DNA of 64,000 nt, taken from Natrinema sp. HArc-T2. Lineage in GTDB: Archaea > Halobacteriota > Halobacteria > Halobacteriales > Natrialbaceae. Of this stretch, positions 1 through 64,000 are shown piece after piece. The notes under the pieces were generated by a model. The model worked only from the letters and a program-made list of their open reading frames with translations, made no database searches and was not told where the DNA came from. The translations under genes and the position numbers were made by a program. The stretch lies in NCBI RefSeq assembly GCF_041821085.1, contig NZ_JBGUAZ010000003.1, positions 186,001 to 250,000 of the forward strand, written 5' to 3'. Every line of letters begins with the position of its first letter. Position 1 is the first letter of the stretch.

Positions 1-1
1 C

Positions 2-433
2 GACGAGTATCGGGACGCAAGCGCCGCACTCGGCGTCTCGAAGTGGCAGACGATCAGAAGCGTCGTCGTCCCCGCCTCGATGCCGGGGGTCATCACCGGG
101 GTCATCCTCGGTGTCGGTCGTATCGCCGGCGAAACCGCGCCCCTGTTGCTCGTCCTCAACGGGCCGAACTTCCCGACGCGGTCGCCCGGTATCCTCTCGA
201 GTTTCATGATCCGGGTCAGCCCGCAGCCGCCGTTCATCCACGTCTCGAACCCGGCATTGCTCGAGCGGGCGAGTGCACTCCCCTATCAACTGTACGCAGT
301 CATCACCGCCGGAGTCGGTGCCGAAGAGTCCTTCGGCTGGGGAACAGCACTCGTCTTGCTGTGTGTCGTCCTCGCGTTCTTCGCGATGGGTGTCGCGAGC
401 CGACGGTACTTCAGAAGTAAGCTCCACCAATGA
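2..433 (+). CDS. pstA: Phosphate ABC transporter permease PstA, C-terminal part (5' end outside window)
   Basis: This is the tail of one of the two membrane permeases of a high-affinity phosphate importer. The reading frame is open from the window edge. It shows the permease cytoplasmic loop ([18 protein letters not shown] followed by a PGVITG turn) that docks onto the ATPase, then IGETAPLL, which is typical of PstA, and a last transmembrane helix before the stop. The same loop recurs almost word for word in the complete pstA at 5563-7176, so the two are paralogues. Its stop overlaps the start of pstB by four bases (ATGA), indicating translational coupling. The N-terminus, and presumably pstS and pstC, lie upstream of the window. 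Confidence 0.93.
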
Positions 434-1353
434 CAGAATCAAGCGTTACTACCACGACGGAACGAACAGACGCCGACGCAGTGACGTCGAGCAACAAAAC
501 GACGACCGGTGAAAGCGACGAGCACACGAAAGCGGAGTGGCGCGAGTACACGTTCGACGGCGAGCCGGTCCTGTCGGTCGAGGACTTAAACGTCTGGTAC
601 GGCGACGACCACGCGCTCAAAGACATCTCGATCGACATTCCAGAAAAGAGCGTGACGGCGCTCATCGGTCCCTCGGGGTGTGGCAAGTCCACGTTCCTCC
701 GGTGTCTCAACCGGATGAACGATCGGATCAAAGGTGCCAGCGTCGAGGGCGAAGTCACGTTCAACGGCCAGAACATCTACGCTGACGGCACCAATCTCGT
801 CGAACTGCGGAAACGCATCGGCATGGTGTTCCAGCACCCGAATCCGTTCCCGAAGTCGATCCGAGAGAACGTCGCCTACGGCCCGCGAAAACACGGCGAC
901 CTCGAGCGTGGGCTGGTTCCCCGGTTGCTCGGACGCGATGACAAAGACAGAGAAGACGAACTGGTCGAGCGATGTCTTCGGGACGCAGCCCTCTGGGACG
1001 AGGTCGAAGACCGCCTCGACGACAACGCCCTCGGTCTCTCCGGCGGGCAACAACAGCGGCTGTGTATCGCGCGTTGTCTCGCTGTCGACCCCGAAGTTAT
1101 CCTGATGGACGAGCCGGCCTCCGCGCTGGACCCGATCGCGACCGCGAAGATCGAGGACCTGATCGAAGAACTCGCCAAGGAGTACACGGTCATCGTCGTC
1201 ACCCACAACATGCAACAGGCCGCACGGATCTCCGATCAGACGGCCGTCTTCCTGACCGGCGGCGAACTCGTTGAGTTCGACGATACCGACAAGATCTTCG
1301 AAAACCCCGAGAGCCAGCGCGTCGAGGACTACGTCACCGGCAAGTTCGGGTGA
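430..1353 (+). CDS. pstB: Phosphate ABC transporter ATP-binding protein PstB
   Basis: This is the cytoplasmic ATPase that powers phosphate import by the PstSCAB complex. Walker A (GPSGCGKS) is at residues 80-87, the signature LSGGQQQR at 203-210, Walker B (VILMDE) at 223-228 and the switch histidine at 259. A low-complexity acidic N-terminal extension of about 45 residues precedes the fold, giving 307 residues against about 250 in bacteria; the paralogue at 7180-8070 has a similar tail. The gene overlaps pstA upstream and phoU downstream by ATGA junctions, so all three are probably translated as a coupled unit. Identification is firm; which Pst system is used under which phosphate level cannot be told from sequence. 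Confidence 0.96.
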
Positions 1354-2072
1354 TGACGCGCGAGGACTATCAGGACCGCCTCGAGCGCCTTCGTGAGACG
1401 GTCATCGCACTGGGCGATCTCGTCCGCGACCAGCTCGCTGACGGGTTCAGCGCGCTGTTCGCCGGCGATCGTGCGCTCGCACGCGAAGTAATCGCGGACG
1501 ATCAGGCCGTCAATCGCCGCTCGCTCGAGATCGAGAGCGAATGTCTCGACCTCCTGGCGCTGTACCAGCCGGTCGCCAGTGACCTCCGGAGGGTCATCGC
1601 GACGTTCAAGATTGTCACCGATCTCGAGCGGGTGGGCGATCTCGCGACCAACATAGCGGCGTATACGCTGGCATCGACCGGATCCGCACCGACACTTCCC
1701 GACGTCGATTTCGAGCGGATCGCCGCGCTCGCACTCGAGTTGGTCGAGGACGCGGTCGAGGCGTTCGTCACCGAGGACGTGACAGCCTGTTTTGCGGTCG
1801 CCGACCGTGACGACGAACTCGACGCCCGCTGTGGGGCCGTAACCGAGCGCATCGTCCGCACGCTCATCGACCTCCGCGTCGACGGCGATGCAGTCAACAG
1901 TGCGCAGGCGTCTCTGGGCAAGTCGGACGAGTGGCCGCTCGAGGACGTTCTCACGGACGCCTCTCGGACGCTTGTAATCGTCCGCGACATAGAGCGCGTG
2001 GGTGACCACGCGGTAAACGTGGCTGCGCGGACGCTTTATGCACTCGAGAACAGCGAGGAGTTGCTCGCCTGA
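1350..2072 (+). CDS. phoU: Phosphate uptake regulator PhoU
   Basis: PhoU-family proteins restrain the Pst transporter and phosphate signalling. The 240-residue protein has two tandem three-helix PhoU domains, each with the metal-cluster type E/DxxxD pattern: [14 protein letters not shown] in the first half and [19 protein letters not shown] in the second. It overlaps the pstB stop by ATGA and closes the first pst operon. A second PhoU at 8874-9545 shares both motifs and follows the second pst operon. Archaea lack the bacterial PhoR/PhoB pair, so how this PhoU signals is unknown; a direct effect on the transporter is the simplest inference. Confidence 0.95.
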
Positions 2073-2142
2073 GTGATCTGGGCTACGACGCGGCAAACGG
2101 ATCTATATCCGAACTGGATACTATTGATAGATATACAGTCCT

Positions 2143-2164
2143 CATAGCATCGTATTTTTATAGG
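2143..2164 (+). promoter_or_regulatory. pstS promoter with element shared by the second pstS
   Basis: CATAGCATCGTATTT runs into a TATA-like stretch (TTTTTATAG) about 25 bp before the ATG pair at 2181/2184, fitting a leaderless transcript. The same 15 bases occur at the same distance upstream of the second pstS (3528-3542). The repeated segment covers the BRE/TATA position, so a regulator bound there would compete with TFB/TBP. Phosphate control is an inference from the genes served. Confidence 0.6.
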
Positions 2165-2180
2165 CTTCCGCGTCGTTCAC

Positions 2181-3209
2181 ATGATGAGACGCGAACAGTT
2201 CGGGCGGTCTTTCGAGGAGGTGTCGCGGCGGAACTTCTTAACAGCGACCGGCGGGGTAACGGCGGCTGCGTTCGCCGGCTGTCTCGGAAGCGAGACTAGC
2301 AGTGATGACGAACCCGCTGGCAACGGCCAGGATGAAACCGAGGGCAGCGACAGCCTCTCCGGCGAGGTCACGATTACGGGCTCGAGTACGGTGTATCCGA
2401 TCTCCGAGGAGATGAAAAACCGATTTATGGAGAAGCACCCGGACGTCACCGTCACGGTCGATTCGACTGGCAGCGGCGGCGGGTTCGAGAACCACTTCTG
2501 TCCCGGCGATTCGGACATCAACGCAGCGTCGCGCCCGGTCAAGGATACGGAGAAAACCCACTGTGGGAAAAACGACGTGACGCCGGTCGAACTGCAGATC
2601 GCGGGTGATGCACTCACGATGGCCGTCAGCACAGAGAACACGTGGGCCAACTGCCTCTCTTTTGACCAACTCGCCCAAATCTGGCACGAGGGCGGCGCAG
2701 AAACGTGGGCCGACCTGAACGCCGACTGGCCGGACGAGCCGTTCGAACGTTACGGCCCCGACACGACATCGGGAACCTACGACTGGTTCTCTCAGCACGT
2801 CGTCAGCCGTGCCGGCACCCACCGATCCGACTACGTCAGCACCGAGGACGACGAGACCATCGTCCAGGGACTCGAGAGTAGTCCGTACGCGATCGGCTAC
2901 TTCGGGTATTCCTACTACGCACAGAACAAAGACCGTATCAAAGCGCTCGCGGTCAAAGCGAACAAGGGTGACGCGTGTGGGGACCCGAGCCTGCAGGCAG
3001 CCAAAACGGGCTCCTATCCGATGGCTCGACCACTGTTTATTTACCCGTCCGAGGAAGCACTGCAGCGCGAGGCAGTCGCCGAATTCGTGCGCTTTTACCT
3101 CGAGAACTCGACGGCAGACTGGATCGCAGAGGAGGTCAATTATGTCCCCTCGAGCAACGAACAGGCCGCGACGAATCTCCAGACGCTCGAGGAGATCGCC
3201 GGGGAGTAA
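2181..3209 (+). CDS. pstS: Phosphate-binding lipoprotein PstS
   Basis: This is the extracellular phosphate-binding component of a Pst importer. The N-terminus carries a twin-arginine signal (SRRNFL, residues 15-20) and a lipobox ending at Cys34 (AFAGC), so the protein is probably exported folded and anchored by a lipid. The mature protein has the PstS hallmarks: ITGSSTVYPI near the start, a STGSGGGFENHFCPGDSDI loop and a TSGTYDWF segment that line the phosphate site. It stands alone between two pst operons with its own promoter. ATG at 2181 is immediately followed by ATG at 2184; promoter spacing slightly favours the second. It is closely similar to the 321-residue paralogue downstream, which points to a local duplication. 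Confidence 0.94.
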   Translation: MMRREQFGRSFEEVSRRNFLTATGGVTAAAFAGCLGSETSSDDEPAGNGQDETEGSDSLSGEVTITGSSTVYPISEEMKNRFMEKHPDVTVTVDSTGSGGGFENHFCPGDSDINAASRPVKDTEKTHCGKNDVTPVELQIAGDALTMAVSTENTWANCLSFDQLAQIWHEGGAETWADLNADWPDEPFERYGPDTTSGTYDWFSQHVVSRAGTHRSDYVSTEDDETIVQGLESSPYAIGYFGYSYYAQNKDRIKALAVKANKGDACGDPSLQAAKTGSYPMARPLFIYPSEEALQREAVAEFVRFYLENSTADWIAEEVNYVPSSNEQAATNLQTLEEIAGE

Positions 3210-3345
3210 CGGGATTGCGGTCGGTTTCGATCCGAACAGGGACCGAATCGACCGGTGTTTTTATTGCGGAGCTCGAGTCTACAGTGCCGCCATACCGGAA
3301 CGGTTTTTTGAGAGTGGCGACGATATCTCGTCTGGCAGGATCCCC

Positions 3346-3550
3346 ACTATAGTTTTTCGAAATCTATAGTCTCACTCGTCTATAGTCGGCTATGTAATAT
3401 GTGATGAACGTGCTCATAGCACCCAGCGCCGCCAGTCACGCGTTAAACCGTTCAATGTCGCGGAATTGGTCTTCGCCGAGTGAGCTATTCGGAGCTATGG
3501 CTATCTATATAGCAATACATAGCTAACATAGCATCGTATTTCTATATACA
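3346..3550 (+). promoter_or_regulatory. CTATAG-repeat cluster and promoter upstream of second pstS
   Basis: The 357-bp gap between the two pstS genes is AT-richer than its surroundings. It holds three CTATAGT boxes starting at 3347, 3364 and 3380 (spacing 17 and 16 bp), then several looser CTAT/CATAGC copies between 3483 and 3534. CATAGCATCGTATTT at 3528-3542 repeats the element found before the first pstS and leads into a TATA element 25-30 bp before the ATG at 3567. No coding potential is seen. The array looks like an operator region for a phosphate-responsive repressor or activator, but the factor is unknown. Confidence 0.55.
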
Positions 3551-3566
3551 GTCGAACGTTCACCTG

Positions 3567-4532
3567 ATGACCGATACCCAGATGGATCGTTCGGGCCGCT
3601 CGTTTTCTCGACGAAAGTTCCTGGCCGCGACGGGCGCAGTGGGTGCCGCTGCGATCGCCGGCTGTACCGAAAACACGGATAATGGTGGGAACGAGCGTGT
3701 CGTCGTCACGGGAAGTAGTACAGTATTCCCGGTTTCCGACAGGCTCGCCGAAGAGTTCATGGATCAAACCGACGGCATAAGCGTCACCACCGACTCGACT
3801 GGGACCGGTGGCGGCTTCAACAACAATTTCTGTCCAGGCGACTCCGATATCAACGGTGCTTCGCGACCGATCAAGGACGCCGAGGTCCAAGAATGCAGCG
3901 ACAGCGGCGTCGACCCCATCGAGTTCCAGATCGGCAAAGACGCGGTCACGATGGCCGTCCACAACGATTCGCCGATCGACTGTGTGACCTACGACGAACT
4001 CGCCCAGCTCTGGAGCGAGGGCGGCGCAGAAACGTGGTCCGACGTCAACTCCGACTGGCCCGATGAGGAAATCGTACGTTTCGGCCCGCCATCGACGTCT
4101 GGAACCTTCGACTGGTTCAATACCAACGTCATCGGCGATGCCGGGGGCCACGTCACGCAGTACGAGAAGACCGAAAACGACAACGAGCTCGTCCAGGGCA
4201 TCTCGTCGACTCAAAACGCGATCGGCTACTTCGGCTACGCGTACTATCGGGAGAATCAGGACGCACTCAAAGCACTCGAGATCCGCGAGACCGAGGACGA
4301 CGAGTGCACCGCACCGAGCATCAACGCGGCCCAGTCGGGCGCATATCCGATGGCGCGACCGCTGTACATCTACGTTAACAAGGAAGCGCTCCAGCAGGAT
4401 GCTGTCTACGACTTCGTCGAGTTCTACATCAAGCAGTCTTCGACCGACGTCATCTCCGATGTCGGCTACGTCCCCGTCAGCGAAGAGCAGGCCCAGTCGA
4501 ATCTCGACAAACTCGAGAACGAAGCGAACTGA
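3567..4532 (+). CDS. pstS: Phosphate-binding lipoprotein PstS (second copy)
   Basis: This substrate-binding protein heads the complete pstSCAB operon. It has a twin-arginine motif (SRRKFL, residues 14-19) and a lipobox with Cys33 (AIAGC). The phosphate-site segments match those of the first copy: VTGSSTVFPVSD, then a STGTGGGFNNNFCPGDSDI loop and TSGTFDWF. It is 21 residues shorter than the first copy, mostly in the linker after the lipid-anchored cysteine. The start is fixed by the leaderless-type promoter 25-30 bp upstream. A 48-bp gap separates it from pstC. Having two binding proteins may allow different affinities or growth conditions; this is inference. Confidence 0.95.
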   Translation: MTDTQMDRSGRSFSRRKFLAATGAVGAAAIAGCTENTDNGGNERVVVTGSSTVFPVSDRLAEEFMDQTDGISVTTDSTGTGGGFNNNFCPGDSDINGASRPIKDAEVQECSDSGVDPIEFQIGKDAVTMAVHNDSPIDCVTYDELAQLWSEGGAETWSDVNSDWPDEEIVRFGPPSTSGTFDWFNTNVIGDAGGHVTQYEKTENDNELVQGISSTQNAIGYFGYAYYRENQDALKALEIRETEDDECTAPSINAAQSGAYPMARPLYIYVNKEALQQDAVYDFVEFYIKQSSTDVISDVGYVPVSEEQAQSNLDKLENEAN

Positions 4533-4580
4533 CGCAGCGAATCGAACGATTCACGATGGTAAGTCAACTACGCCCCAGAA

Positions 4581-5528
4581 ATGAGTGAACGATCGATAGA
4601 TGTCGACTTGACACGCGCATCGTCAGGTCGAGTCGTCAAAGAGCGCATCTACAAGTGGCTGCTGTTCGCTTGTGCCGCGCTGACCGTGTTCGTTACAGCG
4701 GCGATCATCTACACGCTGGCTACCGACGCGATTTCGTTCTTCATGACGGAAGACGCCACGGTAGCTGGGTTCTTTACCGGAACGGAGTGGATCGCCCGCT
4801 CCGACGGCGGGACCTTCGGCGTCTGGCCGCTCGTGACTGCGACGCTGATCATCACGGTCGTTTCGGCGCTGGTCGCGGTGCCGACCGGCGTCGCAGCTGC
4901 CGTCTACCTCAGTGAGTACGCCAGCGACCGGATGCGGTCGATCCTGAAACCGTCGCTCGAGATCCTCGCCGGGATTCCGACGGTCGTTTACGGCTATCTG
5001 GCGCTCGTCTACCTGACGCCTGCACTCCAGTGGATCGGCATCCCCGTCAGCACGTTCAATCTGCTGTCCGCGTCGGTCATGGTCGGGATCATGATCATCC
5101 CGATGGTCTCGTCGCTGTCGGAAGACGCGATGAGCTCTGTGCCGGACTCGCTCCGGCAGGCGGGCTACGGGATGGGGGCGACGAAATACGAAGTGTCGAC
5201 CGGAGTCGTGATTCCGGCGGCTATTTCGGGGATCTTCTCGTCGTTTATCCTCGCACTCTCGCGGGCGATCGGTGAGACGATGATAGTCGTCATGGCCGCC
5301 GGCTTGCGACCGCGGATGTTCAACTTCGCGAACCCACTCGACAACCTGCTCAGTTCGGGACAGCCGATGACCGCGGGTATGGTTAGCGCCGTCACCAGTG
5401 ACGCGACCGGCGGCTCGGCAACGTATTTGAGTATGTTCGCACTCGGACTGACGCTGTTCGTCATCACGTTCGTGATGAACCTCGCGAGCGATTACGTCGC
5501 ATCACGCTATCAGGAGGAGTACCAATGA
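4581..5528 (+). CDS. pstC: Phosphate ABC transporter permease PstC
   Basis: This is the first of two membrane permeases of the Pst complex. The 315 residues contain about six hydrophobic spans, starting with LLFACAALTVFVTAAIIYTL, and the ABC permease loop (PDSLRQAGYGMGATKYEV) followed by IGETMIVVMAAGL. The large segment between the first two helices and the order pstS-pstC-pstA-pstB both support PstC rather than PstA. The TGA stop overlaps an ATG that opens a 12-codon frame; the real downstream start is the pstA ATG at 5563. Confidence 0.95.
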   Translation: MSERSIDVDLTRASSGRVVKERIYKWLLFACAALTVFVTAAIIYTLATDAISFFMTEDATVAGFFTGTEWIARSDGGTFGVWPLVTATLIITVVSALVAVPTGVAAAVYLSEYASDRMRSILKPSLEILAGIPTVVYGYLALVYLTPALQWIGIPVSTFNLLSASVMVGIMIIPMVSSLSEDAMSSVPDSLRQAGYGMGATKYEVSTGVVIPAAISGIFSSFILALSRAIGETMIVVMAAGLRPRMFNFANPLDNLLSSGQPMTAGMVSAVTSDATGGSATYLSMFALGLTLFVITFVMNLASDYVASRYQEEYQ

Positions 5529-5562
5529 GTGACACCGACGAAACGATGGAGGTGGATAGATA

Positions 5563-7176
5563 ATGGCGACCGACCAGCAGACCGGAACATGGTACGGAAC
5601 GGGCGAGGCAGTCAGTCGCGTCCGTGGCCAGGCGTTCAAGACGCTCTGTCTCAGTGCGACCCTTCTGGCCCTGCTGTCCGTGTTCGTGCTCCTCCTGTAC
5701 GTCGCGAACGACGCTTTCCAGCCCCTTTCGGCGGACATGGGGTGGCTCCTCGTAACCATTGGAACGGTCGTTGTCCCCTCCCTCGCGGCGGTCGGTTACT
5801 ACTATACGCGCGATACGAGAGCGGGCGAGACGGCGACCATCGCGCTCGGTTTACCGGTCGTCTCGCTGCTGCTCACCGGCGGGGTGTTCATCACGTTCGA
5901 ACACGTCGTCAGCGTCTATCAGTGGCTCTCGATCCTCGTCTCGCTCGTCGTCGCCGGCGGGATCGTGTACGCCCACAGCCGCGTTCGGACGGAGGCCGAC
6001 CTCGAGCGACTCGTTGTCGTCGTGGCTGTGCCAGCGCTCGCGCTCTGGTTCATTCCGGGGCTCATCCTCTCGCTGCCGATGTTGCCGACGCAGTCGCTTG
6101 CGCTGCTGGGATCGTTCGTCGTGCCGGTCGCAGTCGTTGTCGGCCTGTTCGTCCGCAGACAACGCGAAAACGACCGTGACGGTGCGATCGCTGCAGTACT
6201 GACGCTCGTCGGGGCGGCAGCAGGATTCGGCGTTGCACCCGTCGTTGGCATCACCCCGTTCGTCTGGATGCTGCTCGTTACGGTCACCGCCGTCCCCGTC
6301 GCTCTCTACGTCGAGAGCATCGTCCGTCGGGGTGCCGGCGTATCGGGGCTCGCGTTCCCGCTGATCGTCGTCGGTGGGATCGTCGCAAGCGTCGTCCTTA
6401 CGGACGCCCTCGGGGTCGCCGGCCCGACGCCGTGGCTCGACTGGGGTTTCCTGACGAACGTCCCCTCGCGGACGCCCGAAGACGCTGGCTTCTATCCGCC
6501 GCTGGTCGGCTCGGTGATGATGTTGCTCATCATCGTCGTCTCCGCGTTCCCGGTCGGCGTCGGCGCCGCACTCTATCTCGAGGAGTATGCTCCGCAACGA
6601 GGTCGCTGGGGCCGGTTCGTCGACCTGATCGAGGTCAACATCGGGAACCTTGCCGGCGTGCCATCGGTCGTCTACGGGGTTCTCGGGCTCGCACTGTTCA
6701 TCCGAGCGGGCGGACTCGGTTCGGGAACCGCCCTCGTCGGCGGGTTCACCGTCGGACTGTTGATCCTTCCGATCGTCATCATCTCTTCACAAGAGGCGAT
6801 CAGTGCCGTTCCTGACTCGATGCGCCAAGCATCTTACGGCATGGGCGCGACCAAGTGGCAGACGACTCGTAATGTCGTCCTTCCGGAAGCACTACCGGGC
6901 ATCATGACCGGCAACATCCTCGCGATGGGACGAGCGATCGGCGAGACGGCACCGCTGCTCATCATCGGCGCACCGGCGGTCGTCCGAATCGCACCGAATT
7001 CGTTCACGAACAAGTTCAGCGCAATGCCGCGCCAGATCTACACCTGGTCGGGCGAGATCGACGCCGCGTTCCGACACGGCGTGCTGGCAGCTGGCGTTGT
7101 CACGCTACTGGTCGTTCTCCTGCTCATGAACGGCGCTGCCATCCTGATTCGTAACAAGTATCAACGCCGAGAGTAA
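5563..7176 (+). CDS. pstA: Phosphate ABC transporter permease PstA (long form)
   Basis: This is the second permease of the Pst complex, predicted integral in the cytoplasmic membrane. At 537 residues it is nearly twice the length of bacterial PstA (about 300). The last 290 residues hold the permease fold, with the EAA-type loop PDSMRQASYGMGATKWQT near residue 420 and IGETAPLLIIGAPA after it. The first 250 residues add several further hydrophobic helices. A GGAGGTGG ribosome-binding site sits 8 bp before the ATG, which decides the start. The 12-codon frame at 5525-5563 is in another frame and is probably only a leader. The gene is followed by pstB after three bases. Confidence 0.95.
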   Translation: MATDQQTGTWYGTGEAVSRVRGQAFKTLCLSATLLALLSVFVLLLYVANDAFQPLSADMGWLLVTIGTVVVPSLAAVGYYYTRDTRAGETATIALGLPVVSLLLTGGVFITFEHVVSVYQWLSILVSLVVAGGIVYAHSRVRTEADLERLVVVVAVPALALWFIPGLILSLPMLPTQSLALLGSFVVPVAVVVGLFVRRQRENDRDGAIAAVLTLVGAAAGFGVAPVVGITPFVWMLLVTVTAVPVALYVESIVRRGAGVSGLAFPLIVVGGIVASVVLTDALGVAGPTPWLDWGFLTNVPSRTPEDAGFYPPLVGSVMMLLIIVVSAFPVGVGAALYLEEYAPQRGRWGRFVDLIEVNIGNLAGVPSVVYGVLGLALFIRAGGLGSGTALVGGFTVGLLILPIVIISSQEAISAVPDSMRQASYGMGATKWQTTRNVVLPEALPGIMTGNILAMGRAIGETAPLLIIGAPAVVRIAPNSFTNKFSAMPRQIYTWSGEIDAAFRHGVLAAGVVTLLVVLLLMNGAAILIRNKYQRRE

Positions 7177-7179
7177 CCT

Positions 7180-8070
7180 ATGACACAAGATTCAATGACT
7201 GACCCGGACAGCCGTACTGGTAGCCAATCGACCGACTTCGAGGGATCGAATCAAACGAGCGATCCGCTCGTCGACTCGTCGATCGACACCGGCCAGTCGG
7301 GCGGCTCCGGGGGAGAAACGAGGACAGTAATCGAATCCCGGGACCTCGACGTGTTCTACGACGAGACGCAGGCGCTGCAGAGCGTCGACATCGAGATCCC
7401 GGCCGAAAAGGTCACCGCGATCATCGGTCCGTCCGGTTGTGGGAAATCGACGTTCCTCCGGTGTATCAACCGGATGAACGACCTCGTCGACGCTGCACGA
7501 ATCGAGGGCGAGTTGAACTTCGAAGGGAAAAACGTCTACGACGATAACGTCGATCCAGTCGTCCTTCGGCGCAAGATCGGGATGGTCTTCCAGTCGCCGA
7601 ATCCATTCCCCAAGAGCATCTACGACAACGTCGCCTACGGCCTGAACGTCCAGGGAATCGAAGGCGATTACGACGCGATCGTCGAGAAGGCACTCCGCCG
7701 CGCTGCGCTCTGGGACGAAGTCAAAGACCAACTCGACTCGAGCGGACTGGACCTCTCGGGCGGGCAACAACAGCGCCTCTGTATCGCCCGTGCGATCGCA
7801 CCCGACCCGGACGTGCTCCTGATGGACGAGCCGGCGTCGGCGCTGGACCCGGTCGCGACCTCGAAGATCGAGGACCTGATCGAAGAGCTGTCCGAGGAAT
7901 ATACGGTCGTCATCGTCACGCACAACATGCAACAGGCTGCCCGAATCTCGGATAAGACGGCGGTCTTCCTGACCGGTGGCGAACTCGCCGAGTTCGACGA
8001 CACCGACAAGATCTTCGAGAACCCCGAGAGTCAACGCGTCGAGGACTACATCACCGGTAAGTTCGGGTAA
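7180..8070 (+). CDS. pstB: Phosphate ABC transporter ATP-binding protein PstB (second copy)
   Basis: ATPase of the second phosphate importer. Walker A (GPSGCGKS) is at residues 83-90, followed by the [13 protein letters not shown] signature and [13 protein letters not shown] Walker B region. As in the first copy, a Ser/Thr/Asp-rich N-terminal tail of roughly 50 residues is present and unlike bacterial PstB. The last 25 residues ([14 protein letters not shown] onward) are virtually identical in the two PstB proteins, which indicates recent duplication or conversion. It is the last gene of the operon; T-rich sequence near 8147-8152 may end the transcript. Confidence 0.96.
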
Positions 8071-8245
8071 TCAAACCGTCGCGCTATTGCCGTGCGGTTC
8101 GCGGTTTCAGTCGAGCCGTCGGTTGCGATCGGCTGCGTTTTTCTCAGAGTCGAACGTCATCTATGCGGAGACAGTCGAGCGACCGATTATGTGTTGAATT
8201 CTAACTGTGCGCTTTATTAGCTGATATCGCATCCGTCAGAAACGG

Positions 8246-8736
8246 ATGGTCGCCACTGGGGTTCACATCCTGGTCGGGCTGGCACTGGTCATGCTGATGG
8301 GTCGGTCCAGACGGCCCGAGCCGTACCTCGTTGCGGCGCTCGCCGCTACCGTTCCCGACAGCCATACGTTCGTCTTTCGGCCGCTGGTCGAACTTGGATA
8401 CGTCGCCGGTACCCTGTGGAGTCATCGGGGACTCACACACTCGCTTCTCGGCGGTATCATCGTGGTCGCCCTCTTCTCGTATTTCGGCCCCGGCAGGCTG
8501 CTGCGATCGGGTTCGGGTCACAGATCGTCCTTGATTCCCTGTCGGGTGGTGTCCGGCTGTTCGCGCCCGTCGACCAGACGCTGTACGGACTGTCGGTCGA
8601 TTGGTTGCTGCTCAACTCGCTCACATCAGCCGTTGCAGTCCCCATGATTCTCGGCGGGTTGCTCGCACTGAAACACGATGTCGAGTACCGGCCACCCTCG
8701 TTTAGGTCGAAACCGGTTCTCGAGTGGTTCCGGTAG
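8246..8736 (+). pseudogene. YdjM-like membrane-bound metal-dependent hydrolase, frameshifted
   Basis: Two overlapping frames together encode one protein of the YdjM/DUF457 family. The first frame from ATG 8246 gives the N-terminal helix and the family histidine motif (HRGLTHSLLG). The second frame gives the C-terminal half, including IVLDSLSGGVRLFAPV and a last transmembrane helix ending at 8736. The join lies at the CCCC run at 8488-8491: adding one C restores a single frame reading FGPRQAAAIGFGSQIVLD. A TATA-like element (CTTTATTA, about 8213-8220) precedes the ATG at leaderless spacing. Either the gene is a recent pseudogene or the base is missing from the assembly. Confidence 0.75.
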
Positions 8737-8842
8737 TACGTCCTCCACAATCGCTCGAGGTCCCGGAATGGGCTTAGGGGTCGACGAGCGAGAGGGGAGG
8801 TCTCACGTCGGAGTCGTCGCTAGAATTGGTACTGCACGCAGC

Positions 8843-8850
8843 CTTTATCA
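8843..8850 (+). promoter_or_regulatory. phoU: TATA element of second phoU
   Basis: CTTTATCA is centred about 28 bp before the ATG at 8874. The spacing fits a leaderless transcript and supports that start over the upstream in-frame GTG at 8826. Confidence 0.5.
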
Positions 8851-8873
8851 GGAACGGACACCGTGAAAACGGT

Positions 8874-9545
8874 ATGGCCAGACAATCGTATCAGGACAAA
8901 CTCACGGAACTCCGTGAGGACGTCCTCTACATGAGCGAAGTCGTCATGGAACGGCTTCGCATGGGACTTGACGCCTTGGAACAGAAAGACGAGGACCTCG
9001 CCCGCGAAGTGATCGAAGGCGACGGCGAGATCAACCGGATGTATCTCGATCTCGAGCAGGACTGTATCGACCTGCTCGCGCTCCAACAGCCGGTGGCGAG
9101 CGATCTGCGCTTTATCGCCGCCTCGTTCAAGATCATCACCGACTTAGAACGGATCGGCGATCTCGCGACCAACCTCGGCGAGTACACGCTCGACGCCGAG
9201 CGCGATCTGTTCCCCGACGTCGACGTCCAGGAGATGGGCGAACTGACCCTCGATATGCTCGAAGACGCGATGGTCGCCTACGACGACGAGGATACCGAGG
9301 CCTGTCGGGAACTGGCGGGCCGCGACGACGAACTCGACCACTTCGCCGAACGGGCCAGCGAGATCGTCGTCCGCGACCTCATCGAGCGCGAACTCGAGTC
9401 ACCCGGCGAGGTCGAACAGCTGCTCCAGGACGTGTCGCGGCTCCTGTTGACGATTCGGGACCTCGAGCGCGTTGGCGACCACACGGTTAATATCGCCGCA
9501 CGCACGCTGTACATGGTCGAAAACGACGACGATCTTATCTACTGA
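8874..9545 (+). CDS. phoU: Phosphate uptake regulator PhoU (second copy)
   Basis: PhoU-family regulator of phosphate uptake, 223 residues with two PhoU domains. The metal-binding type motifs are TDLERIGDLATNLG in the N-terminal half and RDLERVGDHTVNIAARTLY in the C-terminal half. It resembles the PhoU at 1350-2072 throughout, but unlike that gene it is not fused to an operon: a frameshifted gene and about 140 bp separate it from pstB, and it has its own promoter. The start at 8874 (MARQSYQDKL) aligns with the other PhoU ([10 protein letters not shown]) and leaves the upstream extension without family sequence. Confidence 0.94.
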   Translation: MARQSYQDKLTELREDVLYMSEVVMERLRMGLDALEQKDEDLAREVIEGDGEINRMYLDLEQDCIDLLALQQPVASDLRFIAASFKIITDLERIGDLATNLGEYTLDAERDLFPDVDVQEMGELTLDMLEDAMVAYDDEDTEACRELAGRDDELDHFAERASEIVVRDLIERELESPGEVEQLLQDVSRLLLTIRDLERVGDHTVNIAARTLYMVENDDDLIY

Positions 9546-9662
9546 GGGCGTCGGATAAAACGGGTCACACACCGATCGCACGCGAAACGCGATCGGGTGT
9601 TCACGGACTGTCGTTCGACAGTCTACTGATTGGTCTCGATCGCAAAACGGGTGCCGGTGCAA

Positions 9663-10235
9663 CTAGCTGCTTTCGTTGTCGGTTTCGTTGCCAGTCTCGT
9701 TGCCAGTTTCGTTCCCGGTTTCGTTGCCAGTTTCGTTCCCACCACCATCGCCGCCACCGCCGCCACCGCCGACTTGCAGATCGCCGATCATCGTCGTCGG
9801 ATGGATCCGACAGATGTACGTAACCATATCGCTGCTGGCAGTGAACTCGAGCCACTGGTCTTGGGGTTCGGTGACGACCTCCGTCGCGAGATCGTCGACA
9901 ACCTCGTCGCTTTCATTACGGAGTTCGATATTGTGCCGGGCGCCGTCACCGGTCGTCCAGCCGATCTCGTACGTTTCTCCTTCTTCGAGGACCAGCGTCG
10001 GGTTCACCTCGCCCTCGATCGCCGAGGGTGCGAGCCCTTCCCAGCCGGACGTCTGCCCGTCGAACTCGATCTGCGTGCCGGGATCGATCTCGATGCCACC
10101 ACCGCCACCGCCGTTTCCGTTCCCGTTCCCGTTTCCGTTGCCACCACCACAGCCTGCGACAACTGCCGTCGACGCGGCAACGCCTGTCAACTGAAGCATT
10201 CGTCGTCGGGATAACCGATCGTCTCGTGCCATCAC
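9663..10235 (-). CDS. Halocyanin-like cupredoxin lipoprotein with glycosylation-sequon tail
   Basis: This is a predicted surface-anchored type I copper protein, probably an electron carrier. The N-terminus has a twin-arginine signal (SRRRMLQL) and lipobox Cys29 (VVAGC), then a Gly/Asn linker. The cupredoxin domain spans about residues 48-156, with ligands His101 (ARHNIEL), Cys142, His145 and Met149 (YICRIHPTTM). The C-terminus is a Gly-rich linker followed by five NET repeats and one NES, each an N-glycosylation sequon. It is about 190 residues, near halocyanin size. The partner oxidase or donor is unknown. GTG/ATG choice at the start is between 10235 and 10232. Confidence 0.85.
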   Translation of the reverse strand: MMARDDRLSRRRMLQLTGVAASTAVVAGCGGGNGNGNGNGNGGGGGGIEIDPGTQIEFDGQTSGWEGLAPSAIEGEVNPTLVLEEGETYEIGWTTGDGARHNIELRNESDEVVDDLATEVVTEPQDQWLEFTASSDMVTYICRIHPTTMIGDLQVGGGGGGGDGGGNETGNETGNETGNETGNETDNESS

Positions 10236-10357
10236 GCTGACTTTGTGCCCAACCGGAATAGTCGAATACCCGTCTCCTGCGTGGGAGTCAAGTGCGGACT
10301 GGCACAGGACAGTGACGACTCCGTTTTCCGATCCGAAAGTGTCTGAACCGCTTTACG

Positions 10358-10771
10358 TCACCGCGTCGGTCGCTGGCTGACACGTCGCTCCGGAACACAG
10401 GTCAACAACTGTGCCGTGTCGACGATGTTTCGCGTTTCGAGCAACAGTTCTGCCGCCTCGCGGATCGTGAACTCGGCCTCGAGCGCGACGCCGTGACAGC
10501 GCGTGTAACACTCGAGCCAGCAATTCATCGCGGTCTCGAGGGCGGCAAATTCGGCGTCCGAGAACGGAACGAGTCGCCCGCCGGTCCGGGCCTCGACGTA
10601 GAGCCAGATGGCCTGCCCTGCACCCGTCCGGAGGTAGTCGACGGCGTCGGGACTCGTCGGGGCGTCCGGAATCGGATCGCCGTCCGATCCCGTCTCGACG
10701 CCGTCGAACGCTGCCCGCTCGCGTTCGGCACGGCGTGCAAGCGCGGCGATACGGGGCCCGTACCGACTCAT
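10358..10771 (-). CDS. Uncharacterised protein downstream of ETF-quinone oxidoreductase
   Basis: I do not recognise this 137-residue protein. It begins at ATG 10771 (MSRYGPRIAALARRAERERAAF), one base after the fixCX stop, so it is the last gene of the etf operon. It is predicted soluble and helical, with two cysteines in a CWLECYTRC cluster near residue 88 and one further Cys near the C-terminus, which is rare in haloarchaeal cytoplasmic proteins. Position suggests a role with the ETF electron-transfer chain, but nothing in the sequence states one. An in-frame upstream extension into fixCX is rejected because it overlaps the ferredoxin domain codons. Confidence 0.75.
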   Translation of the reverse strand: MSRYGPRIAALARRAERERAAFDGVETGSDGDPIPDAPTSPDAVDYLRTGAGQAIWLYVEARTGGRLVPFSDAEFAALETAMNCWLECYTRCHGVALEAEFTIREAAELLLETRNIVDTAQLLTCVPERRVSQRPTR

Positions 10772-10772
10772 C

Positions 10773-12455
10773 TTATCCCTCGCGGAACTCGACGCCCTTG
10801 CCGCCGCGTGGGTGTTCCCACGCCGTGTCGGCGACGATCGCACAGGTTCCACACTCGACACAGGGCTGTGTGTCGAGACTGACCAGTGTCTCGGCGGTGC
10901 CGTTTGTCTTGACCGTCTCCGACCGGTAACAGCCGCCGCCGAAGTCCTCGGCGCTGACCGGGCAGGCAGTGACGGCTGCGCCGCTTGCCTCGGCGGACTC
11001 GTCGAGCAGTTCGATGTGCGGATTGCCCACGTCGGTATCGTAGGTTAACTCGCCGATGCGCTCCTCGAGGGTCGGCGGCTCGACCTCACTGTCCCAGTAG
11101 ATCGTCTTGCCGTGTTCCTCGGCAATCAGCGTCGGCAGAGAGACGTAGCCGGTCTTCGTGTCGGGCAACATCGAGACCAAAAACGGCGAGTTGTACGCCC
11201 GCTCGAGCAGGCGGTCGGCGATCGGATTCCCGACCGCGAGCGAGCCGATCGGCGAGTCAAGCACTCGCTCGACCGCGTTCGTCACGGCGTCGCGTTCGCT
11301 GACGGTTTGACTGAGCTCGTACCGCCGAGGCCGAAGCTTGTCCATCGTTCCGGAGTCCTCGAGCAGCTTCGTGTAGCGCCGACCAGCGGCTTCCGGATCG
11401 CGGTTGCCGCGGGTGATGGCGAAGGCGTCGGCCGCGAGCGCGCCCGCGGTGACAGCGTGGTTCATCCCCTTGATGATCGGCCCCTGGGCCTGCATCTGGC
11501 CGGCGGCGTCGCCGACGAGGACGAGTCGGTCGCGGTAGGGCTCTCTGTGGGCGACTTTTTTCGAGTCGGGAACGAGTTTCGCCGCGTACTCGCGCTCGTG
11601 GTACTCGTTTTGGAACCAGCCCGCCAGTATCGGGTGGGTCAGCAGCGCGTCGAGCAGTTCGTGGGGTTCGGCCTCCTGCTCGACGAGGCTATCGAGGTGG
11701 AAGACGGTCCCGATCGACAGCGAGTCCTCGTTCGTATAGAGGAAGCCACCGCCACGGACGTCGCTGAAGAGATCACCCGAGAATAGGTGGGCGGCACCCT
11801 CGTCGGGCCCTATGTCGAACCGGTCGTCGATCGCGTCGGGGTCCATGTCGACGACGGCCTTGACGCCCTGGTACCACTCGTCGGGTTCCTCCCAGTCCAT
11901 CAATCCCGCCTCGCGGGCGAGTTCGGAGTTGACGCCGTCAGCCGCGACGATCAGGTCCGCCTTGATCGGATCGAGTTCGTCGCAGGTGACGCCGACGATC
12001 TCCCCGTCTTCACGCAGGAGGCCGTCGACTCGGACGTTCGTCAGGACGCCGCCGCCGGTCTGGCTGGTCTTCTCGTGGACCCGTTGCTCGAGCCAGGAGT
12101 CCATCTCCCGACGCAACACGGCATCACACCAGTCGGTGTCGTGCTCGTGGAGATCGGTTAGGTCGTAGGTCTTGACCGCGTTGCCGGCGATGTTGTGGAT
12201 GTAGTAGTCGGTGACCGGTCGCTCGGACGCGCGCTCGCGGAAGCCGTCGAAGAGGTCGTCGATCGTGTAGGGAGCCGAGTCCTCGGCGTAGATCAGCCCG
12301 CCGGAGACGTTCTTCGCGCCCGCTTCCGTGCCGCGCTCTAAGACGAGCGTCTCGACGCCGTGATCTGCCAGCCGCGCAGCCGCCGCGGCTCCGCCGGGCC
12401 CACAGCCCACGACGACGGCCTCGTAGTGCTCGTAGACGTCCGTTTTAGCCGCCAT
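10773..12455 (-). CDS. fixC: ETF-quinone oxidoreductase, FixC-FixX fusion
   Basis: This flavoprotein takes electrons from reduced electron-transfer flavoprotein and passes them to membrane quinone. The N-terminal FAD-binding motif (VVVGCGPGGAAAAARL) lies at about residues 14-29. The middle matches FixC/geranylgeranyl reductase-like enzymes (LVLVGDAAGQMQAQGP). The last 70 residues are a FixX-type ferredoxin: a lone Cys in TACPVS, another in GGGCYR, then C-x2-C-x2-C in PCVECGTC. In many bacteria fixC and fixX are separate genes; here they are one 560-residue chain, as in mitochondrial ETF-QO. The start is ATG 12455, which overlaps the etfA stop (TGATG). Confidence 0.92.
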   Translation of the reverse strand: MAAKTDVYEHYEAVVVGCGPGGAAAAARLADHGVETLVLERGTEAGAKNVSGGLIYAEDSAPYTIDDLFDGFRERASERPVTDYYIHNIAGNAVKTYDLTDLHEHDTDWCDAVLRREMDSWLEQRVHEKTSQTGGGVLTNVRVDGLLREDGEIVGVTCDELDPIKADLIVAADGVNSELAREAGLMDWEEPDEWYQGVKAVVDMDPDAIDDRFDIGPDEGAAHLFSGDLFSDVRGGGFLYTNEDSLSIGTVFHLDSLVEQEAEPHELLDALLTHPILAGWFQNEYHEREYAAKLVPDSKKVAHREPYRDRLVLVGDAAGQMQAQGPIIKGMNHAVTAGALAADAFAITRGNRDPEAAGRRYTKLLEDSGTMDKLRPRRYELSQTVSERDAVTNAVERVLDSPIGSLAVGNPIADRLLERAYNSPFLVSMLPDTKTGYVSLPTLIAEEHGKTIYWDSEVEPPTLEERIGELTYDTDVGNPHIELLDESAEASGAAVTACPVSAEDFGGGCYRSETVKTNGTAETLVSLDTQPCVECGTCAIVADTAWEHPRGGKGVEFREG

Positions 12456-13936
12456 CACTCGTCACCTCCGTCGGCGACGGCCTCGGGCTCGAGCCCCGGC
12501 TCACCCGATTCGACGGTCGCGGTGAGTCGCGGCAGGACCTCGAAGAGGTCGGCCTCGATGAAGTAGTCGCTGAAGTCCCGAATCCGGGCGTCGGGGTCGG
12601 TGTTGATCGCGACGATCGTGTCGGATTCGTCCATACCGACTTTGTGCTGGACCGCTCCGGAGACGCCCGCCGCGATGTAGACATCGGGCGCGACGACCTG
12701 GCCGGTCTCGCCGATCTGGCGTTCCTCGTTCGAGTACGCCTCGACGTGACCCTCGAACTGATAGGAGGACGTGACGATCCCCCGCGTGATGCCGAGTTCA
12801 GCGTTCTCGAAGGCGTCGACCAGCTCGAGGCCGAGTTCCATCCCTTCGGTGGGATCGTCGGCGATCCCGCGCCCGAGACAGACGATCACGTCGTGGCCGG
12901 TGAGATCGATCCCGGCCTCGAGACGGTCGTGGTCGGTGATCTCGACGCGGAACCAGTCATCCTCGAGGTCCATGTCGTGTTCGACGACCAGTCCCTCGCG
13001 GTCGGGGTCGCGCTCGATGGGCTCGAAACTCCCCGGAATGACTGAACAGCCCTGCGGGTGGAACTCCCGGCCCGGATTGTCGAGACAGAGGATCGTCGAG
13101 TACTCGAAGCCCGAGAAGTCCGGACGTTTCATGTGCAAGACCTTCTCGAAGGTCTTCTTGACGCCGGGTTCGCCAGTCTTGACCGGATTCGATACCTCCT
13201 CTTCTTCGATAAAGAGGTCCGAACAGTCCGAGGCCAGCCCGGAATCGAGTTCGGCCTGGACCTTCGCCGAGAGGTCCCGCCCGTTGTTCGTCGCCGGGAA
13301 CAGGATATATCGCGGCTCGTCGTAGTCGCGCCAGTCGGTGCTCTCGACGGTTCCCTTCCCGCGTGCCATGTGGGCCGCGATCTCGGTGTAGGGTTTGTGC
13401 AGGAACCGCTCGAGGCGGTCGTCGTCGTGGTAGACCGCGACATCTGCCCCGTAGGCGATACACTCCTCGGCCAGCCCCTCACAGTCGTCGCCCATCAGGA
13501 AGGCAACGACGGCTTCGTCGTCCCCGTAGTCCTCCTCGAAGCCGTCCATGAGTTCGCGAGCCTTGCCGAGCATCTCCTTCGAGACGTCGAGCAACTCGCC
13601 ACCCTGGATCTCACAGAAGACCCACATGTCCGCGTATGCGCCGTCCTCGAGCGCCCGGACGTGTTTCTTGTCGCGGGTTGGATGTGAGAGGTCGTCGTCC
13701 CCTTCCTGGTCGGCGTCTTCCGCGTCCGACTCGTCGTGTTCCTCGTCGCTGTCGTCGCCCTCGTGATCGACGCCGAGTTCCGCGAGCCGGTCTTGGATCG
13801 CCTCGCGAGCCGTCGTCCGATCCTCCCCGGCCTGCTCGGCCTCGAGAATCGCCTGGAGGTCGTCTGCGTCGTCGATCGTCTCGAGTTCGTCGGTCAGTTC
13901 GTCGACGGTGTAGTCGTCCGGATCAATTACAGTCAT
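12455..13936 (-). CDS. etfA: Electron transfer flavoprotein alpha subunit with acidic N-terminal extension
   Basis: EtfA binds FAD and, with EtfB, accepts electrons from acyl-CoA and related dehydrogenases. The C-terminal FAD domain is clear: IGETGQVVAPDVYIAAGVSG, then a QHKVGM segment and VAINTDPDARI. The start is ATG 13936, placed five bases after a near-perfect ribosome-binding site (AGGTGAT); the upstream GTG at 13945 is less likely. The first 90 residues are not part of the usual ETF fold: a helical segment rich in Asp/Glu and a stretch of nearly pure acid (DDSDEEHDESDAEDADQE). The tail also ends in an acidic extension. One base separates it from etfB. Confidence 0.93.
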   Translation of the reverse strand: MTVIDPDDYTVDELTDELETIDDADDLQAILEAEQAGEDRTTAREAIQDRLAELGVDHEGDDSDEEHDESDAEDADQEGDDDLSHPTRDKKHVRALEDGAYADMWVFCEIQGGELLDVSKEMLGKARELMDGFEEDYGDDEAVVAFLMGDDCEGLAEECIAYGADVAVYHDDDRLERFLHKPYTEIAAHMARGKGTVESTDWRDYDEPRYILFPATNNGRDLSAKVQAELDSGLASDCSDLFIEEEEVSNPVKTGEPGVKKTFEKVLHMKRPDFSGFEYSTILCLDNPGREFHPQGCSVIPGSFEPIERDPDREGLVVEHDMDLEDDWFRVEITDHDRLEAGIDLTGHDVIVCLGRGIADDPTEGMELGLELVDAFENAELGITRGIVTSSYQFEGHVEAYSNEERQIGETGQVVAPDVYIAAGVSGAVQHKVGMDESDTIVAINTDPDARIRDFSDYFIEADLFEVLPRLTATVESGEPGLEPEAVADGGDE

Positions 13937-13937
13937 T

Positions 13938-14804
13938 TCAATCACCTGCCTCCGCAGCGTGGGGCTGCAGTTCCTCGAGAACCGGTTCCATCTCGTCTTC
14001 GGCGGGGTCGATCATCGTGGCCTCCCGCTCGGAGGGCGCTTTGGGGATCGGATCGACCGACGAGACGATCGTCGGCGAGCCGTCGAGCCCGATGTAGTCG
14101 GGATCCAGATTGAGGTCGGTGTGATCCCACGTCGTCAGATAGTCGTCGTGGTTCGTGGCTCGCCGTTCGGTCTCGGCTCGCAACTCCTTGTGTGTCAGTC
14201 GATGTGAGGCTTTCCGGTAGGTCGGCTCGAACTCGGGGTCGGTGACGACGAAACAGGGTAGGGGTGCTTCCACGGTTTCGACCTCGTCGATATCGCCCTC
14301 GACCAGCCGTTTCGCACGCAGCGTCCGCTCGTCGGGGTCGATATCGAGTGCGATGACGTGGGTGACGATCGGCCAGTCCATTGCCCAGCAGGTCTGCGGG
14401 CCGGTCTGGCCGGTCTCCCCGTCCGCCGTCTTGAACCCGGCAAAGACCAGATCGATATCCGCGATTTCGTCCTGGTATTTCTCGAGGCCAGCGCTCAACG
14501 TGATCGCCGTTGCCCACGTGTCGGAGGCGGCCAGCTCCCGGTCGGAAAGCAAGTAGCTATCGTCAGTGTAGACCGTCTCCATCGCCCCCTGCAAGACCTC
14601 GGCGTATCCCGGCGGCCCCATGCTCATTCCAGTGACGTGGCCGCCGTGGCGGACTTTCGTCTGCAATGCGGCCTGCAGCGCGAACTCGTCGTTGGGATTC
14701 ATCACGGTCGGCGTCTTCCCCCGCTCTAAGTGACCGTCCTCGTCGAACGAGACGGCACCCTCCGAGAAGTCCGGGACGCCTTTCGTGAGTACGATCGATC
14801 TCAT
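13938..14804 (-). CDS. etfB: Electron transfer flavoprotein beta subunit
   Basis: EtfB pairs with EtfA to form the ETF heterodimer that shuttles electrons to FixCX at the membrane. It starts at ATG 14804 (MRSIVLTKGVPD), preceded by GGAGG, and the family signature VMNPNDEFALQAAL follows at about residue 35. The AMP-binding type region (ADGETGQTGPQ) is present. The 288 residues include a longer C-terminal tail than the usual 250-260 residues. It is first in the operon etfB-etfA-fixCX. The neighbourhood implies use in fatty-acid or amino-acid oxidation rather than nitrogen fixation. Confidence 0.92.
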   Translation of the reverse strand: MRSIVLTKGVPDFSEGAVSFDEDGHLERGKTPTVMNPNDEFALQAALQTKVRHGGHVTGMSMGPPGYAEVLQGAMETVYTDDSYLLSDRELAASDTWATAITLSAGLEKYQDEIADIDLVFAGFKTADGETGQTGPQTCWAMDWPIVTHVIALDIDPDERTLRAKRLVEGDIDEVETVEAPLPCFVVTDPEFEPTYRKASHRLTHKELRAETERRATNHDDYLTTWDHTDLNLDPDYIGLDGSPTIVSSVDPIPKAPSEREATMIDPAEDEMEPVLEELQPHAAEAGD

Positions 14805-14995
14805 CGATCCCTCCGCGACTGTGTGGTTACTGTTCGCATGTCTGTGGCCCCCTATCATAGTATCAGTATTAAGAATAGGGGAGGAAATCGCTGATAGGAA
14901 ATGGTCACGGAGCGGGCTGTTCTCGAGGGATAGTAGGAAAATCGCGGCGACAGGGGCCGACGTGACCCGCGTGCGATCGGGACGACGAACCAGTC

Positions 14996-15859
14996 TTACT
15001 CTTGCTCGCGTTCGGTCGTCCCCATCGTGATCTCGCCGTTGGCCCGGATCGTGCCGTCGACTTCGGCGTCGGGACCGAGCTTGAGGTCGCCACAGGAGAC
15101 ATCTCCGAGGACACGCGTCCCAGCGCCGAGTTCGACGTCGCCGTTGCGGGTGGTGACGTCGCCGTGAATGCGCGTGCCGTCGCCGACGGTGATATCGCCG
15201 CGTGCCCGGAGGCTTCCGAAGATATTGCAGGTCGTTCCGACATCGATTGTCTCCGCGCGGACGTTCCCGTGAAGGCGGCAGTCGTCGCCGATCGTCGCGG
15301 GCGTCGAGACGCGCCAGGCGTCGTCACCGACGGTCGCGTTCTGTGGGATCACCAGCGGGTCGGCGTCGGACGCGTTCGCATCGTCCTCGAGGAGTTCGGA
15401 GACGAGCTGCTGGGCCGTGTCGTCCTCGCCGATCAACAGGAGGTGTTTGAGGTAGACGAACAGGAAGACGATCGTCGGCATCGGATTACGGATGACGATC
15501 CAGCCGTTCGCTTCGAATCCCTCCTCGATCTCGACGTCATCACCGATGTCGAGATCGCCCGCGACTTTCAGCCTGCCACCGACGTGGACGCGTTCGCCGA
15601 TGTAGGCGTCCTGGCCGACCAGGACGTTGTCGGCGACGTCACACCACATGTCGAGTCGGCAGTCGCCGTCGGCTTCGATCGCACCGCCGAACTCGGCCCC
15701 TTCGCCGGCTAAGACGTTCCGGCCACGGACGCCGAACTCGACGGTCGAGCGCCCGCCGACGAGGACGTTCCCGTCGGTAACGATGTCGCGCTCTTGCGTT
15801 TCCGTTCCGTCCGGAACGACGAGTTCGTCGAGCGGGTCCGTGCTGAAGGCCACATTCAC
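14996..15859 (-). CDS. Bactofilin-like polymer-forming protein
   Basis: This protein is rich in short hexapeptide-like turns (GD-x-V/I repeats) typical of right-handed beta-helix proteins, e.g. NVLVGQDAYIGERVHVGG and GTRIHGDVTTRNGDVELG. Two beta-helical blocks flank a central hydrophobic segment (PTIVFLFVYLKHLLLIG), so it could sit against the membrane. The pattern fits bactofilins or polymer-forming cytoskeletal proteins; an acyltransferase of the left-handed helix type is the alternative. The start is uncertain: GTG codons at 15877, 15859 and 15853 are in frame, and the TATA-like ATTTATTAG at 15886-15878 favours 15859 or 15853 by leaderless spacing. Confidence 0.7.
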   Translation of the reverse strand: MNVAFSTDPLDELVVPDGTETQERDIVTDGNVLVGGRSTVEFGVRGRNVLAGEGAEFGGAIEADGDCRLDMWCDVADNVLVGQDAYIGERVHVGGRLKVAGDLDIGDDVEIEEGFEANGWIVIRNPMPTIVFLFVYLKHLLLIGEDDTAQQLVSELLEDDANASDADPLVIPQNATVGDDAWRVSTPATIGDDCRLHGNVRAETIDVGTTCNIFGSLRARGDITVGDGTRIHGDVTTRNGDVELGAGTRVLGDVSCGDLKLGPDAEVDGTIRANGEITMGTTEREQE

Positions 15860-15998
15860 GTTACAACGACATATCACCTAATAAATGTCGCGCGTCGTCG
15901 GTCGTTCGTCTGACGCGTGTCTGCCGGTTCGGTCGCCAGACGGACGGTCATCGCGGACAGTCGCCCCGTTTTTACACTCCCGCTGCATACGACCAGTC

Positions 15999-16196
15999 AT
16001 GACTACGCTTGCGTTCGACGACGACGGCGTCGACGTCGTCTACGAAGGAACCGAGTTCCGCCTCAAGCGGGACTTAGTCGAGGAAGCCACCGAGAAATCC
16101 TACTACGACGTGACCGACCACGAAGTGTTGAAGATCGTCGCCGAACAGCCGAACCTGCAGGGCGAGCCGCGCCGCATCGGCGATATTTTGGACTGA
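15999..16196 (+). CDS. Small conserved haloarchaeal protein (DUF5800-like)
   Basis: A 65-residue protein starting at ATG 15999 (MTTLAFDDDGVDVVYEG). It contains the conserved stretch VTDHEVLKIVAEQP and ends in RRIGDIL-type sequence. I recall this pattern as the haloarchaeal DUF5800 family, but the assignment is from memory. Function is unknown. The open frame extends upstream to 15885, but that part has no family resemblance and crosses the promoter area of the divergent bactofilin-like gene. It converges with the DUF420 gene 27 bp downstream. Confidence 0.8.
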   Translation: MTTLAFDDDGVDVVYEGTEFRLKRDLVEEATEKSYYDVTDHEVLKIVAEQPNLQGEPRRIGDILD

Positions 16197-16223
16197 GACG
16201 GATTTCGATCCCGTCTCGGGCCG

Positions 16224-16787
16224 CTAGTAGACGACGTGGAGGATCACGAACACCACGATCCCGAGTGCAAACGAAATCAGCCACAGCGTCGCCGCGATCC
16301 GGCCCACGCGGGCGTGGCTCGTCCGAGGAAGTTCCGCGACCGGACGGGAGAACGCGAGCATGAGGACGTAATAGAGCAGCGGAATACAGACGATCGCGAG
16401 CAGGATGTGGATCGCCAGCAGCGGCAGATAGACGAACTGGTAGACTGTCTCAGGGCCGGGAAACGGCTCCGGGCCGCCGGTCACGGTCAATCGGTACAGA
16501 TAGAGGACCAGAAAGCCCACGAACAGGCCAAACGACGCCATCATCGCGACCCGGTGGCGCTCGATCTTGCCGCGTCGGATCGCCCGCCAGCCCACCGTGA
16601 TCGTCCCGATCGCCGCCGCGCTCAACAGCGCGTTGACGAGCGGGATCGTCTCGATGACCCACTCCGGAGCCGCTGGCACGCTCGAGGACGGAATCCGACC
16701 GCCGGCAGCCGCAAAGACGACCGCCAGCGATACCACGCTCAACACGCCGGTGAGAAGCCGCACGCGCTCTCTGGGGACGTATTCCAT
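16224..16787 (-). CDS. DUF420 membrane protein
   Basis: A 187-residue membrane protein with five hydrophobic spans, starting at ATG 16787 (MEYVPRERVRLLTGVLS). Histidines fall at the ends of helices (the Arg-His pair of IERHRVAMMASF, AIHILLAIVCIPLLYY and a His near the C-terminus), and HRVAMM is a signature of the DUF420 family. A bacterial relative (CtaM/YozB) is needed for maturation of heme-copper oxidases. A link to terminal oxidase assembly is therefore plausible, and SCO1 and a cupredoxin are encoded elsewhere in the window. No oxidase subunit lies next to it. Confidence 0.82.
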   Translation of the reverse strand: MEYVPRERVRLLTGVLSVVSLAVVFAAAGGRIPSSSVPAAPEWVIETIPLVNALLSAAAIGTITVGWRAIRRGKIERHRVAMMASFGLFVGFLVLYLYRLTVTGGPEPFPGPETVYQFVYLPLLAIHILLAIVCIPLLYYVLMLAFSRPVAELPRTSHARVGRIAATLWLISFALGIVVFVILHVVY

Positions 16788-16980
16788 GTGTGGGCGTTCG
16801 AGCGCAGCGGGAAAGTGGTTACTCTCTGGGGTGCTGTTGCCACCGCTGCTCGAGTCAGCGCACCATCTTGGAGATGGCCGGCACTCGTCGGAAGTAGTGT
16901 CGGAAAGGATTATGCGTGGGTGATGTCCACGAAGGGAAATCACCTGCATCGATTGTGGTGGATGTTCTCCACCGGTGCGA

Positions 16981-17065
<85 letters not shown>

Positions 17066-17298
17066 TCGCTGTCTTTGTCTGCACTCAATCGTATCCAGTG
17101 TGATTATAAAAGCCCTTTCCTTTGCGTCCGCGACTGCGGTCGAATCACACACGCCTAGTTATACCTGAATGATGAGTTCCGACCGATTTGCGCCGCTGCC
17201 GGTCGATCGCTCCCCTGGGTGTCGCGATACTTGCCGCTATCTTCACTGTGACCGGGAAAGTCACAAAGGTTTCAACGCTCGAGCAAGAGGTTCGAGTG

Positions 17299-18018
17299 AT
17301 GTCAGTGCCGTCTGGTCGGTCGCGCGCGCTCGCTGGGGCGCTCATTGTCGCCGGAATGATCGCTGCCGGCGTCTTCGTCTCGCCGACGACAGTGCTCGAG
17401 ACCGTCGACGCGGTGGCCGCGGACCCACTTTCGTTCGGACTCGTCGTCGTGGGGCTCTATCTGGTGCGGCCGGCGTTGGCTTGGCCGACCACGCCGCTTG
17501 CAGCCGTCGTCGGCTACGGCTTCGGCGTCACAGCCGGCGTTCCCATCGCACTCGCCGGCGTCGTCACGACGGTGCTCCCGATTTTCGTTGCGGTCCGGTG
17601 GCTTACCGGCGACGACACAGCCGCCGCGGCTGACAGCAGCGGTGGCCTGCTCGAGCGAACCGGCGAAACCGTCGCGCGGTATTACGACACGGCGGGGCCG
17701 CTGCGGGGCGTCACCGCCTCGCGGCTGGCACCGATCCCTTCGGACGTCGCGACGTGTGCGGCTGCCGTCAGCGGCGTCGAACTCCGGCATCTGGTCGTCG
17801 GCACTGCGATCGGCGAACTACCCTGGACGGTCGCCGCGGTCGTCGTCGGTGCCTCCGCAGCAACGGTCTCGACGAACGGGCTCGGCGATCTCGGGCTCAC
17901 ACTCTCGCTTGGTTGTGCGTTCGCTGCCGCGCTCTTGCTCGCTGGCCCGCTCTATCGTGCACTGCGTGCGCGGACCCAGCGGCGAGCCGACGGCTCGAGA
18001 CGATCGACGGACGGGTAG
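17299..18018 (+). CDS. TVP38/TMEM64 family (VTT/DedA-like) membrane protein
   Basis: A 239-residue membrane protein with about six hydrophobic spans. Family features include RPALAWPTTPLAAVVGYGFG near residue 60, where the VTT domain begins, and the segment SRLAPIPSDVATCAAAVSGV that matches the conserved re-entrant loop with a proline pair. VTT-domain proteins such as TVP38 and DedA are linked to lipid scrambling and membrane homeostasis; the substrate here is unknown. ATG 17299 is preferred because residues upstream of it in the same frame are not membrane-like. The Arg-rich C-terminus is probably cytoplasmic. Confidence 0.82.
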   Translation: MSVPSGRSRALAGALIVAGMIAAGVFVSPTTVLETVDAVAADPLSFGLVVVGLYLVRPALAWPTTPLAAVVGYGFGVTAGVPIALAGVVTTVLPIFVAVRWLTGDDTAAAADSSGGLLERTGETVARYYDTAGPLRGVTASRLAPIPSDVATCAAAVSGVELRHLVVGTAIGELPWTVAAVVVGASAATVSTNGLGDLGLTLSLGCAFAAALLLAGPLYRALRARTQRRADGSRRSTDG

Positions 18019-18044
18019 CTGGGTGCTTCAGTTTCGAGAAGTGC

Positions 18045-18221
18045 TCAGCGGAAGGGATCGCTGCAATCGATAATGACGCCGTGGTGTGGACAGACGTACT
18101 TGCAGTGGCGTTTGTACATCGGTGCCTCACAGTGTGGACAGCGCGGGCCGCCACGGGCTCGATCGCTCGAGTCGTCCACTGGAGCGCCACCAGCGGTGCC
18201 ATCTCCACTGTCGGCAGTCAT
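18045..18221 (-). CDS. Zinc-ribbon microprotein (58 residues)
   Basis: A short gene converging with the TVP38-like gene. It starts at ATG 18221 and encodes an acidic 26-residue leader followed by CPHCEAPMYKRHCKYVCPHH and a C-terminal GVIIDCSDPF. The CPxC pair plus later Cys/His residues (HCKYVCPHHG, DC) can form one or two zinc sites. Small CPxC proteins are common in haloarchaea and some affect biofilm formation and motility in Haloferax; I do not know the role of this one. Base composition and wobble GC match genuine genes. Confidence 0.8.
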   Translation of the reverse strand: MTADSGDGTAGGAPVDDSSDRARGGPRCPHCEAPMYKRHCKYVCPHHGVIIDCSDPFR

Positions 18222-18329
18222 AGGACACTGTTCTCGCTGGTCAGTGCTAAGTGTGGTGTTTCCGGTGGTTCAGCGACGGAAAATGAGAGATAAAACGAAG
18301 ATACCGCCCGAAACGGCTTCAGTTAGCGC

Positions 18330-21300
18330 TTAGCACTCGCTCCAGCCACAGGACTCGCAGGTCTTGCAGCCTTCGGAGAAGTACAGCGACATCGAGCCAC
18401 AGTCGGGACACTCCGGCGACTCGCCGGCGTCGATAAGGTCTTGGGTCGTATCGTCGTCTGCATCTGCAGCCGCGCCGCCCTGTGCGGCGGCTGCACCGCC
18501 ATCGGTTTTGTGACCGGCGGTTTCGACGCGGTCGGCGTCAGCCGACTCCTCGAGCGTCTGCTGTTTCGGATACGGCTTGTCGATCTCGCCCTCGAGATAG
18601 CGACGCATCGCGGTGCCGATCGCGTCGGGGATCGACTGGATCTGCTCGCCTTTGTCCCAGGCGACCTTGGGACTGCGGGTCCCACAGAGTTCGTCGACGA
18701 TCTCGTCGGGGTCGACGCCCGAACGCAGCGAGGTCGAGATGACCTTCGCCAGCGCCTCGGTAAAGGAGTTGGTGAAGCCACCGGAGTGGCCGATGTTCGC
18801 GAACAGCTCGAACGGCTGGCCGGTCTCGGGGTCTTCGTTGATCGTGACGTAGATCTTCCCGTAACCGGTGTCGATGCGCTGGCTGACGCCCTGGAGGGCG
18901 TCGGGCCGTTCGCGCTTTTCGGTGAAGTCGACCTGCATCGGCTCGGCGTCGCCCAGCAGCGCGTCGACGTCGTCCTCGAGGATATCCTGAACCTCCTGAC
19001 TCTCGAGGAACTGTTCGAGTCCGCCGAAGATCTCGTCGATCTGCTCGACGAGGGCCTGTGCGGCTTCGGTCTCGTCAGCGAAGTCGGCGTTGTCCGCCCG
19101 CGTCGTCAGGACCTGTTTGCTGCGGGTGCCGTCACGGTAGTAGGTGACGCCTTTCCCGCCGTGGTCGTAGATGTACTCGAACACGTCCTTGGCGTCTTCG
19201 AGCGTGGAGTCGTTGGGCGCGTTGACGGTCTTCGAGATCGCGGAGTCGACGCCTTCCTGACAGGCGACCTGCACGCCGGCGTGCTCTTTCGCCGAGAGAT
19301 CACCGGTCGTGACGAACAGTTCGCCGATGGCGTCGGGCACCGTCGAGAGTCCCTCGACGCCGTTGAACTGGTTGGTCGCCATCTGCTCTTTGGCCTCTTC
19401 TTTGACCGCGTCGACGTCGATGTCGTTGTCCTCTAAGACGCGAAGGAAGTAGTCATCGAACTCGACGAGCATCTCGTCGCCCTGCACGTCGTCGGAGACG
19501 TTCTTGTAGTAGGCAACGTTGTAGATGGGTTCACAGCCGCCGGTGGTGTTGCCGACCATGCTCGTGGTGCCTGTGGGGGCGATGGTCGTCGTGTTGTGGT
19601 TCCGGACTGGGAACCCGTCTTCCCACTCGCCGGCGTCGAGGCCGGTCTGCTTCTCGAACCACTCGCGGTACTCGGTCGGGTTCGCGTACTTGGACTTGTC
19701 CCACTCGTCGAAGCTCCCGCGCTCCTCGGCAAGTTCGTGGGATGTCCACTTCGAGGTGTGGTCGATGTGGGTCATCAGCTGGCGCGCGACCTCGTTGGAG
19801 GCTTCGCTGCCGTACTCCATGCCGAGCTGGATGTACAGCTGTGCCAGCCCCATGATGCCCAGGCCGATCTTGCGCATCTCCCGGACCTTCTGTTCGATCT
19901 TCTCGACCGGGAAATCCGACATCGTGACGACGTTCTCGAGGAATCGGGTGCCCATCTCGATGCGGCGGTCGAGGTCCTCGAAGTCGACGGCGTTGTCGAG
20001 GAAGGCGTCCACGGCGTCCGCGAGCGTGTCGTACTCATCGCCGTGCTCGTCGTACCAGACGCGCCAGTCAGGGGCCTCGAGGTCCGCAAGCGTCGAGAGG
20101 TTGATGTGGCCGAGGTTACAGGCCTCGTACTCCTCGAGGGGCTGCTCGCCACAGGGGTTCGTCGCGAGGATGCGGTGGTCGGGGTGTTTCTCGATGTCGA
20201 AGGAGTGTTGCTTGTTCACCCGCTCGAGGTAAATAACGCCGGGTTCGCCGTTCTCGTGAGCGCCCTCGACGATGTCGTCCCAGAGTTCCTCGGCTGGGAT
20301 CGACAGTTCCTCGCCGACCTCGACGTATTCGCCGAGGCCGAACATGTCGTAGAGCTCCTTCGTCTCTTCCGTTGCGATGTGTGCCTCGCCCGTTCGGGGG
20401 TTGGTGAACGTAAACTCCTCGCCGTTCTGGACGGCCTCCATGAAGTCGTCGGTGATGCCGACAGAGATATTGAAGTTCGAGAGGTGGCCCTCGACGGCGT
20501 TCCGGAGATGCTTGGGGACCCGTCCCTCGTCGTCGATGAGTTCGCGGGCTTCGTCCAAGGCCTCCTGGAAGGAGGTGTGGGTGTAGTCGTCGGGGTCGTT
20601 CAGGCGCAGCGTCTCGGCCAGCGAGACGTCCTTGTTCTTGGCGTGGATGAACTGGATGACGTCGGGGTGGGAGACGCGCATGACGCCCATCTGCGCGCCG
20701 CGGCGAGCGCCGCCCTGGGCGATCGTCTCGCACATCTGGTCGTACGTGCGCATGAACGTGATCGGTCCCGACGCGATGCCGCCGGTCGAGCCGACCGCGT
20801 CGCCGTAGGGACGGAGTCGCCAGAAGGCATAGCCCATGCCGCCGCCGCTCTGGAAGACCTGCGCGGCCTCCTTGGCAGTCTGGTGGATGTCGTCAATGTC
20901 GTCGTCGGGGGAGTCGACGAAACACGCAGAAAGCTGTTGGAGTTCGTCGCCCGCGTTCATCAGGGTCGGCGAGTTCGGCATGAAGTCGAGGTTCGCCATC
21001 ATCTCCTGGAACTCGTCGGCGACGTCCTCGACGTGCTCGCGGATCTCGTCGGGGAGTTCGGGGACGACGGTATCGTAGGCGAACTTGTTAATATTGTAGA
21101 TAGAGAGTGCGGTTTCAGTCTCGTCGTCCGTAGTGGTACCGGCGCCGAAGACCTCCGCAGCGAGTTCGTCCCGCCGTGGGTGGTCGGGCTTGAGCTGGTC
21201 GGGCGTGACCGTGATCTCGAGGTCCTGTTTCTCGGCCTCGTAGACGGCCTCTGCGAGCGCGATGTTCTTGCCGACGCGGTCGAAGAGATCTTCCTGTTCT

Positions 21301-21452
21301 TCGATGAGGTCGCCGTCGGCGTTCTTGCGCAGATAGCGCGCCGGCAGGATGTTGTGGTAGGCGTTGTCGGTCAGTCGCTCCTCGAGCGTGTCACCTTTGG
21401 TGCGCTTGATCGGGAGCGTCAACTCCGCCGCGGAGAGGTCGGCGTCGCTCAT
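18330..21452 (-). CDS. nrdJ: Adenosylcobalamin-dependent ribonucleotide reductase, class II
   Basis: This enzyme reduces ribonucleotides to deoxyribonucleotides using a thiyl radical made from vitamin B12 coenzyme, so no oxygen-dependent small subunit is needed. The 1040-residue chain has SACF with redox Cys177, the thiyl-radical segment NPCGEQ with Cys434, and CNLGHINLS with Cys445 as the partner cysteine. PTGTTSMVGNTTGGCEP lies further on. The last 30 residues are a zinc-finger-like tail (CPDCG, then CKTCESCGWSEC) that probably relays reducing power. No intein is present, although haloarchaeal reductases often carry one. The cobalamin adenosyltransferase at 59219-59914 could provide its cofactor. 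Confidence 0.96.
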   Translation of the reverse strand: MSDADLSAAELTLPIKRTKGDTLEERLTDNAYHNILPARYLRKNADGDLIEEQEDLFDRVGKNIALAEAVYEAEKQDLEITVTPDQLKPDHPRRDELAAEVFGAGTTTDDETETALSIYNINKFAYDTVVPELPDEIREHVEDVADEFQEMMANLDFMPNSPTLMNAGDELQQLSACFVDSPDDDIDDIHQTAKEAAQVFQSGGGMGYAFWRLRPYGDAVGSTGGIASGPITFMRTYDQMCETIAQGGARRGAQMGVMRVSHPDVIQFIHAKNKDVSLAETLRLNDPDDYTHTSFQEALDEARELIDDEGRVPKHLRNAVEGHLSNFNISVGITDDFMEAVQNGEEFTFTNPRTGEAHIATEETKELYDMFGLGEYVEVGEELSIPAEELWDDIVEGAHENGEPGVIYLERVNKQHSFDIEKHPDHRILATNPCGEQPLEEYEACNLGHINLSTLADLEAPDWRVWYDEHGDEYDTLADAVDAFLDNAVDFEDLDRRIEMGTRFLENVVTMSDFPVEKIEQKVREMRKIGLGIMGLAQLYIQLGMEYGSEASNEVARQLMTHIDHTSKWTSHELAEERGSFDEWDKSKYANPTEYREWFEKQTGLDAGEWEDGFPVRNHNTTTIAPTGTTSMVGNTTGGCEPIYNVAYYKNVSDDVQGDEMLVEFDDYFLRVLEDNDIDVDAVKEEAKEQMATNQFNGVEGLSTVPDAIGELFVTTGDLSAKEHAGVQVACQEGVDSAISKTVNAPNDSTLEDAKDVFEYIYDHGGKGVTYYRDGTRSKQVLTTRADNADFADETEAAQALVEQIDEIFGGLEQFLESQEVQDILEDDVDALLGDAEPMQVDFTEKRERPDALQGVSQRIDTGYGKIYVTINEDPETGQPFELFANIGHSGGFTNSFTEALAKVISTSLRSGVDPDEIVDELCGTRSPKVAWDKGEQIQSIPDAIGTAMRRYLEGEIDKPYPKQQTLEESADADRVETAGHKTDGGAAAAQGGAAADADDDTTQDLIDAGESPECPDCGSMSLYFSEGCKTCESCGWSEC

Positions 21453-21899
21453 GCGCGAGCCACCTCGTCGCTACACCGCTGCAACGCGTCGATTCTGGCG
21501 TGGGTCCGGGTCCTGACTCTAATCATTCGTGACGAAGGTTCAGTATTCACGTATTCATCTTAAGCGTGGTGTTTTCTCCTACTCTCCTTGTAGTAGTACA
21601 AATATAGTTGTATAGATGTCTCTGTAGCCTATCGTGTCTAGGTCTCCCGCGGCCGCCGAAACGGCCGCCTGTGCGGTCACTACGACCTACGCCGTCAACC
21701 GTCTTAACGATTTTCAGACCGAACTGAAAGTGACTGTAAGCGACGGAATCTCGTCGCTTTCGCGTGGTTTTCTCTTTCACAAACCAGTGGCCGAGTGGGA
21801 CAGCCTCGCTCGAGTCACCGACACCAGATGATCACTCACTGTCGATGATCAATCACGATATCCAGAAAGATTACGTCGTTGCAGTGTGGTGAATTGCAT
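21453..21899. other. Intergenic region with divergent promoters (nrdJ and a small membrane protein)
   Basis: No convincing gene is seen in these 447 bp; the short frames here lack family sequence and normal codon use. On the minus strand ACGCTTAAG at 21566-21558 looks like a TATA/BRE element for nrdJ, giving a leader of about 80 bases. A second AT-rich stretch (ACAAATATAGTTGTATAG, about 21598-21615) might serve either direction. No cobalamin riboswitch-like structure was recognised. Confidence 0.5.
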
Positions 21900-22091
21900 A
21901 TGATCGATGCACTCACGTCGGTACCGCCAATCTTGCTGGTGCTGACCGCGCTCGCCGCCTTCGCCGTCGCCGTCGTCGCGATCAAGATCGCGATCAAACT
22001 GGCCGTCAGAATCGGAATCGTCGCTGCCGTCGTCCTCGCGGGACTCTATGCCGCTGGGTTCACTGACCTCTCGTTTCTCCCCTTCTTCTAA
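21900..22091 (+). CDS. Small hydrophobic membrane protein (63 residues)
   Basis: The ATG at 21900 begins a 63-residue protein that is almost entirely hydrophobic: two predicted helices (PPILLVLTALAAFAVAVVAI and an IGIVAAVVLAGLYAAG segment) separated by a short KIAIKLAVR segment with three basic residues, and a C-terminal FLPFF. I do not recognise a family. Its wobble-GC pattern is that of a real haloarchaeal gene and it sits alone between nrdJ and the trp operon. A seven-residue upstream extension to 21879 is possible but has no support. Confidence 0.6.
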   Translation: MIDALTSVPPILLVLTALAAFAVAVVAIKIAIKLAVRIGIVAAVVLAGLYAAGFTDLSFLPFF

Positions 22092-22138
22092 TCACAGCGA
22101 TCCATTTCGCTGTCACGATAGCCGTCGTCTCGTCGGAC

Positions 22139-22777
22139 TCAGACCTGTGCGAGGAAGTTTTCGATCACGTCGTGGCCAGCCGCCGTGAGCACGCTTTCGG
22201 GATGGAACTGCACACACTCGAGGGGATACTCGCGGTGGCGAACGCCCATAACGAGCGTCTCCTCGTCGTGGTCTGCGGTCGCCGACACCCCAAAACAATC
22301 GGGGACCTCGGTTGCAACCAGGGAGTGGTATCGGCCCGCGCGAAAGCCCTGCTCGAGCCCAGCGAAGACACCCTCGCCGTCGTGGTCGACCGCGGAGGCC
22401 TTGCCGTGGATCGGTTCGGGAGCCCGACCGACGGTGCCACCGTACTCGTAGACGGCGGCCTCGAGGCCCAGACAGACCCCGAGCGTCGGCACTTCGGGGG
22501 AGAGTTCACGGAGCACGGCCATGGAGACACCGACGTCGCGGTCGTGTTTCGGATGACCGGGGCCGGGGCTAATGACGATCGCATCGGGGTCGACGGCGCG
22601 CACGTCCGCGAGCGAGGCCGTGTTCTTCAGCACCTCGGTTTCGGTACCGGGCAGTTGGCTCACGTACTCGACGAGGTTGTACGTAAACGAGTCGTAGTTG
22701 TCGATAAACAGGACCATCATCGGCTCCGCCGACCCATCGGCCCCGTTCGCGTCCGCCTCGTCCGTCGTCGCGCTCAT
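22139..22777 (-). CDS. trpG: Anthranilate synthase component II (glutamine amidotransferase)
   Basis: TrpG releases ammonia from glutamine for anthranilate synthesis by TrpE. Class I glutaminase motifs are present: ISPGPGHP near the start, the nucleophile Cys in LGVCLGLEA and the His/Glu pair in CVQFHPES. The start at ATG 22777 follows GGAGGTGA by four bases and overlaps the trpE stop (ATGA). The frame stays open far upstream, but that part is antisense-style shadow inside trpE. The 20-residue N-terminal extension before MMVLFIDNYDSF is acidic. It is the last gene of trpDFEG. Confidence 0.95.
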   Translation of the reverse strand: MSATTDEADANGADGSAEPMMVLFIDNYDSFTYNLVEYVSQLPGTETEVLKNTASLADVRAVDPDAIVISPGPGHPKHDRDVGVSMAVLRELSPEVPTLGVCLGLEAAVYEYGGTVGRAPEPIHGKASAVDHDGEGVFAGLEQGFRAGRYHSLVATEVPDCFGVSATADHDEETLVMGVRHREYPLECVQFHPESVLTAAGHDVIENFLAQV

Positions 22778-24453
22778 CGGCTCACCTCCGGCGTCGCTTC
22801 GGCGTCGCCCGCGTCCGACTCTATAGCCGGTCGTTCGATCTCCTCGAGCGCCGCTAAAACGCCACCCATCTTCTTTTCCGTCTCCTCGTACTCGGCGGTC
22901 GGATCGCTGTCTGCGACCAGTCCCGCGCCGGCCTGCACCGTAACGCGGTCCTGGTCTCCCTCGTTTTCGACTGTCGCGGTTCGGATCACGATCGCGAAAT
23001 CCGCATCGCCAGTCCACGAGTAGTAGCCGACGCCGCCGCCGTAGAGGCCACGGGGCTTGGACTCGAGGTCGTCGATGATCTCCATCGCGCGGATCTTCGG
23101 CGCGCCCGAGAGCGTCCCGGCGGGGAACGAGGCTCGCGTCGCGTCGAACGCATCCGAGTCGTCGGCCAACTGGCCGGTTACAGTCGATTCGATATGCTGG
23201 ACGTGGCTGTACTTGAGGACGTTCATAAACTCGTCGACGCGGACTGAGCCCGGCTCTGAGACGCGGCGAACGTCGTTGCGCGCCAAATCGACCAGCATCG
23301 TGTGTTCGGCCCGCTCCTTGCCGTCGGCGAGCATCTCGCCCGCGAGTCGGCGGTCCTCGACGGGACTCGAGCCCCGGTCACAGGTGCCCGCTATCGGGTT
23401 CGACATGACCTCGCGCCCGCGCACCGAGATGAGCGTCTCGGGGCTGGCCCCGACGACCGTCAGATCGTCGTGGTCGAGCAGGTACATGTACGGCGACGGG
23501 TTCACCTCGCGCATCGCCTCGTAGAAGCCAAGCGGATCGATGTCGCCGTACAGTTCCCGCGTGCGCGAGATAACGCCCTGGTAGATGTCGCCGTCGAGGA
23601 CGTGTTCTTTGGCCTGCCGGACGCTGTCTTCGTACTCGTCTTTGGGGCCCGCGACCTCGTCCTCGCGGACGAACCCGCCCGTGTCGGGCCGGTCGGCTTC
23701 GCGCAGCGTCGCCCCAACAGCAGCCGCCTCGTCGACGAGCGTATCGTACACCGCCTCGGGATCGTCGTCGGCCTCGAGCACCGGCGTAAAGACCAGCGAG
23801 ACCGTCCCGTCACACTCGTCGAAGGTCAGCGTCTTCGTCGTCAGGAGGAACTGCGCGTCGGGAAACCGCGAATCGGGCCGTTCGAGTCCGACCTCCTCGA
23901 GCCAGAGGTCGTAGACGGCGTCGTAGGCCAAGAAGCCGACCAACCCGCCCTCGAGATGCTGGCGGTCGTGGTCGGGGACGTTCTCGAGGCGAACGTCCGG
24001 CATCGCCGCCCGGAGCGCGTCGACGGTGTCGCCCGCTGCACCCGTCTCGATCGCCGACAGCGGCGCATCGTCGGTCAGCGCCTCGACGGTCGCATCGCCA
24101 GATTCGACCGTCACGACGGCCTCGGGATCGTAGCCCACGTAGGAGTAGCGCGCGTGGCGCGCGGCACCCGTAGTACTCGGCCGGAACGCGCCGTCCGGAT
24201 CGCTCGAGGCGGTCTTTTCGGCGCTCTCGAGCAGGAACGCATACGGCGCGCGGTCGCGGTCGCCCGCGTCGGATCGACCGGTCAGCGCGGCGTAGGCTGC
24301 AAGCGGCGTCGTGTCGACCTCGAGGGTCGCGACGGTGCGGACGACCGCCGGCTGGTCTGACCGCTCGTCGCTCGTGCCCGCGTGGGCACGGAACGTTTCG
24401 CGGTCGATGTCGAACGTCGGCGGCTCGTCAGTGGCGGTGTCGGACTCGGTCAT
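22774..24453 (-). CDS. trpE: Anthranilate synthase component I
   Basis: TrpE converts chorismate to anthranilate, the committed step of tryptophan synthesis. The catalytic C-terminal half carries the chorismate-binding signatures: NPIAGTCDRG, the LVDLARNDVRRVSEPGSV segment and FPAGTLSGAPKIRAMEIID. The N-terminal part holds the region that in feedback-inhibited enzymes binds tryptophan (LLESAEK), suggesting inhibition by the end product. The 559-residue length is somewhat longer than usual because of acidic insertions. ATG 24453 lies five bases after trpF; a GTG at 24462 is an alternative. It is translationally coupled to trpG. Confidence 0.95.
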   Translation of the reverse strand: MTESDTATDEPPTFDIDRETFRAHAGTSDERSDQPAVVRTVATLEVDTTPLAAYAALTGRSDAGDRDRAPYAFLLESAEKTASSDPDGAFRPSTTGAARHARYSYVGYDPEAVVTVESGDATVEALTDDAPLSAIETGAAGDTVDALRAAMPDVRLENVPDHDRQHLEGGLVGFLAYDAVYDLWLEEVGLERPDSRFPDAQFLLTTKTLTFDECDGTVSLVFTPVLEADDDPEAVYDTLVDEAAAVGATLREADRPDTGGFVREDEVAGPKDEYEDSVRQAKEHVLDGDIYQGVISRTRELYGDIDPLGFYEAMREVNPSPYMYLLDHDDLTVVGASPETLISVRGREVMSNPIAGTCDRGSSPVEDRRLAGEMLADGKERAEHTMLVDLARNDVRRVSEPGSVRVDEFMNVLKYSHVQHIESTVTGQLADDSDAFDATRASFPAGTLSGAPKIRAMEIIDDLESKPRGLYGGGVGYYSWTGDADFAIVIRTATVENEGDQDRVTVQAGAGLVADSDPTAEYEETEKKMGGVLAALEEIERPAIESDAGDAEATPEVSR

Positions 24454-24458
24454 AGTGG

Positions 24459-25115
24459 TCACGGCTCCAGCTCCGCCGGTCGACGGGCGGTCTTCGCTCG
24501 AGTGACGAACGACTGGACGGCGTCGACGTCCTTGACGCCGCCGCGTTTCTCGACGCCGCTTGCCACGTCGACGGCGAAGGGCTCGACGGTCCGGACTGCA
24601 TCGGCGACGTTTGCGGGCGTGAGCCCACCTGCAAGGATCACCGGCGACTCGAGGGCCGCCGCGGCCTCTCGGGTCCGGTCCCAATCGTGGGTCCGGCCGG
24701 TCCCGCCACCGCCGTCCTCGCCCGCGGTGTCGACGATGAGCCCGTCGACGACGCCGTCGTAGGCCTCGGCGCTCGTCACGTCGTCGGCATCGATCGCGAG
24801 CAAGAGCTCTATGTCAACGTCTGTACGCAGGGACGCGAGTTCGTCAGGGCTGGCGCCACCGTGGAGTTGGAGCGCGTCGGGCTCGACCGCCTCGACCAGT
24901 TCGACCGCGTCGGCGGGGTCGTCAGCCATCGTCACGAGCACGCTCGTCACGAACGGCGGCGTGGCAGCCGCCAGTTTCGTGGCCTGCTCGAGCGACACTT
25001 CACGCGGCGTCTCGACCGGCACGTCACAGATGATGCCGACCGCGTCCGCGCCCGCGTCGACCGCCGCCGCGAGATCGGCTTCGTTGGTGAGTCCACAGAC
25101 CTTGACGCGTGTCAT
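24459..25115 (-). CDS. trpF: Phosphoribosylanthranilate isomerase
   Basis: TrpF catalyses the Amadori rearrangement of phosphoribosylanthranilate, the third step of tryptophan synthesis, in a TIM barrel. The N-terminal active-site cysteine is in VKVCGLT at residues 5-11 and the catalytic aspartate region is VDGLIVDTAG. The phosphate-binding loops VILAGGLTPANV and AVDVASGVE follow at the C-terminal end. At 218 residues it is of normal length. Its ATG overlaps the trpD stop by four bases. Confidence 0.95.
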   Translation of the reverse strand: MTRVKVCGLTNEADLAAAVDAGADAVGIICDVPVETPREVSLEQATKLAAATPPFVTSVLVTMADDPADAVELVEAVEPDALQLHGGASPDELASLRTDVDIELLLAIDADDVTSAEAYDGVVDGLIVDTAGEDGGGGTGRTHDWDRTREAAAALESPVILAGGLTPANVADAVRTVEPFAVDVASGVEKRGGVKDVDAVQSFVTRAKTARRPAELEP

Positions 25116-26128
25116 CGTCCCTCCGGCTGTGGCGCCGCGCCACAGAGTTGCTCGAGTTTCTGGGCTGCCGCACCGGATTCGATCGCCTCGTGGGCGGCGT
25201 CGGCACCAGCCTCGAGCGAGTTGGCCTCGCCTGCGATGTAGATCGCCGCGCCCGCGTTGGCCAGGATGACGTCGCGTTTGGCACCGGTCACGTCGCCCTC
25301 GAGGATGCCACGCATGTCCGCAGCGTTTTCCTCCGGAGCGCCGCCAGCGATATCGTCGATCGCGTGTTCGTCGAGTCCCAGATCAGCGGGCTCGAGCGTA
25401 TACTCCTCGACGGAACTGCCGTCGACTTCGGCGGCGACGGTCTCGCCGTGAATGCCGATCTCGTCGGTGCCTGCGCCGTGGACGACCAGCGCGCGCTCGA
25501 TGTCCATCCGCGAGAGCGCGTCCGCGAGCGTCGAAACGAGATCAGCGTCGTAGACGCCGACGACCTGTGCATCCGCGCCGGCGGGGTTGGTCAGCGGCCC
25601 GAGCACGTTGAAGATCGTCCGCATTCCGAGTTCCTTTCGCGGCCCGATGACGGCTTTCATCGCCGGGTGGAACACCGGTGCGAGCATGAAACCGATGCCG
25701 TCGTCCTCGATCGCTTCCTCGACGGCGGGCGGTTCGGCCTCGACATCGACGCCGACTTGCTCCAAGACGTCTGCGCTGCCCGACGACGAGGAGACCGAGT
25801 AGTTGCCGTGTTTGGCGATCGGGACGTCGGCGCCCGCAGCGACGATCGCGCTCGTCGTCGAGACGTTGATCGTGTTGTAGTCGTCTCCGCCCGTACCACA
25901 GGTGTCGACCAGCGGCTCCCGGTCCGGCGAGATCGTTCTGGCCGCATCGCGCATCCCTTCGGCGAAGCCCGCGATCTCGGCTTCCGTCTCCCCTTTTGCG
26001 CGCAGCGCCGTCAGCAGTGCGCCGATCTGAGCCTCCGTTGCGCCCTCGAAAACCGCTGTCGACGCCGCTCGAGCCTCTTCCTGTGTCAGATCCTGTCCCT
26101 CGGTCACTCGTTCGACGTACTCCTGCAT
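25112..26128 (-). CDS. trpD: Anthranilate phosphoribosyltransferase
   Basis: TrpD joins anthranilate to phosphoribosyl pyrophosphate, the second step of tryptophan synthesis. The PRPP-binding glycine-rich loop DTCGTGGDDYNTINVST lies near residue 80, followed by AKHGNYSVSSSSGSADVLE. The FNVLGPLTNPAG segment is the anthranilate-side signature. It is 338 residues with start at ATG 26128 (MQEYVERV); an upstream 13-residue extension is rejected because it enters the promoter. This is the first gene of trpDFEG. The rest of the pathway (trpCBA) is not in the window. Confidence 0.95.
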   Translation of the reverse strand: MQEYVERVTEGQDLTQEEARAASTAVFEGATEAQIGALLTALRAKGETEAEIAGFAEGMRDAARTISPDREPLVDTCGTGGDDYNTINVSTTSAIVAAGADVPIAKHGNYSVSSSSGSADVLEQVGVDVEAEPPAVEEAIEDDGIGFMLAPVFHPAMKAVIGPRKELGMRTIFNVLGPLTNPAGADAQVVGVYDADLVSTLADALSRMDIERALVVHGAGTDEIGIHGETVAAEVDGSSVEEYTLEPADLGLDEHAIDDIAGGAPEENAADMRGILEGDVTGAKRDVILANAGAAIYIAGEANSLEAGADAAHEAIESGAAAQKLEQLCGAAPQPEGR

Positions 26129-26140
26129 AGTGAACACCAA

Positions 26141-26186
26141 TGTACGTTGTTGTCTTGTAATGCTCAAATCCGTACATCAACTTAAG
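26141..26186 (-). promoter_or_regulatory. trp promoter with inverted TGTACG pair
   Basis: On the minus strand a TATA element CTTAAG (26186-26181) lies about 55 bp before the trpD start. Two facing hexamers, TGTACG at 26141-26146 and CGTACA at 26171-26176, are 30 bp apart and bracket the expected transcription start. Methanothermobacter TrpY represses trp genes through TGTACA boxes, so a similar tryptophan-responsive repressor is a reasonable guess. It has not been shown in haloarchaea as far as I can say from sequence. Confidence 0.5.
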
Positions 26187-26315
26187 CGTATCGACCGGGT
26201 GCGTGAGGGCGACTCCCGTACGGCGTCCGATTCGAAACCTTCAATTACGGTGGCGAGCAACGATTGAATGCAGTCAGGAAGCGTGGCAGTGAGGTCACGC
26301 AGACCGAAACCAGGC

Positions 26316-26390
26316 GGGTTGGTGGTCTAGTCTGGTTATGACACCTCCTTGACATGGAGGAGGCCGGCAGTTCAAATCTGCCCCAACCCA
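26316..26390 (+). tRNA. tRNA-Val, anticodon GAC
   Basis: A 75-nt cloverleaf. Acceptor stem GGGTTGG pairs with CCAACCC, discriminator A. The anticodon arm is CCTCC-TTGACAT-GGAGG with GAC at positions 34-36. The T-arm is GGCAGTTCAAATCTGCC. No CCA is encoded and no intron is visible. It reads GUC and GUU valine codons. Confidence 0.96.
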
Positions 26391-26650
26391 TTTCTAACGA
26401 CGCAACGACGAAAAGCGGAGCGCAGCGACAGGTCCGTTTCGTCGGAAATCATCACGATTGCTATAGCTCAGTTCTAACGGATCAACGACCGACGAGCGAG
26501 GGTGTCGCTGGTGCTAACGCGTACAAGCCGATCGTCTGAACCATCTCGAGCCAGTCACAGACGTCTCGAGTCAACTGTGTCTTTCCCCAGCAGAATACCG
26601 GTCCATCGAAACACCTGACCGAAAAATTGTCACTGTTTTCCACGATATTA

Positions 26651-26658
26651 GTTTATGC
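26651..26658 (+). promoter_or_regulatory. TATA element of the SBP56 gene
   Basis: GTTTATGC is centred 27 bp before the ATG at 26682, the usual spacing for a leaderless haloarchaeal transcript. Confidence 0.5.
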
Positions 26659-26681
26659 TACCGGTCGATGTAATATAGAAC

Positions 26682-28070
26682 ATGAGTTCGCACTCAAAGC
26701 ACGGCAGTGAAAGTCACGTCCACGAACACCATCCTGGGGCGGTGGGCTACGAGACGCCACAGGCCGCGATCGAGGAGGCGACTCGAGAGACTGTCGCCTA
26801 CGTCCCAGCCCTCTACGTCGGGACGGGGATCGACGCGCCCGACATGCTGACTGTCGTCGACATCGACCCCGACTCGTCGACCTATTGTGACATCATCGAT
26901 CGGATCGAGATGCCGACCGTCGGTGACGAGTTACACCACTTCGGCTGGAACGCCTGTTCGTCGTCCTGCCACGTCGAGGGGGCAGAACGACGATATCTCG
27001 TCGTTCCTGGCAACCGCTCGTCTCGCATCCATATTATCGACACGAAAGATCGGGAAAACCCCGAACTGGTCGACGTGATCGAACCCGAGGCAGTCTTCGA
27101 ACACGACCTCTCGGCCCCGCACACGGTCCACTGCATCCCCGAGGGACAGATCATGATCAGTATGCTGGGCAACGCCGACGGCGACCTCCCGGGCGGGTTC
27201 CTCCTCCTCAACGAGGACTTCGAGATCGAAGGGCGCTGGGACACGCCCGGCGACATCGAAATGAACTACGACTACTGGTACCAGCCACGCCGGAACGTGA
27301 TGGTCTCGAGCGAGTGGGCCGCGCCGAAAACCTACTATCCGGGGTTCGACCTCGAGGACGTCGAAGCCGGGAAATACGGCCAGAAGCTGCACTTCTGGAA
27401 CTGGGAGGACCGGACTGTCGAACAGACGATCGACCTCGGCGAAGCGGGGATGATCCCGCTCGAGGTGCGCTTCCTACACACCCCCGAATCGGACCACGCC
27501 TACGTTGGGGCCGCGCTCTCCTCGAACATGTTCCACCTGTACCGGGAGGACGGTGAGTGGCACGCGGACAACGTCATCGACGTGGAGGCCCGCGAACACG
27601 AGGACTGGGACATGCCCGTCCCCGGCCTCATCACGGACCTCCTGGTCTCGATGGACGACCGCTACCTGTTCTTCGCGAACTGGCTCCACGGCGAGGTCCG
27701 CATGTACGACATCTCCGATCCGTCGAACCCACGGCTGGCCGACACGATCTCCGTGGGCGGACTCTTCAGTGACCGCCAAGAGGTCCAGGGACGGGCGATC
27801 AACGCCGGCCCGCAGATGCTCCAGCTCTCGCTCGATGGCGAGCGTCTGTACTTCACGACGTCGCTGTACTCGACGTGGGACGACCAGTTCTTCCCCGAGG
27901 AAGGCGAGCAGGGCTCGGTGATGCTGAAAGCCGATGTGAATCCGCGCAAGGGGACGATGACCCTCGACGAGGAGTTCCTCGTCGACTTCGGGACGCTGCC
28001 GGCGGGACCGGCCCGCGCCCACGAGATCAGGTGGCCCGACGGCGACTGCACGAGCGACGTCTGGCTGTAG
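26682..28070 (+). CDS. SBP56-family methanethiol oxidase (selenium-binding protein)
   Basis: The 462-residue protein matches the SBP56 family throughout. Bacterial and human members oxidise methanethiol to formaldehyde, sulfide and hydrogen peroxide in a copper-dependent way. Diagnostic segments are YVGTGIDAPDMLTVVDIDP near residue 45, the Cys-rich HHFGWNACSSSCH motif near 85-97, LSAPHTVHCIPEG and the C-terminal RAHEIRWPDGDCTSDVW. The N-terminus is His-rich (about residues 5-17), which may bind metal. A ZIP-like membrane protein follows 137 bp downstream. Selenium binding by the cysteine motif is known for the family; no selenocysteine is involved here. Confidence 0.93.
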   Translation: MSSHSKHGSESHVHEHHPGAVGYETPQAAIEEATRETVAYVPALYVGTGIDAPDMLTVVDIDPDSSTYCDIIDRIEMPTVGDELHHFGWNACSSSCHVEGAERRYLVVPGNRSSRIHIIDTKDRENPELVDVIEPEAVFEHDLSAPHTVHCIPEGQIMISMLGNADGDLPGGFLLLNEDFEIEGRWDTPGDIEMNYDYWYQPRRNVMVSSEWAAPKTYYPGFDLEDVEAGKYGQKLHFWNWEDRTVEQTIDLGEAGMIPLEVRFLHTPESDHAYVGAALSSNMFHLYREDGEWHADNVIDVEAREHEDWDMPVPGLITDLLVSMDDRYLFFANWLHGEVRMYDISDPSNPRLADTISVGGLFSDRQEVQGRAINAGPQMLQLSLDGERLYFTTSLYSTWDDQFFPEEGEQGSVMLKADVNPRKGTMTLDEEFLVDFGTLPAGPARAHEIRWPDGDCTSDVWL

Positions 28071-28206
28071 AAACGACGATCGAAGGCGCTCCCTCGAGCC
28101 GACGACCGCTCGCGGGGGTGTGGACACGGCCCGCCGGCGGAACGCGGGCCGAGCGAAACGGTTCCAATACAATGACTGTCCATTCAACAAAAGCCGGTGA
28201 GCGACG

Positions 28207-28965
28207 ATGCGGATGAGCCGAGCGGCTGCGGCTGCGTTCGTCGCGCTCGCGGTCTGGCCCGTAACCGTCAGCGCCCACGGGGCTGGCGCAGAGACAGCAG
28301 CGACAGGAGGGCACGAGCCGGCGGTTCCGTTTGCCATCGCAATCGGGCTTTCGGTGCTGCTCGGCGTCGCGGTCGGCCTCGGAACCGTCTCGCGTTACAG
28401 AATCGACCCTGCCGCCGCGGACATCCACGACGTGACGACGCGACGTGAGGTGACGGCGCTGGTGATCGTGCTGGGACTTGCAGCGTTGCTGTCGGGTCTC
28501 ACCCAGCAGTGGCTGCTGGCGATCGGCGGCGGACTGCTCGGCGGGGCGGTCGCCTGGGTCGGACGCGGACACGGCGTGTCACCGCACGCCGGCTGTGCGG
28601 ACGCGGCACTCGGCGCGATACTGACCCATCGCGTCGTCGAAGGAATCCTCATCGCGGGCATCTACGCGACGAGCGCCTCGTTCGGCCTGGTCGCGCTCGC
28701 CGTCCTGACGGTACACGCACTCGCCGAGACGGTTGCCGTCGGGGGGCTGTACGCACCGGTCAGTCGCAGCTGGGGCGTCGCGAGCGTCCTCGCAGTCCAG
28801 TTCGGCTTCCTCGCCGGCGCCGTCGGTGGCAGCGTCCTCGTCGCCGGCCTCACACCACCGGTCGCCACGCTTCTCCTCGCTGGTGTCGGGGGTGCCCTCC
28901 TCGTCACGGGCACGACCGAGTTCCGCGTGGCGGCGATGGGGCAACGGCATCGTCTCGAGGCGTAG
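28207..28965 (+). CDS. ZIP-like integral membrane protein
   Basis: A 252-residue protein with a cleavable or anchoring N-terminal helix and about seven further hydrophobic spans. Two adjacent helices carry THRVVEGILIAG (His141, Glu145-Gly146) and TVHALAETVAVGG (His170, Glu174). These resemble the metal-binding H-x3-E helices of ZIP divalent-metal transporters, so metal transport or sensing is possible. Overall similarity to ZIP is limited to these motifs as far as I can see. A GGTGAG ribosome-binding site lies before ATG 28207. It shares strand with the upstream SBP56 gene. Confidence 0.65.
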   Translation: MRMSRAAAAAFVALAVWPVTVSAHGAGAETAATGGHEPAVPFAIAIGLSVLLGVAVGLGTVSRYRIDPAAADIHDVTTRREVTALVIVLGLAALLSGLTQQWLLAIGGGLLGGAVAWVGRGHGVSPHAGCADAALGAILTHRVVEGILIAGIYATSASFGLVALAVLTVHALAETVAVGGLYAPVSRSWGVASVLAVQFGFLAGAVGGSVLVAGLTPPVATLLLAGVGGALLVTGTTEFRVAAMGQRHRLEA

Positions 28966-29032
28966 CTGTGGGACGATACGGACGGCGGTCGAAATCGAAC
29001 GGTACAAACCCGCGAGTCGACTGCGCCCTGTC

Positions 29033-29941
29033 ATGGAAGTCGTCGGTCGGCTGCTGGCGCTGCTTGCGGTGTTGCTAGTCGGTGCCGGATTGCGGACGAC
29101 TGGCATCCTCGACCGCCGTCGGACCGAACTACTGAACGCCTTCGCGTACTACGTCGCGCTGCCGGCGCTGATCTTCGTCTCCACCTACGACCGAGCGATC
29201 GGCGAGTTGCTCTCGCCGGCACTGGTCGGTGGGCTTCTCTTCGTCCTGTTTACGACCGTGGGACTCGCTGCACTCGTCCACCGCAACCGTGACTCGAGTG
29301 CGCGCCGCAGCGTCGCGATCGTCCAGTCGTATCACTCGAATCTGGGCTATCTCGGCTTGCCGCTGGTCGCGGCGACGTTCGACGCGTCGGTGACGGCGAT
29401 CGCGAGCGTCGTCTTGGGTGTCGTGACGCTGACGCAGATGCCGCTGACGATTCTCGTCCTCTCGACGCTGAACGGGGCCGACGTCTCGCTCGCACGGGAA
29501 CTCCGCGGGCTCGCGACCAATCCCGTGTTGGCGACGCTGGTCGGCGGGCTTGCCGTCGGCTCATTCGGAGTCACGATTCCGTCGGTCGCCGCGAGCGGAC
29601 TCGACGCCGTCGGCTCGCTGGCGCTGCCCGTCGCGTTGCTCTGTGTGGGCGCATCGCTGCAGGTTGATCGCGCCGACGTCGATCTCGAGGCGACTGCCGC
29701 CGTCGTCGCGCTCAAAATCGGGTTGATGCCCGTGCTCGCGTGGCTCGTGTTCTCGACGCTGGCTGTCGACGCGGCGACGTTCACCGCCAGCGTGGTGATG
29801 TTCGGCACGCCGACGGCGGTCTCGACGTTCGTCTTCGCGAACGAACTCGGCGGTGACCGGGAGTTCGCATCGCTGAACGTCTTCGTCACGACGCTGCTCT
29901 CGATTGCGACGCTGTTCGTGCTCATCACACTGGTCGGCTAA
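29033..29941 (+). CDS. AEC family transporter (auxin efflux carrier type)
   Basis: A 302-residue membrane protein with about ten hydrophobic helices, the usual size for AEC permeases. Family traits are NAFAYYVALPALIFVSTYD in the second helix, the SYHSNLGYLGLPLV segment in the middle and MFGTPTAVSTFVFANELGGD near the C-terminus. Members move small organic anions such as malate; the substrate here cannot be read. Start ATG 29033 (MEVVGRLLALL) fits the first helix; the open frame further upstream overlaps the preceding gene and is not used. Confidence 0.88.
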   Translation: MEVVGRLLALLAVLLVGAGLRTTGILDRRRTELLNAFAYYVALPALIFVSTYDRAIGELLSPALVGGLLFVLFTTVGLAALVHRNRDSSARRSVAIVQSYHSNLGYLGLPLVAATFDASVTAIASVVLGVVTLTQMPLTILVLSTLNGADVSLARELRGLATNPVLATLVGGLAVGSFGVTIPSVAASGLDAVGSLALPVALLCVGASLQVDRADVDLEATAAVVALKIGLMPVLAWLVFSTLAVDAATFTASVVMFGTPTAVSTFVFANELGGDREFASLNVFVTTLLSIATLFVLITLVG

Positions 29942-30000
29942 GCACCACGTCGGCACCGGTCGATAAGCCTCGAGCGTGTGGGTCTCGAAACGAAGCCGTG

Positions 30001-30765
30001 CTACAGCGAGAAGAGGTTTTTGAGGCGACCGAGCAGTCCCGGACTGTCGTCGCTGTCGCCGTCGTCGCCATTGTCGTTCGCGTTTGGCTGTGAGTCCCGG
30101 TCGACCGAGCCGGCCAGCGGACCGGCATCGTTGGGTACGTCGGGACCGCTGCCCGTGTCACTGACGCCAGACGTCTCGAGGTCATCAAGCGAGAGATCGA
30201 CCTCATCGATCTCGGGGGTCGACTCGCGACCGTCGCCGGCCTCGGCAGCCCGGACATCTGCGCCTGTGACGGTGCCGTCCTCGACGCGCGCGGCCAACTC
30301 CTCGAGCGAGGCGTCGTCGGGCAGGCTCGAGGCGGCAGCATCGACCGTCGTCGCGTCGTCCGCGGTCGTATCCGGCTCGGACGGAGTGTCGGTGTCGCCG
30401 GTGTCGTCGGTGTCGTCGCTGTCGTCGGCTGCGTCCGCGTCCGGCTCGCTGTCAGCAGCTGTGCGGGCGACCGTCGCAGTCTCGGTGGCCGCTCCTGTGT
30501 CTGGCTGGCTCGCGTCGCCAGTCGTCTCGTCGGCTGCCGGAACGTCGTCCTCGTCGAACGTGGTCGTGACGGCGTCGGACTCGTCCGTCGTGGCGGTCGT
30601 GTCGCTCGAGTCCGCTGACTCGGATTTCGTCTCATCGAGCGACGCGAGAATGTCGTCGACGCTCTCCTCGGAGACGACACGCTGGGGGCCACCACCTGGC
30701 TCGAGGCTGTCGCCCGACTCGGCGTCGTCGGCCCCGTCCGAATCGGCTGCATGCTCGTCGCTCAT
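30001..30765 (-). CDS. Highly acidic disordered protein with amphipathic C-terminus
   Basis: I do not recognise this 254-residue protein. More than a third of residues are Asp or Glu and most of the rest are Ser, Thr and Ala, so it is expected to be disordered. Three short ordered-looking islands stand out: SEESVDDILASLDET near residue 32, ASLEELAARVEDGTVTGADV near 152 and EIDEVDLSLDDLE near 187. The final residues SPGLLGRLKNLFSL form a basic amphipathic helix that could bind membrane or a partner. It has no signal peptide. The next gene on the same strand is a BrkB-type protein. Confidence 0.7.
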   Translation of the reverse strand: MSDEHAADSDGADDAESGDSLEPGGGPQRVVSEESVDDILASLDETKSESADSSDTTATTDESDAVTTTFDEDDVPAADETTGDASQPDTGAATETATVARTAADSEPDADAADDSDDTDDTGDTDTPSEPDTTADDATTVDAAASSLPDDASLEELAARVEDGTVTGADVRAAEAGDGRESTPEIDEVDLSLDDLETSGVSDTGSGPDVPNDAGPLAGSVDRDSQPNANDNGDDGDSDDSPGLLGRLKNLFSL

Positions 30766-30848
30766 GGTGGCAGTCTGGCGCTGCCGAGGACATAACTGTT
30801 CCCCTGTTACGACAGTCAGGACTCCGAGACGATCGTGACTCGATCGAG

Positions 30849-31631
30849 TTACTCCGCGAGCGGGGGGTGTGCCCGGACGACGTTGAGGACGGCACCGACG
30901 AGGATGATGATGCCGGCGAAGTAGAGCCAGGTGACAAACAGGAGGACGACGCCAACGGCACCGTAGGCCTCGTACTGGGCCGCATTCGCGGCATAGAGCT
31001 GGAACCCTGCCTGCAGGAGCGTCCAGCCGACGGCGGCGAAGACCGCGCCGGGGAGCACCTCGCGCAGATCGACCGGAATCGGCGGCAGAACGTAGTAGAT
31101 CGGCAGGAAGACGAAAATGAGCCCGATCAGCAACGAGAGCCAGCCTAGGGCACCGACGAACGGGATGGTATCAGCAACAATCGCAAGCAGTGTCCCGATC
31201 CCGATCATCAGGACGAGCGCGCCCGCGCCGGCGACGATAACCGTGAGCCCGTCTTTGATCTGGTCAACCATCGAGTCCTCGGCGACCTCGTCGTAGACCT
31301 TGTCGAACGCCAGGCTCAGTCCCCGGAAGACTTTGAGCGCACCCCATGCGGCGACGACGAGCGCGACGATGGTCGCCTCAGCGCGCCCGGATTCGGTCGT
31401 CAGGGCATCGGTCACGAGTTCCTCGCCTGCCGCCGGGAGGAAGTCGCCAGCAGCGGTGATCAACTGCTCGGCTGTCTGCTCGCCACCGACTATCGAGCCG
31501 GCGACAAGCGCGAGCAAGACCAGCGGGATGAGCGACACGAACGCGTAATACGCGAAGCCGGCCGCAAGAAAGGTCAGATCGCGGTCGCTCGCCGTCCGAT
31601 AGATCGCAGTGAGCGTCTCGGGAACCTCCAT
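30849..31631 (-). CDS. YihY/BrkB family membrane protein
   Basis: A 260-residue membrane protein with six hydrophobic helices. The N-terminus has the family opening FLAAGFAYYAFVSLIPLVLL at residue 19, and VAAWGALKVFRGLSLAFDKVYD follows at about 93. The C-terminal half has YYVLPPIPVDLREVLPGAVFAAVGW. YihY/BrkB proteins were once called RNase BN or virulence factor; their transport role is not settled. Length is typical. It lies on the same strand as the acidic protein gene downstream, with an 83-bp gap. Confidence 0.88.
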   Translation of the reverse strand: MEVPETLTAIYRTASDRDLTFLAAGFAYYAFVSLIPLVLLALVAGSIVGGEQTAEQLITAAGDFLPAAGEELVTDALTTESGRAEATIVALVVAAWGALKVFRGLSLAFDKVYDEVAEDSMVDQIKDGLTVIVAGAGALVLMIGIGTLLAIVADTIPFVGALGWLSLLIGLIFVFLPIYYVLPPIPVDLREVLPGAVFAAVGWTLLQAGFQLYAANAAQYEAYGAVGVVLLFVTWLYFAGIIILVGAVLNVVRAHPPLAE

Positions 31632-31802
31632 AGGGACTGTACAGTAGTGCAGACCATGAACCTGTAAGTCGTTCGCACTCTCTGTGTCTCGGTCAGTGTC
31701 GATCTTTTCGCCGCGGCTGTCAGCAATCGTGACAGACCAGTTGTGTTGTCCCGACCGTCTCAGTCGGGAGTTCCACTCGAGGCGGGAACATCCACCGACC
31801 GA

Positions 31803-32546
31803 TCACCACTCCTGACAGAAGTTCTGCCCCGCGTAGACCGCGCCGTCGTCGGTGATGTAGACGCCGACACCGGCGCGGTCCCAGCTTGGCGTACGTCCCT
31901 CCTCGAGAATGGCCTGCCGGTGGGACGTGGAGTTCATCCACTGGTTGACCAGTCCGGTGGCGAGCCCTTCGGCGGTTCGGTGGCGAACGATACCGTCGCC
32001 GTCTGCTTGGCTGACGCGTCGACCGAGCCACGTTTTAGCGATGTTCTCGCCGTATCCCCGACAGTAGTCACCGACGTCCTGAAAGCGATCGCCGGGTGCT
32101 TCTCCGTCCGGGTTCCGGTGGGCGAAGTAGTCACGGCGGGCCATATCGGTGCTGTGTGCGCGCGCGACGGACGCAACTGTCCCATCCCACTCGAGCGGCG
32201 GGAGGTCGTGGGCAGCCCGTCGGTCGTTAATTTTGGCGTGGACGAAGTCCTCGACGGTCGCGGAGCGAACGACCTCGACGTCGGTTTCGTAACTCGAGTT
32301 TCCCAGATCCCCAGGATCGACCACTGTGGGGTTTCGCTCGCCGGCTGGTGGCGGCTCGGGACTGGGAGAGGGCTGCTCGCCGATGTCGAGACCGTCGATG
32401 AGCTGCGGTGCAAAGAGGGCGGTTCCGAGCGCGAGCGAACAGACGAGGACGATGGCGACGAGGAGGTTCACCAGTCCCCGCACGAGTCCACGGTCGGTGC
32501 TCCCGCCGGCGTTCGTTTCTTCGGTCGCAGGCCGCCGCCGATCCAT
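31803..32546 (-). CDS. Membrane-anchored CAP-domain protein
   Basis: CAP (SCP/PR-1) domain protein of 247 residues. A single transmembrane helix (LVNLLVAIVLVCSLALGTAL) near residue 27-46 follows an Arg-rich N-terminus, and a proline-rich linker leads to the domain at about 95-244. Conserved features are VHAKINDRRAAHDLPPLEWD, HSTDMARRDYFAHRNPDGE, then GYGENIAKTW and NQWMNSTSHRQAIL; the histidines and glutamates form the CAP cavity. Its ending GVGVYITDDGAVYAGQNFC matches that of the paralogue at 36093-37334. Function of archaeal CAP proteins is unknown; extracellular placement is inferred. Confidence 0.88.
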   Translation of the reverse strand: MDRRRPATEETNAGGSTDRGLVRGLVNLLVAIVLVCSLALGTALFAPQLIDGLDIGEQPSPSPEPPPAGERNPTVVDPGDLGNSSYETDVEVVRSATVEDFVHAKINDRRAAHDLPPLEWDGTVASVARAHSTDMARRDYFAHRNPDGEAPGDRFQDVGDYCRGYGENIAKTWLGRRVSQADGDGIVRHRTAEGLATGLVNQWMNSTSHRQAILEEGRTPSWDRAGVGVYITDDGAVYAGQNFCQEW

Positions 32547-32707
32547 CGCGTCGACAGTTGGCCCGTGGCTACAAGAGGACCGCGACCGCTCACAATGGCT
32601 GAGACATCCACAGCGTTTGATACAACGGTCGTCCGCTCGCTCGAGGAGGGAGTTTCGAGGACTATACCAGATGATGCTTTACGCTGAGACTGCAACGGTC
32701 GATATTG

Positions 32708-33433
32708 ATGCGCAAACGGACACTGCTTGCGTCAGTTGGCTCCGGTGTCGCACTGAGTCTGAGCGGGTGTATGGGTATGATCGGCAACGGGAGCGACGGC
32801 GAGTCGAACTCGAATACGTATCTCGACGCCAAAGAGTGGGAGGGAGTCGATGACCCGTCTAACCTCCCGTTCCCGACGCATGGCGAGGCGCTCCCGTCGG
32901 CGACCCTGCCGGCCCCGTTGCGGGACGGGACGGAGTTCTCGATGCCCGACGACTTCGAGACGGATCTGCTGGTGACGTTCATTTACACGACCTGTATGAC
33001 GATGTGTCCGCGTCTGACCGCCCTCATGGCGCAGACGCAGGACTACGCACGCGAGGAAGGATACAGTGATCAGGTGTCGTTCGTCGAGACGACGTTCGAC
33101 CCCGCCAGAGACGACGCCGACGCCTTCCGGGAGTGGGCAGACAAACACCGGGTCGAGATGGACGACGGGAACTGGTACTTCCTGCGGCCCGAGAACAAGG
33201 ACCGCGCGAAGGAGGTCGTTCAGGAGAACTACGGCGTGTATTTCACCAAAACGGAGCCGGAGGACATGGACGCCTACATGTTCTCACACACGGGTGTGAT
33301 CCTGCTCGCGAACAAGAAGGGGTACGTCGAACGCGCGTACAAACTCCAGGCCCAACAAAATCCCGAGTCGCCGCGGGTGTCCAGACAGGAGATCAACGAC
33401 GATCTGGCGACGCTGCGCGAACGAGAAGGCTGA
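32708..33433 (+). CDS. SCO1/SenC-family thioredoxin-fold lipoprotein
   Basis: SCO proteins deliver copper to the CuA site of cytochrome oxidase or act as thiol-disulfide reductases. This 241-residue protein has a signal ending in lipobox LSGC (Cys21 or so) and the SCO metal motif C-x3-C in YTTCMTMCPRL near residue 98-102, followed by the thioredoxin fold. The third ligand, a histidine in family members, fits MFSHTGVILL. It starts at ATG 32708; the TTG at 32705 is rejected. The gene is divergent from the CAP gene. Together with DUF420 and the cupredoxin it points to copper-dependent respiration. Confidence 0.88.
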   Translation: MRKRTLLASVGSGVALSLSGCMGMIGNGSDGESNSNTYLDAKEWEGVDDPSNLPFPTHGEALPSATLPAPLRDGTEFSMPDDFETDLLVTFIYTTCMTMCPRLTALMAQTQDYAREEGYSDQVSFVETTFDPARDDADAFREWADKHRVEMDDGNWYFLRPENKDRAKEVVQENYGVYFTKTEPEDMDAYMFSHTGVILLANKKGYVERAYKLQAQQNPESPRVSRQEINDDLATLREREG

Positions 33434-33485
33434 TCCCTCGCTCACCGCAGCTCGCGGTTATGGCTCCCCGGCCCCACACGCACGC

Positions 33486-33806
33486 TCATCCAGAGTGACT
33501 GTTCTCCGCCCCGTCGCCAAAAATCGTCTCGTGAACCCCAACGACGAGTCCGGGGACGACCGCCATGAACAGGTGTTCCTCGAGCGGAATCCCGGCAATG
33601 TCGACACCGGTCCGAAGGTTGATGTCGAAGACGCCGACGGCGAGGGTATACCGGTCCCAGACGTAGGCGATCGGGTACAGTGCGAGGATCGTCACCGCTG
33701 CCTTTCGGAGCGCGTTCGCGCGACGTAACAGGATGGCGGCGACAGTTCCCCACACGAGCTCGGTGACGAGGTAGGTGTACCGACCGAAGACGCTGATGTC
33801 GGGCAT
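33486..33806 (-). CDS. Lycopene cyclase domain protein, single domain
   Basis: A 106-residue membrane protein with three hydrophobic helices. GRYTYLVTELVWG, ALYPIAYVWDRYTLAVG and the acidic signature PLEEHLFMAVVPGLVVG match one half of CrtYcd-type lycopene beta-cyclases, which normally carry two such domains. The conserved E-E pair for carotenoid protonation is kept. The ATG at 33806 is set by a TATA element 25 bp upstream; a TTG at 33815 is less likely. It might pair with another half protein or act as a homodimer, or be a relict. No second half is seen in the window. Confidence 0.82.
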   Translation of the reverse strand: MPDISVFGRYTYLVTELVWGTVAAILLRRANALRKAAVTILALYPIAYVWDRYTLAVGVFDINLRTGVDIAGIPLEEHLFMAVVPGLVVGVHETIFGDGAENSHSG

Positions 33807-33826
33807 CGGCTGCAATTCAACGGCTG

Positions 33827-33835
33827 CTATAAAAA
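33827..33835 (-). promoter_or_regulatory. TATA element of the lycopene cyclase-domain gene
   Basis: TTTTTATAG on the minus strand is centred 25 bp before ATG 33806, predicting a leaderless transcript and fixing the start. Confidence 0.55.
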
Positions 33836-33910
33836 CACCTGGGCTGGCGCCACCCGGACAAAACGGGCAGTATCTTAAATACGTGGGGGGCAGTACATCA
33901 GGGCAGAAGG

Positions 33911-35068
33911 ATGAATATCGCTGATATCGCCACTACGGAGTTTATCGAAGTCGATGCTGGCACGCGCATGGGGAAAGTCCGTTCGCAGTTCGAGAACGGC
34001 AACCCCAAGGGAATCATCGTCACCAACGACGGGGAGTACGAGGGCGTCATCAGCGAGCGAGAGGTCCTCCAGTCTCACGTCGAAGACGACGCCAAGGTGT
34101 CGGCACTCACCAAACCAAGCCGGAGCACGCCATCACCCAAGGTCGACCGGCAGGAAGACGTCCGCGAGACCGCACGCGTCCTCGTCGAGAGCAACGCGAA
34201 GGTCGCGCCGGTATTCGAACACGGCGACCTCTGGGGCGTCATCAGCAACGACGACATCCTCGAGGCGGTCCTGGATAACCTCGATGCCCTCACCGTCGAG
34301 GACATCTACACCGACGACCCAGTCACGCTCCGTGAGGACGACGGGATCGGCAAGGCGATCAATCTGCTCCGAGAACACGGCATCTCCCGGCTGCCGATTC
34401 TCAACGAGAACGGCTACCTCTCGGGCGTCGTGACGACTCACGACATCGCCGACTTCGTCATCCGAGAGGACGACACGACGACGACCGGCGACCGGGTCGG
34501 CGACAGCCAGCGGATGCTCGACGTGCCCGTCTACGACATCATGAACAGCCCCGTCCAGACGACGACGCTCGATGCCACCGCCAAGGAAGCCGCCGAGGCG
34601 ATGCTCAAGGACGATTACGCGGGCCTAATGGTCACGCCGGCGGACGACGACCGCGTCGTCATCGGCATTATCACCAAGACGGACATCCTGCGCGCGCTGA
34701 CGTTCACCGAAGAAGAGCACATGGACGTTCAGATCACCAACATCTCGATGCTCGACACCATCACCCGGGAGTCGATCGTCCAGAGTATCGAGGACGTCTC
34801 GGACAAGTACGCAGACATGCAGGTGATGCACGCCCACGTCCGCTTCCACGAACACAACGAGAAACTCCGTGGCACCCCGCTCGTGCAGTCGCAGATCCGC
34901 CTGCGAACTAACAAGGGCCAGGTCGCCGGCACCGGCGAAGGCTACGGTGCCGAGAACGCCTTCCGCGTCGCACTGGACAAACTCGAGCGCAACGTCTTAG
35001 AGCTCAAGGGCGTCACCAGTGACGAGGAGTACCGCGGCCAGCTCCTGCGGAAGCTCAACGAGATCTAG
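33911..35068 (+). CDS. Four-CBS-domain protein with C-terminal ribosome-hibernation-like domain
   Basis: The 385-residue protein has four CBS domains in tandem over about residues 1-275, e.g. AINLLREHGISRLPILNENG and YDIMNSPVQTTTLDATAKEA, which usually bind adenine nucleotides. The last 110 residues (VHAHVRFHEHNEKLRG, then IRLRTNKGQVAGTGEGYG and a helix) resemble the fold of HPF/RaiA-type ribosome-associated factors. A sensor that links energy state to translation would fit, but this is inference. A TATA element (ATCTTAAATACG, 33872-33883) precedes it, divergent from the lycopene cyclase gene. Confidence 0.85.
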   Translation: MNIADIATTEFIEVDAGTRMGKVRSQFENGNPKGIIVTNDGEYEGVISEREVLQSHVEDDAKVSALTKPSRSTPSPKVDRQEDVRETARVLVESNAKVAPVFEHGDLWGVISNDDILEAVLDNLDALTVEDIYTDDPVTLREDDGIGKAINLLREHGISRLPILNENGYLSGVVTTHDIADFVIREDDTTTTGDRVGDSQRMLDVPVYDIMNSPVQTTTLDATAKEAAEAMLKDDYAGLMVTPADDDRVVIGIITKTDILRALTFTEEEHMDVQITNISMLDTITRESIVQSIEDVSDKYADMQVMHAHVRFHEHNEKLRGTPLVQSQIRLRTNKGQVAGTGEGYGAENAFRVALDKLERNVLELKGVTSDEEYRGQLLRKLNEI

Positions 35069-35096
35069 ATCGGTCGCGCTCGGACGACGGCTGTCG

Positions 35097-35106
35097 CATT
35101 TTTTGC
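35097..35106 (+). terminator. U-tract terminator after the CBS gene
   Basis: Six T residues (35099-35104) between CGCA and TGCG occur about 30 bp after the CBS stop codon. U-runs of this kind end many archaeal transcripts. Confidence 0.4.
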
Positions 35107-35174
35107 GCGTGGATGGGAGAGGACAGCGGATTCCACAGAATGAAAGCACTCGTAGGTAATCGAACGCCGACCTC

Positions 35175-35912
35175 TCAGGGACGGCCCATCTCGTCAGCAC
35201 CCTCGAGCCCGGCTTCCGTAATCCGGAACTGGACCGATTCACCCGCGGGTTTCGAGCGGTGTTTCTCGAGCGTCGCCCGTCGATTGCCACCCCGGAATCG
35301 CTCGAGGCGGACGACGGCACCGGTCCAATGTTCCAAGGTATTGCCGCCAAGCCCGCGGGTGCGATCCGAGTCTGGATCAGAAAAGACCTGGTTCGTCAGG
35401 ACGACCGCGAGATCGTGTTTTCGAGCCAGCGAGAGCAGGTGTGTCACCTGCCGGGTGACGCTGCGCAACGCCTCGCCCTCGTCGCCGTCGGCGGTGCGCT
35501 CGAGTCGGTAGAACCCGGTCGCGCTGTCCAAGACGATCAGATCCGCACGCTCGGCGAACTCCTCGGCGTCGCGGACGGCTTCGGCTTGTTCCTCGAAGTC
35601 CAAGACGTCCTCGATGACGATCCGTGAGGCGACCGCTTCGATAGCGTCGTCAGCGCCGGCGCGCGAACGAGCCGGTCCGTCGTCGACGGTGGCCTCGAGC
35701 AACTGCTGGAAGCGGTCGACGGAGATGCCTTCGGTGTCGATATAGACGACGGTCCCACCGTCGACGGCCGTTTCGACGGCCGCCGACAGCGCGAGGTTGG
35801 TCTTCCCGGCAGCCGGTGGACCGTACAACTGCGTGACAGTCCCGCGTTCGAACCCCCCACCAAGCAACTCGTCGACCGGGTCACAGCCGGTCGAAATCGC
35901 CTCATCAGTCAC
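35175..35912 (-). CDS. radB: DNA repair and recombination protein RadB
   Basis: RadB is the archaeal RecA/RadA paralogue that assists recombination. Walker A is LYGPPAAGKTNLALS near residue 30-44, Walker B is DLIVLDSATGFYRLE, and the L2-side segment VVLTNQVFSDPDSDRTRGLGGNTLEHW is present. As expected for RadB it lacks the N-terminal DNA-binding domain of RadA and is short (245 residues). The start is GTG 35912 (VTDEAISTGCDPVDELLGGG); no ATG fits the family alignment. Longer upstream frame sequence is not family-like. Confidence 0.93.
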   Translation of the reverse strand: MTDEAISTGCDPVDELLGGGFERGTVTQLYGPPAAGKTNLALSAAVETAVDGGTVVYIDTEGISVDRFQQLLEATVDDGPARSRAGADDAIEAVASRIVIEDVLDFEEQAEAVRDAEEFAERADLIVLDSATGFYRLERTADGDEGEALRSVTRQVTHLLSLARKHDLAVVLTNQVFSDPDSDRTRGLGGNTLEHWTGAVVRLERFRGGNRRATLEKHRSKPAGESVQFRITEAGLEGADEMGRP

Positions 35913-36092
35913 GGGTCGAGTTAGCTGGCTGTGAGGAAAAAGGCCCCGGAACTGTCCGACGGTCGGCGTCGGCTGTCGTGTGCGATCGGTATTCGACAGA
36001 CTGTGATCGCGCTCGAGGAGCACTCCAGAAATCGATCACGGTCTGGTCCCAACTGTGATGCGTGCGCGAAAAATGAGGTGTGTGCGCAGCAG

Positions 36093-37334
36093 TTAGCAGA
36101 AGTTCTGTGTGGCGTACACTTTGCCGTCGTCAGTGACGTAGACGCCGATACCCTCGTTTTCCCACTGCGACGCGAGGATGTTCTCTCTGTGACCCGGCGA
36201 GTTCATCCACTGGGTGACGATCGCATTTGCGAGTTCGGTTTCGGTGGTGTATGTGTCGGTTCCACCATCGGTTCGAACGGGTGTGTCGTACCACGTCTGC
36301 GCGATGTTCTCGCCGCCAGTGTAGTACGTGTTGCCGCTGCCATCGACACGGCACGTGTATCCCGCGTCGGCGTACCGGTCGCCGAAGGTATCTCCTTCAG
36401 GGCTCGTGTGTGAGAAGTACCCTCTCTCGGCCATGTCCCGGCTGTGCTCGCGTGCGATGTCACGGAGTTCCGTGTCGAACGCCAGTTCGTTCAGACCACG
36501 CGCGGCGCGTTCGTCATTGACGGCCTCGTGGATGCTGCGTTCGACGGCGGCGCGGTCGAAGCCGTCGGTTGTCTCGTCAGTCGAGGATTCAGTCTGACCG
36601 CTGTCCTGGTCGTCCGTCGTGGTGTCTCCGTCGGTTTCCTCGCCAGTCGAGGATTCAGTCTGACCGCTGTCCTGGTCGTCCGTCGCGGTGTCTCCGTCGG
36701 TTTCCTCGCCAGTCGAGGGTTCGGTCTGATCGCTGTCCTGATTGTCCGTCGTGGTGTCTTCGTCGGTTCCGTCGTCGGTCTCGGACCCATCAGTCTCACT
36801 CGAGTCGGTTGTGTCACCAGCATCGGAACCAGAATCGGTGTCAGCCGAATCGGTCGTGTCAGTTGTCTCTGACTCGTCACTGTCGGACGACCCATCGGTC
36901 GTGTCGCTCGTCTCTTCAGTCTGCTCGACAGTATCGTCGGTACCGCTGTCGTCCGTCGTCGTCTCGGTGTCAGAGTCACCGTCCCAGACAGACCCATCCG
37001 ATCCCGTTTCCGATGGCTCGTCAGTATCGTCAGCGCCCTGGTCGTGGCCAGGACAGTCGGAGAGGCTGTCGGGGACCGACAGGCCATATGTCGTGAAAAT
37101 ATCGGCCAGCCACGTCTCGAGCGGGGAACAGGAGTCGGCCTGGTTCTGCTGGAACAGCGCAGGTATCGTATTGCTACTCGTCGTCGTGGCATCGGTTACA
37201 GTCGCGATCTCGGTCTCTGTCGTGTCTGTTGCCGTGGCGGGTGGTGCAGTCGCTGCAACCCCCGTCCCGGCCATACTCACCACGAGCACCGCAACGATGG
37301 TGAGGGTAATACCCAGTCTTGCTAATCTACTCAT
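36093..37334 (-). CDS. Secreted CAP-domain protein with long acidic Thr/Asp repeat linker
   Basis: A 413-residue exported protein. The N-terminal Sec signal (LARLGITLTIVAVLVVSMAG) ends at about residue 28. A Cys-containing segment is followed by roughly 160 residues composed of T, D, S, E and G, including three 22-residue repeats built on DDQDSGQTESSTGEETDG. The CAP domain occupies the last 150 residues (HEAVNDERAARGLNELAFD, HSRDMAERGYFSHTSPEGD, GGENIAQTW, WMNSPGHRENIL) and ends GIGVYVTDDGKVYATQNFC. The linker probably spans the S-layer and may be O-glycosylated. ATG 37334 is preferred over the GTG at 37340. Paralogue: 31803-32546. Confidence 0.88.
   Translation of the reverse strand: MSRLARLGITLTIVAVLVVSMAGTGVAATAPPATATDTTETEIATVTDATTTSSNTIPALFQQNQADSCSPLETWLADIFTTYGLSVPDSLSDCPGHDQGADDTDEPSETGSDGSVWDGDSDTETTTDDSGTDDTVEQTEETSDTTDGSSDSDESETTDTTDSADTDSGSDAGDTTDSSETDGSETDDGTDEDTTTDNQDSDQTEPSTGEETDGDTATDDQDSGQTESSTGEETDGDTTTDDQDSGQTESSTDETTDGFDRAAVERSIHEAVNDERAARGLNELAFDTELRDIAREHSRDMAERGYFSHTSPEGDTFGDRYADAGYTCRVDGSGNTYYTGGENIAQTWYDTPVRTDGGTDTYTTETELANAIVTQWMNSPGHRENILASQWENEGIGVYVTDDGKVYATQNFC
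36586..36783. repeat. 66-bp coding minisatellite, three copies
   Basis: Three tandem 66-bp units start at 36586, 36652 and 36718. The first two differ by about one base; the third is more diverged. They encode 22-residue acidic repeats in the CAP-protein linker, so unit number could vary without frameshift. Confidence 0.85.
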
Positions 37335-37520
37335 CAGCACGTAAAACGAGAAAATAAGTTGTAATGAACTGTCTCCTGTACCTGTTCAGTCTTTAGGTCT
37401 GAACAAAGAGTACGGTATAGAGACACACGGAATCCTGTCAGTAATTGTTCGGTCGTGTCTCGCCGTTGCCGGCGATGATCGTGTGATCGGTCTTCGTGAC
37501 CGACACGGGCGTTCGTATAC

Positions 37521-37528
37521 GTTTATTC
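37521..37528 (+). promoter_or_regulatory. TATA element for the RNase H-fold gene
   Basis: GTTTATTC is centred 27 bp before GTG 37552. It supports a leaderless GTG start for the downstream gene instead of the in-frame ATG at 37483, which would lie upstream of the promoter. Confidence 0.5.
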
Positions 37529-37551
37529 GGTGCGGAACCGAAGCCACTCCT

Positions 37552-38316
37552 GTGATCGTCGTCGCCACGTCAGACTTCGAGGTATACCACGGCGTCGTCA
37601 ACGAACTCCGCGAGCGCGGGACGACGTTTACGACCGTCGAACCGGACGCGGAGCTGCCCGACCACACTGACGTCGTCGTCACTGGAGACGCTCACGCCGA
37701 CGACTTCGCAAGCGTGCCGACGATCGTCGCCGACCCCGACGACCCCCGGCGGGCCGTCGACCAGGCGCTGGCCGCGGTTCGCGGTGATGGCGGTCGGACG
37801 GTCATCGGCGTCGATCCCGGCCGCAAACCCGGGATCGCCGTCCTCACCGGCGAGACCGTCGTCGCCGCCTTCCAGGTGCCACTCGGCGACGCCGTCGACG
37901 TCATCCAGCGCGAGGCCGCCGAAGCACCCGCCCCGATCGTCCGGATCGGCGACGGCTCCCGGCTCGAGGGCGCGAAACTCATCACCGACCTTGAGGACGT
38001 GCAGGTCGAACTCGTCGACGAGACGGGGACGACCCCCTATCTCGGCACGGGCACGCGAGGGATGGGTGACGTGCTGGCGGCGGTGAATATCGCACGGCTC
38101 GAAGGAGAGGTCGTCGACGCGCGCGATATCGAGCCGACGGAGGGCGAGTTACAGGTGATCAAGGACCGCTCGCGCGAGCAAAGCGAGGAGAATCGAGCGA
38201 TCGACGAGGTGCTGGCCCGTCGGGTCGCTGCCGGCGAGTTGACGATCGACGAAGCGCTCGCCGAGCACCGGGACGACGGGGATGGGAACACAGCCGAATC
38301 TGGAACAGAAGATTAG
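37552..38316 (+). CDS. RNase H-fold (RuvC/YqgF-like) protein
   Basis: A 254-residue protein starting at GTG 37552 (VIVVATSDFEVYHGVV). The N-terminal 85 residues look like a small Rossmann-type domain. From residue 100 the sequence VIGVDPGRKPGIAVL has the acidic first strand of RuvC/YqgF nucleases. Further acidic residues appear in VRIGDGSRLEGAKL and GTRGMGDVLAAVNIARLEG, the latter resembling the C-terminal catalytic helix of RuvC. The tail is charged and helical. A nuclease or resolvase role is suggested by these motifs; the family name is unknown to me, and the protein could be a catalytically altered member. Confidence 0.65.
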   Translation: MIVVATSDFEVYHGVVNELRERGTTFTTVEPDAELPDHTDVVVTGDAHADDFASVPTIVADPDDPRRAVDQALAAVRGDGGRTVIGVDPGRKPGIAVLTGETVVAAFQVPLGDAVDVIQREAAEAPAPIVRIGDGSRLEGAKLITDLEDVQVELVDETGTTPYLGTGTRGMGDVLAAVNIARLEGEVVDARDIEPTEGELQVIKDRSREQSEENRAIDEVLARRVAAGELTIDEALAEHRDDGDGNTAESGTED

Positions 38317-38445
38317 TCCACCGAACGTTAGAACGACCGTCTGCGTACACTGAGCTCTATCCGATCGATAACACGGGGCCGAAGTCCAAAAGAAGCGGAA
38401 ACTAGCAGTCACGTCGGTCGAAAACCGACCGTGTGACCAAATTGG

Positions 38446-39999
38446 TTACGCGCCGGCCCAGACGTTCGTCGAGGAGACGGACGTGAACTGGACGTTCTCG
38501 TTCTCTTGCATAGTGAGCTGCGAGCTGCCGGCACTTCCACCGTTCTCGGCGACTGCGACGGAGGTGTGCTGCTCGTTCAGATTCTCCTGCGTAATGAACT
38601 GGTACTGTGCAATCGCCGCGGTCGCATCCTGATCGATGTCGTTCGTCTGCGTGGCGTTAGCGGCGTAATCGTACGACATGCCGGGGGTAGCAGTACCCGA
38701 GTTGCCGTCGAGCGTGACTGTCGTACTCGAGGTTCGAGAGATGTCTTCAGAGGTGTAGCCTGGACTCGCGTAGACGTTCAGCGCGTTCGCGTAGCCGATC
38801 TGGACGTTGTAGTTCTGCTGGTACGCCAGCTGGACGGCGGTCGCCTCACTTCCGTTCTGTGCGATGGCCATCGCGCTGTTTTGCAGATTGATGTTCCGCT
38901 GTTCGACGCTCTGTTCTTGAGCAACGCCGGCGGTCGCGGTCTGCTCGCCGCCGTCCTTGCTCTTCTTGTCGGGCTTGGCCAGATCGGTTTCAGTCGAGAG
39001 GACGCCCTCGCTGACGCCGCCCGCAGTTGCGACGTTCATTCCGGCGGTGGACGCCAGCACGTTCGATGCGCTGGCCTCGCCGATCTGCTGGTTGAGGTTG
39101 CTCTGGTCAGTGAACTGGACTGCTGTCGCAGTACTGTTCTCGCCAACCGCGATAGCGACGGCGCCACGCTGTTCGTTGAGGTTCGCCTGGTCGACATCCT
39201 GTTGTTGCGTGACGAGTGCCTCAGCGCTCTGTCCCGTGGATAGACCGCTATCGCCAGACTTGTCCTTCTTGTGACCGAATTGACCGTCACCGAGGTAGAC
39301 GTTGGACGCGTTGGCGACCCCTTGCTGCAGGTTCTCGTTGCGCTGGTACGACTGCTGGACTGCGGTCGCGTCGCTGTCGTTGACGGCCATGGCGAACGCA
39401 GTGCTCTGGTTGTTGTAGTTCACCTGCCCGACGTCCTGTGACTGATCTACAGCTGCGAGGGCCTCCTGAGTGATCGTCTCGTCATCACCCTTCTTGTCTT
39501 TGACGCCCCAGCCGTCGAATTGCTGGTCACCACTGTTGCCAATGATTATATTGACGCTACCGACGTTGTCGAACTGCGTTTTTTCGCTCCCCAGGATATT
39601 CTCGGCAGTGGCTGAACCGCGCTGCTCGTTGTCGTTGTACTGGTTCGCCTCTTGGATGGCGGTCGCTTCGCCACCATCGATCGAAACGGACACGGCAGAG
39701 CCCTGCTCGTTGATATTGACCTGATCGACATCCTGGTACTGGATGACGTCAGCCGCGGACTCGGCTGAATCGCCCGCGTGCGTATCAACGTATTCTTCGA
39801 GCGATTGGTTACTGAGATCAGCACCGAAGACCAGATACAGCTCCTCGCCGTTCTCGAGCGTGTATACTGGTCTGTCAGTGGAGTCGTTGTTGCTGCCTGC
39901 GGTGGCTGCCGGGACACCAGCTCCCATCATCGCCAAGGCTACCATACAGGCCATAAGGACTGTCGTAGCTCGTGACCGTCTTGTCGTATTGCTTGTCAT
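38446..39999 (-). CDS. Exported curlin-like Gln/Asn-ladder protein (five modules)
   Basis: A 517-residue exported protein with an N-terminal signal (about residues 10-34). Five modules of some 53 residues lie at about 84-136, 182-236, 261-315, 357-411 and 461-515. Each has two half-repeats with the ladder Q-x-N-x-N-x-Q: first halves at Gln93, 192, 271, 367, 471 (e.g. QVNINEQ) and second halves at Gln120, 219, 299, 394, 498, always 27-28 residues later. Between them are small alternating residues (SAVSVS, AVAIAV) and an ATAVQ strand. Linkers between modules contain Gly/Lys/Asp. Regular Q/N ladders are the hallmark of curlin-type amyloid and beta-solenoid folds. No family is known to me; a surface fibre is inferred. 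Confidence 0.8.
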   Translation of the reverse strand: MTSNTTRRSRATTVLMACMVALAMMGAGVPAATAGSNNDSTDRPVYTLENGEELYLVFGADLSNQSLEEYVDTHAGDSAESAADVIQYQDVDQVNINEQGSAVSVSIDGGEATAIQEANQYNDNEQRGSATAENILGSEKTQFDNVGSVNIIIGNSGDQQFDGWGVKDKKGDDETITQEALAAVDQSQDVGQVNYNNQSTAFAMAVNDSDATAVQQSYQRNENLQQGVANASNVYLGDGQFGHKKDKSGDSGLSTGQSAEALVTQQQDVDQANLNEQRGAVAIAVGENSTATAVQFTDQSNLNQQIGEASASNVLASTAGMNVATAGGVSEGVLSTETDLAKPDKKSKDGGEQTATAGVAQEQSVEQRNINLQNSAMAIAQNGSEATAVQLAYQQNYNVQIGYANALNVYASPGYTSEDISRTSSTTVTLDGNSGTATPGMSYDYAANATQTNDIDQDATAAIAQYQFITQENLNEQHTSVAVAENGGSAGSSQLTMQENENVQFTSVSSTNVWAGA

Positions 40000-40618
40000 G
40001 GTTCGTTTGATCTATGCCGTGAGAGTCCTTTGTTTCCGCATCTCCACGGCGCAAACCACCCTTCCCGGATGATAGACATTGTTATTGATCAGTTGTCGAT
40101 GGGATGAAGGAGTCTACTCAACCGAAGACAGGTGCTAAAGACCGAAACCAAGACCTTCGGACCCGAATAGATACTGAGTCATGTTTCCACATTACAAGAT
40201 CCAATAATGGCGCTCAGACCGTTTCAGCAGGAAATTCTGACTGTTTCAATAATAGAGCTCAGTTAGGAAGGATGAAAGGCGGTATTTCGGTACAAAACGG
40301 GGGCGGGACGACAAGAGAAAACAGTGAGGAAATATCAAAATAGATCCCAAATATCAACGACAAGTGCTCTCCCGCAGGTGATGTATGCCTATCCTCCTCA
40401 GCGTAGTCCCGATTTCGTATCTAGCAATCCCATGATTCGGCTTGAAACCGTTTCTGGGGTTGAAATAGGTCTCCGTACTGTCCACCGACTGGGCAACGCG
40501 CCGCGAACGGGAGGCTAATAGGAGCTGGCGTGGCTCATCTGTGCAGAGCCGTGGCTCTGCGATGGCGGCCAGCCCTGTTCCACAGGCTCCCGCTTCGCTG
40601 ACGCGTGCCTAATAAACT
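40000..40618. other. Gene-free intergenic region between two curlin-like genes
   Basis: These 619 bp separate divergent curlin-like genes and are less GC-rich than the flanks. A 79-codon frame at 40104-40343 has no signal, family or normal codon bias and is not called. A near-perfect inverted repeat, GCAGAGCC-GT-GGCTCTGC at 40543-40560, lies 59 bp before the ATG at 40619 and may be an operator or RNA hairpin. Promoters for both neighbours must lie here, but no strong TATA element stands out. Confidence 0.5.
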
Positions 40619-41152
40619 ATGAAACGAACAATCACAATCGCACTGGCGGTAGCGATGATCGCGAGCATCGCTCTCGCTGGAACGGCAGCAGCTGGTGGCG
40701 CAGATCACGGTGACCATGGCGGTGCCGGAGATATCTCGCTTCAGGATGCAGACACACGCGTTGTCCAGGACAGTCAAGGACGACAGGTCAACATAAATGA
40801 CCAAGACGCAGCGGTCTACCAGAACGGCACTGCGTCCGTCGAAGGTGGTGACGGTGGTGCCGTCACTGTCTCCGTCAGCGAGAATGCGACGGGAGACGTT
40901 TTCGCACCTGGCAGTGGATCTCGCAACGCCGAGACTCAGGGTCAGAGTGTGCCCGGCATGCCCTTCGATGGTCAGGCCACAGAGAACGGTACGACGATTA
41001 CCGTTGATAGCAGCGGCGGCTCGGTTGACAACGCCTCGGCCACCGTGAACAACGACGCTCAAGTGATCCAGCGTGCCGACCAGAGTAACAACAAGGAGCA
41101 GGTCGCTAACGCTGCAGCAGCTAACCTCCGCAACCTGGCCATCTTCGGCTAA
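40619..41152 (+). CDS. Exported small curlin-like protein (one split module)
   Basis: A 177-residue secreted protein with a Sec signal (ITIALAVAMIASIALAG, cleavage near Ala24-Gly26) and a short His/Gly segment. QVNINDQ at residues 56-62 matches the first half-repeat of the 517-residue neighbour. VIQRADQSNNKEQVANAAA at 149-167 matches the second half, e.g. AVQFTDQSNLNQQIGEASA there. The two halves are separated by a Gly/Ser/Asn-rich insert with several N-glycosylation sequons (NGT, NAT, NGT, NAS). The C-terminal part also aligns without gaps to residues 246-290 of the protein at 42302-43231. A minor subunit or nucleator role is possible but speculative. Confidence 0.78.
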   Translation: MKRTITIALAVAMIASIALAGTAAAGGADHGDHGGAGDISLQDADTRVVQDSQGRQVNINDQDAAVYQNGTASVEGGDGGAVTVSVSENATGDVFAPGSGSRNAETQGQSVPGMPFDGQATENGTTITVDSSGGSVDNASATVNNDAQVIQRADQSNNKEQVANAAAANLRNLAIFG

Positions 41153-42301
41153 GTTCGTACAATTAAATCTTTTTTGGCGTAGACGTAGAGCCTAGCTGCA
41201 AAGCTCCGCGTAATGGCTGATCCGGCTGCACTCGGTAGTTTCATGAATTTTTATGTTCTGGCTTACAAGGTCGGCTCACTGTGGACAAAAGGACGGTTAT
41301 ATTTCTGTGGGTCGCAGACCGCAGGGAGCATACCCTCGCTCAGACGGTTATGGCTGCGACTCGGCAGACATAGTACACGCCTGCTCCCGCTCACCCAGCG
41401 TCAGTCTCCCAGCAGTAGCCGCTGAGCCGCTGGAGGATGTGCTTGAACGCTCCCGATTATGTCGGTACTAGGCTGATCGACAAACGAAATGATCCAAGAG
41501 CACTCAGTGGAACTCTAGCAGATTTCCATGGCCGCGTCCACGACATACGATCTAGTGATCGACAATGGAGACAAGGAAGGCCTTGCTGGGGTAACCTCTC
41601 CGAGGCTGTTCTTGGCTACTATAAGCCGATGTCTCTCTGGTGATTTACGTGTAGAGAAGATCCGATAGAAAGTTTCCTAGTATATCTGAATTTTTACTCT
41701 TGTCCTCTATTCTTGCCGAGAGTGGTATGCGTACATTTTAAACACAGGTAGCGCTACCACGGCTCCGCATCACCGTGATATCTATCGTCTCATGAGGAGT
41801 TCAGCTGTTGCGCTGATCAAAGGCAAGGAGGACACGGCCATGTTTCGACCGGACACCGCCACGACCGATGTGGAGAGTGCAACCACGAACGAGGCAGGCT
41901 TTGGTTCAGTCATCTCTCTTGTACACGGTCCCTCCTGTGTACAGCGGAGGAGAGGGTACTATCAGGACGGCAAGCTAATCTGAACACCATACCTTCCACC
42001 GAGTTTCTTACCCCCGCGGTGGTGGGCATGGAACTGCCTGTCGTGACAGGAAACAGCCTGGGTTCTCCTGATGAAACCCCTTACACGATTAGCGTACTTG
42101 AGCGCTACAAGCTGGAATCCTTGTAGAGGGTGGCTGTAGAGTTATCGTCTCGCGTATCCCTGCCCTGTGGGATGCGGTTTTCACTTAAAGCTACGGAACT
42201 TTTCTATTGAACCTGAAATCGGGAGAAACGATGATTTCTGTTTAATAACCTCTCTGTAAGTCTGTAACTCACCCGCCATCAGGACGGGTGGTTTACGAAC
42301 A
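41153..42301. other. Lower-GC gene-free region with possible transposon relic
   Basis: This 1149-bp stretch is clearly lower in GC than the rest and has no gene I can support. Short frames at 41213-41643 and 41792-41983 lack haloarchaeal codon bias. A frame through 42029-42127 ends VLERYKLESL and may be the end of a decayed reading frame. A hairpin CACCCG/CGGGTG at 42270-42290 sits 11 bp before the next ATG and resembles ends of haloarchaeal IS200/IS605-type elements. I read the region as eroded mobile DNA, without proof. Confidence 0.4.
41170..41175 (+). terminator. U-tract terminator after the small curlin-like gene
   Basis: TTTTTT (41170-41175) in an AT-rich context 18 bp after the stop codon is a likely archaeal transcription terminator. 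Confidence 0.45.
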
Positions 42302-43231
42302 ATGCGAAAGGACGCTAAACAAGAGGACGAGAAGAGAATTGATATCAATCGTCGCGACGTGATGAAGGCGGCTGGTGGGGCTGTCGTCGCAGGAGGAACA
42401 CTTGGGGCAGTAAGTGGAACAGCAGTAGCGCAAACTTCGTGTTTGACCGACTGTCAAACTATAAATATCGAAACGTTCAACAGCGCAAATTACAGAACGT
42501 ACAATCTTGATTGTGGTGGGTCGTTCACGGTCAACGACGCCGGAAAAGGATGCATCTCGATATCGACGGGCAGCAACACGTGCATGAAGAGGGTACGGCT
42601 AAAGGGTGGGCAGGAAGAGGTAACGTTTACTTGCCCGGAGGTAAATACCCAGAGTGAGTTTTGCCTGCCTGTACGCGAACAGGGCGGCCGCCCCGACATC
42701 AGCAACGCGACGTTCGAGGCCTGTTGTCTGAGTTCGACATTCGTAAACAGCTTCGACCTGTCTTGCTCGGGCGTCTCGTTCTCGGCGTGTGCGTGTCCGG
42801 GGTCGACCGCCAGTCTGACCGTGGCGGACGCAACTGGAACGCTTGTGAACCAGACCTACACGGCGGACTGTGAAGGGGTCGTCAGCGGGAGTGAATCGTT
42901 CGACGCAACCGGAGCGACGACCGCGACACTCACGCTCCGCGGAGAGGCGTTTACCGAAGGGCCGATAAATTGTGGTGACGGCGGTGACGGCGGTGGCGAT
43001 GGTAAACCTGGTGAGATCGGCGAGAACGTCGAAGTGAACGTCGATGCAAGCGGTGGCTCGGCTGCGGAGTCCACTGCCTCTGCGGAGAACGACGTAACAG
43101 TCAACCAGGCGGCTAATCAGAGAAATGACGGGCGTCAAGCCACTACTACTGAAGCGAAGGCTACTGAGACGACCTCGACCGCTGGCTCGCGGACGCTCAA
43201 AGACTACCTCAACGGCCTCCTCTTCGACTGA
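42302..43231 (+). CDS. Tat-exported Cys-rich protein with curlin-like C-terminal module
   Basis: A 309-residue protein with a twin-arginine signal (RRDVMKAAGG, cleavage near AVAQ at residue 44). Residues 45-225 form a domain with 14 cysteines, including CC at 141-142 and CACP at 163-166, which is remarkable in haloarchaea and suggests disulfide bonds. After a Gly/Asp linker, residues 246-290 align without gaps to the C-terminus of the 177-residue neighbour: VDASGGS against VDSSGGS, then VNQAANQRNDGRQ against VIQRADQSNNKEQ. A capping or adhesive subunit of the same fibre is plausible. No family is known to me. ATG 42302 follows a hairpin by 11 bp. Confidence 0.75.
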   Translation: MRKDAKQEDEKRIDINRRDVMKAAGGAVVAGGTLGAVSGTAVAQTSCLTDCQTINIETFNSANYRTYNLDCGGSFTVNDAGKGCISISTGSNTCMKRVRLKGGQEEVTFTCPEVNTQSEFCLPVREQGGRPDISNATFEACCLSSTFVNSFDLSCSGVSFSACACPGSTASLTVADATGTLVNQTYTADCEGVVSGSESFDATGATTATLTLRGEAFTEGPINCGDGGDGGGDGKPGEIGENVEVNVDASGGSAAESTASAENDVTVNQAANQRNDGRQATTTEAKATETTSTAGSRTLKDYLNGLLFD

Positions 43232-43332
43232 CACCTACAGGAGACGCACATCTACTGGATAGCGTCACCCCCCGCAGTCTCTTCCCCTTCTCAAATTAAA
43301 CGCGGTAGTAGTAATACAGCTTAGTTACTTCC

Positions 43333-44772
43333 TCATCCGCGATAAATAGCCGTTTCAGCCTGCCGGATCACCTCGCGAACTGTCAGACCGCTCTCTCGAG
43401 CCACCTCCTTCGCGTCGTCGTACTCCGCACTCACGTCGTACATCTCTCCTGCCGAATCACTCGCGATTTTCACGGTCACGTCGTACTCGTTGCCGTCGAG
43501 CTCGAGCGTCACCGTCTCGAACTCCCGATTCGCGATCCATCGGTGGGTCGCCCCTGCATCACGCACACCCAATGTCCCGGTCTCCTCGGCCAGCGCTCGA
43601 GCAACCCGCTTTCGGTCTTCGGGTTTGCAGATGACCTTCACGAGGTGGCCGGGGCGAGACTTCTTCATGGTCGCAGGCATGATCGACACGTCTCGCGCGC
43701 CCGCGTCTGCGAGCGTCTCCTGGAGGCCGCCCAGCACTTCGGGCGTCGCGTCGTCGAGGTTGGTCTCGAGAACCGCGATATCGTCTTTGACGAGCCCGCC
43801 GCGGTCCTCGCCCGTGCCGACCAGCACTCGAAGCACGTTCGGGTGTGGATCGAGGTCATAGCCACCCGCGCCGTAGCCGGATTCCTCGAGCGAGAGCGTC
43901 GGCAGCGTTTCGATACCGTCGGCAATGTGGCCCAGAATCGCTGCACCGGTCGGCGTCAGCAGTTCGGCGTCGACCGGGCCACCGCGGAGCGACCAGTCGG
44001 AACGCTCGGCGATTTCGACGACCGCCGGCGCGGGAATGGGATACTCGCCGTGGCTCATCGACACCGTGCCGTCGCCGGTCGAAATCGGCGTGGTAACGAT
44101 TCGATCGGGCTCGAGATCGTGGACCAGCGCCGCGGCCCCGACGACATCCGCGATCGCGTCGTCGGCGCCGACCTCGTGGAAGTGAATCGACTCGAGATCC
44201 TCGCCATGGACGCCCGCCTCGGCTTCGCCGAGGAGTTCGAAGATCGCGAGCGCGTCGCGTTCGATCGCCGGCTCGAGGTCCATCTCGGTGACGATCTCGC
44301 AGACCTCGCGATAGCTGCGGTGGGGGCCGTGTCCTTCGGCGTGGACGCCGTCGTGGCTGTGGTCGTGGTCGTGGCTGTGATCGTGACTGTGGCCGTGGTC
44401 GTGCTCATGGCTATCGTCGTCGCCGTGATCGTGACTCGAGTCACCATGAGCGTGGTCGTGGTCCGCTTCCTCGTGGTCGTGGTCCGCTTCCTCGTGGTCG
44501 TGGTCCGCTTCCTCGTGGTCGTGGTCCGCTTCCTCGTGGTCGTGGTCCGCTTCCTCGTGGTCGTGGCCGTCGTGTAGGTCGTCGTCCGCCAGGAGCACGT
44601 CGACCGACGTCGCGGCGATGCCGCTTTTGTCGACGGTGTCGATCTCATATTCGACCTCGAGGGCGTCAGTCACGGACTCCAAGACAGCAGGATCGGCACC
44701 GGCGTCGAGGAGGGCGGCGAGGATCATATCACCGCTCGCACCCATCCGGCCATCGAAAGCGAGAACGCGCAT
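43333..44772 (-). CDS. larC: LarC-type nickel insertion protein with His-rich insert
   Basis: LarC inserts nickel into the pincer cofactor (pyridinium-3,5-bisthiocarboxylic acid mononucleotide) used by lactate racemase-type enzymes. The family start AFDGRMGASGDMILAALLDAG, HFHEVGADDAIADVVGAA, the TPTGAAIL turn and METNLDD-like VLETNLDDATPEVLG are present. Residues 68-147 form a His/Asp/Glu-rich insert with five EEADHDH repeats, likely a nickel store. The 479-residue length exceeds the usual 400 because of it. ATG 44772 is preferred with GGAG seven bases upstream; ATG 44778 is possible. larA, larB and larE are not in the window. Confidence 0.92.
   Translation of the reverse strand: MRVLAFDGRMGASGDMILAALLDAGADPAVLESVTDALEVEYEIDTVDKSGIAATSVDVLLADDDLHDGHDHEEADHDHEEADHDHEEADHDHEEADHDHEEADHDHAHGDSSHDHGDDDSHEHDHGHSHDHSHDHDHSHDGVHAEGHGPHRSYREVCEIVTEMDLEPAIERDALAIFELLGEAEAGVHGEDLESIHFHEVGADDAIADVVGAAALVHDLEPDRIVTTPISTGDGTVSMSHGEYPIPAPAVVEIAERSDWSLRGGPVDAELLTPTGAAILGHIADGIETLPTLSLEESGYGAGGYDLDPHPNVLRVLVGTGEDRGGLVKDDIAVLETNLDDATPEVLGGLQETLADAGARDVSIMPATMKKSRPGHLVKVICKPEDRKRVARALAEETGTLGVRDAGATHRWIANREFETVTLELDGNEYDVTVKIASDSAGEMYDVSAEYDDAKEVARESGLTVREVIRQAETAIYRG
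44461..44565. repeat. larC: Perfect 21-bp minisatellite, five copies, inside larC
   Basis: The unit GTCCGCTTCCTCGTGGTCGT plus G is repeated five times without change. On the minus strand it encodes EEADHDH. Identity at third codon positions indicates recent expansion or ongoing slippage. Confidence 0.92.
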
Positions 44773-44981
44773 GTTCATACTCCGGATGGGAAGCGAGAAA
44801 AAGCCATCTCTCCGGCCGGTCGGCACGCTGTCGGTAGGGCCAAAACCCACCGAGGCCGGTACATCTTTGTAGCGTCCGGTCCCAAGTATCTATGGTACAG
44901 ACTAGCACATAGATGTGGGGTAACACAAAACCTATCCGATCACGTGTCGGAGACATTAACATCGCCGTCCATCCCTAAACC

Positions 44982-47213
44982 ATGAACGAAGTCCAACTCG
45001 AGGTCGCGAAGGCGTACCCGAACGATTCGGGTCGTGGTATCGCCCGACTCGACCCGGACACGCTGTTACATTTGAAGCTCAGTCCGGGCGACATCATCGA
45101 AATCGAAGGTGCAGACACCACCGCCGCAAAGGTCTGGCGTGCAGACCGGCAGGACTGGAACACCGATACCGTCCGTATCGACGGGTTCACCCGCCAGAAC
45201 GCAGACGTCGGTATCGGCGAGCGCGTGACGATCCGCAAAGCCGAGGCAACGAAAGCCGACAAGCTGACCTTGGCCCCACCGGAGGAGGCGTCGGTCCAGT
45301 TCGGCTCCGACGCCGCCGGCATGGTCAAACGCCAGATCCTCAAGCGACCGGTCGTCGGTCGCGACATCGTCCCCGTCATGAGCTCGACGAACCACCCGTT
45401 CATGCGCTCGCCGGGGCAGGCGATCCCGCTGATCGCCGTCGAAACCGAACCCGAGGGCGTCGTCCTCATCACCGAGGACACCGACGTCGAACTCCGCGAG
45501 GAACCCATTTCGGGCTTCGAGAAGACCGGCGGCGGGATCACCTACGAGGACATCGGTGGCCTGCAAAACGAGATCCAGCGGGTCCGGGAGATGGTCGAAC
45601 TCCCGATGAAACACCCGCAGATCTTCAAGAAGCTCGGCATCGAGCCGCCACAGGGTGTCCTTCTGCATGGCCCGCCGGGGACCGGGAAGACCCTGCTCGC
45701 GAAAGCCGTCGCCAACGAGACCTCCGCCAGTTTCTTCTCTATCGCCGGGCCGGAGATCATCTCGAAATACTACGGCGAGTCCGAACAGCAGTTACGCGAA
45801 ATCTTCGAGGACGCGACCGAGGAGTCGCCCTCGATCATCTTCATCGACGAACTCGACTCCATCGCGCCCAAGCGCGAAGATGTCACCGGTGAGGTCGAAC
45901 GCCGCGTCGTCGCCCAGCTGCTGACGATGATGGACGGCCTCGAGTCACGCGGCCAGGTGATCGTCATCGCGGCGACCAACCGCGTCGACAGCGTCGACCC
46001 TGCCCTGCGCCGGCCGGGTCGCTTCGACCGCGAGATCGAGATCGGCGTCCCCGACGAGACGGGCCGTGAGGAGATCCTCCAGATCCACACCCGCGGCATG
46101 CCGCTGTCGGATGACGTCAGCCTCGGGCATCTGGCCGACGAGACCCACGGCTTCGTCGGAGCCGACATCGAGAGCCTGACCAAGGAAGCCGCGATGAAAG
46201 CACTGCGGCGCTACTTACCGGAGATCGATCTCGACGAGGAGGACATCCCGCCGAGCCTGATCGACCGGATGATCGTCAAACGCGAGGACTTCCGCGGCGC
46301 GTTGAACGAGGTCGAACCCTCGGCGATGCGGGAAGTGCTGGTCGAACTCCCGAAGATCTCCTGGGACGACGTGGGTGGCCTCCACGACGCCAAAGATCAG
46401 GTCAAAGAGTCCGTCGAGTGGCCGCTCTCGACGCCCGAGCGGTTCGACCGGCTGGGCGTCGATCCGCCGGCCGGCGTCTTGCTCTACGGCCCGCCGGGGA
46501 CTGGCAAGACGCTAATGGCCAAGGCAGTCGCCAACGAGACCAACGCGAACTTCATCTCGGTGCGTGGCCCGCAACTGCTCAGCAAGTGGGTCGGCGAATC
46601 GGAGAAGGCCATCCGCCAGACCTTCCGCAAGGCCCGACAGGTCTCGCCGACGGTCATCTTCTTCGACGAGCTGGACGCGCTCGCTCCAGGTCGGGGCGGT
46701 GAGACCGGCTCGAACGTCTCCGAGCGCGTCGTCAACCAGCTGCTGACCGAACTCGACGGACTCGAGGAGATGGGCAACGTCATGGTTATCGGCGCGACCA
46801 ACCGGCCGGACATGATCGACCCCGCACTGCTGCGCTCGGGGCGGTTCGATCGGCTGGTCATGATCGGTCAACCCGACGTCGACGGCCGTGAGCGCATCCT
46901 CGAAATCCACACCGAGGACACGCCGCTGGCCGCCGACGTCACGCTGCGCGAGATCGCCGAGATCACGGACGGCTACGTCGGCAGCGACCTCGAGTCGATC
47001 GCCCGCGAAGCGGCCATCGAGGCCCTGCGTGAGGACGAGGAGGCCGACATCGTCGAGATGCGCCACTTCCGGCAGGCCATGGAGAACGTCCGGCCGACGA
47101 TCACCGACGAGATTCTCGAGTACTACGAGCAGATCGAAGAAGAGTTCCGCGGCGGCACGACCGGCGGCCCCGACCCAACTGGTCGTCGCGGCAGCCGAAT
47201 CGGCTTCCAGTAA
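44982..47213 (+). CDS. cdcH: CDC48/VAT-type AAA+ ATPase
   Basis: A 743-residue unfoldase that extracts or unfolds proteins, often for the proteasome. The N-domain (about residues 1-180) is a double-psi barrel plus CDC48 domain 2 ([30 protein letters not shown]). Two AAA modules follow, each with Walker A GPPGTGKT, Walker B ([14 protein letters not shown] and [14 protein letters not shown]) and second region of homology. The C-terminal tail is Gly/Arg-rich rather than the hydrophobic-tyrosine tail of eukaryotic proteins. A TATA-like CATTAAC lies 25 bp before ATG 44982. A diverged paralogue is encoded convergently next to it. Confidence 0.95.
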
Positions 47214-47282
47214 CCGCCGTTCTTTCGGCCTGCAATTTCTGTTTTCGCGCCCGACTGCGATGACGGCGTTGGCGTTGCGTTC

Positions 47283-49514
47283 CTACTGGCGCTCGGTCGA
47301 CTCCCGAGCAGCATCGAAGTGACGGCGCTCGATGCGGACCGTCGATGCCTTCTCGTTTGCTGTCGCTGGATCGTGCTCGCTTGCGACCTCGCGGATCGCG
47401 CGCATCGAAGCGTCTCTGACCAGTGCCTCGAGGTCGGCGCCGGTATAGCCCTCGAGATCGCCTGCGAGGGCCGCGATATCGACGTCGTCGGCGAGGGGTT
47501 TGCCACGAGTGTGGACGGTAAGGATCTGCTCGCGCGCTTCCAGGTCGGGTTCGCCGACGAAGACATGTGTGTCGAGCCGTCCGGGCCGGAGCAGCGCCGG
47601 ATCGATCTGGTCTTTACGATTAGTCGCGGCCAGCACGACGAGATTCGGGTTTTCACGCATGCCGTCGAGTTCGGTCAGCAATTGTGAGACGACGCGCTCG
47701 GTGACTTCGTGGCCCTCGCCGCGAGCAGCCGTGATCGCGTCGATCTCGTCGAAGAAGACGATCGACGGGGCCGCTTGGCGGGCGCGCTCGAACACCTTGC
47801 GGATCGCCTTCTCGCTCTCGCCGACGTAGCGGTCGATGATCTCGGGGCCGTCGACACGGACGAAGTTGACGTCGGTTTCACCTGCTAACGCGCGCGCGAG
47901 CAGCGTCTTCCCAGTGCCCGGTGGGCCATGCAGTAAGACGCCAGAGGGCGGGTCGGTGTTTGTCTCCTCGAAGAGGCGGTCGTAGGTCAGCGGCCACTCG
48001 ACGGATTCTCGAAGGGTCCGCTTTGCGTCCTCGAGCCCGCCGACGTCCGAAAAGTCCGTCGTCGGCGATTCGGCGACGTACTCGCGCATTGCCGAGGGTT
48101 CGACAGAGGCCAGCGCCGCGTCGAAGTGGGCTTTCTGGACTGTCGGGTTCCGATTCCACTCGCGGCGCTCGTCGTCGGCTGCCGGTCGATCGCGGATGGC
48201 GGCCATCGCGGCCTCGCTCGCGACGGCGTCGAGATCGGCGCCGACGAAGCCGTGGGTCCGGCGTGCGATCGCGTCGATGTCGACCTCCTTGGCGAGTGGC
48301 ATCCCGCGGGTGTGAACCTCGAGGATTTCTCGACGGCCCGTCTCGTCGGGGACGCCGATCCCGATCTCGCGGTCGAAGCGCCCGCCACGCCGGAGCGCGG
48401 GGTCGATGGCGTCGACGCGGTTGGTCGCGCCGATAACGATGACTTCGCCGCGAGCGTCGAGCCCGTCCATCAGCGTCAGCAACTGGCCGACGATGCGGTT
48501 TTCGGCGTCGCTCTCGTCGTCGCGCGTGCCGGCGATCGAGTCGATCTCGTCGAAAAAGATGATCGTCGGTGCCTCCTCGCGGGCACGCTCGAAGGTTCGC
48601 CGGAGCTGTTCTTCCGACTCGCCTTTGTACTTCGACATGATCTCCGGGCCCGAGATCGTCTCGAAGCGGGCGTCGACCTCGTTGGCCACCGCGCGGGCGA
48701 TCAACGTCTTGCCCGTGCCCGGCGGGCCGTGCAGCAAGACGCCCGAGGGCGGCTCGACGCCGAGTCGTCTGAACAGTTCGGGCTCCGACAGCGGGAGCTC
48801 GATCACCTCGCGGACTAACTCGAGTTCCTCGTCTAAGCCGCCGATGTCCTCGTAGGTAACGCCGGAACTCGTAGGCTGCTCATCGGTGCCGGCGTCGGGT
48901 GCAGTCGCTGTCTCCGATCCCGTCGCGTCGCTCGCGTCGGGGCGACGGCTGGCAGTCCCCGATTCACGCTCCCCCGAGTCAGTAGTGGGCGCGCTCGAGT
49001 CGGTACCGACGATCCGGACCGTCGTCTCCCGCGTGATCCGCACGTCGCCGTCCGGATCGGTGTCAGTTACCTTGAACGGCTGTTGATCGATACCCTCGAT
49101 TCGGACCTGCTCGCCGGCACGAACCGGTCGGTTGCGGAGTTTTTCCGCTGCACCGGTTTCAGCGGCTCGCTGCTGATTCTCGGCGAGTCCCGGCGGCGCG
49201 ATCAGCGTGACGCGGTCGGCGTCGGTGATCGTCGATTTGTCCTTCGCTCGGACGGTGACGGTGTCACCGACGTGAACGCCGGCGTTGGCTCTGGTATCCC
49301 CATCTATCTGGACGGCGTCGTCCGGAACGGACGGGTCTGCGGGCCACATCTTGGCAACCGTCGTTGACTCGCCGTCGATGACGACGGCGTCGCCGCTCAG
49401 GATACCGAGCTGTCGCCGCACCGGTTCGGGAATCCGTGCGACACCTCGGCCTGCGTCCCCCTTCTCGGCGGCGCGTACCGACAGCGTCACGCCGTCTCCC
49501 TCCGACGAACTCAT
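47283..49514 (-). CDS. Second CDC48-type AAA+ ATPase
   Basis: This 743-residue paralogue shares the N-domain, two AAA modules ([17 protein letters not shown] and [17 protein letters not shown]) and SRH arginines with the neighbour, but is more diverged. It has a Ser/Thr/Asp-rich insert of about 50 residues (near 170-220) between N-domain and first AAA module. Walker B segments [14 protein letters not shown] and [14 protein letters not shown] are intact, so both rings should hydrolyse ATP. It starts at ATG 49514. The genes converge with only 69 bp between stops, which suggests tandem-inverted duplication or a long-standing pair. Confidence 0.94.
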
Positions 49515-49654
49515 AGTCGTTCCTTTCGGGCCAGCCACCTTGAGAATTGTCCCCGCGGGCGTCGTGAGACGCCACCAGACACGGGATTCTCGAGGCCCAT
49601 TCGGTCAAGACAACTGAAAAAACGCCTTTTGTTGTTCGTCTCCCATGAGAACGT

Positions 49655-49789
49655 ATGGTCGTCCAGACAGAACGCGACGACACGACCTGGTACGAGTGTG
49701 AGACCTGCGGGCTCCTTTTCGACGAGCAGTCGGATGCAACGGACCACGAACGGATGTGTGACGACAGCGACCCATCCTACATTCAGTAG
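49655..49789 (+). CDS. Zinc-finger microprotein (44 residues)
   Basis: ATG 49655 opens a 44-residue frame with TWYECETCGLLFDEQSDATD followed by HERMC. The spacing C-x2-C-x13-H-x3-C is a classical-like zinc finger. The gene is divergent from the second AAA ATPase and ends at TAG 49789. Codon use is that of real haloarchaeal genes. Function unknown; a DNA- or protein-binding adaptor is possible. Confidence 0.78.
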   Translation: MVVQTERDDTTWYECETCGLLFDEQSDATDHERMCDDSDPSYIQ

Positions 49790-49813
49790 GACAGCCGCTA
49801 GATCCGAAATCGG

Positions 49814-50059
49814 TTACTCGAGGCGGTCGCGATGCTCGGCCGCGAGCTCGCGTGCCTGCTCCATCGTGTGGGTATCCGTCCACCGGACGCGTTCGCCATC
49901 GCCGTAGGCGAGCGCAGACTTGAGTTCGTCCCGGAGGACGCCGTGGTCGATCGCTAGCACCGTTCCCGACGCGTCGCCCAGTTCGTAGACGCCGGGCCGA
50001 TCCGGGGAAGCGGCGACCGTCTCGCGGGTAAGGTCACGCCAGGGTTTCTGTAAGGGCAT
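49814..50059 (-). CDS. Small protein resembling the GIY-YIG strand motif
   Basis: An 81-residue protein. RPGVYELGDASGTVLAIDHG followed by a helix (VLRDELKSALAYG) is reminiscent of the GIY-YIG nuclease opening (GVY...G-x-vlyiG...LR-x-RL), but the catalytic Arg and Glu pattern is not clearly present. It overlaps the DUF5796 gene stop (TGATG), so it is the second gene of a two-gene operon. I do not know its function; it may be an inactive GIY-YIG-like fold. Confidence 0.7.
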   Translation of the reverse strand: MPLQKPWRDLTRETVAASPDRPGVYELGDASGTVLAIDHGVLRDELKSALAYGDGERVRWTDTHTMEQARELAAEHRDRLE

Positions 50060-50490
50060 CAGTCGGTGTTCTCGACGAGTTCGTAGGCGTGTTCGCTCAT
50101 CTCGTCTTCGGCAAAGACGAAGACGCGCCCGTCGACGGCCGAGAGGTCGGCATCGACGCGGACCGAGTAGGCCTCCGTCGCGACGCGTACGCCCGGGAAC
50201 AGTTCCTCCTCGTCGTCGCGGTCGAGCATCACGCGGCCGACGCCGGTCGACTCGAGGATGTCGTCGTGGGTGTTCCGATCGTTGACGTAGGTCATGACAC
50301 CCTCGACGCCGTCGGGGTCAGTGACGAGGACGTGTACCTCCTTGCCCGGCGGGGTCGTCAGCGGGCCCTCGACTGGTTTGGGCGGTCCGTGGTAGAACAC
50401 CTCGCGGCCATCGAGATACTGGACGACGATACCGCCGTCGACGAGATCGACGCCGATCGTGCTGGGGGCGACGTCGTTTCGCGCGCTCAT
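50059..50490 (-). CDS. DUF5796-like haloarchaeal protein
   Basis: A 143-residue soluble protein starting at ATG 50490 (MSARNDVAPSTIGVDLVDGG). The conserved core is VVQYLDGREVFYHGPPKPV and an LTTPPGKEVHVLVTDP stretch. I recall this as DUF5796, found across haloarchaea, with no known function. A much longer open frame upstream overlaps the shikimate kinase gene on the other strand and is not used. It is cotranscribed with the following small gene by stop-start overlap. Confidence 0.82.
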   Translation of the reverse strand: MSARNDVAPSTIGVDLVDGGIVVQYLDGREVFYHGPPKPVEGPLTTPPGKEVHVLVTDPDGVEGVMTYVNDRNTHDDILESTGVGRVMLDRDDEEELFPGVRVATEAYSVRVDADLSAVDGRVFVFAEDEMSEHAYELVENTD

Positions 50491-50625
50491 GACCACACGT
50501 TCGATTGGATCGGGCAAAAGGCGTGCGTTCTGAGGGCCATCGAGCGTGTCGAGAACCGACGCCCTCCGTGTCGACGTATCACGAGGATCGTCAGCCGTAA
50601 GTATTCGGTCTGAGAGTGTCCGGGT

Positions 50626-51498
50626 ATGGATGGCCGTGCTGTCGCCCCCGCTGCCGGGACGGTACTCAACGCGCTCGCGACCGGGACCGGCTCGGCGTTC
50701 GCGATCGACCTCGAGACGACGGCGACCGTCGATCTCACTGATGACGGCGAAATCGTCGGCGAGATCGCCGGTCAGCCCGACGCCGACACGGGGCTTATCG
50801 AGTGCTGTGCCGAACTGACGATCGCGGAGTACGCCGACGCGGCGGGACTCGACGAATCGGATGTGGGCGCGCGCGTCCGCACCGAAAGCGAGGTGCCGAT
50901 GGCAGCCGGCCTCAAAAGTTCCAGCGCCGCAGCCAACGCGACGGTTCTCGCGACCCTCGACGCCCTCGAAGTCGCAGACGCGGTCGACCGGATCGAGGCC
51001 TGTCGGCTCGGAGTTCGAGCGGCCCGCGACGCCGGCGTGACCGCGACGGGCGCGTTCGACGACGCCAGCGCGAGCATGCTCGGCGGCGTGACCGTCACCG
51101 ACAACACAAGCGACGCGCTGCTCGCCCGCGAGGAAGTCGACTGGCACGCGCTGGTCTATACGCCACCGGAACAGGCCTACAGCGCCGACGCCGACGTCTC
51201 GGCCTGTAAGCGCATTGCTCCCATGGCCGAACTCGTCGAAGAACTCGCACTCGACGGTCGCTACGGCGAGGCCATGACCGTCAACGGGTTTGCCTTCTCG
51301 GCTGCCCTCGAGTTCTCCACGGGTCCGATGATCGACGCCATGCCCGACGTTGACGGCGTCTCGCTGTCCGGCACCGGCCCCAGCTACGTCGCCGTCGGCG
51401 ATCGGGACTCGCTCGAGGCCGTGCGAGAGCGATGGGACGACCGCGACGGAACGACACGATTACTGCAGACGCGAACCGACGGAACACGAACACGATGA
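50626..51498 (+). CDS. aroK: Shikimate kinase, archaeal GHMP type
   Basis: This enzyme phosphorylates shikimate in aromatic amino-acid synthesis. Archaea use a GHMP-kinase fold unrelated to bacterial AroK. The ATP-binding motif is PMAAGLKSSSAAANA at about residues 88-102, with the substrate-side DASASMLGGVTVTDN segment and the C-terminal SGTGPSYVAVGD motif. At 290 residues it is of normal length. The stop overlaps the chorismate mutase ATG (ATGA), so the two genes form an operon for chorismate formation and use; the trp operon in this window drains the same pool. Confidence 0.93.
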   Translation: MDGRAVAPAAGTVLNALATGTGSAFAIDLETTATVDLTDDGEIVGEIAGQPDADTGLIECCAELTIAEYADAAGLDESDVGARVRTESEVPMAAGLKSSSAAANATVLATLDALEVADAVDRIEACRLGVRAARDAGVTATGAFDDASASMLGGVTVTDNTSDALLAREEVDWHALVYTPPEQAYSADADVSACKRIAPMAELVEELALDGRYGEAMTVNGFAFSAALEFSTGPMIDAMPDVDGVSLSGTGPSYVAVGDRDSLEAVRERWDDRDGTTRLLQTRTDGTRTR

Positions 51499-51830
51499 CT
51501 CGAGAGCCAACAGACACGGCGACGGACGGTGGAATCGACGAGGAAACACTGACACCTGAGGAGATGAGCCTCGACGAACTGCGCGAGGAGATCCGGACGA
51601 TCGACCAGGAGATCGTCGAACTGATCGCCCAGCGAACCTACGTCGCGGACACGATCGCCGCGGTCAAGGACGAACAGGGGTTGCCGACGACCGACGAAAC
51701 GCAGGAACAGCAGGTCATGGAACGCGCAGGAGACAACGCCGAACAGTTCGACGTCGACGCGAATCTCGTCAAGGCGATTTTCCGGTTGCTGATCGAGTTG
51801 AACAAGGTCGAGCAGCGAGAATCACGCTAA
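51495..51830 (+). CDS. Chorismate mutase, AroQ type
   Basis: A 111-residue helical protein that converts chorismate to prephenate for Phe and Tyr synthesis. After an acidic 25-residue lead, SLDELREEIRTIDQEIVELI opens the first helix, and RTYVADTIAAVKDEQGLP and the Q...VMERAGDNA segment supply the Arg/Lys/Glu residues of AroQ enzymes. The length fits a monofunctional enzyme. It starts at ATG 51495, overlapping the shikimate kinase stop. Chorismate is also the TrpE substrate. Confidence 0.93.
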   Translation: MTREPTDTATDGGIDEETLTPEEMSLDELREEIRTIDQEIVELIAQRTYVADTIAAVKDEQGLPTTDETQEQQVMERAGDNAEQFDVDANLVKAIFRLLIELNKVEQRESR

Positions 51831-51840
51831 GCCTTACTCT

Positions 51841-51957
51841 ATCAGATTTGAATCGTAGTAAGACACACCGCTGACAAGCCTTTGAACCCCATCCTGAGGC
51901 TTATAATTAGTAATTAAAAGGGTACTGTTAATAGTAATACCATATAAATCTGGAAAG
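51841..51957. repeat. AT-rich segment with short terminal inverted repeat
   Basis: The gap after chorismate mutase is AT-rich. CAGATTT near 51846 and AAATCTG near 51948 face each other about 100 bp apart and might be ends of a small decayed element. Only seven bases match perfectly, so chance is possible. Confidence 0.25.
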
Positions 51958-52020
51958 GCTCAAACTCCGGGGGGCAGCCTATTTCCTCTGTAGAATGGGG
52001 ACACCGACCGCCGAAATCCC

Positions 52021-53337
52021 TCAGTCGTCAGCCGCAGCCGCTTTGGCTTCCTCGGCGCTCGAGCCGGCACGCTCCAGCTCCTCGAGATACTCGTCGGCAT
52101 CCAATGCGGCTTTCGAGCCCATGCCAGCGGCAGTGACGGCCTGCTGGTAGTGGAAGTCGACGACGTCGCCGGCACCGAAGAGGCCGGCGACGTCGGTTTC
52201 GGTCTGACCGCCGCCGTCGCCGCCGGTGGTCTCGAGGTAGCCCTCGTCGTCCAGTTGGACGCCGGTGTTCTCGAGGTAGTCGGTGTTGGGGGTGTGACCG
52301 ATCGCGTAGAAGACCGCGCCGACGTCGAAGTCGAACTCCTCGGTTTCGGGGTCCTCGAGGCGGTCGGTGGGGTGGCCGGCGTCGTTTTCGACGAGGGTAA
52401 CGTGGTCGACGCCGTCTTCTTGGGTGCCGTGGATCTCGATCAGTTCGGTGTTTTTCAAGAGCTCGATCTCGCCTTCTTCGACCTTTTCGTGGACGCGGTC
52501 GACCCAGTAGTCCTCCGCGCGGAACTCCTCGCGGCGGTGGGCGATGTAGACGGTGTCGGCGAACTTCGTGAGGAAGGTCGCTTCCTCCATGGCGGCGTCG
52601 CCACCGCCGACGACGAGCATGTCCTCATCGCGGAAGAACGCGCCGTCACAGGTCGCACACGTCGAGAGACCGTAGCCCATGAGTTCGTCTTCGCCGGGAA
52701 CCCCGAGCGTCCGAGCGCTCGCACCGGAGGCGGCGATGACTGCATCAGCGGTGTAGACGTCGCCGGTTCTGAGTTCGACGCGGAAGGGTCGGCTCGAGTC
52801 GTCAACTGATTCGATGATCCCGTTTTTGAGGTCGGCACCGAACTGCGTGGCCTGCTCTTTCATCCGGTTGACGAGCTCGGGGCCGCCGATGCCCTCGGGG
52901 AAGCCGGGGTAGTTGGCGACGTCGGTGGTCAGCGTCAGCTGGCCGCCGGGTTCGTCGCCCTCGATGACCAGCGGCTCGTTGTTCGCACGCCCGGCGTAGA
53001 TCGCCGCGGTCAGGCCAGCGATGCCGGTCCCAGCGATGATCAGTGGGCGGTGTTCGACGATTTCGTCGTTGGAAATCCCGAGCAATTCGTCGAGTTCGCC
53101 GGTCTCGTCAAGTTCGTGTGTGTCGTCCCAGCCACCGACGTGTTCGTCGTCGATGAATACTTGGGGTGCGGTCTTACGGTCGTTTGCGCGCTCGACCATC
53201 TCGTCGAAGCGCTCCTCGTCGTCGGAGACGTCGTACGCCTCGTAGTCGACGCCCTTGCTCTCGAAGAGATCCTTGGCTCGCTCGCAGTGTGTACAGCTGC
53301 CTTTAGTATAGATCTCGACGCGTGGCTGATCGGTCAT
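52021..53337 (-). CDS. Glutaredoxin-thioredoxin reductase fusion
   Basis: The first 85 residues are a glutaredoxin domain with active site C-T-H-C at 15-18 (KGSCTHCERA) and the TAPQVFIDDEHVGG cis-proline segment. Residues from about 96 are a low-molecular-weight thioredoxin reductase: FAD motif IIAGTGIAGLTAAIYAG, redox pair in STCATCDGAFF, NAD(P)H motif VVGGGDAAMEE and FAD-binding GLFGAGDV. The fusion would let one polypeptide pass reducing equivalents to a glutaredoxin-like partner. Haloarchaea use gamma-glutamylcysteine rather than glutathione, so the true acceptor is open. The 438 residues end in an Ala/Glu helix. Confidence 0.92.
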   Translation of the reverse strand: MTDQPRVEIYTKGSCTHCERAKDLFESKGVDYEAYDVSDDEERFDEMVERANDRKTAPQVFIDDEHVGGWDDTHELDETGELDELLGISNDEIVEHRPLIIAGTGIAGLTAAIYAGRANNEPLVIEGDEPGGQLTLTTDVANYPGFPEGIGGPELVNRMKEQATQFGADLKNGIIESVDDSSRPFRVELRTGDVYTADAVIAASGASARTLGVPGEDELMGYGLSTCATCDGAFFRDEDMLVVGGGDAAMEEATFLTKFADTVYIAHRREEFRAEDYWVDRVHEKVEEGEIELLKNTELIEIHGTQEDGVDHVTLVENDAGHPTDRLEDPETEEFDFDVGAVFYAIGHTPNTDYLENTGVQLDDEGYLETTGGDGGGQTETDVAGLFGAGDVVDFHYQQAVTAAGMGSKAALDADEYLEELERAGSSAEEAKAAAADD

Positions 53338-53463
53338 ATTGCAGGTGTTGGGCCAGAGAGCCTAAACCGCTTGTGCTCGCAGCAACGACACCCCCTTGCT
53401 GTGACGGTACTACCGTGCTGTCAGCTAGCGTCGTTCTGTCGCCGGTGGGAAAACCGTGGCCGA

Positions 53464-53856
53464 TTTGACATCCTCCCCGCGCTGAAGCGCGAGGATTCCT
53501 TCGTGGGACAGCACGCCGTTCGTGTGCCCCCGAAGGCACCCTGACCGAGACCATCGGGGTCTCGGCTGTGGTTTGTGAGTAGTGCGTCGGGCCACCGAAG
53601 TGGCGTGGTGTGCTTGGGTATCCGCTTGCACCTCACAGGCCGTGCCATCGACCCGACTCACCCATGGTGGTTGAGTAGAACATCCGACGCAGGGTTGCTT
53701 TTTGTTGACGGAGACCCCAATCCAACTCCAATTTTCGCCTGATGTGCTTACACTACGATATACTGTCGGCCTACTTAATCGTTCGTGGTTTGTGGCCCTG
53801 TTGTCGGATTCATCTCCGCGCTAAAGCACGGGGCTTTCTCCTTGATTTCCCGTAAT
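53464..53856 (-). mobile_element. IS200/IS605 (IS1341)-like relic with two 3'-end hairpins
   Basis: Two similar hairpins lie in the same orientation: ATCCTCCCCGCGCTGAAGCG with its pairing arm at 53470-53496, and CCGCGCTAAAGCACGG with a GGCTTTCTCC flank at 53815-53840. Both resemble the right ends of haloarchaeal TnpB-only transposons, read on the minus strand. The 300 bp between them contain no TnpB gene, only a short frame ending in LQRGEDV across the first hairpin. I interpret the segment as eroded ends or a small non-autonomous derivative. The rest of the 53338-53976 gap has no gene. Confidence 0.45.
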
Positions 53857-53976
53857 GGCGTTTCTCGAGGACCTCAGAGGCCATGAACGGTCGTACAACT
53901 CGAACGTCGTCCGAGGTGACGTCGCATACTCGCGTCGACACGACGCACTTACGGGCCCAAACGACGACCACCGACT

Positions 53977-54264
53977 ATGGCTGCCGATCTCGAGGAGAAG
54001 ACGGACCGGTATGGCGAGTTACTTACAGAGGCGCTCGACGCGGCGACGATCGCACCGCCGGAGGGGACGCCGATGGCGGACGCGGCTGCTGACTGTTACG
54101 AGATGGCGGCCTCGTATCTCGAGGACGGAAATCACTTCCGAGAACAGGACGATCTCGTCAATGCGCTAGCGTCGTTTTCCTACGGCCACGCGTGGCTCGA
54201 TGCCGGTGCTCGCGTCGGGCTGTTCGATGTCCCACGGGAGGGACACCTCTTCACGGTCGAATAA
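53977..54264 (+). CDS. DUF357 family protein
   Basis: A 95-residue helical protein starting at ATG 53977 (MAADLEEKTDRYGELLTEAL). The DUF357 core is the second half: ADCYEMAASYLEDGNHFREQ, then DDLVNALASFSYGHAWLDAG. The family is conserved in archaea and has no established function. It lies just downstream of the transposon relic and has normal haloarchaeal codon use. Confidence 0.88.
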   Translation: MAADLEEKTDRYGELLTEALDAATIAPPEGTPMADAAADCYEMAASYLEDGNHFREQDDLVNALASFSYGHAWLDAGARVGLFDVPREGHLFTVE

Positions 54265-54436
54265 GACGTTAGCGGCGCACGTACGTCGCGGACTCTCGTC
54301 GACAGCTTGCAGGTGAGAGCAAGGGCCGAGCCGGTTTTGTTGGGTATCTGGTGGAGAACAGACATGACTGTCGGCCCTGGTATCTCTGATGATTAATCAC
54401 TATGTAACCGGAACATATATACCAACAAATCCGTTT

Positions 54437-54467
54437 AGTTTATAAAGTAGGCGAAAGCTTTATATGC
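54437..54467 (+). promoter_or_regulatory. Tandem TATA elements of the tfb gene
   Basis: AGTTTATAAAG (54437-54447) and AGCTTTATATGC (54456-54467) lie about 90-120 bp before the TFB start, giving a leader of about 65-85 bases. Two close promoters could allow autoregulation by different TFB/TBP pairs; this is inference. The 54265-54555 region has no gene. Confidence 0.5.
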
Positions 54468-54555
54468 TTTACGGCATTACTCTGTGTTAGCTGAGGCGAC
54501 CGGGTTTCTTCTGGTTACCCCACCCGGGAGCCCCGAGTAACCCACCCGATACACA

Positions 54556-55533
54556 ATGACTGATACGAACATTCGAACCTATACGAGCGAGCAAGAGACC
54601 GAGGACGAAGAAACCACGTCGGTATCCGACGAGCAGGAACGCTGTCCAGAGTGTGGCGGCCGACTCGTCTCGGACGACGAACACGCCGAGACGGTCTGTA
54701 CCGAGTGTGGACTCGTCGTCGAGGAAGACGAGATCGACCGTGGCCCCGAATGGCGTGCGTTCGACGCCGCCGAGAAAGACGAGAAGTCCCGCGTCGGCGC
54801 GCCCACGACGAACATGATGCACGACCAGGGGCTCTCGACCAACATCGGCTGGCAGGACAAAGACGCCTACGGTCGGGCGCTCTCGAGCCGCCAGCGCCAG
54901 AAGATGCAACGGCTTCGCACCTGGAACGAGCGCTTCCGCACGCGTGACTCCAAGGAGCGCAACCTCAAACAGGCCCTCGGCGAGATCGACCGGATGGCAT
55001 CCGCACTCGGCCTCCCCGAGAACGTCCGCGAGACGGCGAGTGTCATCTACCGACGCGCACTCGAGGAGGACCTGCTTCCAGGCCGATCGATCGAAGGCGT
55101 CGCGACCTCGTCGCTGTACGCCGCGGCCCGCCAGGCCGGCACGCCGCGCAGCCTCGATGAGATCTCGGCTGTCTCCCGCGTCGAGAAGATGGAGCTCACC
55201 CGCACCTACCGCTACATCATCCGGGAACTCGGTCTCGAGGTCAAACCCGCCGACCCCGAACACTACGTCCCGCGGTTCGTCAGCGATCTCGATCTCTCCG
55301 ACGAAACCGAGCGGATGGCCCGCGAACTGCTCGAGTCGGCCCGCCAGGAGGGTGTCCACAGCGGTAAATCGCCGGTCGGCCTCGCGGCCGCGTCGGTCTA
55401 CGCTGCCGCCTTGCTGACCAACGAGAAGGTCACCCAGAACGAGGTGAGCGAGGTCGCAAGCATCTCCGAAGTTACGATCCGCAACCGGTACAAGGAGCTG
55501 CTCGAGGCCTCTGATACGGCTGCACCTGCGTAA
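54556..55533 (+). CDS. tfb: Transcription initiation factor B (TFB)
   Basis: TFB binds the TATA-bound TBP and recruits RNA polymerase. The zinc ribbon uses Cys30, Cys33, Cys48 and Cys51 (RCPECGG, CTECG). The B-reader region (GPEWRAFDAAEKDEKSRVG) follows, then two cyclin-like repeats over about 120-320 (LGEIDRMASALGLPENVRE; then RMARELLESARQEGVHSGKS) ending in SEVTIRNRYKELLEAS, the TFIIB signature. Haloarchaea encode several TFBs; which one this is cannot be told here. Long 5' leader with two TATA elements. Confidence 0.95.
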   Translation: MTDTNIRTYTSEQETEDEETTSVSDEQERCPECGGRLVSDDEHAETVCTECGLVVEEDEIDRGPEWRAFDAAEKDEKSRVGAPTTNMMHDQGLSTNIGWQDKDAYGRALSSRQRQKMQRLRTWNERFRTRDSKERNLKQALGEIDRMASALGLPENVRETASVIYRRALEEDLLPGRSIEGVATSSLYAAARQAGTPRSLDEISAVSRVEKMELTRTYRYIIRELGLEVKPADPEHYVPRFVSDLDLSDETERMARELLESARQEGVHSGKSPVGLAAASVYAAALLTNEKVTQNEVSEVASISEVTIRNRYKELLEASDTAAPA

Positions 55534-55632
55534 ACCCGTTTGACGGTCGCTCGCAGGCTGCTCCGCGGGTGGTGTTTTCGACCGAGTGGAACTGCGGCAA
55601 TGTTTTTGATCTCTCGTGTGAAAGAGTGTGAC

Positions 55633-55812
55633 ATGGATAAAACGACCGTCCAACTGTTGTGTCCCGAATGTGCGAAGGATTGGCAGGTTCCCCCAGACAA
55701 GCTCCCTGCGCCCGCCGACATGTTTCACTGTCCGAACTGTCATGCCTCACACCGCACTGCCGAGTTTATGCGGACGGATCGCGATCTCCAGACGCTGAAA
55801 CAGCTCGGCTAG
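55633..55812 (+). CDS. Two-CPxC zinc-ribbon microprotein (59 residues)
   Basis: Starting at ATG 55633 (MDKTTVQLLCPECAKDWQVP), this small protein has CPEC at residues 10-13 and CPNC at 33-36, a typical four-Cys zinc ribbon, followed by a His-containing helix. The longer open frame upstream has no family sequence. Function unknown; a nucleic-acid or protein adaptor is likely. It follows tfb by 100 bp on the same strand. Confidence 0.85.
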   Translation: MDKTTVQLLCPECAKDWQVPPDKLPAPADMFHCPNCHASHRTAEFMRTDRDLQTLKQLG

Positions 55813-56298
55813 GCTCGTCGACACCGCGATTGGTAGTCCGTCGATCGGTAACAACTGAGGCGGTCTGCTGTCGATGTCTCGGGAGGACCACGACCGCGCT
55901 GTTGGTGAACCGGAACCCACTGACAGGAACTCGTCTGAGTACCGACCATCGGGCTGGCCCTGTAACCCGATTGCACGTCGGCCCTGTGGTCGGTGTCGAA
56001 CGCGATTCAGTTGTCAACAGTATTTTGATCACGGGGCCAATGACGGTATCGGTTCACTGCGTGTCCGACACGAGTACGAACCGTGTTACGTCCACCGGAG
56101 CGTCTCGGAAATCGTAACGAAAGCCGCTATTACACCGGTAAATTACATAATAACGTGGTATCGTCCCCCGGATCCGTTCGCGTAATAACAGCATTCGAAT
56201 CATCTCTATGAGTTACACACCAATCTCCGAACACAAGTAGTGTGCTAACGCGACTCAAGATAATAATATAACCCTGCAGTGGGTAGGAGTGGATGGTT
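55813..56298. other. Gene-free region before the UPF0058 gene
   Basis: A frame at 55874-56185 lacks haloarchaeal acidity and family sequence and is not called. The 3' part is AT-rich, with ATAATATAA at 56263-56271 acting as a likely TATA element for the next gene. Nothing else was recognised. Confidence 0.5.
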
Positions 56299-56535
56299 AT
56301 GAAGAAGCAGGAGCTCATTCACCTTCACGGCCTTCTCGCGGAGGTATCAAACCAGTGTGCAGAGTGGGAGGACTGCCAAATTGACCTCGAGGAATACGAA
56401 TCACGAGGCATTCGGCCGACATCCATTCACAAATCGAAGACCGATCACAAAGCTGCTGTTTTTGCGCTCGCCGGGGGAATCACGAAGAATATGCGGGAAG
56501 GGGAGCAGGAAGCAGTCGCCGCAACTGCAGACTGA
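56299..56535 (+). CDS. UPF0058 family protein
   Basis: A 78-residue helical protein starting MKKQELIHLHGLLAEV, the standard start for UPF0058. Conserved segments are IRPTSIHKSKTDHKAAVFAL in the middle and a GGITKNM turn. An ATG at 56293 would add two residues; GGAG spacing favours 56299. The family occurs across haloarchaea and related archaea with unknown function. The promoter at 56263-56271 gives little or no leader. Confidence 0.88.
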   Translation: MKKQELIHLHGLLAEVSNQCAEWEDCQIDLEEYESRGIRPTSIHKSKTDHKAAVFALAGGITKNMREGEQEAVAATAD

Positions 56536-56827
56536 GAATATCGTCGTATCCTCCGATCGTTGCCAGACCGGTGACTGGCGAGACTCGTCGTCCGATCTTC
56601 TATCGTAGCCACTGAGATGGTCTGCTGCACCGAGACTGACTGACAGAAGTCCGCATGAACGTCTGTGCACACCTACTCGCACAGCCCTTGTGCGTGTGCG
56701 ACCTGTGTTAAACCGTTTCAGTTGTTACTAGCGGTGTATTCTGCTATGTCGTGGGTCGCCGGTAGCTGCTCAGAACTGAGCACGCCAAGAAACAGCGACG
56801 TGATGCCGATCGGGAGAACCACAACCG

Positions 56828-57283
56828 CTATTCGACGAGGTCCTCGAACTCGGGAAGGATCTCGTCGTCGTCTGCTGTCTCCTCGGTGTCGTCGGTTGAC
56901 TCCGTGTCCGTCGACTCGTCAGTCGCCTCCGTGTCAGTCGTCTCCTCCTCTTCGATGACGTCGACCGCCGTCACCTCGAGTGGGATGTTTTCGAGTCGTT
57001 GGCCGATCTCCTTTCGTGCGATCCGTGAGGCGTGTTCCTCACGTTCGACGTTGAAGACGGTCATCTCGAGTTCGAGTGCGACGAGCGCTTCGTCGGCGGC
57101 GATAAACGCAGGTGGGAGCTCCTCTCCGGATGGTGAGGTGCGCTCGCCCATGTTGATCTCGACGTAGTTTAGATCAGGGTTCAACATCTCTCCCGTCTTC
57201 GAGATAGCGATCCGGATCGCCTCGTCCTCCGTTTCAACGTCGAAGACCGGCACGGCAGCTTCAACGACGACCCTGCAATTCAT
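56828..57283 (-). CDS. UPF0212 / DUF555 family protein with acidic tail
   Basis: A 151-residue protein. Residues 1-112 are the conserved archaeal UPF0212 (DUF555) domain: RVVVEAAVPVFDVETEDEAI, then AISKTGEMLNPDLNYVEI and RIARKEIGQRLENIPLEV. The last 40 residues are an acidic T/D/E tail, probably disordered. Function unknown, though the family is widespread in archaea. The 56536-56827 gap downstream contains no gene I can support. Confidence 0.88.
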   Translation of the reverse strand: MNCRVVVEAAVPVFDVETEDEAIRIAISKTGEMLNPDLNYVEINMGERTSPSGEELPPAFIAADEALVALELEMTVFNVEREEHASRIARKEIGQRLENIPLEVTAVDVIEEEETTDTEATDESTDTESTDDTEETADDDEILPEFEDLVE

Positions 57284-57436
57284 ACCGTGACATTGGATGG
57301 CCTACAGTAAGAAGGTTCGCCTCAGACCACTTCACCGATCGTATAGCCGGCCTCTCCTAATCGACGGTGGTCGTTCGATTGACACATCGATGGTGGTTCG
57401 AAAGGCAAAAGCTCACACCGCCGAAGGCTCGGACGA

Positions 57437-58336
57437 ATGGAAACGGGGACGATTCTGATCGACGAACTGGCGGGTGGGTTCGATCTATACCGAACGCTCG
57501 AGAGCGGCCAGTCGTACCTCTGGCGGCGCTCGGACGGCGAGATGTACGGCGGCACGCCGGCACCTGACGCATGGTATACGACGGTCGTCGGCTCGAACGA
57601 CACGGGAGACGGCGACGTGATCCGTGTGCGGGCCCGCGACGACCGCCTCGAGTGGGAGTCGACGACCGACGCCGAGCCAACCGTCCGACAGTTGTTACGT
57701 CTCGACGACGACCTCGAGGAAATCGTCGCAGCTGGGCCGGACGATCCGCTGCTCCGCGAGGCCTACGAGGCCCACCGTGGGATGCGACTCGTCGCTGATC
57801 CGGCCTTCGGCTGTCTCATCTCGTTTATTTGCTCGGCCCAGATGCGCGTCGGACGGATTCACACGATGGTCACGACGCTGGCCCGCGAGTATGGCAGTAC
57901 GGTCGTTTTTGACGGCGAGACCTATCACGCGTTCCCGACACCCGAACAGCTCGCGACTGCGACCGAGGCCGAACTCCGTGACCTCGGACTGGGCTATCGC
58001 GCCCCCTACGTCGTCCGGACGGCAGAAATGGTTGCACACGGAGAGGCTCATCCGGAAGCTGCGCGGGACCTTGAGTACGAGGACGCACGCGAGTACCTGA
58101 CGCGGTTCGTCGGCGTCGGTGACAAGGTGGCTGACTGCGTCCTGTTGTTTTCGCTTGGCTTCGACGAGGCGGTCCCGCTCGACACCTGGATCAAATCGGC
58201 GGTCGAGGAGTACTATCCCGAGTGCGATCGCGGTTCGTACGCCGATACCTCACGGGCGCTTCGCGACCGGCTCGGTGGTGAATACGCCGGCTACACCCAG
58301 ACGTACGTCTTCCATCATCTCCGAACCGGGGACTGA
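57437..58336 (+). CDS. 8-oxoguanine DNA glycosylase, OGG1-type (HhH-GPD)
   Basis: A base-excision repair glycosylase of 299 residues. The N-terminal beta domain (FDLYRTLESGQSYLWRR) matches OGG1-like enzymes, which start by contacting the flipped base. The helix-hairpin-helix and GPD region is FVGVGDKVADCVLLFSLGFD with catalytic Lys230, and Asp249 in AVPLDTWI. SFICSAQMRVGRI matches the conserved helix that contacts the flipped base. Start ATG 57437. It likely acts on oxidised guanine; AlkA-like activity is the main alternative. Confidence 0.9.
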   Translation: METGTILIDELAGGFDLYRTLESGQSYLWRRSDGEMYGGTPAPDAWYTTVVGSNDTGDGDVIRVRARDDRLEWESTTDAEPTVRQLLRLDDDLEEIVAAGPDDPLLREAYEAHRGMRLVADPAFGCLISFICSAQMRVGRIHTMVTTLAREYGSTVVFDGETYHAFPTPEQLATATEAELRDLGLGYRAPYVVRTAEMVAHGEAHPEAARDLEYEDAREYLTRFVGVGDKVADCVLLFSLGFDEAVPLDTWIKSAVEEYYPECDRGSYADTSRALRDRLGGEYAGYTQTYVFHHLRTGD

Positions 58337-58478
58337 TACGGACGCCTGTCAGGCAATGTCGGCGGGCCCGCGACCGCCATCGGGTGCGCCGAAACCCAGT
58401 GACAGCAGCCCGGTATAACCGGCCATCGCCGATCGGCTCGTCCGGAACCGTTTTGCAAATTGACTGTCTATTGTCAGT

Positions 58479-58793
58479 ATGGCCACCGCGTCGGTCGTTA
58501 CCCTCCTCGCGACCGCGGGATTCGTCGGTATCCTGGGTGTCCTGATCAAGTACGCCGGGATGGTGCAGTTGATCGCGGGCTACGATCCGGATCGCGTCAC
58601 CGACGAAGAAGGGCTCGCCGCGTTCGTCGGAACGAACGTCCTGTACGTCGCAGCGCTTCTCTTGCTCGTCGCGGTCGTCGAGGCAACGGCCCCCGACAGA
58701 GCCGATCCGGTCTGGATCGCGTTCGTCGCCGGTGTTGGACTGCTCACTATCCGCATGATCCGTGGTGCTCGCCGCTACGAAAAAGACGAATAA
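58479..58793 (+). CDS. DUF3784-like membrane protein
   Basis: A 104-residue protein with three hydrophobic helices: the first at about residues 4-30 (LLATAGFVGILGVLIKYAG), the second near 50-66 and the third near 77-90. The loop after the first helix, LIAGYDPDRVTDEEGLAAFVG, is the DUF3784 signature as I recall it. Function unknown. It is preceded by GC-rich sequence without a clear TATA element. Confidence 0.78.
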   Translation: MATASVVTLLATAGFVGILGVLIKYAGMVQLIAGYDPDRVTDEEGLAAFVGTNVLYVAALLLLVAVVEATAPDRADPVWIAFVAGVGLLTIRMIRGARRYEKDE

Positions 58794-58871
58794 CGCCAGG
58801 ATGAGGAATCGAGGGCTGTCGGTCCGTGTCAGGACTGTTCGCGCCGCCCTCGTCCTGTGTGATCGTCGCTG

Positions 58872-59150
58872 TCAGTAGCGGATCTCGAAGTCGTCCTCGC
58901 CCTGTGGCTCCTCGTACTCGGCTTCGACGGCGTCGACCTCGGCTGCGGGGCTGCCCTCGTGACACCACTCGATCATCGACTCGACCCTCCTTTTGGAGCC
59001 TTCGAAAACTGCCTCGACGCGCCCGTCATCGAGATTTTTCACCCAGCCGTCGACGCCCTTCTCGCGGGCGGTATCGCGAGTATTCGCGCGATAGTAGACT
59101 CCCTGGACGGTTCCGGAGACGAACACGTGTGCGCGGGTCCGTTCTGCCAT
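58872..59150 (-). CDS. Acylphosphatase
   Basis: A 92-residue enzyme that hydrolyses acyl phosphates. The catalytic loop VSGTVQGVYYRANTRDTAR (with the substrate-binding Arg) and DGWVKNLDDGRVEAVFEG with the catalytic Asn are intact. Start ATG 59150; the additional nine residues upstream lack family match. It follows, on the same strand, the cobalamin adenosyltransferase gene by 68 bp. Confidence 0.93.
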   Translation of the reverse strand: MAERTRAHVFVSGTVQGVYYRANTRDTAREKGVDGWVKNLDDGRVEAVFEGSKRRVESMIEWCHEGSPAAEVDAVEAEYEEPQGEDDFEIRY

Positions 59151-59218
59151 GCGCGAGTCGTCGGCTTCGATCAGCAAAAGTCTGGGTCCATTCGAGCGCG
59201 GTCGGGACGCCGTGGCGA

Positions 59219-59914
59219 TCAGAACTCGGTGCCGCGTCGCGCTCGCTGTCCGTCGTCGATGGGATGTTTCACCTTCCGCACGTTCGTGATCAGGTCCGCG
59301 CGCTCCGCGAGATACGAGGGCTCGGTGTGGCTGCCCGACAGCACCAGTTCGAGACTGTCCGGCTTCGCGTCGATGAGTCCGTGAACGTCGTCCTCGGAGA
59401 GGAGCCCGCGATCCGCAGCGTAGAGCACCTCATCGAGGATCAGCATGTGCATCCCCGCCTCCGGCTCCGCGTCGAGGGCGATCGGCTCCTCGAGGGCGGC
59501 CTCGTCGGCTGCCTCGAGCAATTCGTGCGCGCGCTCGAGGCCGGCTTGGGCTTCGGCCTCGTGGTCGGCCTCGTCGCTGCCGTCGGCCATCCCGTGCCAG
59601 CCGTAGTGGCCGAGGTTTTCGTAGCTAATCCCGGGAAGGGCGGCGATCGCGTTGTACTCGCCACGGACCGCGTCGACGCTCGAGGCACCGCCTTTCATGA
59701 ACTGGAGCATGTGGACGCGGTAGCCGTGGCCGGCGGCGCGCACGCCCATGCCGAGCGTCGCGGTCGTCTTCCCCTTGCCGTCACCCCACCACACTTGGAC
59801 GAGGCCGAATTCCTCTGGTGCGGCTGGTTCGATCCGCTCGGCTTCTGGTGTCCGTCCCTGTCCTGGCGTGTGCTCGATCGGTGCGTCAGCGTCGGCTGTC
59901 CGGTCGTCGCTCAT
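59219..59914 (-). CDS. cobA: Cob(I)yrinic acid a,c-diamide adenosyltransferase
   Basis: CobA/CobO-type enzyme that adds the adenosyl group to corrinoids, making coenzyme B12. The P-loop GDGKGKTTA is at residues 44-52, the switch FMKGGASSVDAV follows, and ILDEVLYAADRGLLSEDDV is the Walker B-like helix. A 35-residue acidic N-terminal extension precedes the fold. Start ATG 59914. The class II ribonucleotide reductase at 18330-21452 requires its product; the two genes are 38 kb apart here. Confidence 0.93.
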   Translation of the reverse strand: MSDDRTADADAPIEHTPGQGRTPEAERIEPAAPEEFGLVQVWWGDGKGKTTATLGMGVRAAGHGYRVHMLQFMKGGASSVDAVRGEYNAIAALPGISYENLGHYGWHGMADGSDEADHEAEAQAGLERAHELLEAADEAALEEPIALDAEPEAGMHMLILDEVLYAADRGLLSEDDVHGLIDAKPDSLELVLSGSHTEPSYLAERADLITNVRKVKHPIDDGQRARRGTEF

Positions 59915-60026
59915 ACCCGGTCGATCGAACCGGGCAGCTATGTAGTTGGCCACTCGGGATCTGCTGGAGCGATGACACGGCGAACCAAACGCGTCTTTAG
60001 CGCTGGCTGCAAATGACCCGTCAGCA

Positions 60027-60392
60027 ATGACTCTCGAGGCTTCTGCCCCCGACGAAACAGCCTGTCTCGAGCGTGTCGTTACCGCACTGGACGATACCGG
60101 CTGCCGAGAGATCATCGCGGTTCTCGAGACACCGAAAACCGTCCCTGAGATCGCAGCGGCGGCAGAGCTCCCGCTGTCGACGACCTACCGGAAACTCGAT
60201 CGGCTGACCGACGCCGGCCTCGCCAGCGAAACCGTCGGCGTTCGGCAGGGTCGTCATCACAAGTCGCGATACGTAGTCGATTTCGATCGAATCACGATCG
60301 GTCTCGACGACGAGGGGACGTTTCGCATCGACGTCGACCGCTCGAGCGATCAATTGCTGGGCAGCTGGCCGAACGCCGGCCGGACGTTGTGA
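60027..60392 (+). CDS. Winged helix-turn-helix transcription regulator
   Basis: A 121-residue protein. The HTH core is CREIIAVLETPKTVPEIAAA followed by ELPLSTTYRKLDRLTDAGL, a winged-helix arrangement as in ArsR/HTH_20-type regulators. The wing contains RQGRHHKSRY, then a beta-strand region. No metal-binding cysteine cluster is seen. It is divergent from the cobalamin adenosyltransferase gene and converges with a secreted-protein gene; targets are unknown. Confidence 0.85.
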   Translation: MTLEASAPDETACLERVVTALDDTGCREIIAVLETPKTVPEIAAAAELPLSTTYRKLDRLTDAGLASETVGVRQGRHHKSRYVVDFDRITIGLDDEGTFRIDVDRSSDQLLGSWPNAGRTL

Positions 60393-60448
60393 ACGCGTCG
60401 GCCACCGAGCAAGCTCTCACTTGCTCGAGGCGCTGCTGATGGCCTCGA

Positions 60449-61291
60449 TCAGGTGTTTTCGTCGTCGGGCGACTGCGCCTCGAGCGAGTCGAGAGCGATG
60501 AAGGCGGCCTCGAGATCGGGTTCCGTGACGATCTGGGCGCCGAAGAGGATCACGTACGGGGCGTCCGACGGAATTTGGTCTTCGGAAACCTCCGACTGGG
60601 GGCCACCTGGGAACACGGGGCCGAGGCCGCCATCCTGTGTCGCGTTTCCGTTCGATGTCTCGTTTCCGTCCGCTGTCGTGTTGCCGTCCGGCATGTCGAA
60701 CTCCGATTCGTCCGCTGGCGTCCCTGCCATCGCCAGGAACAGCGTGTCGCTGTCGCCACACTGGTACAGGAGCTGGCCCAGGAACACGTACTCGTCGGTC
60801 ACGAACAACCGTTGGCCGCCGTCAGCACACTGCTCACCGACCTCGAGTTCCTCGAGATACTGGTCGAGGGCGTCTCCGAGGTCGGACCCCAACTCCGTCG
60901 TCGTGTATACCTCGATACCGGGCACGTCCCAGCTGGAGATGAACGCGTCGAGATCCGGCGCGGCCCAGATCGAGGGGCCGATGCTGGCCGGCGTGGTGTC
61001 GACGTCGCTCCAGGCGGCTGGAATCGTGACCTCGATGGTTCCGGTGTCGTCGGTGACCGTCTGCTGGTCATCGTACTCCTGATCGTCGGCGTGCTCTCTG
61101 TCCTGTTCGCGCTCTCGGTCAGATTGCCCGTGTTCGCCGTGTGAGCCGCCGGCAGGCCACTCGTGATCGCGCTGTGCGACCGCTGTCTGGACTGCCGCGA
61201 GTGTCCCCAGTCCCGTCAGCGCGGTGCTCCCCGCAACGAGGACTGATCGTCGATCGATCGTCGACTGTGACGAGTCGGTGTCATCGCTCAT
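60449..61291 (-). CDS. Tat-exported protein of unknown function
   Basis: A 280-residue protein with a twin-arginine signal (IDRRSVLVAGSTALTGLGTL) and predicted cleavage near AVAQ. A charged D/E/H/R linker (about residues 40-75) precedes a domain with TIEVTIPAAWSDVDTTPASI, reminiscent of exported stress-type domains in other haloarchaea. Two cysteines in the mature domain could form a disulfide. An N-glycosylation-rich stretch (NTT, NET, NAT) lies near residue 200. I do not know a family function. Start ATG 61291. Confidence 0.72.
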   Translation of the reverse strand: MSDDTDSSQSTIDRRSVLVAGSTALTGLGTLAAVQTAVAQRDHEWPAGGSHGEHGQSDREREQDREHADDQEYDDQQTVTDDTGTIEVTIPAAWSDVDTTPASIGPSIWAAPDLDAFISSWDVPGIEVYTTTELGSDLGDALDQYLEELEVGEQCADGGQRLFVTDEYVFLGQLLYQCGDSDTLFLAMAGTPADESEFDMPDGNTTADGNETSNGNATQDGGLGPVFPGGPQSEVSEDQIPSDAPYVILFGAQIVTEPDLEAAFIALDSLEAQSPDDENT

Positions 61292-61417
61292 GCACCACAT
61301 CGCACACCAGCAGGGGTAAGAAAGCCAATTCACGACCGGAGAGAAGATCAGATCTCGAGTAATATGAGAGCGCGTGACGAAGCGACGCCGTCCGCAACCA
61401 GCTTCCGGCATTCCGGT

Positions 61418-62641
61418 TCAGTTCGGGTCGACGATGTCCGCCTCCGTCGGTCCCTGTCCGTCGAACTCTTCGACGAACGCATCGAGCCTCTCGGGGTCCG
61501 ACGCGCCCGGGAGGTCGGTCTCCGCCGTGCGACAGTCGATGTCGACGCCGAGTCGGTCACAGACCAGATCGGCCGTCGCCTCGGCCATCGCCCGGTAGGT
61601 CGTCAGTTTCCCGCCGACGATGCTACAGCAGTTCTCGACGCCCTCGTCGGCGTGCTCGAGCAAGTGAAATCCTCTCGAGATGCCGCGCCCGCCGTGGGCG
61701 GCTTCCTCGGGTTCGTACAGCGGTCGCACGCCCCACCACGTCCGGACGTGCTCGGCGTCGGCGACCGGCGGGAGCATCGCCGCACACTCGTCGATCGTCC
61801 GCTCGAGTTCCCAGTCGGCCCGCTCGTAGTCGTCCGGATCGTCGACCGGGACGCTCGTCGTCCCCAGGACGACCTGCCCGTCGTGTGGCACGACGATATC
61901 GCCGTCGTCGGGGTCGCGACAGCGATTGAGCACTGGCTCGAGGCCATCGTATTCGACCGAGATCATGACACCACGGGTCGGACGCATCTCGACAGTAACT
62001 CCCGCCATCGCGGCGACGTGGCCGGCATGAGGGCCAGCCGCGTTCACGACGTAGCGCGGGTGGATCGTCTCGTCTGCGTCGCCACCGAGCGTGACGCTCG
62101 TCACTCGCCCGCGGTCGACGGTCATCGACGTAACCGGCGCATGCGTATGGATGTGAGCGCCGTGCTCGCGGGCGTCGACCGCGTTGGCGGCAACCAGACG
62201 GGACGGAACGACGACGCCGTCCGGGACCCACATCGCCCGTTCGACGTCGGCTGTGAGGTTCGGGACTGCCTCGCGAGCGGTCGCGCCGTCGATCACGTCG
62301 GTCGGAATTCCCACGTCGTCGCAGGCGGCGCGCTTTGCGTCGAAGTACGCCGGGTCGTCGCCGGCGAGTTGGACGAACAGACCTCGCGTTTCCCGGATAC
62401 ACTCTCCGGCGATCCTACGGAGGATGCGGTTTTCCTCGAGACACTCCCTGGCCTCCGGGCCGTCGGCCTCGGCGTAGCGAGCGCCGCTGTGGAGCAAGCC
62501 GTGCGAGCGGCCCGAGGTGCCGGCTGCGAGTCCGTCTCGTTCGACGAGCGTGACGTCGACGCCCCGCAGTGCGAGGTCTCTGGCGATTCCCGTTCCGGTC
62601 GCGCCGCCGCCGATAACGAGGACGTCCGGGTGACTCTCCAT
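61418..62641 (-). CDS. GlpA-like FAD-dependent glycerol-3-phosphate dehydrogenase, short form
   Basis: The 407-residue flavoprotein has the FAD motif DVLVIGGGATGTGIARDLA at residues 6-24, LVERDGLAAGTSGRSHGLLHSGARY and the C-terminal GISRGFHLLEHADEG and GGKLTTYRAMAEATADLV motifs of GlpA/GlpD dehydrogenases. It lacks the C-terminal BFD-type iron-sulfur domain of full GlpA (about 540-580 residues), and glpB, glpC and glpK are not adjacent. It may be a paralogue with altered substrate or partner. Assignment to glycerol-3-phosphate is likely but not certain. Confidence 0.8.
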   Translation of the reverse strand: MESHPDVLVIGGGATGTGIARDLALRGVDVTLVERDGLAAGTSGRSHGLLHSGARYAEADGPEARECLEENRILRRIAGECIRETRGLFVQLAGDDPAYFDAKRAACDDVGIPTDVIDGATAREAVPNLTADVERAMWVPDGVVVPSRLVAANAVDAREHGAHIHTHAPVTSMTVDRGRVTSVTLGGDADETIHPRYVVNAAGPHAGHVAAMAGVTVEMRPTRGVMISVEYDGLEPVLNRCRDPDDGDIVVPHDGQVVLGTTSVPVDDPDDYERADWELERTIDECAAMLPPVADAEHVRTWWGVRPLYEPEEAAHGGRGISRGFHLLEHADEGVENCCSIVGGKLTTYRAMAEATADLVCDRLGVDIDCRTAETDLPGASDPERLDAFVEEFDGQGPTEADIVDPN

Positions 62642-62731
62642 ATGTGCTTGTTTGACTCGAGACGGAGATACCTTTCACTGCTCAGTGAGAAACGGTGTCG
62701 CTGTCGAAAAAGAGACCACACGGAACTCTGG

Positions 62732-63157
62732 TTATGGACTGTAGTCCGGCGACTGCGTCTCGATCGTCTCGGCGACGTTCTCGAGTTGCTCGCCGATAAC
62801 CGCGACCAGATCGTCTAGCGTGGCGATGCCCGCCAGTTCGCCGTTGTCGTCGACGATCGGGAAACGCCGGACGTTGTGCTCTTCGATCGCCTCCGAAATG
62901 GCGAGGGACCCGTCGTCTTCGTGGAGTGTCGCTGGGTCCTCGGTCATTATGTCCTCGATCGACGCCGAGCCAACGTCGTCTTGCTTGTGGATCGTGAGCG
63001 CGGCATCCCGGTCGGTGAGCATCCCGACGGGTTCGTTGTTCTCGGTTACGACGAGTGCGCCGACGTTTTCTTCGTCCAGCGTCTCGGTGGCGTCCTCGAG
63101 ATCGCTGTCTGGACTGATCGTTACGACGTTTTCTGGGCCGAGTTTGCCAACAGACAT
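62732..63157 (-). CDS. Two-CBS-domain protein
   Basis: A 141-residue protein made of a CBS pair: ENVVTISPDSDLEDATETLD to PVGMLTDRDAALTI, and IEDIMTEDPATLHEDDGSLA to LAGIATLDDLVAVIGEQL. CBS pairs bind adenine nucleotides or S-adenosylmethionine and regulate partner proteins. The partner is unknown; the neighbouring GlpA-like gene is on the same strand and could be cotranscribed. Confidence 0.9.
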   Translation of the reverse strand: MSVGKLGPENVVTISPDSDLEDATETLDEENVGALVVTENNEPVGMLTDRDAALTIHKQDDVGSASIEDIMTEDPATLHEDDGSLAISEAIEEHNVRRFPIVDDNGELAGIATLDDLVAVIGEQLENVAETIETQSPDYSP

Positions 63158-63276
63158 GGTCGCACCAATCGACGACGAGGCCGGTATTCAAGCTGGACCT
63201 TTCGAGTGAACGCAGGTCAGCAGGGGTCGCGAGTCACAGCGGTCCACGCCACGCCGCGCGATCGTCCTGATCCGAG

Positions 63277-63810
63277 TCAGTCGTTGACGACGGCGTTCTC
63301 AGCGAACTTCTCACGGACCTTCTCGACTTTCGGCGCGGCGTGCATCCGACAGTAGGCGTCGTTCGGATTCTTTTCGAAGTAGTTCTGGTGGTACTCCTCG
63401 GCCTCGTAGAAGGTATCCAGCGGCTCGATCTCGGTTACGATCCCGTCGTAGATTCCTTCCTGTTCCAGTTCCGCAGCGAACGCCTCGGCGGTCTCGAGTT
63501 GCGCGTCGCTGTGTGCGTAGATCGCCGACCGGTACTGTGAGCCGACGTCCGGCCCCTCGCGGTCTTTCGTCGTCGGGTCGTGGATCGTAAAGAAGACCTC
63601 GAGTAAGTCCTCGTAGGCGATTTCGTCGGGGTCGTACTCGAGTTGGACGACCTCTGCGTGGCCAGTCTGGCCGGAACAGACCTCCCGGTAACCTGGATCC
63701 TCGGTGTGACCGCCGGCATAGCCCGAGATCACCGATTCGACGCCCTCGAGTTCCTCGAAGGCCGCTTCAACACACCAGAAACACCCGCCGCCGAACGTAG
63801 CTCGTTCCAT
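63277..63810 (-). CDS. msrA: Peptide-methionine (S)-S-oxide reductase MsrA
   Basis: MsrA repairs methionine S-sulfoxide in proteins and metabolites. The active-site motif GGCFWCVEAAF places the catalytic Cys at residue 10, followed by GYAGGHTEDPGYREVCSGQTG with conserved Tyr and Glu contacts, and QYRSAIY. At 177 residues it has usual length. Start ATG 63810; the upstream frame is not family-like. Resolving cysteine(s) may be Cys13, Cys45 or the one near the C-terminus. Confidence 0.95.
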   Translation of the reverse strand: MERATFGGGCFWCVEAAFEELEGVESVISGYAGGHTEDPGYREVCSGQTGHAEVVQLEYDPDEIAYEDLLEVFFTIHDPTTKDREGPDVGSQYRSAIYAHSDAQLETAEAFAAELEQEGIYDGIVTEIEPLDTFYEAEEYHQNYFEKNPNDAYCRMHAAPKVEKVREKFAENAVVND

Positions 63811-63938
63811 ACCCGAGACGAGGGCGTGCGCGAGGAAAGATGTGACGGGGGCCGGCATCGCAGTCGCGGTCGAACGTTGGGCAGTCGAACCGTCACCGTG
63901 TCCGAAAGGATTTGACGGTGGCCGTCGAACGCCGGGGT

Positions 63939-64000
63939 ATGTCTTGGGACACAGTCCGACTCGAGTGGGACGGAGACGTTGCAACGCTGACCGTCGATCG
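63939..64000 (+). CDS. Enoyl-CoA hydratase/isomerase family protein, N-terminal fragment
   Basis: ATG 63939 starts a frame that runs off the window. Its 20 residues, MSWDTVRLEWDGDVATLTVD, match the opening beta-strands of crotonase-family enzymes. Divergent from msrA. Identification rests on few residues and is provisional. Confidence 0.55.
   Translation, partial: MSWDTVRLEWDGDVATLTVD

Follow-up and report, generated by a model that had tools for sequence, protein, structure and literature searches.

A lineage-specific set of exported Gln/Asn-ladder proteins in Natrinema, candidates for a haloarchaeal surface or matrix fibre

The window (the whole 64,000-nucleotide stretch of Natrinema sp. 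HArc-T2 that we analyzed) encodes a cluster of exported proteins whose repeats carry regularly spaced Gln and Asn residues. We put at about 0.5 the probability that these form a lineage-specific haloarchaeal amide-ladder set, whose modules stack to give a fibre at the cell surface or in the matrix. The ladder proteins possibly stack through Gln/Asn/Ala zippers as a functional amyloid, and our best guess is that such a fibre would resemble the bacterial functional amyloids in design, without sequence relationship to them.

Five modules in the large ladder protein

The large protein and its parts lie on the reverse strand:

38446..39999, - strand: large ladder protein, 517 aa (open reading frame, motif count, family conservation)
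39898..39999, - strand: putative signal peptide, residues 1-34, MTSNTTRRSRATTVLMACMVALAMMGAGVPAATA, Sec or Tat (from the sequence; cleavage by inspection)
39598..39747, - strand: module 1, residues 85-134 (this and the following modules by motif and module detection)
39301..39450, - strand: module 2, residues 184-233
39061..39213, - strand: module 3, residues 263-313
38776..38925, - strand: module 4, residues 359-408
38464..38613, - strand: module 5, residues 463-512

The signal peptide is followed by an N-terminal segment beginning VYTLENGEELYLVFGAD and then by five modules of ∼50 residues with variable linkers. The string QxNxNxQ occurs 10 times in the mature protein, whereas 5000 shuffled versions contained 0.04 copies on average and never more than 2, and the longer string Qx3QxNxNxQ is present in all 10 half-repeats (0.003 expected by shuffling). 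The copies are found at residues 93/120, 192/219, 271/299, 367/394, and 471/498, confirming every position of the five modules that the initial annotation had described. Each module has a first half (half A) and a second half (half B).

Across 270 modules, the conserved face consists of 51% Gln/Asn and 29% Ala, with 0.6% charged residues; the opposite face is variable (43% hydrophobic, 21% acidic). The Gln/Asn/Ala ladder positions are invariant in relatives of 38%-80% identity. Five modules are detected in 40 out of 57 of these proteins and four in 16.

Two short proteins of unequal similarity to the module

Two shorter genes are encoded on the opposite strand:

40619..41152, + strand: short ladder protein, 177 aa, signal peptide and one divergent module (open reading frame, ortholog, profile)
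40760..40828, + strand: half A of the 177-aa protein, around QVNINDQ (motif, profile)
41057..41125, + strand: half B of the 177-aa protein, QRADQSNNKEQVANAAA (motif, BLASTP)
42302..43231, + strand: Cys-rich protein, 309 aa, Tat signal and putative C-terminal half-module, in the second short-gene slot (open reading frame, TIGR01409, BLASTP)
43094..43171, + strand: putative C-terminal half-module of the 309-aa protein, VNQAANQRNDGRQ (BLASTP)

The 177-aa protein had been read as one first and one second half, and this holds: QVNINDQ begins at residue 56 and ADQSNNKEQ lies close to the C terminus, with ∼70-80 residues between the two halves. Its half A matches the module profile at E = 0.005, and an ortholog adjoins the large gene in genome G002 (E = 2e-31). 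Short proteins from large-gene loci match the same profile at E = 1e-10 to 1e-13, so that the case for the module is stronger when made by way of relatives. The 177-aa protein is probably a divergent one-module partner of the large protein.

The 309-aa protein has a Tat signal (TIGR01409 match above cut-off), and its C terminus shares 15 identical positions over 35 residues with the 177-aa protein (BLASTP E = 1e-4). The second half previously assigned to it is present as ANQRNDGRQ after the Cys-rich region, but the shared module is weak, the score against the module profile being not significant (E = 19). No full-length relative was found among 391 Halobacteria genomes, so the protein is an orphan and its proposed role as a conserved adhesive subunit is unsupported. 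In other Natrinema, the same slot often holds a ladder protein with an inserted domain, often containing Cys. By profile, BLASTP, and motif evidence, module sharing is solid in the 517-aa protein, moderate in the 177-aa protein, and weak in the 309-aa protein. The 1.15 kb separating the short genes were searched for a decayed ladder gene, and none was found; an Rfam scan returned nothing at gathering score.

A conserved island between housekeeping genes

The large protein occurs in all 29 Natrinema genomes searched and in 58 out of 292 Halobacteria genomes, representing 22 of the 77 Halobacteria genera sampled. Its gene occupies a fixed slot, in the order radB, a 277-aa gene, the large gene, the divergent short genes, larC, and cdc48. 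Secreted ladder genes are divergent from the large gene in at least 38 out of 56 loci and lie on its other side in two; some loci have no detected short ladder gene. Between the housekeeping genes, the island contains ladder-type genes, other small secreted genes, and nothing else, and no assembly or secretion gene was found in the locus. The locus is kept across genera, and the original description of a cluster of exported Gln/Asn-ladder proteins stands. The suggested split into major and minor subunits is plausible, because the five-module gene adjoins one-module genes in most loci.

One further element of the locus lies 5′ of the short ladder genes:

40444..40469, + strand: promoter-region box GAAACCGTTTCTGGGGTTGAAATAGG (alignment, genome scan, window scan)

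The box is conserved at this place in alignments of short ladder genes and occurs once within the window. No further site besides the short ladder genes was found in the scanned Natrinema genomes.

The short partners themselves differ widely among species, and in one branch Gly-Asp-rich proteins take their place. Such diversity would also fit a Gln/Asn face that bound a polysaccharide, a mineral, or another regular surface with neither stacking nor fibres; a flat, regular polar face can hold repeating ligands. However, the amide face has hardly any charge or Thr (2.4%) and is interleaved with Ala, a composition more in keeping with close packing than with the binding of a ligand; we consider the binding role very unlikely.

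Four out of 12 large-protein relatives carry a PGF-CTERM anchor (a C-terminal PGF motif, membrane span, and basic tail). They share this sorting signal with haloarchaeal PGF-CTERM surface proteins (TIGR04126); the large protein of the window lacks it, and the tag in any case indicates the place of anchoring rather than function. The anchored relatives would also fit a different arrangement, in which the modules form, within one chain, a β-solenoid stalk or adhesin, monomeric or in short oligomers, anchored or S-layer-associated and not polymerizing. The repeat number, almost fixed at five when that of CsgA is reported to vary (PMC10192328), and the lack of nearby assembly genes are consistent with such a stalk. 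Yet the Natrinema form has no anchor, a self-contained stalk would leave the one-module partners from the shared locus with no obvious role, and the conserved uncharged Gln/Asn/Ala face would suit edge-to-edge addition. We regard the stalk as unlikely.

Comparison with curlin and FapC

The ladder proteins had initially been called curlin-like. They share a physical idea with CsgA/CsgB: the larger exported protein is built from repeats that carry Gln/Asn ladders, its smaller partner is the product of a neighboring gene, and the repeats number five, as in Escherichia coli CsgA. One archaeal protein with curli-like repeats is also mentioned by Dueholm 2012 (PMC3521004). Nevertheless, all sequence tests of membership were negative. 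PF07012 has no match in 21 genomes, including that of the window's own strain (E. coli control positive), and direct scans were also empty. CsgG (PF03783) has no match in the own genome with controls positive, in agreement with the initial annotation, which had noted no csg-type export gene nearby. The curlin spacing X6QX10Q is found twice in the large protein against 5.1 expected, and QxGxxN is marginal at two against 0.4 expected (95th percentile, 2); QxGxxNx5Q and NX5QXG are both absent from it. The module HMM gave no match to CsgA/CsgB at E ≤ 100. An hhalign comparison with CsgA/CsgB gave E = 0.51, a test of limited power because the sister short family was also missed beyond the signal peptide. 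Finally, the module measures ∼50 residues here versus 23 ± 5 in curlin (PMC10192328). On these sequence tests we reject curlin identity, and a true archaeal member of the CsgA/CsgB family would be extremely improbable.

In architecture, the ladder proteins are closer to FapC of Pseudomonas than to curlin. The solved FapC has one cross-β layer per repeat, a conserved Asn/Gln network, variable linkers, and a companion, FapB (PMC12392863). Imperfect Asn/Gln repeats, very variable linkers, and a companion subunit that shares the repeat are found in both systems. The consensus differs, being gasGN-G-N...G.gNqQN in FapC and Qx3QxNxNxQ here, and two pattern forms of the FapC consensus GNxGxN...G..NxQN gave no match in the ladder proteins. 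There are five modules here compared with three in FapC, and the layers here are predicted rather than solved. The fap operon also carries fapA/D/E/F; the haloarchaeal island appears to hold ladder-type and small secreted genes instead. No Pfam or NCBIfam family covers the ladder proteins, and nothing on them was found in literature searches covering curlins of haloarchaea, amyloid in Natrinema, and prion-like proteins of archaea.

Arrangement of the two halves within a module

AlphaFold2 shows every module as two strands of ∼25 residues, in models of low confidence (mean pLDDT 40.5 for the large protein and 38.8 for the short one). At this confidence they carry little weight for or against any fold, a left-handed β-arch solenoid of the curlin kind included. 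A Foldseek search of the low-confidence large model against the PDB returned nothing significant: the best hit, Pontibacter CsgA (E = 0.12, probability 0.01, TM 0.06), amounts to no match. Sequence searches of solved structures in the PDB likewise gave no meaningful match.

A turn at every module center in these models could indicate hydrogen-bonded antiparallel β-hairpins, with the palindromic QNNQ of half A in register with that of half B, the hairpins forming a sheet, a barrel, or separate tabs instead of stacked arches. In module 1, Gln93/Asn95/Asn97/Gln99 would pair with Gln126/Asn124/Asn122/Gln120 (constant sum 219) around a central Gly-Gly turn, and the centers of the other modules are ND/DS, GENS, NG, and GG. 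Against this, the confidence of the models is low, and outside the core the two halves are mildly more alike in direct than in reversed order (P = 0.05 and 0.70, respectively; with parity kept, P = 0.12 and 0.82). Some short proteins also appear to have their halves in B-A order by the module profile, at weak scores. Direct-order resemblance and B-A order would together fit stacked units better than hairpins, which we consider quite unlikely. Covariation between the halves has no clear diagonal, the ∼14 effective sequences being too thin for strand pairing.

A model for a possible fibre and its significance

We infer a strand structure in which each ∼50-residue module would consist of two long β-strands, one per half, with a short turn of Gly/Asn/Asp/Ser between them, both strands having one Gln/Asn/Ala face and one variable face of hydrophobic and acidic residues. 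In the resulting fold, the large protein would contribute five stacked layers, one from each module, with equivalent Gln and Asn side chains forming vertical hydrogen-bond ladders, the A and B sheets packed through the uncharged Gln/Asn/Ala zipper, and the variable linkers looping outward. Open edges could take up additional copies of the large protein, or one-module proteins encoded by the divergent genes, and such polymerization would give a surface-attached or matrix fibre, perhaps with a role in biofilms. Where a short protein has a domain inserted between its two halves, that domain might then be displayed on the fibre. Counting against this model are the low-confidence structure predictions, the empty PDB fold search, the lack of an assembly or secretion gene in the locus, and the loci with no detected short ladder gene.

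A more ambitious reading is tentative, and we rate it below an even chance: that this is a previously unrecognised haloarchaeal functional-amyloid system with a self-assembling five-module major subunit, one-module partners, and a locus-specific promoter box, which arose in evolution independently of curli and Fap and whose locus lacks export or assembly genes of its own.

The biofilm matrix of Haloferax volcanii binds Congo red and thioflavin T, and its genetic basis was left unestablished in that study (PMC4180959). That organism is also a haloarchaeon but belongs to another family; any connection to the ladder proteins is a candidate one. The large-protein locus, widely conserved in Natrinema and its family, offers a compact candidate for a dye-binding haloarchaeal biofilm matrix. 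If fibres do form, amide-ladder stacking would have arisen separately in archaea, and would work near salt saturation without a dedicated secretion set of the curli or Fap type.

The large ladder protein and its module

The three open reading frames named in the initial annotation are present:

38446-39999 (-), exported large protein of 517 aa, with five modules of ~50 aa, each made of a half A and a half B
40619-41152 (+), short secreted ladder protein of 177 aa, with a single module
42302-43231 (+), Cys-rich protein of 309 aa

The ten QxNxNxQ cores of the Gln/Asn ladder in the 517-aa protein also sit at the residue numbers given for them. Shuffling the mature protein yields a mean of 0.04 such cores (maximum 2 in 5000 trials), and the longer form Qx3QxNxNxQ, present in 10 of 10 half-repeats, falls to 0.003. 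Across 270 modules from 57 large proteins, half A has the consensus V.Q.Q.V.Q.N.N.Q..A.A.A and half B the consensus A.A.Q...Q.N.N.Q.G.A.A.N, with a short Gly/Asn/Asp/Ser turn between them. The residues invariant among 12 relatives (identity down to 38%) are mostly ladder Gln and Asn and the alternating Ala. Gln/Asn account for 51% of the conserved face of the module, Ala for 29%, and charged residues for 0.6%, as would be expected of an uncharged zipper face that is buried; on the opposite face, 43% of the residues are hydrophobic and 21% acidic. Comparison with Pfam and NCBIfam recognized only the Tat signal of the 309-aa protein and assigned no family to any of the three.

Distribution

The large protein occurs in its own genome and in each of the 28 genomes of the same genus that were searched. 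Across the Halobacteria, 58 of 292 genomes (22 of 77 genera) carry it, nearly all of them in one family. The large proteins of N. salsiterrestre and N. ejinorense are 80% identical to the window's copy. Plasmid records, mostly annotated as hypothetical protein, add Haladaptatus, Halomicrococcus, Natronorubrum, Natrononativus, and Haloterrigena. We found no description of the family in the literature. In a divergent branch (loci L066, L067, L119, L120, and L121), a Tat-like start (KRRGYLKG or similar) replaces the Natrinema signal peptide, and the filter used detected no adjoining short ladder gene.

A dedicated locus

The island is bounded by a conserved 277-aa gene and by larC-cdc48, and for the most part it contains ladder-family genes alone: the large gene and, on the opposite strand, from one to four short secreted genes. 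A conservative filter applied to 56 large-gene loci detected divergent secreted ladder genes (at least one within 6.5 kb) in 38, vs. 2 on the opposite flank. Complete modules were recognized by the module profile in short proteins of four loci, one of them Natrinema L044 (E = 1e-10 to 1e-13); others score weakly. In the ~257-330 aa class an inserted domain separates half A from half B, and in some others the halves are arranged B-A. The window's 177-aa protein scores E = 0.005 against the profile for half A and has one clear ortholog, adjoining the large gene of one relative, G002 (E = 2e-31).

Besides its Tat signal, the 309-aa protein has a Cys-rich domain and, at the C-terminus, a half-module that resembles the one in the 177-aa protein (15 of 35 positions identical, E = 1e-4). 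Among 391 Halobacteria genomes it has no full-length relative, and its weak matches lie mostly in the signal region. Rather than a conserved subunit, it most probably represents a species-specific protein that occupies the second of the short-gene slots.

Several further features of the island and its surroundings were observed. In one branch (L055, L056, and L057), the divergent partner upstream of the large gene is a secreted GGDGGDGG-rich (Gly-Asp-rich) protein, replacing the ladder protein. A secreted protein (IDTITFYNDDGGELEQLAQATW...), near larC at L062-L065, L045, and L050, resembles the domain inserted in the ~257-330 aa proteins and is solitary or duplicated within the same island. 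In the window, a His/Asp/Glu-rich unit (DHDHEEA) that may bind metal occurs five times in tandem in a LarC-like protein (43333-44850), and a secreted CAP/SCP-domain-like protein (36093-37340) has a long Thr/Asp/Ser-rich repeat linker (DGDTTTDDQDSGQTESSTGEET).

Upstream DNA

Alignment revealed a conserved block, GAAACCGTTTnCCGGGTTCAAATGGG, upstream of the short genes. Allowing up to three mismatches in 29 genomes, it was found in nine Natrinema genomes, at the ladder locus only, and its reversed control gave zero matches. The window copy (40444-40469) is more than three bases off this consensus and is the single match of a looser pattern in the whole window. The ~95-130 nt that immediately precede the large gene (40000-40130) show 75%-83% nucleotide identity across genera; an in-frame stop just before the ATG breaks any N-terminal extension in the window, and a promoter or regulatory leader is possible. 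Intergenic DNA of the island (40000-42301) has ~51% G+C, vs. ~60%-65% around it, and the 1.15 kb between the two short genes contains no recognizable gene.

Comparison with known fibers and fold of the module

Membership of the curlin family is not supported by the sequence comparisons. Curlin identity failed every sequence test run: there was no match to PF07012 (control positive), CsgG was not found in the organism's own genome (controls positive), and neither the module HMM nor a profile comparison, itself a weak test, matched CsgA/CsgB. Curlin repeat spacings in the large protein do not exceed chance, apart from a marginal QxGxxN count, and its repeat unit is ~50 aa vs. 23 ± 5 aa in curlin (PMC10192328). 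Closer in design is FapC, with imperfect repeats, linkers of ~30-260 aa, and one cross-beta layer per repeat held by conserved Asn/Gln (PMC12392863), although a pattern search did not find the FapC consensus either.

AlphaFold2, given four sequences, modeled each module of the large protein as two ~25-residue strands (mean pLDDT 40.5, pTM 0.38) and returned no usable model for the short protein. We favor stacked beta-arches, because the halves resemble each other in direct order, some partners have the B-A order, and Fap provides a precedent. Alternatively, the modules may be antiparallel hairpins, with self-pairing of the palindromic QNNQ. Covariation did not separate this arrangement from stacked arches.

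The exported amide-ladder proteins are a real, conserved family with a dedicated locus. It is plausible that the family works like an N/Q-ladder functional amyloid: we would put the probability of a stacked assembly, at the surface or in the matrix, at about 0.5, and a true amyloid system is less likely.
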